The position numbers and the translations under genes were made by a program. A DNA stretch of 32,968 nucleotides from an uncultured Bacilli bacterium (GTDB lineage: Bacteria > Bacillota_I > Bacilli_A > RF39 > UBA660). The stretch is taken from positions 1 through 32,968 of the forward strand of contig CALVRE010000013.1 in the NCBI GenBank assembly GCA_944358455.1, given 5' to 3'. Of this stretch, positions 1 through 32,968 are shown in pieces. Numbering within the stretch: the stretch's first letter is position 1; each line of letters opens with the position of its first letter. The notes beneath the pieces are model-generated. The model was not told the origin of the DNA. It searched no databases and saw only the letters and a program-made list of their open reading frames with translations.

Positions 1-87
1 GAAGGGTTTTACAATCCTGTCCGAATTCACTCTTCCATCGGGTATCTTTCCCCTGATCAATTTGAAAAAAAAGTAGAGATGGGTTAA
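1..87 (+). CDS. IS3-family transposase, C-terminal end (partial)
   Basis: The window opens inside a reading frame that ends at a TAA at 85-87. The 28 visible residues contain YNPVRIHSSIGYLSPDQF, the very characteristic C-terminal end of the IS3/IS150-type integrase core (usually Y-N-x-x-R-x-H-S-S-L-G-Y-x-S-P). It would be the end of OrfB, the DDE transposase that makes the cuts and strand transfers. The catalytic residues lie outside the window, so intactness cannot be judged. The segment is too short to assign an IS name. A second IS3-family element lies at the other end of the window and may be the same or a related type. Confidence 0.85.
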   Translation, partial: EGFYNPVRIHSSIGYLSPDQFEKKVEMG

Positions 88-99
88 AACCCCCTCTAC
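73..99 (+). terminator. Hairpin at IS right end, possible terminator
   Basis: GTAGAG and GGGTT pair with AACCC and CTCTAC around the transposase stop codon, with a small internal loop. It may end transposase transcription. No long U-run follows, so a role as a structured IS end is equally possible. Confidence 0.4.
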
Positions 100-257
100 T
101 ATGTGTCCAAATATTTGACAAATTCCCCTCATTCTATTATTTCATTCTGTTCTCATTTTAACAGATTTGTATCATGTTTGCAAGCAAAATGATTGATCTT
201 TTTTATTCGTATTCTTTCTTACAGATCTCTTTTCACATCTATGTCATAATTCTGATT

Positions 258-2057
258 CTAGAAACCACTACGTTTGAATAATTTTTCTAAATCATAATTC
301 GAATAGAAAATAATCGTTGGTCTTCCATGAGGACAATTGAATGGATTTTTACATTTTCTCAAGTCATTGATTAAATGTTCCATTTCTTCCATAGTAATAT
401 TCATATTGGCTTTGATTGCCATTTTACAAGAAAGCATCGTTGCAGCTGCTTCATTAAATTTTTCGATTGAAAAGTCATTTCCACATGCTACTACCACTTC
501 TAAAAGTCTACGAATTGCTTCCTCTTCCTGACCTTTTGGTAACCAAGTCGGATGCGCTTTCACAATAACAGAGTTGATACCAAACTCCTCGATATCAAAG
601 TGAAGTGTACGTAAAAAAGCAAATTGTTCTTTTAATAAAATGAAATCATTCGATGGAAATTCGATTGTAATTGGAAATAAAAGAGCAATGCTTCCTTCCG
701 AAGGATGACCAAATTCTCTCATATACATTTCATAATTGATACGTTCTTTCGCAGCATGTTGATCAATGATATACATACCTTCTTGATTTTGACAAATGAT
801 ATAAGTTCCATGAACTAATCCTACTGGATAAATTTCTGGTAAACGTTTCTCAGGTTCCTTGAATTCTAATTTCGTGACTTCTTCTTCAATTTCTTTAAAT
901 AACGTTTCCGCGTTTTCATCACTAGTCAAATCTTCATTGACAACGATTGGTGCTTCTTCATTTTGATAAGGATTATCGTTGAGTACACGATCTAATTCCA
1001 ATTGCATTTCTTGATAACGCGGTTTATCTGTATATGTAAAAATTGGTTCTCTTACTTCGATATGTGGAATTAACGTTCTTCCTTTTAGAGCAGTTTGAAT
1101 CATATTGCTAATCAAGGAACATAGCTCCTCTAGTTTACTAAATTTAATATCCATTTTAGTCGGGTGAATATTGACATCGATTAAACTTGGGTCAACATCG
1201 ATATTAAGTACGACAATCGGATAACGATTATCTGGTTTAAAAGAATGATAGCTATCGTTGATCGTACGATTCAAGTCGAGATTACGGACGACACGTCCAT
1301 TTACTAATGTAATCATACCGTTACGATTCGAACGATGAACCTCTGGTAAAGTAATATAACCATTCACCGTATAATCGTTGTCTTCCCCCTTCACTTCAAT
1401 CATCTTTTTCACAACATCTAATCCATAAATGTCACGAATCGTCTTTAATAGGTTGCCAGAACCATCCGTATTGAGTAATACATTGCCATTATTGACTAAT
1501 ACAAACTTAATATCAGGGTGTGACAAGGCAATTTTATTGACATAATCAGTAATACTAGCAAGTTCTGTATAAAGACTTTTCATATGTTTTAGTCGCGCAG
1601 GTGTATTATAAAAAAGATTACGAACTGTCATAATGGTTCCTTTTCTAGCATCTCCAGTTTCCACTTTGATGATCTTTCCACCATCGATTTCCACTAAAGT
1701 ACCTAGTTCTCCAGTTGAAGTCTTGAGAGTTACTTCACTAACACTTGCAATCGATGGCAGTGCCTCTCCACGAAATCCTAATGTATTAATATGAAATAAA
1801 TCATCTTCGTCGATAATTTTACTGGTTGCATGACGTTGAAAAGCCAAAGTCGCATCTTCCCGGCTCATTCCGATTCCATTATCAGTCACTTTAATTTCCT
1901 TAGTACCAGATTCCACCAATTCAATTTTAATTTCTGTCGCTTGTGCATCGATACTATTTTCTACTAATTCTTTGACAACGGAAGCACAACGTTCGACTAC
2001 TTCTCCAGCCGCAATTTTATTGGCGAGAATTTCATCCATAATTTTGATATGAGACAT
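258..2057 (-). CDS. mutL: DNA mismatch repair protein MutL
   Basis: A 599-residue MutL, normal length for the family. The N-terminal GHKL ATPase shows KELVENSIDA (residues 29-38), DNGIG (59-63) and GFRGEAL. The C-terminal domain carries the endonuclease signature DQHAAKERINYE, matching DQHA(x)2E(x)4E, plus the LSCK and CPHGRP zinc/active-site motifs. It is therefore the nicking type of MutL found in bacteria without MutH, acting after MutS recognises a mismatch. AGGTGA sits 4 bases before the ATG, directly behind an extended -10 promoter, so the start is well defined. mutS is not next to it: upstream is a small unknown gene and downstream is the IS end, so it appears to be transcribed alone. 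Confidence 0.97.
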   Translation of the reverse strand: MSHIKIMDEILANKIAAGEVVERCASVVKELVENSIDAQATEIKIELVESGTKEIKVTDNGIGMSREDATLAFQRHATSKIIDEDDLFHINTLGFRGEALPSIASVSEVTLKTSTGELGTLVEIDGGKIIKVETGDARKGTIMTVRNLFYNTPARLKHMKSLYTELASITDYVNKIALSHPDIKFVLVNNGNVLLNTDGSGNLLKTIRDIYGLDVVKKMIEVKGEDNDYTVNGYITLPEVHRSNRNGMITLVNGRVVRNLDLNRTINDSYHSFKPDNRYPIVVLNIDVDPSLIDVNIHPTKMDIKFSKLEELCSLISNMIQTALKGRTLIPHIEVREPIFTYTDKPRYQEMQLELDRVLNDNPYQNEEAPIVVNEDLTSDENAETLFKEIEEEVTKLEFKEPEKRLPEIYPVGLVHGTYIICQNQEGMYIIDQHAAKERINYEMYMREFGHPSEGSIALLFPITIEFPSNDFILLKEQFAFLRTLHFDIEEFGINSVIVKAHPTWLPKGQEEEAIRRLLEVVVACGNDFSIEKFNEAAATMLSCKMAIKANMNITMEEMEHLINDLRKCKNPFNCPHGRPTIIFYSNYDLEKLFKRSGF

Positions 2058-2061
2058 ACTA

Positions 2062-2082
2062 TCACCTGTTATTATTATAGCA
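2062..2082 (-). promoter_or_regulatory. Extended -10 promoter and RBS of mutL
   Basis: On the minus strand TGCTATAAT (2074-2082) forms an extended -10 box and AGGTGA (2062-2067) is the ribosome binding site. The predicted transcript start falls at or very near the RBS, so the leader is extremely short. Confidence 0.6.
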
Positions 2083-2105
2083 TATTTTTATCTTTAAAAA
2101 CAAAA

Positions 2106-2128
2106 ATAGAACATCATCGATGCCCTAT
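2106..2128 (-). terminator. Rho-independent terminator of the 166-aa gene
   Basis: On the minus strand an ATAGGGCATC / GATGTTCTAT stem with a three-base loop is followed by TTTTTG. It begins at the stop codon of the gene ending at 2128 and separates it from mutL. Confidence 0.7.
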
Positions 2129-2628
2129 TATTTGAGAATTAATTCTAAAACATTTTTCTTCGGAATGGAACTTTCTTGTTGAGTTGGTAAAACACCTTTT
2201 TGTGATACTGTGTGATTTTCTAGATGATCTTCATCCGCTAAAGCTGATAACATTTGTAAGATTGTTTCTTTATTATTACGTTCAAAAAGACGTTTGATCA
2301 ACATTTTAGAAACAATACTATTTTGTAACATTTTAGAATTCGTTTGATCTAATACTAAACAATCAAATAAAAGATTCCAACTATTTCTCATTAATAAAGA
2401 TTGTTCTGGTTGCTTTTTTAACTCTTCTTTTAAATTCATAACAAGATAAGCACTATTTGATTTTCCAACGAATTTTGAATCAACATCATCATGCCCATTT
2501 AATGTAACATCAGCGATATCGATTCCTAACTTAGCAAAATCAAAACGCATTCTTTTTTCTACTTCATCATTATGAAATGGTTCTAAACCACTTACTAGCT
2601 TTTTAATTTTTTCAATTTCATGATTCAT
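2128..2628 (-). CDS. Hypothetical protein, 166 aa
   Basis: I do not recognise this protein. It is soluble by appearance: no signal peptide, no membrane segment, many charged residues and a helical, Lys/Glu/Leu-rich composition. The tail (about residues 140-160) is low complexity before a helical end. AAGGAGAG lies 8 bases before the ATG, a strong ribosome binding site, and a consensus-like promoter and a clear terminator flank it, so it is a real single-gene unit. The neighbouring 128-residue gene upstream is also unknown; the promoter of this gene overlaps the end of that one. Confidence 0.75.
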   Translation of the reverse strand: MNHEIEKIKKLVSGLEPFHNDEVEKRMRFDFAKLGIDIADVTLNGHDDVDSKFVGKSNSAYLVMNLKEELKKQPEQSLLMRNSWNLLFDCLVLDQTNSKMLQNSIVSKMLIKRLFERNNKETILQMLSALADEDHLENHTVSQKGVLPTQQESSIPKKNVLELILK

Positions 2629-2660
2629 TTTTTATCTCTCCTTTTTAAGCAAGCTTTACT

Positions 2661-2688
2661 ATTTTATCACATCCATATTATTTGTCAA
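2661..2688 (-). promoter_or_regulatory. Promoter of the 166-aa gene
   Basis: TTGACA (2683-2688) and TAAAAT (2661-2666) on the minus strand are separated by 16 bases. The -35 box lies within the last codons of the upstream gene. Confidence 0.65.
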
Positions 2689-3064
2689 TTGGTTTTCTCG
2701 TCAACGTAAGTAAAATCGTTCGCATCGACTCATTTTTCATATTCATTTCTTTTTGGATTTGCTGTTTCAAATCTTTCTTGCGTTGTTCTAAATAAAGGAA
2801 AACTTGATCATAACAAAGTTTTTCTTTTTCAAACAAAAAAATACTTACATAGGAATATAAAAGCAGACGTTCAATACGTTCTTCTCTCGTTTTACTGAGA
2901 TGAACGAAACGAGAAAACATTCGCAGATATTCTTGATTCGAAATAAGGCTTTTATCTCTCCTATTCAGCATGCTATCTAATAAAGTATATTCATAAAGTA
3001 ATAAATTGATGCATGTTAATTCTTTTTCTAATGAATATATTTGTTTTTGCAACGTTTTTTCCAT
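2678..3064 (-). CDS. Hypothetical coiled-coil protein, 128 aa
   Basis: Not recognised. The protein is almost entirely helical and charged: an N-terminal Gln/Glu/Leu helix, a central region rich in Arg and aromatic residues, and a Lys/Gln-rich segment (about residues 88-110) that looks like coiled coil. There is no signal peptide or membrane span. GAAGG lies 9 bases before the ATG. It sits between uvrC (with its own strong terminator) and the 166-residue gene, all on the same strand, so it probably has its own promoter, though I could not pick a convincing one. Confidence 0.65.
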   Translation of the reverse strand: MEKTLQKQIYSLEKELTCINLLLYEYTLLDSMLNRRDKSLISNQEYLRMFSRFVHLSKTREERIERLLLYSYVSIFLFEKEKLCYDQVFLYLEQRKKDLKQQIQKEMNMKNESMRTILLTLTRKPIDK

Positions 3065-3122
3065 CGTAAAATACCTTCTTTCTTCTTACTATCATACGAA
3101 AAGAAAAATGCAAAATTTGTCG

Positions 3123-3149
3123 AAAAAAGAGATAGACAAATCTATCTCT
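3123..3149 (-). terminator. Strong terminator of uvrC
   Basis: Minus-strand AGAGATAGA / TCTATCTCT, a perfect 9-bp stem with a 4-base loop (3128-3149), followed by six U. It lies just beyond the uvrC stop codon. Confidence 0.9.
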
Positions 3150-3167
3150 AGCAATCATCATTTATTA

Positions 3168-4946
3168 TCACTCATAATTTTGCAAAAACTCGGATAGTTT
3201 AATGGCTACTGGTCGAGGAAGAATCTTCGATAATTCACTGGTTGGAACTTCCTTCATCTTCGTAATGGTATGATACTTTTTCAACAATTCTTTTTTGCGT
3301 TTCTCACCAATTCCTTCAACATGGTCTAAAACACTCTCTAAAGATCCTTTACTACGAATTTGTTTGTGATAATTGATCGTAAAATTATGTACTTCATCTT
3401 GAATTCGTTCCAAATAATAAAACAAATTGCTTTTTTTATCGATCGGTATATATTCAATTGGATCATTGGCCATCAACGCATCGGTGGCGTGATGATCATC
3501 TTTTTTTAATCCTACTACCGGAATATTCATATTAAGACTCGATAAAACTTCTCTAGCAACGTTAATCTGACCAATTCCACCATCGACAATAATCAGGTCT
3601 GGTCTGACCAAACCATCACGCAAAACTCGAAAGTAACGACGATAGATGACTTCCTTCATCGTTCCATAATCATCATTTTTATCAAGTGTTATTTTGAATT
3701 TACGATAATCATTTTTACTAGGCTTACCATCCACAAACACGACCATACCAGACACATTAAAACTACCAAATAAATTGGAATTATCAAACACTTCGATACG
3801 ATCTAATTTAGGAAGATGTAAAATTTCTTTTAATTCTTCGTTCGCCTTAATCGTTCTCTCTTCATCTTTTTCGATCAGTTCGAATTTCTCATCTAATGCG
3901 ATTTCAGCATTTTTATTTGCCATATCGACAATTTTTCGTTTAACTCCACGTTCCGGCTTTAACACTTTAACCCCTAAAAAAGAAGACAAAAGTTCTGCGT
4001 CCACAATATCCGGAACTAAAACTTCTTTAGGAAGCAAAACATCTTTTTCGTAAAATTTACCAATGTAGCGAGTCAGTTCTTCTTCTATTTCATCGATAAT
4101 TGGAAAAATTTTAGAATGACGTTCAATAATTTTACCACCACGAATAAAGAAACATTGAATCGATAAATACCCTTTACCAAAAAAGTATCCAAAAACATCA
4201 CGATCGACATTATCGTTCATTTCAACCTTTTGTTTTTGAAGAGTAATCGTAATATAATCACGAAGATCTTTTAATTCTTTTGCTTTTTCATAATTCATAC
4301 GAGCACTTTCCGCAAGCATTTCTTCTTCGATTTTTTTAGTAATCAAAGTATGATCCCCTTTTAAAAATTGAATAATATCATGTTCCATCTCTTTCACCAA
4401 ATTCATATCAACTTGGTTTGTACAATATCCCAAACATTGACCAATGTGATAGTATAGACAAGGCTTTTTCTGATAAGTCTTACATTTTCTGAGAGGATAC
4501 ATACGATTTAATAAATTGACTGTTTCTCTAGCTGCACTCACATTAGGATATGGCCCATAAAGTCTCGTTCCTTTTGCTTTCTTACGATTGATATTACGTA
4601 CTACTACTAAACGAGGAACTTTTTCATTTGTAAGCTCAATATAAGGATAACTTTTATCATCGCGAAGCAAAATATTGTATTTTGGATCGTATTTTTTGAT
4701 TAGATTCAATTCCAAGATAAAGGCTTCCGTTTCACTTCCTACTACGACATACTCAAAATCGACAATTTCACTAACCAAACGGGCCGTCTTGCCAGTATGT
4801 TTCCCACGAAAATAAGAACTGACACGATTCTTCAGTTTTTTGGCCTTTCCAACATAGATAATGGTGCCATCGATATTTTTCATCAAATAACAACCTGGTT
4901 TATTTGGAAGTAAACTAAGTTTCTTTTTAATTGCTTCTAAATACAT
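3168..4946 (-). CDS. uvrC: Excinuclease ABC subunit C
   Basis: A 592-residue UvrC, the nuclease that makes both incisions beside UvrB-bound damage in nucleotide excision repair. Domains in order: GIY-YIG nuclease (LPNKPGCYLMKN then IIYVGKAKKLKNRVSSYF, about residues 13-50); the Cys cluster region; a UVR motif (about 200-235) for UvrB contact; the RNase H-like second nuclease domain with IEVFDNSNLFG and MVVFVDGKPSKNDYRKFKI; and C-terminal helix-hairpin-helix repeats with VEGIGEKRKKELL. An earlier in-frame GTG at 4955 exists, but GGTGA sits 5 bases before the ATG at 4946, which I choose. The gene has its own extended -10 promoter and terminator; uvrA and uvrB are not in view. Confidence 0.97.
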   Translation of the reverse strand: MYLEAIKKKLSLLPNKPGCYLMKNIDGTIIYVGKAKKLKNRVSSYFRGKHTGKTARLVSEIVDFEYVVVGSETEAFILELNLIKKYDPKYNILLRDDKSYPYIELTNEKVPRLVVVRNINRKKAKGTRLYGPYPNVSAARETVNLLNRMYPLRKCKTYQKKPCLYYHIGQCLGYCTNQVDMNLVKEMEHDIIQFLKGDHTLITKKIEEEMLAESARMNYEKAKELKDLRDYITITLQKQKVEMNDNVDRDVFGYFFGKGYLSIQCFFIRGGKIIERHSKIFPIIDEIEEELTRYIGKFYEKDVLLPKEVLVPDIVDAELLSSFLGVKVLKPERGVKRKIVDMANKNAEIALDEKFELIEKDEERTIKANEELKEILHLPKLDRIEVFDNSNLFGSFNVSGMVVFVDGKPSKNDYRKFKITLDKNDDYGTMKEVIYRRYFRVLRDGLVRPDLIIVDGGIGQINVAREVLSSLNMNIPVVGLKKDDHHATDALMANDPIEYIPIDKKSNLFYYLERIQDEVHNFTINYHKQIRSKGSLESVLDHVEGIGEKRKKELLKKYHTITKMKEVPTSELSKILPRPVAIKLSEFLQNYE

Positions 4947-4964
4947 ATCCCTCACCCAGTACTT

Positions 4965-4973
4965 ATTATACCA
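4965..4973 (-). promoter_or_regulatory. Extended -10 promoter of uvrC
   Basis: TGGTATAAT on the minus strand, about 20 bases before the start codon. No good -35 box is seen, as expected for an extended -10 promoter. No SOS-box-like palindrome was noticed around it. Confidence 0.5.
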
Positions 4974-4983
4974 TAGGAAAAGA

Positions 4984-5006
4984 AAAAGTACTAAAAAAGT
5001 ACTTTT
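4984..5006. repeat. Perfect inverted repeat between divergent genes
   Basis: AAAAGTAC and GTACTTTT, 8 bp each, flank a 7-base A/T loop upstream of uvrC. On either strand it resembles a terminator stem, but no gene leads into it from either side. It could be an operator or a leftover hairpin. Confidence 0.4.
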
Positions 5007-5154
5007 CGGATATGGAAGATCAGTTACACCAATCGATTACACAAACATCAATGTTAGAGATAATCGTTATGAGGGGAAAATTGATGTGTTCCTACCAACA
5101 TCCTAGTATAATTTATGAAGCAAAAAGAATTCGAAATAATGAACTCTACTATAT

Positions 5155-5183
5155 TTGTCAAAAGAAATAAATTTCGTTATAAT
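5155..5183 (+). promoter_or_regulatory. Promoter of the YigZ-family gene
   Basis: TTGTCA (5155-5160), a 17-base spacer and a perfect TATAAT (5178-5183). GGTGAG and the ATG at 5199 follow immediately, so the leader is very short. This also decides the start codon, because in-frame ATGs further upstream lie before the promoter. Confidence 0.8.
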
Positions 5184-5198
5184 AAAATTGGTGAGAAC

Positions 5199-5795
5199 AT
5201 GTTATCAATCGAAAAAAGTGAACAATCCATCTATGAAATTCAAAGGTCAAAATTTATTACTACCTTATATCGAATCGATTCGTTGGAAGAAATAGAAACA
5301 AATTTACAGGCTATCAAAGAAAAATATAGAGATGCGAATCATCACTGTTATGCCTACATTTTAGAAGAAAAGAAAAAATGTAGTGATGACGGTGAGCCAA
5401 GTGGTACGGCTGGAATGCCCATCTTAAACGTATTAGAACAACATCATTTAGATCATATCTTATGTATCGTAACTCGATATTTTGGTGGTATTAAATTAGG
5501 TGCAGGCGGTTTAGTTCGAGCATATAGTAAAAGTGCTACCATCGCAATCGAAAATGCTACTATAATTTCTCTCGAACACGGATATGAAATGAAAATTACA
5601 TTTCCCTATTCTTATCTCAAAACAATTGATTTTTTGCTAAAAAACTATTGGATAAAAAACAAAAACTTCCAAGATGAAGTTACCTATCAATTCGAAATTA
5701 CTAAACAAGATTATCTCATTCTTTCACAGGAATGGAAAAATGATATTACAAATGAAATCATAATAAAAGAAACTTGGGTACCAAAAAACAAATAA
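5199..5795 (+). CDS. yigZ: YigZ/YvyE (IMPACT) family protein
   Basis: A 198-residue protein of the IMPACT/UPF0029 family. The conserved N-terminal domain is clear: SKFITTLYRIDS, HHCYAYIL, the signature DDGEPSGTAGMPIL, then IVTRYFGGIKLGAGGLVRAY. The C-terminal ferredoxin-like half (UPF0029/DUF1949) is more divergent. Family members bind nucleic acid or ribosome-associated factors; the exact bacterial role is unsettled. Longer frames start at 5115, but the promoter at 5155-5183 and GGTGA before 5199 favour the short form. It is the only plus-strand gene in the first 26 kb, with its own promoter and terminator. Confidence 0.93.
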   Translation: MLSIEKSEQSIYEIQRSKFITTLYRIDSLEEIETNLQAIKEKYRDANHHCYAYILEEKKKCSDDGEPSGTAGMPILNVLEQHHLDHILCIVTRYFGGIKLGAGGLVRAYSKSATIAIENATIISLEHGYEMKITFPYSYLKTIDFLLKNYWIKNKNFQDEVTYQFEITKQDYLILSQEWKNDITNEIIIKETWVPKNK

Positions 5796-5817
5796 GCAAT
5801 TGCTTATTTGTTTTGTT
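5789..5817 (+). terminator. Terminator of the YigZ-family gene
   Basis: A fully self-complementary 22-bp hairpin (5789-5810, CAAATAAGC paired with GCTTATTTG) containing the stop codon, followed by TTTTGTTT. Confidence 0.85.
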
Positions 5818-5881
5818 TATCATTAGGATGCGAGTAAAACCACAAGCGTTTTTATGATTCCCCTCTTTCATCTTCAAACAA

Positions 5882-5908
5882 AAAAGTAACAGAAATTCTG
5901 TTACTTTT
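5882..5908 (-). terminator. Terminator of the rpsB-tsf operon
   Basis: AAAAGTAACAG / CTGTTACTTTT stem immediately after the tsf stop codon on the minus strand, followed by a U-rich run. Confidence 0.85.
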
Positions 5909-5910
5909 CT

Positions 5911-6786
5911 TTATTGTTGTTTCATTTGTTTGGCAACTTCTTCAGCAAAGTTTTCTTCTCTTTTTTCCATACCTTCGCCTACTTCGTAACGAATCATAGT
6001 AGCGATTTTACCACAATTATTCTTAACGTAAGTAGCTACGTTGATATCGCCATCTTTGATGAATGGTTGTTCTTCCAAACAAATTTCTTTATAGAATTTT
6101 TGAATTCTTCCAGCAACCATTTTCTCAGCTATTTCAGCAGGTTTTCCTTCATTGATTGCTTGTTCTTTTAATACTGTTCTTTCTTTTTCTACTTCATCGC
6201 TAGGAACATCTTCCTTACTTACATAAAGTGGACGCATTGCAGCTGCATGCATTGCAACATCTTTTGCAACTTCTTCATTAGCGCCATCGATAACGGTAAG
6301 CACAGCAATTTTTCCACCCATGTGAATATAAGATCCAAATTGTTGATTATCTTCTTTCGTTAGTTTTGTAAAACGGCGGAAAGAAAGTTTTTCTCCAATT
6401 TTAGCTGTTTTCGCAACGATTAAATCGTTAACTGTTCCATCGCTCGTAGAAAGTTCCAAAGCTTCTTCTAATGTTTTAGCATCGCTTTTCAAAATAGCCT
6501 TTAAGATTTCGTCTACCATACTAGTAAATTCTGCATTTTTGGCTACGAAATCAGTTTCAGAGTTTACTTCTACGATAGCTGCTTGATTTCCGTCTATTAA
6601 AATAGCAGCTACTCCTTCAGCAGCAATACGATCTGCCTTTTTCGCAGCTTTACTGATTCCTTTTTCTCTTAACCAGTCTACTGCAGCATCGATATCTCCA
6701 TTAGTTGCTTCTAACGCTTTTTTACAATCGAGCATTCCTGCTCCTGTTTTTTCTCTTAATTCTTTTACTAAACTCGCACTAATCAT
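5911..6786 (-). CDS. tsf: Elongation factor Ts
   Basis: A 291-residue EF-Ts, which recharges EF-Tu by releasing GDP. The N-terminal UBA-like domain reads [18 protein letters not shown] with the Asp-Cys-Lys-Lys turn, followed by [12 protein letters not shown] and the core motif [14 protein letters not shown] that contacts EF-Tu. The C-terminal dimerisation part ends in a Glu/Lys-rich helix. I place the start at the ATG of [10 protein letters not shown] (6786), 4 bases after GGAGGA; an in-frame GTG at 6798 lies upstream of that site. It follows rpsB by 19 bases, the near-universal rpsB-tsf operon. Confidence 0.97.
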
Positions 6787-6805
6787 AATATCCTCCACTC
6801 TGATT

Positions 6806-7849
6806 TTATTTTAAAGCTTCTAACAATTCTGCTTTTTTCATAGTTGAATACCCTTTAATATCTTTTGCTTTTGCCATTTCACGAAGTTCTGCAACTGTTT
6901 TACTAGCTAAATCAACAGATTCAACTTGGGCTTCTTCTTTTACAGTTTTTTCTTCTTTTACTGGCTTAGCTTCTTCTTTTGGTGTGTCTACTGTTTCTTT
7001 TTCGTTTTTTACAGATGGTTTATGTTCGTTATTATGAGCACCACGATTACGATTACCCTCGAATCTTCTTGGTTCTTTCTTTTTAACTGTTTCTAATGCT
7101 TTTTCCATGATTTCTTTTGCATTATCACCTTTATTTTTATCTTCTTCTGTTACATAGTCGATTACTTTTCCGCCATTTGCTTCTACGATTGCATTCGCCA
7201 TAACACTTGTAATTAGTTTTACAGCGCGAATCGCATCATCATTTCCAGGAATTACGTAGTCAACCATATCTGGATCACAGTTTGTATCGACGATACCAAA
7301 TACAGGGATATGTAATCTTCTAGCTTCACGAATCGCATTTACTTCTTTAGAAGGATCGACAATATATAAAGCATCTGGCAATTTATTCATATCACGAATA
7401 CCAGCTAATACTTTATTTAACTTGTCATATTCTTTCTTAAGTCCAATTACTTCTTTTTTAGGTAATACTTCGAAAGTTCCATCTTGTTCCATCTTTTCGA
7501 TTTCTTCTAAACGTTTTACTCTCTTACGAATTGTTTTGAAATTCGTTAAAGTTCCACCTAACCATCTTTCTGTAACATAGTAAGATTCACTACGAAGTGC
7601 TTCTTCTTTAATTGCTTCTTGAGCTTGTTTTCTCGTTCCAACGAATAAAACCTTTCCACCATTTGCAGCAATTTCCTTTAAAGCTTGATAAGCTTCATCG
7701 ATCATTTTTGCTGTCTTTTGTAAGTCGATAATATAAATATCATCTCTTGAAGTAAAGATGTATTCCTTCATTTTTGGATTCCATCTTTTGGTTTGATGTC
7801 CAAAATGAACACCAGCTTCTAATAAATAACTCATTGACACAACTGCCAT
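6806..7849 (-). CDS. rpsB: 30S ribosomal protein S2 with long C-terminal extension
   Basis: S2 of the small subunit, recognised by [30 protein letters not shown], the [14 protein letters not shown] motif and [13 protein letters not shown]. At 347 residues it is about 100 longer than typical S2 (around 240-260). The extra part is a Lys/Glu-rich linker (about 255-310) ending in a compact helical unit, [20 protein letters not shown] then [14 protein letters not shown], which resembles the Rho N-terminal/SAP-like fold. The start at 7849 is fixed by AGGAGG 6 bases upstream; a TTG frame extension to 7879 is rejected. First gene of the rpsB-tsf operon, with a structured leader. Confidence 0.97.
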
Positions 7850-7949
7850 ACTATTCCTCCTTTTGTTTTTTTCCTCCAACGTTTCTAATTATTGCCACCT
7901 AACTAGGCACTAGGCAATAAAATCCCCGTTGTGTGTATTTGAAAAAGCC
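7850..7949 (-). promoter_or_regulatory. Structured 5' leader of rpsB, putative S2 autoregulation
   Basis: About 100 bases lie between the predicted transcript start and the ATG. A hairpin with stem TATTGCC / GGCAATA (7890-7919) encloses CCTA / TAGG elements that can pair in more than one way. Structured rpsB leaders that bind S2 are known in several bacterial groups; assigning this one to such a class is inference. A spare GGAGG (7873-7877) lies between the hairpin and the true RBS. Confidence 0.5.
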
Positions 7950-7955
7950 ATAAAT

Positions 7956-7984
7956 AATATACCATATATTGTATGTGAAAACAA
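7956..7984 (-). promoter_or_regulatory. Promoter of rpsB-tsf
   Basis: Minus strand TTGTTT (7979-7984), 17-base spacer, TATATT (7956-7961) preceded by TGG as an extended -10. Confidence 0.7.
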
Positions 7985-8020
7985 GAACTTTTATCGTTTC
8001 TTTTTACTTTTTTTCACGAA

Positions 8021-8046
8021 AAAAACGACTTTTTAAAATCGTTTTT
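8021..8046 (-). terminator. Terminator of the 134-aa gene
   Basis: AAAAACGA / TCGTTTTT stem with a 10-base A/T loop directly after the gene ending at 8051, followed by a short U-run on the minus strand. Confidence 0.75.
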
Positions 8047-8050
8047 CTCT

Positions 8051-8455
8051 TTATTTTTCATTTGCTTCAAAATCCAAATGATAATAATTTGCGATCACTT
8101 CGATCGCAAGGTCGACTTTATGTCTAACTTCTTCATCGTAGTTCTGAGCTTGATTCTTGAAATTTTTCATATCTTGAATAAGCTCTTCTTCTGTTTTAGG
8201 AACTTGTGTAGAAATTTTATGAAAATTGGAATCGTACCCCATTGTCTCTTTCACAACTTGATAATGTATTTGAAAAACTTGACTCAAATATTGAATAGCG
8301 GGCGATAAATATAATCCAATGCTAGAACGGAATTGTTTTTCTAACACTTCGATTTGTCTTTCTCTTTCTTTGGGATCCGCTACATTTGCCTCAATAAAAG
8401 ACAAACTCTGTTGATACTTATTTTTCTCCATTAAAAAATTATCTAATTGATACAT
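8051..8455 (-). CDS. Hypothetical protein, 134 aa (YlbF-like?)
   Basis: An all-helical soluble protein with no signal peptide or membrane span, reading MYQLDNFLMEKNKYQQSLSF and later Lys/Glu/Gln-rich helices. I do not recognise it firmly; size and composition are loosely like small helical YlbF/YmcA-type proteins, but no diagnostic motif is visible. The frame is open to a TTG at 8509, but that codon is part of the -35 box; AAGGT 7 bases before the ATG at 8455 gives the better start. Own promoter and terminator, so it is a single-gene unit between yqeY and rpsB. Confidence 0.75.
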   Translation of the reverse strand: MYQLDNFLMEKNKYQQSLSFIEANVADPKERERQIEVLEKQFRSSIGLYLSPAIQYLSQVFQIHYQVVKETMGYDSNFHKISTQVPKTEEELIQDMKNFKNQAQNYDEEVRHKVDLAIEVIANYYHLDFEANEK

Positions 8456-8480
8456 TTTATCTACCTTACTTTCCAAGAAT

Positions 8481-8509
8481 ATTCTAACATTATCATCACG
8501 AAAAAGCAA
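8481..8509 (-). promoter_or_regulatory. Promoter of the 134-aa gene
   Basis: Minus strand TTGCTT (8504-8509), 17-base spacer, TAGAAT (8481-8486) with an upstream TGT. Its position excludes the longer reading of the gene. Confidence 0.65.
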
Positions 8510-8512
8510 TAA

Positions 8513-8535
8513 AAAAAAGAACGTCGTTCTTTTTT
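8513..8535 (-). terminator. Terminator of rpsU-yqeY
   Basis: A near-perfect palindrome (AAAAGAACG paired with CGTTCTTTT) beginning at the yqeY stop codon, with a run of U on the minus strand. Confidence 0.85.
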
Positions 8536-8971
8536 AGCTTAAACGTTCACGAATGATTTTATTAATAGATCCCATATCAGCTTTTCCTTTGACAAGTGGC
8601 GTGATCGCAGCCATCACTTTTCCCATATCTTTTACACTAGTTGGATTTACTTCTTTCATTACACGATCGATAATAGCCATTACTTCTTCTTCAGAAAGTT
8701 GTTCTGGCATATACTCGTTCAATATTTCAATCTCACGATTCGTCTGATCCACTAGATCATCTCTACCGCCTTTTCCGAATTCCGCAACCGATTCTTTTCT
8801 AGTTTTAATTTGTTTAGAAACAATAGCGATCACTTCATCATCGTTAAGTTCTCTTTTCTTATTGATTTCCTCTAGTTGCATAGCACCTTTTAGCATACGT
8901 AGTACTGTCAAACGGAACTTGTCTTGACTTTTCATAGCATTTTTAATATCCGTTAAAATTCTTTCTCTCAT
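8534..8971 (-). CDS. yqeY: GatB/YqeY domain-containing protein YqeY
   Basis: A 145-residue YqeY-family protein, a stand-alone relative of the tail domain of the GatB and GlnRS tRNA-handling enzymes. Recognised by LRMLKGAMQLEEINKKREL, DDEVIAIVSKQIKTRKESV, NREIEILNEYMPEQLSEEE and the end KVMAAITPLVKGKADM. Its biochemical role is not established. AAAGGA precedes the ATG by 7 bases. It follows rpsU by 45 bases on the same strand, the classical rpsU-yqeY pairing of Bacilli, with an attenuator-like hairpin between the two. Confidence 0.95.
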   Translation of the reverse strand: MRERILTDIKNAMKSQDKFRLTVLRMLKGAMQLEEINKKRELNDDEVIAIVSKQIKTRKESVAEFGKGGRDDLVDQTNREIEILNEYMPEQLSEEEVMAIIDRVMKEVNPTSVKDMGKVMAAITPLVKGKADMGSINKIIRERLS

Positions 8972-8993
8972 ATTCTATCCTTTCTATAACAAG

Positions 8994-9015
8994 AAAGAGG
9001 CACAAAAGCCCCTTT
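8994..9015 (-). terminator. Attenuator-like hairpin between rpsU and yqeY
   Basis: AAAGGGGC / GCCTCTTT stem (one G-U pair) with a 6-base loop, starting at the end of rpsU and followed by a weak pyrimidine run. It could lower yqeY expression relative to rpsU or act as an RNA processing point. Confidence 0.55.
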
Positions 9016-9016
9016 A

Positions 9017-9220
9017 TTAATTATAATTACGTTCTCTTCTATTTTTTCTACGACTATTTTTAATCGCTTCTTGTTTTGCTTTTCTTCTTTTAACTCCAGG
9101 TTTCATATAACCTTCTTGTCGTTCACGAGCTTCTTTTAGGAGGCCACTTTTCACATTTTTTTGTTTGAAAGTACGGAGTGCGCTTTCCACATTTCCATTT
9201 CGAACAATAACTTTTGTCAT
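9017..9220 (-). CDS. rpsU: 30S ribosomal protein S21
   Basis: A 67-residue S21, small and very basic: VIVRNGNVESALRTFKQKN, then KEARERQEGYMKPGVKRR and an Arg/Lys-rich tail. It binds near the 3' end of 16S rRNA on the small subunit and helps initiation. Standard is about 57-70 residues, so it is complete. GGGAGG with a 7-8 base spacer precedes the ATG. It has a strong promoter of its own just downstream of the bacteriocin operon. Confidence 0.97.
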   Translation of the reverse strand: MTKVIVRNGNVESALRTFKQKNVKSGLLKEARERQEGYMKPGVKRRKAKQEAIKNSRRKNRRERNYN

Positions 9221-9249
9221 ACATAATCCCTCCCTTCTCGGCTAGAGAT

Positions 9250-9278
9250 ATTATAACACTTCTCTTTCAAGAGTTCAA
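9250..9278 (-). promoter_or_regulatory. Promoter of rpsU-yqeY
   Basis: Minus strand TTGAAC (9273-9278), 17-base spacer, TGTTATAAT with the perfect -10 at 9250-9255. Confidence 0.8.
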
Positions 9279-9316
9279 TAACAAATATGCGAAAAAGCGA
9301 AATATATGCCCACTAA

Positions 9317-9345
9317 TTGTTAAAATTCACGTATTTTTTTAACAA
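9317..9345 (-). terminator. Hairpin at the end of the bacteriocin operon
   Basis: TTGTTAAAA / TTTTAACAA, a perfect 9-bp stem with an 11-base loop, starting at the stop codon of the last peptide gene. There is no U-run after it on the minus strand, so termination may be weak or it may protect the 3' end. Confidence 0.4.
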
Positions 9346-9515
9346 AGCCCGATTTCGATTAAACGACGGACATAACTTCCGACAATTTGCCCGCTACCAA
9401 ACAGTATTTCCATCAGAATATTGACAATAGGAAGCAGAAAAGGAAGTAACAAAAGAAAGCTTCCAATCTGAATCCCTATTTTATGTTCATGATAAAATTG
9501 TTTTAAACTGGACAT
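9339..9515 (-). CDS. Small hydrophobic peptide, third product of bacteriocin operon
   Basis: A 58-residue peptide, MSSLKQFYHEHKIGIQIGSF then a Leu/Pro-rich membrane segment and the tail GSGQIVGSYVRRLIEIGLC. There is no double-glycine leader. The tail matches the second peptide in spacing: G-x3-G-S-[AY]-[IV]-R-R-x6-C. AAGGA stands 8 bases before its ATG, and the ATG lies inside the last codons of the second peptide gene in another frame (13-base overlap), suggesting translational coupling. It may be a leaderless partner peptide, or a membrane-embedded immunity protein that mimics the peptide. I cannot name a family. It is real by position, RBS and the shared tail. Confidence 0.7.
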   Translation of the reverse strand: MSSLKQFYHEHKIGIQIGSFLLLLPFLLPIVNILMEILFGSGQIVGSYVRRLIEIGLC

Positions 9516-9670
9516 ATATGATTTCCTTGCGCTCTTCTGATGGCACTTCCTAGGCTACGTCCTAAATCTAGTAAAGCATTGATCCCACGCACTAAAGAGT
9601 TGATCAAAGTACCGGAAATACTAATTCCTCCTTCGATCTGCAACATTTCTTGTTTTGATAATTCTTGCAT
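9503..9670 (-). CDS. Double-glycine-leader bacteriocin-like peptide (55 aa)
   Basis: A precursor with leader MQELSKQEMLQIEGG, a classical Gly-Gly leader (L-S-x-x-E-[LM]-x-x-I-x-G-G) cut by C39 peptidases. The mature part of 40 residues starts ISISGTLINSLVRG and ends SAIRRAQGNHICPV; it is amphipathic and positively charged with a single Cys near the end, so no internal disulfide. AGGAGG 6 bases before this ATG decides the start over an in-frame one 6 codons earlier. It lies 10 bases after the first peptide gene and overlaps the third. Expected to be secreted and to act on membranes, probably together with a partner; that is inference. Confidence 0.85.
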   Translation of the reverse strand: MQELSKQEMLQIEGGISISGTLINSLVRGINALLDLGRSLGSAIRRAQGNHICPV

Positions 9671-9680
9671 ATGATTCCTC

Positions 9681-9824
9681 CTATCCATTACACTTAAGCG
9701 GTCTTACATAACCATCGATCACACCGATTAAAAAAATTACGACACCAACAATGCAACATCCAACTCCAAAGCTGATGCCTCCACCACTTACTTTTAATAA
9801 TTCTTGTTTTGTTAACTCATTCAT
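9681..9824 (-). CDS. Double-glycine-leader bacteriocin-like peptide (47 aa)
   Basis: A precursor with leader MNELTKQELLKVSGG, closely parallel to the leader of the next gene. The mature peptide (about 32 residues) is very hydrophobic, GISFGVGCCIVGVVIFLIG followed by VIDGYVRPLKCNG, with a Cys-Cys pair and a third Cys near the end, so a disulfide is possible. GAGGGGG lies 7 bases before the ATG. Its ATG overlaps the end of the accessory gene by 8 bases. The GYVRP..C tail echoes the GSxxRR..C tails of the other two peptides. It fits a class II bacteriocin component; whether it is a two-peptide partner or a signalling peptide is not shown. Confidence 0.82.
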   Translation of the reverse strand: MNELTKQELLKVSGGGISFGVGCCIVGVVIFLIGVIDGYVRPLKCNG

Positions 9825-10272
9825 AATGAAACCCCCTCTTTATTTGTTTTGTTAACCATTGAAATCCTGTTACATTTTCCTTCTTAAACGACAAGAATAA
9901 AATATTATTTTCGATTTTTTCTTCTTCTAAAAGAGGAAATGTAATCAAGACCTCACGATATAGATTGCCGTCGTTACCAACGGTATAAGATTCGCTGATC
10001 TTTTGAATTTGGAATGTTTCTTTTCGTCCCTTAATCAATACTTCATAATGAGATAAATAAGGGATATCATCTTCCTGAACCAATATCCTAACATCATAAC
10101 GATCTCCTTCCCGAACGACAAGTCCAGTACGCTCCAAAAAGGTAGTATAAGAACGTGATAACAATAGGATTACCACTATGATCAATAATCCTAGTAATGT
10201 CATCCAAAATAATACTATCTTAGAACGATGATTGAGCAATTGAAAACCAAGTGCCTTTTTATTCCATAACAT
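9817..10272 (-). CDS. Short bacteriocin-export accessory membrane protein
   Basis: A 151-residue protein with a cytoplasmic N-terminus (MLWNKKALGFQLLNHRSKIV), one membrane span of about 25 residues (LFWMTLLGLLIIVVILLL), and an extracytoplasmic beta-rich domain. The layout (basic N-terminus, single span, barrel-like domain) resembles HlyD/LcnD/ComB accessory proteins of C39 exporters, but those are 400 or more residues with a long coiled coil and lipoyl part, absent here. It overlaps the transporter end by 14 bases and the first peptide start by 8 bases, so translation is probably coupled. The accessory role is inferred from context and topology. Confidence 0.7.
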   Translation of the reverse strand: MLWNKKALGFQLLNHRSKIVLFWMTLLGLLIIVVILLLSRSYTTFLERTGLVVREGDRYDVRILVQEDDIPYLSHYEVLIKGRKETFQIQKISESYTVGNDGNLYREVLITFPLLEEEKIENNILFLSFKKENVTGFQWLTKQIKRGFHYE

Positions 10273-12361
10273 TTTTTCTCACATCTTTTCTAATTTTTCC
10301 TTCCTTAATTTCGATCATGCGATCAAACAAATCTTGATTATCCGTGCGATGGGAAACCACAATCAGCGTTAATGTGGGATATTCTTTCATGATACTTTTT
10401 AAAATGCGTCGTTCCATCGAAAGATCCATCTGTCCCATTCCTTCGTCGATCATCAGAAAGAAATGATTACGAAGTAGACTTCGAGCAAGAAAGATACGTT
10501 CTCTTTCACCACCCGATAAATTAAAACCATTCTCTTCAATCAACATGAAATAACCCAATGGTTCATTTTTGATAATCTGATCTATTTCACACAATCGTAC
10601 CACCTTCAAAAACTCGTCTTCTGGCACTTGTCGATCAAGTGTTAAATTGTCGTAAAGAGTCCCAGTAAACAACATCTCTTGTTGAGAAATATATGCGATG
10701 TTTTGTTTTAATTCTTTACGATCATAATCATTAATATCACAATTACCAATGCTCAGTTGATTTCGCTCGATCGGATAATCGTGAAGAATCAACTTTAAAA
10801 GAGTACTCTTTCCTCCCCCACTATTTCCGACAATCATCATTTTTTCTCCTTGTTCAATTTTCAAATCGATATTCTTTAAAATCCATTTTTGATCATTATA
10901 AGTATAATTTAAATGACGAAATTCAATCGGAAACGAGAACGAAACAGGTAATGTTTTTGTCTTATCGTTTACTTCTACAAACAGTTCCAAAACTCGTTTT
11001 AGTGCAAATTTTACTTCTTTAAAATTAACATCTGCATCTATAAATGATTTGATGGGTTCGATAAAATAAGAAAATAACATTTGATAAGTCAGTAACATAC
11101 CGAGGCTTAACGTTTGATCGAGAACAGCATAAACGCCGATCAAAATCAACCATAAGAAACCTATTTGACCTAACAGTTCTTTAAAAAATAATTGAATATT
11201 ATATAAAGTTTCCCATTTTATCTGATTATTCGTCCATTTATAATACTTTGTCTCTAGCCCCTCTTCCCTATTTTTCTCTAAAGATAGGGATTGGATCGTT
11301 TCATATCCTGCGATTGACTCTACCATATGAGAATGAACTTCTCCACGTAGAGCTTGTCCTCTTTGAATATATTTTGAAAACCAAGGACGAAATAACCACC
11401 ATAAGAAAACATAACAAAGGGCAATTCCAATCGCTATACCAGTTAATTTGACATTGATCAAGCAAAGACAAATCAAACAAACCAAAGATAAAAGACAATC
11501 GACAAAAATAGTGACAAACAAACGACTAATAAAGTTTTGAACAACACCTAAATCATTCATTCTAGATACGATTTCTCCTGTCGTTCGATTGCGATAATAA
11601 TGATAAGGAAGATGTAAAATTCGTTCAAATGTACCATTCGTAAGTAAATAATCGATTCGATGAGCAATACGAATCATCAAGTCATTTCGAAAATAATTGG
11701 TCATTTCCTTTAAAAATGCGATAACAAGAAAAAGGATAAATAAACCATAATAATAATTTTTGTCAGAATAATGATTCATGCCATCGATCATCGACTGAAA
11801 ATAAAAAGATAGTACAATGGCAAATATGGTTACAAATATCGATAGAAAGAATACTTGTAGTAATTCCCATTTAAAGTGACTAACGAGTGAACGAAATAAT
11901 TCGATAAACGAAGTAGAATTGCTATAACGAGGTAATGGTTTATAAGGGTATAGCTCAATCACAACCTGATCCCAAATAGTTAAAAACTCACGATAACTCA
12001 TTCGTTTCAACTTTTTTTCATTAGGATCTGCAACTAATAGTCGCTTCTTTGAGGGCTCTATTCGATAAATGACAATATAATGTTGATATTTTTCTTCTAA
12101 TGTGATATGAGCAATTAAGGGATAATGAACATTACTTTCCAAGTCTTCCAACGTACATTTGATGCCTCTCGCATGAAAGCCAATTTCTTTTGCACATGTT
12201 ACTAAATGATATGCTGTTACACCTCTTCGATCAGTCTTCGATAATTCTCGTAATACTTCTAATGGAACTTGCCCTTTATAATAAAGAATGATCATTGCAA
12301 GTGATGCGACACCACAATCCTTTTCTCCTTCTTGTTCCACAAATGGATACCTTCTTAACAT
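10259..12361 (-). CDS. Peptidase-containing ABC transporter (bacteriocin exporter)
   Basis: A 700-residue C39-type exporter. The N-terminal peptidase has Gln10, Cys16 (EGEKDCGVASLAMI), His94 (KYQHYIVIYR) and Asp112 (VADPN), the full catalytic set for cutting Gly-Gly leaders. A six-span ABC membrane domain follows (about 160-450), then the ATPase with Walker A GNSGGGKSTLLKLI, signature LSGGERERIFLARSLL, Walker B FFLMIDE and the switch His in VVSHR. The gene heads the operon whose last genes encode two peptides with such leaders, so substrate and transporter match. GGTGA/AAGG stands before the ATG at 12361. No promoter with both boxes was obvious in the 75 bases upstream. Confidence 0.93.
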   Translation of the reverse strand: MLRRYPFVEQEGEKDCGVASLAMIILYYKGQVPLEVLRELSKTDRRGVTAYHLVTCAKEIGFHARGIKCTLEDLESNVHYPLIAHITLEEKYQHYIVIYRIEPSKKRLLVADPNEKKLKRMSYREFLTIWDQVVIELYPYKPLPRYSNSTSFIELFRSLVSHFKWELLQVFFLSIFVTIFAIVLSFYFQSMIDGMNHYSDKNYYYGLFILFLVIAFLKEMTNYFRNDLMIRIAHRIDYLLTNGTFERILHLPYHYYRNRTTGEIVSRMNDLGVVQNFISRLFVTIFVDCLLSLVCLICLCLINVKLTGIAIGIALCYVFLWWLFRPWFSKYIQRGQALRGEVHSHMVESIAGYETIQSLSLEKNREEGLETKYYKWTNNQIKWETLYNIQLFFKELLGQIGFLWLILIGVYAVLDQTLSLGMLLTYQMLFSYFIEPIKSFIDADVNFKEVKFALKRVLELFVEVNDKTKTLPVSFSFPIEFRHLNYTYNDQKWILKNIDLKIEQGEKMMIVGNSGGGKSTLLKLILHDYPIERNQLSIGNCDINDYDRKELKQNIAYISQQEMLFTGTLYDNLTLDRQVPEDEFLKVVRLCEIDQIIKNEPLGYFMLIEENGFNLSGGERERIFLARSLLRNHFFLMIDEGMGQMDLSMERRILKSIMKEYPTLTLIVVSHRTDNQDLFDRMIEIKEGKIRKDVRKNVME

Positions 12362-12421
12362 CTTTTCACCTTCCTATTAAAAATATACGAGGAGTGATGT
12401 TAGAAATCCTGTTTACAAATG

Positions 12422-12447
12422 AAAAAAAATTGCTTGTTAGCAATTTC
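12422..12447 (-). terminator. Terminator of rsmD
   Basis: AAATTGC / GCAATTT stem with a 6-base loop containing the rsmD stop codon, followed by eight pyrimidines on the minus strand. It separates rsmD from the bacteriocin operon. Confidence 0.85.
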
Positions 12448-12979
12448 GATAAATCCGTATTTTTTTAGAACCATACTTACGTTCTTTCCATAACGTTAAT
12501 TGATTATTAGTAGGTTCTTCTTTTTCATATTCACAGATAATAATTCCCTTATCTGTCAACAAATGATGATCGATAATGTACGATAAGATTGGACTGATAA
12601 CATTCATACCATAAGGAGGATCTAAAAAAACAATGTCAAATTGAATTTGTTGTCTTTCAAAGTAGTGGAGTGCATCCATATAATCCATAGTAAGAATATG
12701 ATCGTCATGCTCTAATTTTAGCGTCGTCATATTTTCTTTCATCGTTTTCGTAGCAAACTTATTATGATCGACAAAATAACATTCTTTTGCACCATTCGAC
12801 AATGCCTCTATTCCTAAATTCCCACTTCCTGCAAACAAGTCGAGACAAATACTTTCTTTCACTTGATCTTGAATCATCGCAAACAAGGATTCTTTGACAC
12901 GATCCATCGTTGGTCTCGTACCTTCGATATCGAATCCTTTTAATACTCTTCCTCTATATTTTCCACTAATAATTCGCAT
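12437..12979 (-). CDS. rsmD: 16S rRNA (guanine(966)-N2)-methyltransferase RsmD
   Basis: A 180-residue Rossmann methyltransferase of the RsmD/YlbH family, which methylates G966 of 16S rRNA. Motifs: MRIISGKYRGRVLKG at the N-terminus, TRPTMDRVKESLFAM, the SAM loop LDLFAGSGNLGIEAL (residues 46-60), and the catalytic DPPY. I take the ATG at 12979, with AAGTGA before it; the frame stays open 28 codons further but those codons are unlike the family and contain a hairpin. In Bacillus the gene is ylbH, downstream of ylbD-ylbE-ylbF-ylbG, and here too it follows ylbE. Confidence 0.95.
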   Translation of the reverse strand: MRIISGKYRGRVLKGFDIEGTRPTMDRVKESLFAMIQDQVKESICLDLFAGSGNLGIEALSNGAKECYFVDHNKFATKTMKENMTTLKLEHDDHILTMDYMDALHYFERQQIQFDIVFLDPPYGMNVISPILSYIIDHHLLTDKGIIICEYEKEEPTNNQLTLWKERKYGSKKIRIYRNC

Positions 12980-13029
12980 ATTGTCACTTCTTTCGTATAA
13001 ATTTAAAAAGGGTTGTCCATAATAGTAAT

Positions 13030-13085
13030 GTCGTGAAAGATCACGACCGATACTCCCCTTCATAGAAACTCATATTTATGAGTTT
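13030..13085 (-). promoter_or_regulatory. Leader of rsmD with two perfect hairpins
   Basis: Between the rsmD promoter and its start are two stem-loops: AAACTCAT / ATGAGTTT (13066-13085) and GTCGTGA / TCACGAC (13030-13047). Neither is followed by a U-run on the minus strand. On the plus strand the first is followed by T7, but no plus-strand gene leads into it. A regulatory role is inference. Confidence 0.4.
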
Positions 13086-13094
13086 TCTTTTTTT

Positions 13095-13123
13095 ATTATA
13101 CTCTATTTCAAAGTCGACATCAA
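13095..13123 (-). promoter_or_regulatory. Promoter of rsmD
   Basis: Minus strand TTGATG (13118-13123), 17-base spacer, perfect TATAAT (13095-13100). The -35 box lies in the last codons of ylbE. Confidence 0.6.
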
Positions 13124-13324
13124 TGCACTTACCATCTCTAAGGTATCCAAAGCTTTACTAATTTTATCGCTCGTTCTCAGCTGATAAGCATCTTTTACTT
13201 CTTCTTCGAAAACACGAAAAGTCGAAGGATCACGATTGAGTGTTTTATACCAGTAAGAATGTTCTCGTAAATAACGTTGGTAATTGGGATTATTTTTAAT
13301 TTTAAATTGTAAATCTAATACCAT
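13103..13324 (-). CDS. ylbE: YlbE-like protein
   Basis: A 73-residue protein matching the Bacillus YlbE family: YLREHSYWYKTLNRDPSTF, then FEEEVKDAYQLRTSDKISKA and a hydrophobic helical end. Function unknown. Its ATG shares a base with the TAA of ylbD (TAATG), so the two are translationally coupled. GAGG provides the RBS inside the end of ylbD. In Bacillus ylbE also follows ylbD directly. Confidence 0.85.
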   Translation of the reverse strand: MVLDLQFKIKNNPNYQRYLREHSYWYKTLNRDPSTFRVFEEEVKDAYQLRTSDKISKALDTLEMVSALMSTLK

Positions 13325-13716
13325 TAATCCTCAAAATGTTTATAGATTGGCCTTGGTTTATATTCTGTTTTCTTGGTATCAGTCGTATTATCTTTTCGGC
13401 CAAAATCCTGAATAACTCCAAGTACTCTTTGAATATTCCCAATTCCATTCTGTAAACTGTCTAAATCGAGATTTTTAAACACGTTCACTAGTTCAGCAAG
13501 TCCAAATCCTGTTGCAGCACCAACCGCCGCTTTTTCAGTATTCGATGCACGATCCTCGTTCTTCGGTTTTAAATAGTCGTTCCAAGCCTCTCCTTCTTCC
13601 CCATATATATCATATATCTCATAAAGTTTTTGCCAAGTTGTCTCGCCATTTTGAACCGGTTTTAAAAGTCTTGGATGTTTTTTTACAAATTCCTTAAATT
13701 CCTCTTTTTTCGCCAT
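13324..13716 (-). CDS. ylbD: YlbD family protein
   Basis: A 130-residue protein of the YlbD family, which in Bacillus is annotated as a coat-related protein. Evidence: the N-terminal EFKEFVKKHPRLLKPVQNGE, TTWQKLYEIYDIYGEEGEAW and a C-terminal Lys/Asp-rich tail. The central helical stretch (residues 60-100) is like that of family members. AGGTGG 5 bases before the ATG at 13716 fixes the start, three codons inside a longer frame. Coupled to ylbE. The family link to spores is not proof of sporulation in this organism. Confidence 0.8.
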   Translation of the reverse strand: MAKKEEFKEFVKKHPRLLKPVQNGETTWQKLYEIYDIYGEEGEAWNDYLKPKNEDRASNTEKAAVGAATGFGLAELVNVFKNLDLDSLQNGIGNIQRVLGVIQDFGRKDNTTDTKKTEYKPRPIYKHFED

Positions 13717-13761
13717 GATAACCACCTAATTCATTATATGAAAATCGTCCCAAATGTTTCC

Positions 13762-13791
13762 AAACAAAAAGACATAACCTTGTTATGTCTT
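13762..13791 (-). terminator. Terminator of parC
   Basis: AGACATAAC / GTTATGTCT, a perfect 9-bp stem with a 3-base loop (13770-13790), followed by TTTTTG on the minus strand. Confidence 0.85.
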
Positions 13792-13798
13792 ATTCTAT

Positions 13799-16330
13799 CT
13801 ATGATTCATGATCTTCGATCTCGTCTAAAAAATCATCAATCGTCATAATTCTTTCATCCACTTCTTTTAAAGACACATTTTCTTTTGGAACTTCAATCAC
13901 AGCATTTCCTTCCACTTGCTCTTTCGTTTGAGGTTCTACGATTGGATAACTATCCAAAATTTCCTGTTTCGAAATAACACTTCCAGTCGAATAACGATCC
14001 GTAATTGGAAATTCTGTGATTTTAAAAGTGCGTTGTTCTTCTTTTGTTTTAATTCCCAATAAGGTTTTATGGGATACGAGGAACACTTTCAAAATGTGAT
14101 ATGGATTTGTTTTAACTTCTCGTACAAGTAGTAATCCACGGCGAGCGCGACTAGTCTTATCAAATTCGCTAATCTTAATTCGTTTGGCCGTATTCTTTTC
14201 CGTAATAACCGTTACATATTCTGCGCTTCCATCAAATAATGTTGCGCTTACAACATAATCATTTTTAAGTCCGATTGCTTTCACTCCCGAAGATTTGACT
14301 CCCGACATTGGAACTTCTTCGATACCAAACCAAAGTCCATATCCCTGATGAGTTGCGATGAAAACATCTTTTTTAGAACTCATAACAGCCGTAAGCATAC
14401 GATCGTCTTCCTTTAATTTCATGCATACGATCGGTTTACTATAACGTGTTACTTCAAATTCGGATAATAGTGTTCTTTTGACCATACCATTACGACTAAA
14501 TAAGGTAATATAATGTTTATCATCAAAAGCATAAACAGGGATACTACTGATCATATTTTCATCGGCACTGATTTTAATAATATTGCTGATATGTTTTCCA
14601 AGTTCTTTCCATTTCAAATCAGGAATTTCGTGAACTGGCACATATAGATAATTTCCCATATCCGTAAAGAGCAATAATGTATCTAACGTATTCATCTCAT
14701 AGATACCAATTGGATAATCTCCATCTTTTACCATTGGAGCCTCCCCGTTACTTGCACCGTAACTACGTAATGAGACACGTTTTACGTATCCTTCTTTCGT
14801 TACGACAACCATACAGTCTTCTTTCGTGATCATCTCTGTCTTCTCAATTTTAATTTCCGTAATTTCATCATGAATAACACTCTTTCTTGGTGTGGCATAT
14901 TCTTTTTTGATATCGCGAAGTTCTTTTTTCATGACATCACGAAGTTTGTTTTCATCAGCTAAGATTGCTTGTAAACCATTGATGATAAGCTTTAATTTAG
15001 CAGCTTCATCAGTAAAAGCAACAATATCAAGGTTTGTCAGACGATAAAGTTGTAAGTCGAGAATGGCTTTCGCTTGAATTTCCGTAAAGCCAAACTTCGC
15101 AACAATATTTCTCCCCGCATCCGCTTTATCTTTACTAGCACGAATGACTTTAATTAATTCGTCTAAAATACTGATTGCTTTTAAATATCCATCGACAATG
15201 TGAAGACGACGATTAGCGACATCTAAATCAAAACGTGTTCTTTTTTCGATGACTTCTTTTTGAAAACTAATATAAGCATCTAAAATCGATAATACCCCTA
15301 ATGTCATCGGTCTACGATTATTGATTACAACCATATTATAATTATAAGAAACTTGTAAATCCGTATTTTTATAAAGATAATTTAAAATAAGATCCTTGTT
15401 AGCATCTTTTTTAATATCGATCGCAATTCTTAGGCCAATACGATCGGAAGATTCATTGCGTACATCTAAAATACCATCGACTTTTTTATCGATTCGAATA
15501 TCGTTAATCGCGCGCGCTAATCCCTCACGATTCACTTCAAATGGAATTTCCGTAATCACTAATTGATTGCGTCCTTTTTCTTCGACAAACTCCACTTTCG
15601 AACGAATCACAATACGACCTCGTCCCGTACGAAATGCATCTTCGATTCCTTTTTTTCCTTCGATAATTCCTCCCGTTGGGAAATCAGGCCCAGGCATAAT
15701 ATCCATAATGGTCTCTAGACGACAATTGGGGTTATCAATTCGTTTAATCGTCGCATCGATTACTTCTCCTAAATTATGAGGAGGAATATTCGTGGCATAT
15801 CCGGCACTAATACCAGTTGCACCATTGACAAGTAAATTTGGAAACTTGGCAGGTAAAACCGTTGGTTCTAGTTCCGTATCATCAAAGTTAGGAGCCCAAC
15901 TGATCGTATCTTTATCGATATCTTTCAATAATTCATTGCTAATTTTTGCTAGTCTTGCTTCCGTATAACGCATTGCCGCTGGGCTATCTCCATCCATCGA
16001 TCCATTATTACCATGCATATCGATATATGGTGTATTTTGTTTCCACCATTGACTCATACGAACCATGGCATCATAAATACTAGAGTCACCATGAGGGTGA
16101 TAATTACCCATGATAAGTCCTACTGACTTCGCACTTTTTCGATAAGGTTTATCATATGTATTTTTGTCACGATACATTCCATAGAGAATTCTTCTTTGAA
16201 CTGGTTTTAATCCGTCACGAACATCTGGTATAGCACGATCTTGAATAATCGATTTCGCATACTCTCCAAAACGTTCTCCCATGATTTCCTCTAAGGAATA
16301 ATCATAAATTCGTTTTATTACTTCTTGCAT
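13799..16330 (-). CDS. parC: DNA topoisomerase IV subunit A
   Basis: An 843-residue type IIA topoisomerase breakage-reunion subunit. The active-site tyrosine is Tyr122 in [10 protein letters not shown], and the quinolone region reads [20 protein letters not shown] with Ser83 and Asp87. ParC rather than GyrA is supported by this region, by the lack of a GyrA box, and by the adjacent parE. The C-terminal beta-pinwheel (about 500-800) is present, with an acidic tail. With ParE it decatenates daughter chromosomes. GGTGAG stands 5 bases before the ATG. It has its own promoter, 80 bases after parE. Confidence 0.95.
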
Positions 16331-16347
16331 CTTATCTCACCATTAGA

Positions 16348-16376
16348 ATTATATCAGAAAAACATAAGAAAAGCAA
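16348..16376 (-). promoter_or_regulatory. Promoter of parC
   Basis: Minus strand TTGCTT (16371-16376), 17-base spacer, perfect TATAAT (16348-16353). The -35 box coincides with the distal arm of the parE terminator. Confidence 0.65.
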
Positions 16377-16401
16377 AGAATACCAGCGATAATTCTTTGC
16401 T
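16372..16401 (-). terminator. Terminator of parE
   Basis: AGCAAAGAAT / ATTCTTTGCT, a perfect 10-bp stem with a 10-base loop, followed by TTTTCTT on the minus strand. Confidence 0.8.
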
Positions 16402-16410
16402 TCTTTATTT

Positions 16411-18327
16411 TTAACGATCAATATGAATCGCATAATTATCTTCTAATGAGAATTCGACATTCTCTTCAATCCATTCTTTACGAGGTTCTACTTTATCCCC
16501 CATTAAAATACTAACACGTTTTTCAGCAAGAGCCGCATCTGTGATACTGATCTTGATAAGCCCCCTCGTCTCCGGGTTCATGGTCGTTTCCCATAATTGA
16601 TTCGCATTCATTTCTCCTAGACCTTTATAACGTTGAACAACTGGTTTTCCAGGATTTTTACTCACAATATCTTTCCACTCTTCATCCGTCCAAGCATAAA
16701 AATGTTTTTTCCCATAATCGATTTTATAAAGAGGTGGTCTTGCAATATAAAGTTTTCCTGCTTCGATCAATGGTTTCATATAACGATAGAAAAAGGTAAG
16801 AAGAAGAATCTGAATATGAGCTCCATCGACATCGGCATCGGTCATGATGATAACTTTATCGTAATTACTATCTTCGACCGTAAAATCACTTCCAACTCCT
16901 GCCCCAATCGTATAGATCATCGTATTGATCTCTTCGTTTTTCAAAATATCTTCCATTCGTGTTTTTTCTGTGTTCAAAACCTTTCCACGTAATGGTAGAA
17001 TTGCCTGAAATTTACTATCTCTACCTTGTTTTGCTGATCCTCCTGCCGAATCTCCTTCGACTAAAAAGAGTTCGTTTTTCTTTGAATTTTTTGTCTGAGC
17101 AGGTGCGAGTTTTCCTGATAAAAGTCGTTCTTTCTTACTTTTATCCTTACCGTTACGCGCTTCATCACGAGCCTTCCTAGCTGCTTCACGAGCTACTTTA
17201 CTACGTACCATCTTCGTTAACAAAGTCGTCGCAATCTCTTTGTTTTCTTCTAGGAAAAACTGCAATTTTTCACTGACAACACTATCGACGACGTTACGCG
17301 CTTCTGGGGTTCCTAATTTTCCTTTCGTCTGTCCTTCGAATTGAAGGAGATTTTCTGGTATCTGTAAACTAATCACAGCTGTCAATCCTTCTCGTGTATC
17401 GCTTCCTTCCAAATTCTTATCTTTTGCTTTTAGATATCCATTGGCACGAGCATAGTCATTAAAAACACGAGTAAGGGCGGTTTTAAAGCCGACCTCATGA
17501 CTTCCACCATCATTTGTTTTGACATTGTTGACAAAGGAAATAATATTTTCGTTATAGGTATCCGTATATTGAAAAGCGACGTCGACTTCAATGGTATCTT
17601 TATTTCCTTCGAAAGCAATCACTTTGTGAAGAGGCTTTTTATCCTCATTCATATATTCGACAAACGAATAAAGTCCATTATCATAATGGAAAGTTTCTGC
17701 TTTCTCATCCGCTTCATCAATCACTTCCACCGTCAATTGTTTTAAAAGAAAAGCACATTCTTGCATTCTTTCACAAATTGTCGTATAAGAAAATGTCGTA
17801 CTAGAAAAAATGGTAGAATCCGGTTTAAAAATAACACGAGTTCCCGTTTTGTTGGTTTTACCTAGTTTTTTGAGCGGAATAGTCGTATGTCCACCATTTT
17901 CAAAACGAATATAGTGTTCGTAACCATCATGTTTAATATAAACTTCCATCCATTCACTTAAGGCATTGACAACACTGGCTCCAACCCCATGAAGTCCACC
18001 AGATACTTTATATCCACCACTTTCGAATTTACCACCAGCATGTAAAATTGTATAGATGACTTCCGGAGTCGAAATACCACTACTATGCATCCCTGTTGGA
18101 ATACCACGTCCATTATCTTCGACACTAATACTTCCATCCTGTTGAATAATCACTTTAATGTGATCACCATAGCCATTGATAATTTCATCGATTCCATTAT
18201 CGACGATTTCCCATACTAAGTGATGAAGTCCTCTCTTGTCTGTCGAACCAATATACATTCCCGGACGTTTTCGAACTGCTTCTAGTCCTTCTAAAATTTT
18301 TATCGAGCTTTCATCATATTTTGCCAT
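16411..18327 (-). CDS. parE: DNA topoisomerase IV subunit B
   Basis: A 638-residue GHKL ATPase/Toprim subunit. Motifs: EGLEAVRKRPGMYIGSTD, EIVDNGIDEI, VEDNGRGIPTGMH, GGLHGVGASVVNALSEW in the ATPase; LFLVEGDSAGGSAKQGRD, LPLRGKVLN and MTDADVDGAHI in the Toprim domain. Paired with ParC next to it. The start is the ATG at 18327, with GGTGA 5 bases before; an upstream in-frame start at 18393 would precede the promoter. No inserted domain as in GyrB of Gram-negatives. Confidence 0.95.
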   Translation of the reverse strand: MAKYDESSIKILEGLEAVRKRPGMYIGSTDKRGLHHLVWEIVDNGIDEIINGYGDHIKVIIQQDGSISVEDNGRGIPTGMHSSGISTPEVIYTILHAGGKFESGGYKVSGGLHGVGASVVNALSEWMEVYIKHDGYEHYIRFENGGHTTIPLKKLGKTNKTGTRVIFKPDSTIFSSTTFSYTTICERMQECAFLLKQLTVEVIDEADEKAETFHYDNGLYSFVEYMNEDKKPLHKVIAFEGNKDTIEVDVAFQYTDTYNENIISFVNNVKTNDGGSHEVGFKTALTRVFNDYARANGYLKAKDKNLEGSDTREGLTAVISLQIPENLLQFEGQTKGKLGTPEARNVVDSVVSEKLQFFLEENKEIATTLLTKMVRSKVAREAARKARDEARNGKDKSKKERLLSGKLAPAQTKNSKKNELFLVEGDSAGGSAKQGRDSKFQAILPLRGKVLNTEKTRMEDILKNEEINTMIYTIGAGVGSDFTVEDSNYDKVIIMTDADVDGAHIQILLLTFFYRYMKPLIEAGKLYIARPPLYKIDYGKKHFYAWTDEEWKDIVSKNPGKPVVQRYKGLGEMNANQLWETTMNPETRGLIKISITDAALAEKRVSILMGDKVEPRKEWIEENVEFSLEDNYAIHIDR

Positions 18328-18343
18328 ACTTTTCACCATAAAC

Positions 18344-18372
18344 ATTCTATCATATTTTAAAGAAAAAACCAA
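18344..18372 (-). promoter_or_regulatory. Promoter of parE
   Basis: Minus strand TTGGTT (18367-18372), 17-base spacer, TAGAAT (18344-18349). It lies just beyond one copy of the 76-bp direct repeat. Confidence 0.7.
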
Positions 18373-18384
18373 ACAAGTTTTCCT

Positions 18385-18460
18385 TTTTTTCACTCAAAAG
18401 CAAAGAAAAAAGACGATTATTTTCGTCTTTAACGATTCGTTTTATCACCTGGATAAATAT
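18385..18460. repeat. 76-bp direct repeat, distal copy
   Basis: 73 of 76 bases match 19292-19367. The repeat includes a terminator stem (18409-18430 on the minus strand) and the last 9 codons plus stop of a gene ending IYP-[GS]-DKTNR. The matched copy is the genuine 3' end of the 350-residue gene. Confidence 0.9.
18406..18430 (-). terminator. Terminator within distal repeat copy
   Basis: AAAGACGA / TCGTCTTT stem with a 6-base loop and U-run on the minus strand; same hairpin as at 19313-19337. It would now terminate the rdgB transcript. Confidence 0.75.
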
Positions 18461-18509
18461 TTCTTTCCTGACCAAAATACAAATCAAAAGCGATCAAACT
18501 ACTCACCAT
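18429..18509 (-). pseudogene. Gene-end remnant or 26-aa ORF
   Basis: Reading the minus strand gives a short open frame, MVSSLIAFDLYFGQERN then IYPGDKTNR and stop, whose last 9 residues match the end of the 350-residue gene except one. The frame stays open a further 9 codons upstream of this ATG without a good ribosome binding site. It is best read as a cassette-junction relic: the end comes from the repeat, the first part from the inserted DNA. Confidence 0.45.
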
Positions 18510-18587
18510 AAAAAACTTTATCGTTTTACGATCAGAATTTTATTGAGCACTATCATGATCAAAATATTACCCATCTTTGACATATAT

Positions 18588-19142
18588 TTAGTCTTTCTCT
18601 TTTAAATAGTTATATAATTGCTCGTATGCCGTATTATCCCAAAACTTCCATCTTTCATTATCAGGATAGCAACCCAAAGTTTTATCTACACCATTAGGTA
18701 TAAAAATAAAATCCCATGACCATCCAAATTCTCCACTTTTTACTTTCGCTAATTTACCTTCCGTTTTAGATACAAAAGTAACGGGTTCTTTTCCATACTC
18801 TGTATATGCAAGCACTTCCAAAAAATATGCCTCTCTTTCTTCGACACCATCCATTAACTTTAAAATACCATCGATTCCTATCGTTTGATCAACATATTTT
18901 GAATAAGCAGATGGAAAACCATTTAACGCAGGAATCACAATTCCTGAATCATTCTTTAAAGTATTCTCATGCAAAAAATCACTTGCGTACTTTGATGAAA
19001 ACTTAGCGACTTCTTCTATCGTATCAGCTTGTATTTCAGGACAATCAATACTTTTTGCTTCAATCTCTATGCCAAGTGGACCTAAATGCTCTTGCGCAAC
19101 TAATACCTTAAATTGATTAGTTGTAATATAGTTTATTTTCAT
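18588..19142 (-). CDS. RdgB/HAM1 family non-canonical purine NTP pyrophosphatase
   Basis: A 184-residue Ham1-fold protein: MKINYITTNQFKVLVAQEHL at the N-terminus (the T-x-N-x-x-K nucleotide loop), then NDSGIVIPALNGFPSAYSKY (D-S-G ... L-x-G-x-P-x-x-Y-S), and WDFIFIPNGVDKTLG near the end. The family removes ITP, XTP and dITP from the nucleotide pool. Sequence features look closer to the shorter archaeal/eukaryotic-like branch than to the usual Bacillus rdgB, though I cannot align it here. AAGGAGG precedes the ATG by 8 bases. It sits alone between the two copies of a 76-bp repeat, a sign of recent insertion. Confidence 0.88.
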   Translation of the reverse strand: MKINYITTNQFKVLVAQEHLGPLGIEIEAKSIDCPEIQADTIEEVAKFSSKYASDFLHENTLKNDSGIVIPALNGFPSAYSKYVDQTIGIDGILKLMDGVEEREAYFLEVLAYTEYGKEPVTFVSKTEGKLAKVKSGEFGWSWDFIFIPNGVDKTLGCYPDNERWKFWDNTAYEQLYNYLKEKD

Positions 19143-19163
19143 TTGAATATCCTCCTTTTAAAT

Positions 19164-19172
19164 ATTATAACA
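19164..19172 (-). promoter_or_regulatory. Extended -10 promoter of the rdgB-like gene
   Basis: TGTTATAAT on the minus strand (19164-19172), about 22 bases before the start. The -35 side is poor. The box forms an inverted pair with a TATAAT on the plus strand at 19175-19180. Confidence 0.5.
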
Positions 19173-19291
19173 CGTATAATTTTAAACATGAAGACTTTTG
19201 CTTTCTTTATTTTTTTGCTTTTTAATTAAATGGTCGTGTTATTAATAAATTGGCGTTTCATAATATACATTTTTATCAACACTCTATAGTG

Positions 19292-19367
19292 TTTTTTCAC
19301 TCAAAAACAAAGAAAAAAGACGATTATTTTCGTCTTTAACGATTCGTTTTATCACTCGGATAAATAT
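19292..19367. repeat. 76-bp direct repeat, gene-proximal copy
   Basis: Contains the last codons, stop and terminator of the 350-residue gene. Matched at 73 of 76 positions by 18385-18460. Everything between (about 830 bp) is the rdgB-like gene and its flanks. Confidence 0.9.
19313..19337 (-). terminator. Terminator of the 350-aa gene
   Basis: AAAGACGA / TCGTCTTT, an 8-bp stem with a 6-base loop (19316-19337), followed by TTTTTTC on the minus strand. Confidence 0.85.
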
Positions 19368-20388
19368 ACTTTAATTGTTTTGCCTCAGGACAATCAGTAG
19401 CTTCACTCACATATCCCAAAACAGCCAATCGACCTTTTTTCTCCTTTAAAATACGTTTATTGATACCTGCAAAATAAGGTACAGGAATGATCTTTTTATC
19501 GGATACATCATATTCGATTTCTGCACCACAAATTGCACATTTTAAAATTCGTGTATTGTGTTTCCCTTTCGAAATACTGCCATTTAAATACCATACATCT
19601 TCGTGCTCATTTTGTTCCAAACTAGCAATTTTCTGGTTCAACGTTTGGATATCATGTTGGATTCCATTTTGTTTTGATAACATCATAACAAAGTCTTCAA
19701 TTTGCGTTGCTGCATAAAATTGGTTGTTATCTTTCTCGATTTTTCGATAATTTTCCAAACAACTATTCTGGTGTTCTTGATATAACTTCCACATTTCATA
19801 ATAGAAATTAGATGGTCCTGCAGTACGAAGATTTTGATTCTTTTTCTCATCCGTCAAACTGGCAATTTCTTCATCGATAAGAGCAATAAATTGGTGTAAT
19901 TCAGAATACCATTTACGAAGGTCTTGAAGTTCGTGGTTATACCTAATTTCATGTTGTAATAAATGAAGTTCAGTTTCGATTGACTTTAATTCCTCATAAT
20001 CTCGGATATGTGGAATAACATCCAACAATTCATGATAAGTCTGTAATGATTTCCACTCTTCCTTTTGTTCTAACGCACGACACTTTAAAAGTAATTGCTT
20101 ACGTTCTTTTTGTAATATTTTAACCTGGTTTTGAATCATATTCTGACAATCATCTATGTTCTTTGGAAATCTTCCGTAGGTATAAGCGGCTTTGTAGAAT
20201 TCATATTGATTTGCCCAAAAGTTCATCATCGAAAAATACTCCTGCAATTGTGTCATCAATTCGACATAATCAGGATGACTCTTTCTCCACTTTTTCATCT
20301 GATGTTCATTCTCTACTTTTTCTAAATATAACGTCTTCAGTTGCAACTTGGTCTCGTATAATTTTTTTGCTAATTCTTTTTGCTCCAT
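19336..20388 (-). CDS. Hypothetical coiled-coil protein with CxxC motif, 350 aa
   Basis: Not recognised. About 280 residues of heptad-like, Glu/Lys/Gln/Leu-rich helix (coiled coil, with many Tyr and Trp), followed by a small C-terminal domain with ILKCAICGAEIEYD, a zinc-knuckle-like CxxC, a second lone Cys in TDCPEAKQ and the end IYPSDKTNR. No signal peptide or membrane span. AGAGGA stands before the ATG. It follows the 179-residue gene by 13 bases and is probably co-transcribed with it; both carry CxxC motifs. Its 3' end has been duplicated downstream around the rdgB-like gene. Confidence 0.75.
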   Translation of the reverse strand: MEQKELAKKLYETKLQLKTLYLEKVENEHQMKKWRKSHPDYVELMTQLQEYFSMMNFWANQYEFYKAAYTYGRFPKNIDDCQNMIQNQVKILQKERKQLLLKCRALEQKEEWKSLQTYHELLDVIPHIRDYEELKSIETELHLLQHEIRYNHELQDLRKWYSELHQFIALIDEEIASLTDEKKNQNLRTAGPSNFYYEMWKLYQEHQNSCLENYRKIEKDNNQFYAATQIEDFVMMLSKQNGIQHDIQTLNQKIASLEQNEHEDVWYLNGSISKGKHNTRILKCAICGAEIEYDVSDKKIIPVPYFAGINKRILKEKKGRLAVLGYVSEATDCPEAKQLKYIYPSDKTNR

Positions 20389-20401
20389 TCTATTCCTCTT
20401 T

Positions 20402-20941
20402 CTAATATTGTTTTTTCATAAGGCGATAAATTTTTCTATCATCGTCATCTTCTAATTGATTCTTTCCATCTCTTATTTCTAATCTTTGAAACAACTCATT
20501 ATGTGCCGAAGTAAAATCTACTGGATAAAAACGAGCATAACCATTTCCAATCAATTGATAATGGGCAAGTACATGAATCACTTCCTGTTTTGGCAAAGTT
20601 ACTCTACCATATTCACATAACAAACATTGACATAAGATTTTAGATCCTTTTTGTTTCACACACGCGAGTAAATGTTCGTGCGGAAAATCGTGCAAGTATG
20701 TCTTAGCTATACGATGCGCAGTTGTCATCTTCCTCTTTTCCATCTTACATGTTTTATAAATTTGAAAAGAAGATAATAACGACTCAGGGAGTTCGATCTC
20801 TCCTACTTCATATTTTTGAAACTGCTTTTTCATCTCTTTTGAAAACGTACTGAGACACTGATCAACTTCATGAATCTTCATTCCAGTTTCCAAAAGATTT
20901 TTTTTCATTTTTAATAACTTATGAATATCCTCTTTATTCAT
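20402..20941 (-). CDS. Hypothetical protein with CxxC motif, 179 aa
   Basis: Not recognised. A soluble, charged protein: an N-terminal helical Lys/Glu-rich part (about 1-75), then a compact part with SKILCQCLLCEYGRVTLPKQ (Cys-x-Cys and Cys-x-x-Cys, possibly metal binding) and an acidic stretch EDDDD near the end. GGAAGTGA lies before the ATG. It is the first gene of a two-gene operon with the 350-residue protein and has one of the best promoters in the window. Confidence 0.75.
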   Translation of the reverse strand: MNKEDIHKLLKMKKNLLETGMKIHEVDQCLSTFSKEMKKQFQKYEVGEIELPESLLSSFQIYKTCKMEKRKMTTAHRIAKTYLHDFPHEHLLACVKQKGSKILCQCLLCEYGRVTLPKQEVIHVLAHYQLIGNGYARFYPVDFTSAHNELFQRLEIRDGKNQLEDDDDRKIYRLMKKQY

Positions 20942-20962
20942 ATTTTCACTTCCAGTAAAGGT

Positions 20963-20990
20963 ATTATAGCAGAATCGCGAGAAATGTCAA
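20963..20990 (-). promoter_or_regulatory. Promoter of the 179-aa/350-aa operon
   Basis: Minus strand TTGACA (20985-20990), 16-base spacer, TGCTATAAT with the -10 at 20963-20968. Consensus -35, consensus -10 and extended -10 together predict strong constitutive expression. Confidence 0.85.
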
Positions 20991-20992
20991 AT

Positions 20993-21014
20993 AAAAGCAG
21001 TAGAAACTACTGCT
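20993..21014 (-). terminator. Terminator of ftsK
   Basis: AGCAGTAG / CTACTGCT, an 8-bp perfect stem with a 3-base loop overlapping the ftsK stop codon, followed by TTTATTT on the minus strand. Confidence 0.8.
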
Positions 21015-23208
21015 CATTATCTTTCTCCACTTTTACTAATACTTCTCGTGGTTTAGATCCATTATTTGGCCCAATAATACCACGTTCTTCTAATAAATCG
21101 ATGCATCTTGCTGCTCGATTATATCCAAGACGAAACCTTCGTTGTAACAAAGAGGCACTCGCTTTTCCTTGCGTCACGACAAATTCGACAATTTCGTTAT
21201 AAAGAGGTTCTTCATAATCATCTTTATCATCGACCATCGTCGTTGCTTTAGCTTCTTCTTCATCGAGTAAAAAGCTTTCGTCATAACGAGCACGTTGCTG
21301 AGAAATGGTATAGTCGACAACAGCTTTTATTTCTTCATCAGAAATAAAAGTTCCTTGAATACGAATCGGCGTATTCTCTCCTTGTGGTAAAAAAAGCATA
21401 TCACCTTTTCCCAACAATTTTTCTGCTCCAACCATATCGAGAATTGTACGAGAATCGATTCCACTCGATACCGCAAATGAAATACGAGATGGGATATTCG
21501 CCTTTACGACACCTGTGATAACATCAGTCGAAGGACGTTGAGTTGCAACGATCAAATGAATTCCTGCTGCACGCGCCATTTGTGTAATTCGCATAATCGA
21601 ATCTTCGACCTCTTTCGCTGCGACTAACATGAGGTCTGCAAGTTCATCGATAATAACGACAATATAAGGTAATTTACGCATCTTATCTTCTTCTGGTAAC
21701 TGCTCATTTTGCTTTTCGACATACATATTATATCCCGCGATATTTTTCGTTCCCGTCGCTTCGAATTTATCGTAACGATTTTCCATTTCACTAACCATTT
21801 TCTTCAAAGCAATATTCGCCTTCTTAGGATCAGTAACAACTGGAATTAAGAGGTGTGGAACACCATTATACATCGATAATTCTACTTTTTTAGGATCCAC
21901 TAAAACCAGCTTTACTTCATCTGGTTTAGCACGCATTAAAATAGATGTGATAATACTATTGATACATACAGACTTACCACTTCCTGTCGCTCCAGCTACT
22001 AGCAAGTGAGGAGTCTTATTGATTTCCATCCATTGTGGTTGTCCCATGATATCGCGTCCTAACGTTGCAAGTAATTTACTATTATCAAGTGAGCTTGGAA
22101 CACTTTCTAATATTTCTCTTACACTGACCATCGAAATCGATTTATTTGGTATCTCGATACCAATCGTACGCTTTCCTGGAATCGGAGCCTGGATTCGCAC
22201 ATCTTTCGCAGCAAGCGCCAGAGCGATTTCACGATTGATACTCAAAATTTTACTTACTTTCGTACCCGCTTTAATTTCCATTTCGTACTGTGTAACCGAC
22301 GGACCAATATTCGCTTTGACAACTTTTCCTTCGATACCAAAGTCTTTGAATACCTCCCCTAAGATAGGAACGGTTTCTTTGATAGCCGCTTCATTTTCTT
22401 TATTGTTCGTCTTACCAGGACGTTTCAATAAGCTAAGAGGAGGATAATGATATCCTCTTGTATCGATTGGCTCAACTGGTACTTCAACAGCTTGATTACT
22501 GATAGGAGTCGTATTTTTCTTTGCCTCTTCTCCATTATGAATCAATTCATCGACACTGGATACGACAATCTTGCCGTCTTTTTCAAAGTTATCTTCAGCC
22601 TTTTTAATTTCCACTTCATCCTTCTCTTGTTTCTTATGAACAAGGGCTTTCTTCGCTTTCTCTTTCGCATTTTGAACCATATCCATAATCGACATTCCCG
22701 TAAACATGACAACACCACATACGAGTAGTGCCCACATGACAATCTCTGTTCCTTTGATATCGAATAATTGGACAAATCCCCAAGAGAAACAAGCTCCTAA
22801 AATTCCTCCTCCTTGAATGACCGCAATATTTTTTGTAGCTGCCATAAAGTTATTGACTGTTTCCGTAATAATATCCATTCCTGCCAAAGAATTCTGTTTC
22901 ACATAACTAATATGAGAAAAAACCAAAATACCAATCACAAAAATATAGATTCCAATTAATTTCGATGTAAAAAAGTTCGGTACACTTCTTTTGACCATCA
23001 TATAGCCACCGACAATTAAAAATGCTACTAATAGTACATTGTACCAACTACCAACTAAAAATGCGGAAAAGTCCCCGATACATCTTCCTACGATTCCAAA
23101 TCGTCCAAAACCAATAATCGCAATCAAGATAAATAATAATCCGGTCAGTTCTATTTTATAACCATTATCCGGTTTTTTTGTTTCTTTTCTCTTCTTTTTC
23201 TTCGCCAT
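21007..23208 (-). CDS. ftsK: DNA translocase FtsK/SpoIIIE
   Basis: A 733-residue septal DNA pump. The N-terminal 180 residues hold four to five membrane spans; a charged linker follows (about 185-260); then the RecA-like motor with [15 protein letters not shown], Walker [17 protein letters not shown], Walker [13 protein letters not shown] and [20 protein letters not shown]. The C-terminal gamma winged helix ([18 protein letters not shown]) reads FtsK-orienting sequences. It moves chromosome ends through the division septum and, in spore formers, the forespore chromosome; the sequence does not distinguish FtsK from SpoIIIE. AGGAGG 6 bases before the ATG. Single-gene unit. Confidence 0.96.
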
Positions 23209-23235
23209 GTAATACCTCCTATGTTATCTATTTTG

Positions 23236-23264
23236 ATTATAACATAACCGTCTTTTTTCTTCAA
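23236..23264 (-). promoter_or_regulatory. Promoter of ftsK
   Basis: Minus strand TTGAAG (23259-23264), 17-base spacer, TGTTATAAT with a perfect -10 at 23236-23241. Confidence 0.75.
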
Positions 23265-23290
23265 GAAAAAGAGCCTATTTCTAAGCTCTT
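23265..23290 (-). terminator. Terminator of the suf operon
   Basis: AAGAGC / GCTCTT stem with a 10-base loop, followed by TTTTTCTTG on the minus strand, just beyond sufS. It means the operon ends with sufS. Confidence 0.75.
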
Positions 23291-23296
23291 AATGAT

Positions 23297-24490
23297 CTAA
23301 ATAATTTCATTTTTAATATTTGGATTTTTCAAGGCCTCTATCATATGATCGATTTCCTCAAAAGTGTTATAAAAGTAAAAACTGATGCGACAAGTATTTT
23401 TAATTCCCATATCTTCTCTTAAAATTTTAGCACAATGATTACCACTTCTTACACAGATATGATAATTATTGAGATAAATTCCCAAATCTTGAGCAAAAAT
23501 ATCTTGATAATTAATTGCTAAAATACCACTTTCACTTTTTTCGTTATAAATAATGATCTCTGGTATTTCTTTCAAACGACGAATTGCATATTTACGTAGT
23601 TCTAATTCATGTTTATGAATAAGGTCCATTCCTATCTCACTCAGATATTGAATGGCTCTTCCAAGCCCGATTACACCGGCAATATGTTGTGTTCCAGCTT
23701 CAAAAAGTTCTGGTACCTCTTCATAGACACGAACCCCATTGGGTGAAAATGTCGCGTTCATGCCCCCACCAAACTCCAGAGGTCGCATATTATTTAGTAA
23801 CTCTCTTCTGCCATACAAAATTCCAATCCCCGTTGGACCACACATTTTATGCCCCGAAAAAGCGAAAAAATCTGCTCCCATATCACGCACATCGACTTTC
23901 ATGTGAGCAACACTCTGCGCACCATCAACTACGATCAAAATACCATGTTGATGAGCAAGTTCGCTGATCTGCTTGATAGGACGAACATCGCCAATTACAT
24001 TCGTAACTTGAGCCAAACTAATGACTTTCGTACGTGGAGTAATAGCAGCTTTAACATTTTCTAACGTCACATGAAGATTCTCGTCTAATTCGATATAAGA
24101 AACTTTGATCTTCTTTAAATCAGCAAGTTCAAACCAAGGTAGTACATTCGATGCATGTTCACTTTTCGTAATTAAAACTTCATCACCCTCTTTTAAATAA
24201 ACACCAAAATATCCAAAGATGACGCGATTTAAAGAATCGGTCGTTCCACTCGTAAAAATAATTTCTTCCTTTTGCTCAGCATGAATGAAATCTTTGACTA
24301 TCTCTCTTGTATAATCATAGATAGCATCTACTTTTAAACTATTGTCATAGTCACCGCGATGAGCATTCGCAGTATAATTCGTATAATAATCCACCACTGC
24401 ATCAATCATACACTGAGGTTTCAAACTAGTTGCCCCATTATCAAAATAGATCAGTTCATTTTTTAAAATTGGAAAATCCTCTCGATTCAT
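23297..24490 (-). CDS. sufS: Cysteine desulfurase SufS
   Basis: A 397-residue class V aminotransferase-fold enzyme that takes sulfur from cysteine for Fe-S clusters. Landmarks: YFDNGATSLKPQ near the N-terminus, the PLP lysine Lys215 in FSGHKMCGPTG, and the catalytic Cys353 in CVRSGNHCAK, typical of the SufS (group II) type. AGGTGA overlaps the sufD stop 5 bases before the ATG. Third gene of sufC-sufD-sufS. The usual next gene sufU and then sufB are missing here. Confidence 0.95.
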   Translation of the reverse strand: MNREDFPILKNELIYFDNGATSLKPQCMIDAVVDYYTNYTANAHRGDYDNSLKVDAIYDYTREIVKDFIHAEQKEEIIFTSGTTDSLNRVIFGYFGVYLKEGDEVLITKSEHASNVLPWFELADLKKIKVSYIELDENLHVTLENVKAAITPRTKVISLAQVTNVIGDVRPIKQISELAHQHGILIVVDGAQSVAHMKVDVRDMGADFFAFSGHKMCGPTGIGILYGRRELLNNMRPLEFGGGMNATFSPNGVRVYEEVPELFEAGTQHIAGVIGLGRAIQYLSEIGMDLIHKHELELRKYAIRRLKEIPEIIIYNEKSESGILAINYQDIFAQDLGIYLNNYHICVRSGNHCAKILREDMGIKNTCRISFYFYNTFEEIDHMIEALKNPNIKNEII

Positions 24491-24494
24491 ATAT

Positions 24495-25298
24495 TCACCT
24501 CCAAACGTCTTCTAAAATGGAAATCAGTTTTTCTTCTTTTTCTTTTGTCAGTTCTAAATTACTAAGAAAGAATCCTTTCATCAGCAAACGAATCGCATCA
24601 CGTTCTTCGATACCACGACTCATCATATAAAAAACATCTTCGTCCTTAAACTTGCCAATATAAGCAGCATGATTAGCCGTCACATCTTCTTCACTGGTAA
24701 AAAGATTAGGAGAAATTTTACATTCTTCTAAGTTATAAGTCACAATGCGATTTTTTTGATCGAGAAAACATCCGGTTTTACCTTTCGGAATATCACCTGT
24801 CACATTAAAGATAAGCTCTCCATCTTCTAAATTGATTCCATGATCGACGATATTACTCGTCGTCTTTGGTGCATTGTGATACACCACCATATCATATTTC
24901 TCCGGTTTTATACTAATCGTCTTCAAGAGAAAATCAACTTTTGCACACTCACCATTCAAATGAAAAAGATCAAGTTCACGTATTCCTTCCATATGATGAA
25001 TTCTTCTAATCATCGTATTGCTATTACGATCTAAATAATACTTGTATTGCACCTTGGTTCTTTTGCCGTGACGAAACTCCCATAATGAAAAGTGAACATC
25101 GGCTTTCACATTGACAAAAATATCTAATTTACACTCATGATCACTTTCGTATTCAATTTCTAAATCAGTATCCCCCAATACTAATATTTTTAAACTATTG
25201 ACATCGAAAAAATCATTTTTTTCTTCTAGTTTAACTTGCAACTGATCATCTAATTCACATGATACGATTTTATCATTCACTACTTTTAGTTTATTCAT
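24495..25298 (-). CDS. sufD: SufD-like Fe-S cluster assembly scaffold subunit
   Basis: A 267-residue protein of the SufB/SufD beta-helix family, shorter than the usual 400-440 residues, lacking much of the N-terminal helical part. The core motif is KTTSNIVDHGINLEDGELIF, then NHAAYIGKFKDEDVFYMMSRGIEERDAIRLL, the family's C-terminal signature (usually H-x-x-T-G-x-L-D-E-x-x-L-F-Y-L-x-S-R-G). Its position between sufC and sufS supports SufD rather than SufB. It overlaps sufC by 8 bases. The short length suggests a divergent or minimal SufD. Confidence 0.88.
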   Translation of the reverse strand: MNKLKVVNDKIVSCELDDQLQVKLEEKNDFFDVNSLKILVLGDTDLEIEYESDHECKLDIFVNVKADVHFSLWEFRHGKRTKVQYKYYLDRNSNTMIRRIHHMEGIRELDLFHLNGECAKVDFLLKTISIKPEKYDMVVYHNAPKTTSNIVDHGINLEDGELIFNVTGDIPKGKTGCFLDQKNRIVTYNLEECKISPNLFTSEEDVTANHAAYIGKFKDEDVFYMMSRGIEERDAIRLLMKGFFLSNLELTKEKEEKLISILEDVWR

Positions 25299-26091
25299 GT
25301 CCAGTCATTTCCTTTATAATACAAGTCCCGATTGAAGTAGAAAATTTTTTTGCAATCGCTTCATAACCATCATTTTCAATTTCTTCCACCAAAGAAGCAT
25401 CTCCACTTTTGACGATCGTACCATTCATCATCACATGGACATGAGTAGGTTTGATATAATCAAGTAATCGCTTATAATGGGTGATGAGTAAAAGACCTGG
25501 ATTATTCTCTTCATAATAGCGCATGACATTTTCACCAACAATACGCAAGCTATCGACATCTAATCCAGAATCGATCTCATCCAACAATACAAGACTAGGA
25601 TGCAACAAATACATCTGAAGAATTTCATTTTTCTTTCGTTCTCCACCAGAAAATCCTTGATTGATGGAGCGATGAATCATTTCCGGATCCATGTGTAATT
25701 GTTCTACAATCTTATCCATTTTTTTGATGAACGAAAATAATTGAAATTGATCTTTTTCTTTGGCATGAACGGCACTTCTCATAAAATCAGCATTCGTCAC
25801 ACCTTCAATTTCGTAAGGCATCTGCATACCTAAAAAAATCCCTAAACGTGCGCGTTCGTCCACTTTCATCGTCTTTAAATCCTGGCCATCATAAGCGATA
25901 CTGCCATTCGTAATACGATAATGTTCATCTCCCATGATTACCTTCGTAAGCGTTGATTTACCAGTTCCATTTGGTCCCATAATGACGTGAATTTCTCCAC
26001 TTTTAATCGTCAAATTCAAATGGCTTAAAATTTCTTTCCCCTCTATTTCTACTGACAAATCTTGTATGTCTAAAACATGATCTTGCTGCAT
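25291..26091 (-). CDS. sufC: Fe-S cluster assembly ATPase SufC
   Basis: A 266-residue ABC-type ATPase that drives the SufBCD scaffold. Walker A is GPNGTGKS (39-46); FLGMQMPYEIEGVTNADFMR is a SufC-typical stretch; the signature is FSGGERKKNEILQM, and Walker B reads LVLLDEIDSGLDVD. It has no membrane domain. GGAGATGAT precedes the ATG. First gene of the operon with a clear promoter; sufD begins inside its last codons. Confidence 0.96.
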   Translation of the reverse strand: MQQDHVLDIQDLSVEIEGKEILSHLNLTIKSGEIHVIMGPNGTGKSTLTKVIMGDEHYRITNGSIAYDGQDLKTMKVDERARLGIFLGMQMPYEIEGVTNADFMRSAVHAKEKDQFQLFSFIKKMDKIVEQLHMDPEMIHRSINQGFSGGERKKNEILQMYLLHPSLVLLDEIDSGLDVDSLRIVGENVMRYYEENNPGLLLITHYKRLLDYIKPTHVHVMMNGTIVKSGDASLVEEIENDGYEAIAKKFSTSIGTCIIKEMTGHE

Positions 26092-26112
26092 AGTATCATC
26101 TCCAATACCATC

Positions 26113-26141
26113 ATTTTACCAGAAAACAGCTCCTTCTACAA
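26113..26141 (-). promoter_or_regulatory. Promoter of sufCDS
   Basis: Minus strand TTGTAG (26136-26141), 17-base spacer, TGGTAAAAT with the -10 at 26113-26118. It faces the sortase promoter back to back. Confidence 0.65.
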
Positions 26142-26146
26142 TAAAG

Positions 26147-26175
26147 TTGAATAGAACGTATCGTTTTTTTATTCT
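26147..26175 (+). promoter_or_regulatory. Promoter of the sortase gene
   Basis: TTGAAT (26147-26152), 17-base spacer, TATTCT (26170-26175). The -10 is weak. Its -35 is 5 bases from that of the divergent suf operon. Confidence 0.45.
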
Positions 26176-26200
26176 CTTCCATACTAAAAATGGTGATGAT

Positions 26201-26944
26201 ATGAAAAATGGAAAACGATTTCTTTTGATAGTAGGTATGACATTGCTTTTATTTGGAAGTTTGCAAATATTCCATTGGTTCCAAGAAAGTAATGATTCAA
26301 AAAAACTACAAGACAAACTGAAAACAGATGCGATAATCGATCATGTAGAACAAACGGAATCATCTCCTTTTTTATCCATCGACTTTTCAACTCTTACTTC
26401 CCAAAACGAAGATGTCGTTGGATGGATTAAAATTCAAAACACCAATGTCGATTATCCAATCGTTCAAAGCTTTGATAATCAATTTTATCTCAATCATAAT
26501 TTTCATAAAGAAACAAGTAAGGCCGGATGGATTTTTGCAGATTATCGTAACCCTTCTTCTCTATCCGATCAAAACATAATTCTCTATGGTCATGGTAGAT
26601 TAGATAATAGTATGTTTGGAAGTCTTCGTCTTTTGTTAGAGGAAGATTGGTTTATTCAAAATCAATCTCATCAAATTCAATTATCAACTCTAAAAGAGAA
26701 CCGCCTTTATGAAATCGTTTCTATTTATACAATCAAACCAGAAACCTATTATCTTACTACTTTTTTTGAAAACGACCAGAAATGGCAACAATATCTAGAG
26801 ACCATTCAAAGAAGAAGTATTTACTCATTCGACACCACGCTCTATCCAGACGATCAAATCCTAACCCTTTCCACTTGTCAGGACGACAATCAAAATCGTT
26901 TAGTCGTACATGCGAAACTCATCAAAAAAGAAATTCGTAAATGA
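26201..26944 (+). CDS. srtB: Class B-like sortase
   Basis: A 247-residue membrane-anchored transpeptidase. One N-terminal span (FLLIVGMTLLLFGSLQIF, about 7-25) and an outside catalytic domain with GWIKIQNTNVDYPIVQ, His131 in ILYGHGRLDNSMFG, Cys226 in LTLSTCQDD and Arg233 in NRLVVHAKL, the sortase triad. Length and the YGH...D-x-S-M-F box fit class B. The frame extends 18 codons further, but GGTGA and the basic N-terminus favour the ATG at 26201. It converges on a gene encoding a protein with an NPSTG anchor, a probable substrate. No pilin genes are near. Confidence 0.93.
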   Translation: MKNGKRFLLIVGMTLLLFGSLQIFHWFQESNDSKKLQDKLKTDAIIDHVEQTESSPFLSIDFSTLTSQNEDVVGWIKIQNTNVDYPIVQSFDNQFYLNHNFHKETSKAGWIFADYRNPSSLSDQNIILYGHGRLDNSMFGSLRLLLEEDWFIQNQSHQIQLSTLKENRLYEIVSIYTIKPETYYLTTFFENDQKWQQYLETIQRRSIYSFDTTLYPDDQILTLSTCQDDNQNRLVVHAKLIKKEIRK

Positions 26945-26950
26945 ATTTCT
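26929..26950. terminator. Bidirectional terminator between sortase and surface protein
   Basis: AGAAATTC / GAATTTCT, an 8-bp perfect stem spanning the end of both convergent genes. On the minus strand it is followed by TTTTTT (strong); on the plus strand by TAATTTT (moderate). Confidence 0.75.
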
Positions 26951-27684
26951 TAATTTTCATAATTCCATTTTTTAGTAAGTAGTAAGATCGTACTACCGAT
27001 TAATGTAATTACTCCATAAAGTGGCAATAAATCCCCTGTACTTGGATTTTCAGGTGGGTTTATCAAACTGTCAAGATCCGCTAATGTAATCTCTTTATCT
27101 GCTTCCAACGTCATTTGTTTACCATTGATCTCTAGAATTGATCCCGTGGAATCTGTTGGTACCCACAATGTTGGACGATCTTCTGTCTCTGTTGTATTGA
27201 CAATTTTACCATCAGATGCAAGTACAAGATGCGCGACACTCTCAACGGCTGCACCTTGACCAAGTTCGATACCACCAAAGCCATTGCCAGAAACATCTAA
27301 TGTGCCTTCAACAGTAACTTTACCACCATTGATCAAAAGTCCACCATTTCCACCGGTAAGACGAATATTTTTTAGCGTTACTTCTGTTTTATAAACTTGT
27401 AAGACGTAAATTCCGCCCCATACGGTATAATCGGAACTTCCTGCTGAACCAAAGGTTCCAACATACTTCATCGTATAGCCATTACCATTGATTTTAAGCG
27501 GACGCAAAATATTGATCTTTTCCGTTGTCTCAATATCGTTTGCCAAAACAATTTCGCTAATATCAGAATTACCAATGGCTTCTTTTAATTCCGTTTGATT
27601 GTGAACCGTTATAGAAGCAGCATCGACATCGATAAAAGGAATGATCGCAAACGCTAAGATACATACTTGTAAAAACTTTTTCAT
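26950..27684 (-). CDS. Cell-wall-anchored beta-helix surface protein (NPSTG)
   Basis: A 244-residue secreted protein. It has a signal peptide (basic start, FLQVCILAFAIIPFI, cut near VDAA), a repetitive beta-rich body (VTLKNIRLTGGNGG, LLINGGKVTVEGTLDVSG and similar) typical of right-handed beta-helix proteins related to pectate-lyase folds, and a sorting tail: ENPSTGD, a hydrophobic span (about 17 residues) and KKWNYEN. No catalytic residues of a polysaccharide lyase are recognisable, so the ligand is unknown. AAGGAAGG 4-5 bases before the ATG. Convergent with the sortase gene, which probably anchors it to the wall. Confidence 0.82.
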   Translation of the reverse strand: MKKFLQVCILAFAIIPFIDVDAASITVHNQTELKEAIGNSDISEIVLANDIETTEKINILRPLKINGNGYTMKYVGTFGSAGSSDYTVWGGIYVLQVYKTEVTLKNIRLTGGNGGLLINGGKVTVEGTLDVSGNGFGGIELGQGAAVESVAHLVLASDGKIVNTTETEDRPTLWVPTDSTGSILEINGKQMTLEADKEITLADLDSLINPPENPSTGDLLPLYGVITLIGSTILLLTKKWNYEN

Positions 27685-27861
27685 ATTACCTTCCTTTCCA
27701 TTTATAGTCTGGATAGGAAGAAACTAACTATGCAAAAGAAAAAGCAAAAGAACTCACCAATTTTTAACATGGAAATTTTTGAATATGCATATTTTTTGTA
27801 AATCTGGACAATATAAAAATAGAATATTCGCAGATATTCATGTCAGAATGAAATGATTCTT

Positions 27862-27895
27862 AAAAAAGAAAGAACCTAAACGTTCTTTCTTTTTT
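27862..27895 (-). terminator. Terminator of the SleC-like gene
   Basis: A perfect 14-bp stem (A6GA3GAAC paired with its complement) with a 6-base loop, so that both arms give a U-run on either strand. It immediately follows the stop codon at 27899. The 160 bases from here to the surface protein gene hold only A/T-rich leader sequence. Confidence 0.9.
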
Positions 27896-27898
27896 AAA

Positions 27899-29119
27899 TT
27901 ATTCAAAAATACCTTTTAGCATATTAGAAACAGCTGCATAAATAGCAGATATACGATACCAAGTTGCAAAATTGACAATACCTGTAATCGGTAAATTAAA
28001 TACCGATTGAAATTTTTTGACCGCCGCAGTAGTATCAGAGCCAAATACACCATTGGCATTTGAAATGAGTGGGATTGCTGGATAACTACCACGAATTTTA
28101 TTCAAAGCATTTTGCAGTAATTGTACCTCTTCTCCACATGCACCTTCACTCAAATTATAACCTGGAAATGATGTTGGAAGATCAGAAACAACTTCCGCTA
28201 CCGCTAATTGAATCGTATTACCATAATAATATCTGACAATCTGTAATGAGTTATAACCTTGATCACCTAATGTTTTCGATCCCCATTGACTGAGCCATCC
28301 ATCTCTTACTACTTTGATACCATCACTATACTGAGCTAAAAAGGGAAACGAACGATCAGGAAATTTTAAGTATTCGTCAAAATATTCATCTACCACTTCT
28401 GAAATGGTATCAAAAATCGTACGATTATGCGTATATTTTTGATCATATGCTGTCGAAGAAGTAATCGTAAAAGAATAACCTTTCGAAAAATACCATTCTG
28501 TATAAACACGATTTAATGTGAATGATACAATCGCATGAACATTGGCCTTCAACGTCTCTCTAGGCCACGTAGGATATATTTCTGAAGATGCAACATTCTT
28601 AATATAATCTGGGAATGTCACATAATAATTTGGTGCATTTGTATCACTTGGTATTCCATCATGAACAATAATATACCCCGGAACAATCACTCTTGGAAGC
28701 ACTCTTCCACTTCCAAGAAAGGCATTGGGGTTCTGTACTATTTTAGATGGGTCATTCGCCCAAATAGCAGGAGGTGTCACCACCGTCACATTCTTCCCAG
28801 ACCCACCCGGAGTGGTACTAAGAAAGACATCTTGAATCGATTCGATTCCAGCATATACTTGAGCTCCGATTACCGTTCCAACTCCTAATCCTTCTTTATA
28901 AACGGTAATATCATACGTACTAAATGGTTGAACTGTATTTTGTGGTTCCAATGTATATTCTAAATCAGGAGCCTTTAATTCTACAACACTTGTTCTACCT
29001 GATTCATCGGTCATTAAATTGAGATTGGTATCTTCTCCATTAATCGTCACCATTGCTCCTTCTAATGGTAACGCGACATTATCGACAAATACTTGAACTA
29101 CTAAACGTCCGCTTGCCAT
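27899..29119 (-). CDS. SleC-like spore cortex-lytic protein (SpoIID and PG-binding domains)
   Basis: A 406-residue protein with the layout of clostridial SleC: an N-terminal beta domain (GRLVVQVFVDNVALPLEGA), a conserved central part (PGYIIVHDGIPSDTNAPNYY), a SpoIID-type lytic transglycosylase domain and a C-terminal peptidoglycan-binding repeat. The expected catalytic glutamate is Glu180 in VASSEIYPTWP; SFTLNRVYTEWYFSKGYSF and WGSKTLGDQGYNSLQIVRYY match the SleC family strongly. There is no obvious signal peptide, as in SleC. In Clostridium it degrades spore cortex during germination. No csp protease genes are seen. Divergent from the LysM gene. Confidence 0.85.
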   Translation of the reverse strand: MASGRLVVQVFVDNVALPLEGAMVTINGEDTNLNLMTDESGRTSVVELKAPDLEYTLEPQNTVQPFSTYDITVYKEGLGVGTVIGAQVYAGIESIQDVFLSTTPGGSGKNVTVVTPPAIWANDPSKIVQNPNAFLGSGRVLPRVIVPGYIIVHDGIPSDTNAPNYYVTFPDYIKNVASSEIYPTWPRETLKANVHAIVSFTLNRVYTEWYFSKGYSFTITSSTAYDQKYTHNRTIFDTISEVVDEYFDEYLKFPDRSFPFLAQYSDGIKVVRDGWLSQWGSKTLGDQGYNSLQIVRYYYGNTIQLAVAEVVSDLPTSFPGYNLSEGACGEEVQLLQNALNKIRGSYPAIPLISNANGVFGSDTTAAVKKFQSVFNLPITGIVNFATWYRISAIYAAVSNMLKGIFE

Positions 29120-29221
29120 ATTCTCAAATCCTTTCTCTCATCACCACTAATATATGCGAATACAAAACTAAAATGCATTTTTTCTAGTTAGAATAATATA
29201 ATAGGTAATGGAGGTTATGTT
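29120..29221. promoter_or_regulatory. Divergent promoter region of sleC-like and LysM genes
   Basis: Toward the LysM gene a perfect TATAAT (29197-29202) lies 20 bases before its start, but no good -35 is seen. Toward the SleC-like gene the minus strand carries CATATATTA (29148-29156), which fits CATAnnnTA of mother-cell sigma factors (SigE/SigK type); the -35 side does not fit clearly. Weak evidence for sporulation control. Confidence 0.3.
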
Positions 29222-30337
29222 ATGAATACGAATGAGTATAACGTATTAAATCCTATCATAAGCGAAGGAGATACTGGCGATGACGTCATTATTTTACAAA
29301 GTAAATTAAAAGATCTAGCTTATTTTTTCGCTAGTATCACCGGAAGTTTTGACGAGTATACCGAACGTGCTGTCATGGATTTTCAAAAGCAAAATGGATT
29401 GATTGCTAGTGGTGTCGTAAACGAAGAAACATGGCAAAAATTATATCAATTGACAGATGAACTATCGCCCGCCACATACGATACACGACCTGTTTTAAGA
29501 CTAGGAAGCACGGGGCCTTATGTAACCGAACTACAATCCACGTTAAAAACCTTATTATATTATACTGGAGAAATCGATGGTAATTTTGGAACTAGTACCG
29601 AAAATGCCGTAAAAAGATTTCAAACCAATAATAATTTAACGCCAGATGGTATCGTTGGGCGTAACACATGGAGTGCATTATCCAGTCTATATTCCCCACT
29701 CGCCATTTGTGAAGGAAATGAGGGTGACCAATATATCATTTATACCGTCGTTGCCGGAGACTCTCTATGGTCAATTGCAAACAGATTTGGTACTACAATC
29801 GATGCGATTAAATCTCTCAATAATTTAACCAGTGATGTCCTTCAAATCGGACAACAACTAAAAATTCCAACTTCTGAGCAAAATGCTACTATTTATACGG
29901 TTGTAGCTGGAGATTCTCTATGGACAATTGCAAAAAGATTTGGTACCACAGTCGATGCGATTAAATCTCTCAATAATTTAACCAGTGATATCCTTCAAAT
30001 CGGACAACGACTAAAAATCCCAACTTCTGAGCAAACTACTACTTATACGGTTGTAGCTGGAGATTCTCTATGGTCGATCGCAAACAGATTTGGTACCACA
30101 GTCGATGCGATTAAATCTCTCAATAATTTAACCAGTGATATCCTTCAAATTGGACAACAACTAAAAATTCCAACTTCTGAACAAAATGCTACTATTTATA
30201 CGGTTGTAGCTGGAGATTCTCTATGGACAATTGCAAAAAGATTTGGTACCACAGTCGATGCAATTAAATCTCTCAACAATTTGACCAGTAATTTTTTGAA
30301 TGTTGGGCAACAACTAAGAATTCCAACTTCCAACTAA
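29222..30337 (+). CDS. Peptidoglycan-binding protein with two PG_binding_1 and four LysM domains
   Basis: A 371-residue protein built only from wall-binding modules: two PG_binding_1 domains (about 10-72 with GDTGDDVIILQSKLKDL, and about 82-145 with LGSTGPYVTELQSTLKTLL) and four LysM repeats (about 168-369) each starting YTVVAGDSLW and ending IGQ-[QR]-LKIPTS. There is no catalytic domain and no signal peptide. GGAGG stands 7 bases before the ATG. Similar signal-less LysM proteins are found on spore surfaces; a non-classical location is inferred. Its 3' end is copied at 31324-31382, and the last repeat differs from the others (NFLNVGQQLRIPTSN). Confidence 0.9.
   Translation: MNTNEYNVLNPIISEGDTGDDVIILQSKLKDLAYFFASITGSFDEYTERAVMDFQKQNGLIASGVVNEETWQKLYQLTDELSPATYDTRPVLRLGSTGPYVTELQSTLKTLLYYTGEIDGNFGTSTENAVKRFQTNNNLTPDGIVGRNTWSALSSLYSPLAICEGNEGDQYIIYTVVAGDSLWSIANRFGTTIDAIKSLNNLTSDVLQIGQQLKIPTSEQNATIYTVVAGDSLWTIAKRFGTTVDAIKSLNNLTSDILQIGQRLKIPTSEQTTTYTVVAGDSLWSIANRFGTTVDAIKSLNNLTSDILQIGQQLKIPTSEQNATIYTVVAGDSLWTIAKRFGTTVDAIKSLNNLTSNFLNVGQQLRIPTSN
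29740..30330 (+). repeat. Four tandem LysM-coding repeats
   Basis: Four direct repeats of about 150-156 bases. The DNA of repeats 2-4 is almost identical, including synonymous positions, pointing to recent duplication or gene conversion; the first repeat differs more. Confidence 0.9.
30254..30312. repeat. 59-bp direct repeat, copy in the LysM gene
   Basis: Lies in the last LysM repeat. 58 of 59 bases match 31324-31382. The sequences diverge abruptly on both sides. Confidence 0.9.
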
Positions 30338-30914
30338 AATAATACTGCCTATATGGCGTAGACAATGACGCTCTTTATAGAGAATAGCATGACTAAATAT
30401 TGACATAGATGAAGAGATATATTATATTATTTATGAAAAAAATATATTATACAAAATGTTCTATCTTGTTGATAAAATCAATGTTTTCTTTAAAAAAAAT
30501 AAAATTTGAAAAGAAAGTCAAGACTAAAAAAATATCGACTAAATAAATATACAAAAAAGATTTTGTGAAAATCGCAAAATTAAAGTTTTATAATACCAAA
30601 TTAAAATAATTATTGTTGAGACATTGGCTGAAAATTACCAGACAAAAAAACAATTAATATTTTAACATAGATAAGATTTCGTACTCGATGGAAAAAGCTA
30701 TTATCGACTACACTCATTTGTATACCAAGAATAATTGACATATATAACTATACAGGTTGAGAGTCATACTTTAACACCACTCACCTCGCCGTGCTCTGTA
30801 GTGTATCTACAACGAGTAATTATTATAAACTAATGCTTAAAATGTCAAATTTTTCGACTCAATTTACGCCTTTCAGCGAACTGAAAGAACGAAAGAAAGG
30901 AATATTAGTTAATT
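30338..30914. other. Long A/T-rich region without a gene
   Basis: 577 bases with no convincing reading frame. Most is very A/T-rich, with stops in all frames. Around 30760-30816 a less A/T-rich stretch can form TGTAG / CTACA (30797-30811) and longer pairings, and a perfect hairpin stands at 30870-30887. A TTGACA at 30735-30740 has no well-placed -10. I see no tRNA, rRNA or CRISPR repeat. Confidence 0.6.
30870..30887 (+). promoter_or_regulatory. Perfect hairpin upstream of the 122-aa ORF
   Basis: CTTTCAG / CTGAAAG, 7 bp with a CGAA loop, ending 27 bases before the ATG at 30915. Not followed by U, so not a standard terminator; could be a regulatory or stabilising element. Confidence 0.4.
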
Positions 30915-31283
30915 ATGAAAGAAAATAGTTTAAAAGATTCAGATATTCGAGAAAAAATTGATATAGCTTTCGCTAGATTAATTGGGCCTCTTGCAATTAT
31001 GAGTAAGTTAAAATCTTATGAAAGCTCACAGGAAGAAATACATAACTTATTAGATATCATAACAAAATGGGGCGCCAAATTTCAAAGTGTTCAGAATCTA
31101 TTTTTTATAACATCTGATGAAATACTTGATGTATATAATAGATTGGATAAATTAAAAGATAAATTCTTATTTGATACTAACTTAGGATTTGAAAATGAAT
31201 TATCTGATGAAATTGTTATTTGGATGTATGAGCTTATGGAATTAAGAAAAATACAAATTGAAAGAGAGTTAAAAAATGAGTAA
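30915..31283 (+). CDS. Hypothetical protein, 122 aa
   Basis: Not recognised. Helical and acidic, with an N-terminal Lys/Asp/Glu-rich part, FARLIGPLAIMSKLKSYESS, and a Glu/Leu/Lys end. No signal peptide or membrane span. Codons are more A/T-biased than in flanking housekeeping genes (many AAA, TTA, ATA), suggesting outside origin. A purine-rich AAAGG is present but 14 bases from the ATG, longer than usual. It is the only coding candidate of the DNA bracketed by the 59-bp repeat of the LysM 3' end. It may be a phage- or element-type accessory protein. Confidence 0.6.
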   Translation: MKENSLKDSDIREKIDIAFARLIGPLAIMSKLKSYESSQEEIHNLLDIITKWGAKFQSVQNLFFITSDEILDVYNRLDKLKDKFLFDTNLGFENELSDEIVIWMYELMELRKIQIERELKNE

Positions 31284-31323
31284 CTCAACCAGAAAATTAA
31301 TAATTAATTTAACTCACAAAATC

Positions 31324-31404
31324 GTCGATGCAATTAAATCTCTCAACAATTTAACCAGTAATTTTTTGAATGTTGGGCAACAGCTTTTGATACGAAATGT
31401 GTAA
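31324..31404 (+). pseudogene. Duplicated 3' end of a LysM gene
   Basis: In frame, this reads VDAIKSLNNLTSNFLNVG then QQLLIRNV and stop, a LysM repeat end without any start. The first 59 bases match the real LysM gene end; the tail differs (LLIRNV against LRIPTSN). It may be the original end of the LysM gene, displaced by the insertion. Confidence 0.8.
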
Positions 31405-31420
31405 CTTTCCCAAGTTCTTA

Positions 31421-31449
31421 TTGTGATTACACGGAAATTTTGTTACAAT
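31421..31449 (+). promoter_or_regulatory. Promoter of the HIT gene
   Basis: TTGTGA (31421-31426), 17-base spacer, TGTTACAAT with the -10 at 31444-31449. Confidence 0.65.
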
Positions 31450-31467
31450 AAAGATGGAGATGATGAT

Positions 31468-31830
31468 ATGGATTGCTTATTTTGTAAAATCGCAGGCGGA
31501 GAAACAAATTCTTATACATTATATGAAGACGACATTGTAAGATGCTTTATGGATCTCAATCCAGATAGTAATGGGCACTGTTTGATCGTTCCCAAAAAAC
31601 ATATTTTAGATTTAAATGACATGGATGCAGACACTTGGAATCATATTCTAAATGTCACGAAGAAAATGAAACATCATTTAGAAGAACGATTAAACCCAGA
31701 CGGTTTGACTCTTATTCAAAATAATGGTGATATTCAAATTGTCAAACACTTTCATCTACATCTTAAGCCATACTATAAAGAAAATCAAACAATTCTTCCT
31801 GTCGAAGAAATATACGAAAAATTAAAATAG
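31468..31830 (+). CDS. HIT family protein
   Basis: A 120-residue histidine-triad protein of the Hint branch, nucleotide hydrolase/transferase family. The triad is His94-Phe-His96-Leu-His98 in KHFHLHLKPYY; the N-terminus MDCLFCKIAGGE has the CxxC of zinc-containing Hint proteins, and GHCLIVPKKHI is the usual second strand. GGAGAT lies 6 bases before the ATG at 31468; the frame extends 15 codons further upstream but would start before the promoter -10. Precise substrate unknown. Confidence 0.93.
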   Translation: MDCLFCKIAGGETNSYTLYEDDIVRCFMDLNPDSNGHCLIVPKKHILDLNDMDADTWNHILNVTKKMKHHLEERLNPDGLTLIQNNGDIQIVKHFHLHLKPYYKENQTILPVEEIYEKLK

Positions 31831-31843
31831 ACATTATGATATG

Positions 31844-31877
31844 AACCCCGTTTCTTGGACAAAATAGAAACGAGGTT
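31844..31877 (+). terminator. Hairpin at the IS left end
   Basis: AACCCCGTTTCT pairs with AGAAACGAGGTT (11 of 12) around a 10-base loop, followed by TTT. It may stop transcription coming from the HIT gene and shield the transposase RBS, which lies in the 3' arm (GAGG). Confidence 0.6.
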
Positions 31878-31882
31878 TTTAT

Positions 31883-32395
31883 ATGTCAAAATTGAGTTAT
31901 GAAGATAAAATTAGATTATATAGTGAAAGAAAAGAAGGAGTATCAACGAAAAGTTTATCGAGAAAATATAATATACGTGCGAATATAATCAATTATATGG
32001 TAAGTTTAATAGATAAACATGGAATAGATATTTTAAGAACTTCAAAAAATGAAGAACATCTAAAACACGAAAAAGAAGAAGCAATCAATTGAGTTTTAAT
32101 AAATGGTGAAGCAGTTTGGGCAGTAGCCATTGATATGGGATTACTAAGTTATGGAATGTTACAAAATTGGATTAAAAAATATAAAGAAAACGGTTATAAT
32201 ATAGTTGAACGAAAACGCGGAAGGAGTCCAACTATTATGAAAAAACCAAAAGTATTAAATAAAACAGAAACAATTGAAGAAGAAGTTGAAAGATTAAAAA
32301 AAGAAAATTTATATTTAAAAGCGGAGCTTGAATACGTGGGAAAATTGAGAGCCGTTGTTCAAGCAAGGAAGAATCGACAACAGAAGAAAAAGTAA
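31883..32395 (+). pseudogene. IS3-family OrfA with an in-frame TGA
   Basis: The helix-turn-helix OrfA reads MSKLSYEDKIRLYSERKEGV and, after an in-frame TGA at 32090-32092, continues in the same frame with VLINGEAVWAVAIDMGLLSY and IVERKRGRSPTIMKK, then a leucine-zipper-like EEEVERLKKENLYLKAELEY. Both parts are normal pieces of one 170-residue OrfA. A single change (CGA to TGA, Arg, at 32090) would explain the stop. The end reads KKK with AAGAAAAAG just before TAA, a slippage-prone run for a -1 shift into OrfB. Start: GAGG 7 bases before the ATG. Confidence 0.8.
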
Positions 32396-32968
32396 GTGTT
32401 GTAAATGAACTTCGGCTAATATATCCATTAAAGATTCTTCTGCAAATATCTGGTTTAGCTAAATCAGTATATTATTATACTTTATCTAAAACTAATAAAG
32501 ATGATAAAAATAAAGAAATAATAGATAAAATAAAGGAAATATTTATTAATAATAAGGAAAGATATGGTTATCGAAGGATAACATTAGAATTAAAAAATGA
32601 AGGTTACAATATCAATCATAAGAAGGTTTATAGAATAATGGTAAAATTAGGTTTAAAACCGTTAAAAAGAAATAAAAGAAAATATTCATCCTATAAAGGA
32701 ACTATTGGTAAAATTGCCGATAACTTAATTGAAAGAGACTTTAATGCAGATAAACCAAATGAAAAATGGTATACAGATGTAACTGAGTTTAACCTTAGAG
32801 GAGAGAAAATTTATTTATCGCCAATTATTGATGGTTTTAACCAGGAAGTAGTTTCTCATAATATTTCTAAATCACCTAATTTAGAACAAATAGACGATAT
32901 GCTTAATAAAGCATTTGATAAAACTGATGATCAAGATTTAGAAGATTTAATATTTCATTCAGATCAAG
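32332..32968 (+). CDS. IS3-family OrfB transposase (partial, -1 frame)
   Basis: In the -1 frame from OrfA, open from 32332 and running off the window. It has no ATG of its own near the beginning, so it should be made as an OrfAB fusion by -1 slippage. Visible: YPLKILLQISGLAKSVYYY, the HTH_21 region with ERYGYRRITLEL and KKVYRIMVKLGLKP, and the start of the DDE core with the first Asp in KWYTDVTEF and the second in LSPIIDGFNQEVVS. The catalytic Glu is beyond the window. Residues DLIFHSDQ near the edge match the H-S-D-x-G box. Confidence 0.9.
   Translation, partial: MRGKIESRCSSKEESTTEEKVSVVNELRLIYPLKILLQISGLAKSVYYYTLSKTNKDDKNKEIIDKIKEIFINNKERYGYRRITLELKNEGYNINHKKVYRIMVKLGLKPLKRNKRKYSSYKGTIGKIADNLIERDFNADKPNEKWYTDVTEFNLRGEKIYLSPIIDGFNQEVVSHNISKSPNLEQIDDMLNKAFDKTDDQDLEDLIFHSDQ

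Follow-up and report, generated by a model that had tools for sequence, protein, structure and literature searches.

Three small peptide genes lie behind a C39 exporter in the genome of an uncultured Bacilli bacterium, and they raise the question of what kind of system they form. The original prediction held that they encode a three-peptide bacteriocin whose members share one C-terminal tail. We analysed the locus in its whole surrounding stretch of 32,968 nucleotides (the window), which comes from a genome of 1.17 Mb (43 contigs, 92% complete). All three predicted open reading frames are present on the minus strand. They belong to a five-gene cassette in the order exporter, accessory protein, P1, P2, and P3, with rpsU and then a yqeY-like gene downstream of P3 on the same strand. 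The predicted exporter is there, while a gene for a 151-amino acid accessory protein, which had gone unmentioned, separates it from the peptides. Neighboring cassette genes almost touch or overlap (P3 and P2 by 13 nt, P1 and the accessory gene by 8 nt, with a gap of 10 nt between P1 and P2), and Shine-Dalgarno-like sequences precede P1, P2, and P3. The features, with the basis of each in brackets, are as follows:

10259..12361, minus strand: C39 peptidase/ABC exporter, 700 aa (Pfam domains)
9817..10272, minus strand: accessory protein, 151 aa (AlphaFold model and structure comparison)
9681..9824, minus strand: P1, GG-leader peptide, 47 aa (TIGR03949 match; hydropathy)
9780..9824, minus strand: P1 leader, MNELTKQELLKVSGG (sequence)
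9690..9725, minus strand: conserved P1 tail, GVIDGYVRPLKC, with invariant GxxxG, P, and C (alignment of P1 members)
9677..9682, minus strand: AGGAGG ribosome-binding site of P2 (sequence)
9503..9670, minus strand: P2, GG-leader peptide, 55 aa, predicted amphipathic cationic helix (open reading frame, AlphaFold)
9626..9670, minus strand: P2 leader, MQELSKQEMLQIEGG (sequence; P2 alignment)
9512..9562, minus strand: P2 tail signature, G-x3-G-[ST]-x2-RR-x6-C (P2 alignment, locus counts)
9339..9515, minus strand: P3, leaderless peptide of 58 aa with a transmembrane (TM) segment and a P2-like tail (HHalign, shuffle control)
9342..9392, minus strand: P2-like tail of P3, GQIVGSYVRRLIEIGLC (P3 alignment)
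9017..9220, minus strand: rpsU (bS21), conserved downstream neighbor (position across loci)
8534..8971, minus strand: yqeY-like gene (GatB/YqeY family), next conserved neighbor, which also follows rpsU in many related loci

The P2 open reading frame spans 9503-9688; because AGGAGG stands 6 nt before the ATG at 9670, we place the start there, and the protein begins with MQELSK. Elsewhere in the window, a sortase-like protein with a TLSTC motif lies tail to tail with a secreted protein that ends in a TGD-TM-charged tail (26147-27684), and the two are likely to be a sortase and its own substrate. Positions 27899-30337 encode peptidoglycan-binding/LysM proteins of the spore cortex or wall type, one of which carries four near-identical LysM repeats.

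For comparison, one related locus per genus was fetched and read (60 loci), and together with named contigs these gave the 92 distinct loci that underlie the counts of cassette anatomy. In 49 of these 92 loci, rpsU shares the strand of P2 and lies downstream of it at a distance of no more than 900 bp. One related locus (L041, G016:C40) has a gene for a SAM-dependent methyltransferase-like protein of 227 aa in an interval of ~700 bp between P1 and P2.

The exporter carries the Pfam domains Peptidase_C39 (1e-33), ABC_membrane (2.9e-38), and ABC_tran (1.9e-23), and as the single PF03412 match in the window's genome (G000), it is the only C39 protein found there. The catalytic cysteine motif was present in 82 of 89 exporter homologues, and two of the seven misses are truncated open reading frames. 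The AlphaFold model of the accessory protein (pLDDT 87) shows nothing beyond a long N-terminal helix and a single barrel. This fold, a single TM helix plus a beta-barrel domain, is like that of membrane-fusion adaptors of the HlyD/MacA type. Comparison by VIA-align, with Z values that are moderate throughout, ranked BesA (8.9), MacA (8.3-8.5), Spr0693 (8.4), and CusB (8.1) best, and nearly all of the top 20 rows were membrane-fusion adaptors; 131 residues aligned with chain 7sgr_C of the HlyB/D complex (Z 6.1). Foldseek alone found nothing for the model at E <= 0.001. The coiled-coil hairpin and the lipoyl domain are absent from the model, and the accessory gene was recognized in 60 of the 92 loci. 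A Pfam hit below cutoff (0.02) had offered a tRNA endonuclease as another identity for this protein, which its fold rules out.

P2 was found in 92 of 92 loci and P1 in 90, whereas 36 lack P3; thus, the constant unit of the cassette is P1 plus P2. As had been predicted, both peptides have a Gly-Gly leader. The two leaders resemble each other within genomes (0.538 versus 0.451 +/- 0.008 for shuffled pairs), as expected for substrates of one exporter. In alignments of 24-25 members of each peptide, every member coming from a different genome, the GG of the leader and a GxxxG motif are invariant in both P1 and P2; the invariant positions include G34, G38, P42, and C45 of P1 and G37, G41, R46, and C53 of P2. 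Across the loci, the pattern G-x2-[DESG]-G-x2-[RHN]-P-x2-C was found in 88 of 90 P1 peptides and G-x3-G-[STN]-x3-R-x6-C in P2 of 91 of 92, and a single cysteine is present in the mature part of 82 of 90 P1 and 87 of 92 P2 peptides. Mature parts are as conserved as leaders and show no hypervariability. Judging from the coding sequences, the cassette genes are under purifying selection: each of the five has a dN well under its dS in close pairs whose dS is short of saturation. P1 and P2 evolve no faster than the exporter in these pairs, which were chosen beforehand by P2 identity, so that the average for P2 is biased upward. Mature P1 is very hydrophobic, with a TM-like helix (mean best 19-residue hydropathy 2.31), while P2 is amphipathic and cationic (mean muH 0.70), with AlphaFold helices at residues 6-14 and 20-48 (pLDDT 72.6). 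Since the leaders co-vary and the two genes lie behind a C39 exporter of their own, itself accompanied by a miniature membrane-fusion accessory, it is almost certain that P1 and P2 undergo cleavage behind Gly-Gly and leave the cell together.

Comparison with curated families places P1 close to known bacteriocins. P1 scores 32.8 bits against TIGR03949 (lactobin A/cerein 7B), above the curated cutoff of 21.5; the match covers residues 2-35 of 47, that is, the leader and the TM segment, and leaves the P1 tail [DE]G-x2-RP-x2-C outside. P2 stays below this cutoff (13.6 bits), and both peptides are below the gathering cutoff of 27.1 for Pfam Bacteriocin_IIc PF10439 (16.9 and 13.8 bits), which count as points against a class IIb assignment. 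A search of solved structures gave merely leader-level, nonsignificant similarity to CtA and carnobacteriocin B2, and a PHROGs search returned no match.

The tail strings on which the original prediction rested are literally correct. P1 has GYVRPLKC, and GRSLGSAIRRAQGNHIC of P2 and GQIVGSYVRRLIEIGLC of P3 both match G-x3-G-S-[AY]-[IV]-RR-x6-C with the same spacing. For P2 and P3, the proposed kinship was borne out: profile-profile alignment by HHalign gave E = 3.3e-9 over the mature part of P2, and the core-only score with the leader removed was 30.5, whereas 100 column shuffles reached 7.9 at most. By this comparison, P3 is a true homologue of mature P2. In contrast, the core of P1 aligned with P2 or P3 no better than column shuffles, the profile similarity of P1 and P2 is confined to the leader, and P1 has an invariant tail of its own (GxxxG followed by x3-P-x2-C). 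Because the P1 tail cannot be aligned with those of P2 and P3, a tail common to all three peptides is unsupported; as judged by alignment, there are two signatures, one in P1 and one common to P2 and P3.

P3 shares the invariant GxxxG with P1 and P2; its alignment shows invariant G42 and G46 and an arginine at position 50 in at least 90% of members. The core G-x3-G-[ST]-x2-R is kept in 52 of 56 P3 peptides and a cysteine at P2-like spacing in only 15 of 56, the cysteine content of P3 being variable across loci. The N-terminal half is TM-like (best 19-residue hydropathy mean 2.64), and a GG leader is absent from P3 of the window and from the other members read. On the exporter tree, the presence of P3 is clustered (18 changes versus 28 in shuffles) yet spread over more than one clade, and therefore P3 was gained or lost repeatedly. 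In one diverged cassette (G045, L170:5878-6451), there are three GG-leader peptides, and the third, at the P3 position, combines a leader with a G-x3-G-x3-R core without cysteine. This speaks for P3 having arisen through duplication of P2. P3 has the size and operon place of a class IIb immunity protein and was found in 56 of the 92 loci. It is most likely a membrane-anchored, P2-like partner and a candidate immunity protein, a role that its absence from 36 of 92 loci, in which no other immunity gene was identified, weakens as an obligatory one. A multi-component class II locus had been foreseen, and GG-leader class II peptides with a C39 exporter are indeed what we found; a three-peptide bacteriocin is unlikely, given a P3 that lacks a GG leader and can be dispensed with. 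The check that had been set beforehand, whether related loci keep the tail motif and the third peptide, divides along the same line, with the motif conserved over ~90 loci and P3 lacking from more than a third of them.

How widely is the cassette distributed? The window's family is represented by 291 genomes from 150 genera, and P2 was detected in 265 of these genomes and 144 of these genera. In a sample of the order, a profile search detected it in 316 of 337 genomes, and in 265 of 279 of those at least 90% complete. For comparison, ribosomal protein S2 turned up in 187 of 193 genomes (missing from 6), and P2 in 183 of the same 193 (missing from 10). Given that assemblies are incomplete, these counts make the cassette about as universal as a housekeeping or ribosomal protein gene. 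Fifteen of 20 genomes without P2 also had no C39 match; therefore, the cassette is mostly lost as a block. The P2 core alone was detected in 7 of 7 family genomes and in none of 238 other genomes across the phylum. Matches to the P1 and P2 profiles outside the family, at class level, cover the leader region only and therefore were not counted as relatives, and plasmids, phages, and viral contigs gave no cassette match. Bacteriocins are normally patchy, with fast turnover. In one survey, only 14% of 175 lactobacilli had a bacteriocin operon (PMC5471241). Thus, unlike an occasional accessory bacteriocin, the cassette is a core, clade-restricted locus. Among small-genome families of the same class (f4 and f15), GG-type leader proteins of several species match the P1/P2 leader profile, for example a 139-aa frame at G443:C1:578341-578430; these are possibly substrates of other C39 exporters.

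The named carriers of the cassette are uncultured Bacilli from gut and other sources, including Candidatus Faecisoma merdavium, which its authors assigned to the GTDB order RF39 (PMC8035907). RF39 has been reported to be without fatty acid synthesis (PMC6784871), and of 19 family genomes tested for fabF, 18 lack it, among them the window's genome. Hence, the cassette clade is most likely the uncultured, fatty acid-auxotrophic order RF39. The sole fabF-bearing genome of the 19 (G007) carries a P1/P2 pair that is among the most diverged, a hint, from one lineage only, that the cassette is linked to fatty acid scavenging. We found no link in the literature between RF39 and a conserved bacteriocin.

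In one genome (G126), the P1 gene is interrupted. A prophage-like element of ~35 kb with a large serine recombinase (Pfam Recombinase 1.5e-24) sits inside it at the DGY codons (G126:C3, about 19.3-54.2 kb; L164, L171, and L086); the 5' part of P1 stays beside the exporter, and P2 is preceded by the remaining 3' piece, GYIRPLACR. G241:C72 (L166) shows a P1 split at this very position, next to a recombinase of 77% identity, and three congeners have an intact P1. The recombinase of the G126 element was not found in viral contigs. The conserved P1 tail apparently acts as an attachment site, in keeping with the status of P1 as a core gene, and the insertion could possibly be a reversible silencing of the cassette.

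What, then, does the cassette do? In gene content, the five-gene cassette corresponds to the canonical class IIb cluster, which comprises two precursors, an immunity protein, a transporter, and an accessory protein (PMC6957408). As in lactococcin G, carnobacteriocin XY, plantaricin JK, and brochocin C, two GG-leader peptides are adjacent, and the cassette likewise has a dedicated C39 exporter, a membrane-fusion-type accessory, a small membrane protein in the immunity position (here P3), and GxxxG, the helix-pairing motif of two-peptide bacteriocins (PMC5471241). It differs in being order-wide rather than patchy, in being known from sequence alone, and in having a third gene homologous to the P2 core, one invariant cysteine in each of mature P1 and P2, and an accessory shrunk to ~150 aa. 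To our knowledge, single conserved cysteines are no class IIb hallmark. The accessory shares the single N-terminal TM helix and the beta-barrel fold with HlyD/MacA/LcnD-type proteins; unlike them, it has no coiled-coil hairpin, has about one-third of the usual length, and goes unrecognized in about one-third of loci. Class IIb immunity proteins can be membrane proteins of 42-55 aa (PMC6957408), and P3 is alike in size, hydrophobicity, and operon place to CbnZ (42 aa), BrcI (53), EnkIaz (52), and AbpIM (55). In contrast to these, it resembles the mature peptide of its own operon, and our literature search found no description of a short immunity protein that does so.

Taken together, the cassette probably works like, and derives from, a class IIb system. 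Our main reading, to which we give a probability of roughly one-half, is that of an ancestral two-peptide system of class IIb-like type, passed on vertically and fixed in one order, with P3 as its immunity protein. In this mechanism, hydrophobic, TM-like mature P1 and amphipathic, cationic mature P2 would pair in a neighboring cell's membrane through the invariant GxxxG of each and permeabilize that membrane, and their single invariant cysteines may link the two covalently. P3 would stay in the producer membrane and pair with incoming P1, or block the partner of P2; we propose the pairing with P1 because the C-terminal half of P3 is a copy of mature P2. Such a dead-end, nonlethal complex would confer self-immunity. 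The lipids and nutrients freed from neighbors would likely benefit fatty acid auxotrophs, and this is the weakest step. What weakens the immunity step most is the lack of P3 in more than a third of loci. We do not file the locus as a proven bacteriocin because immunity by P3 remains a candidate function and the activity is putative.

The strongest rival is a core, nonantagonistic role, which the distribution invites and with which the gene make-up is compatible. P1 and P2 would then act on the producer's own envelope or in a conserved form of scavenging, for example by forming a complex in the membrane or at the surface that takes up lipids, with P3 as a membrane-anchored modulator. Universal single-copy conservation is more typical of physiology, and here it comes close to that of S2 within a single clade, together with a fixed position on the rpsU side in about half of the loci, mature parts conserved like leaders, and the general lack of fabF alongside the strongly diverged peptides of its one bearer. 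However, the genes are exactly those of a class IIb cluster, GG-leader export of paired GxxxG peptides is typical of bacteriocins, and the fabF contrast comes from a single lineage and may reflect phylogenetic position only; we therefore regard this role as possible but would not bet on it. A three-component bacteriocin, in which P3 itself is exported and active, would account for the core common to P2 and P3 and for the leader of the third peptide in G045. It is unlikely in view of the leaderless, TM-like N-terminal half of P3 and of the many loci without it.

C39 exporters process pheromones too, and a conserved mature sequence would suit a conserved receptor; P1 and/or P2 might thus be signals sensed by the producer population. 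Neither a histidine kinase nor a response regulator was seen in the 60 related loci read, and a co-conserved pair of hydrophobic GxxxG peptides is unlike known pheromones, so that we consider signaling quite improbable. The lone response regulator near P1 (L164) lies on the prophage side of the split gene; as a pheromone system it was ruled out, the P1 fragment being a prophage junction. Operons of this type are common among Bacillota, and this genome could have acquired an ordinary, horizontally spread bacteriocin locus. Near-universal presence in the order, the place beside rpsU in half of the loci, the lack of plasmid, phage, or viral matches, and the absence of the P2 core from all 238 genomes of the same phylum outside the family make this the least credible reading, with very little chance of being right. 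The distribution contradicts a recent gain, and a shared misbinned contaminant is implausible across 150 genera.

Returning to the class IIb-like two-peptide system, we tentatively offer, as a doubtful extension, a joint reading. A bacteriocin-derived P1/P2 pair, held together by GxxxG and possibly a disulfide, would now be a core organ of the order that strips lipids and nutrients from neighbors, while P3, derived from P2, protects the producer as a decoy. The mechanism of the small immunity proteins of two-peptide bacteriocins has been called a mystery (PMC6957408), and the homology of P2 and P3 makes it testable here as a possible decoy-subunit mechanism. Animal guts commonly harbor RF39-type Bacilli, which are uncultured and do not synthesize fatty acids. 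The cassette is one of their few order-specific traits and, as such, a direct handle on their life with neighbors and perhaps on their resistance to culture.
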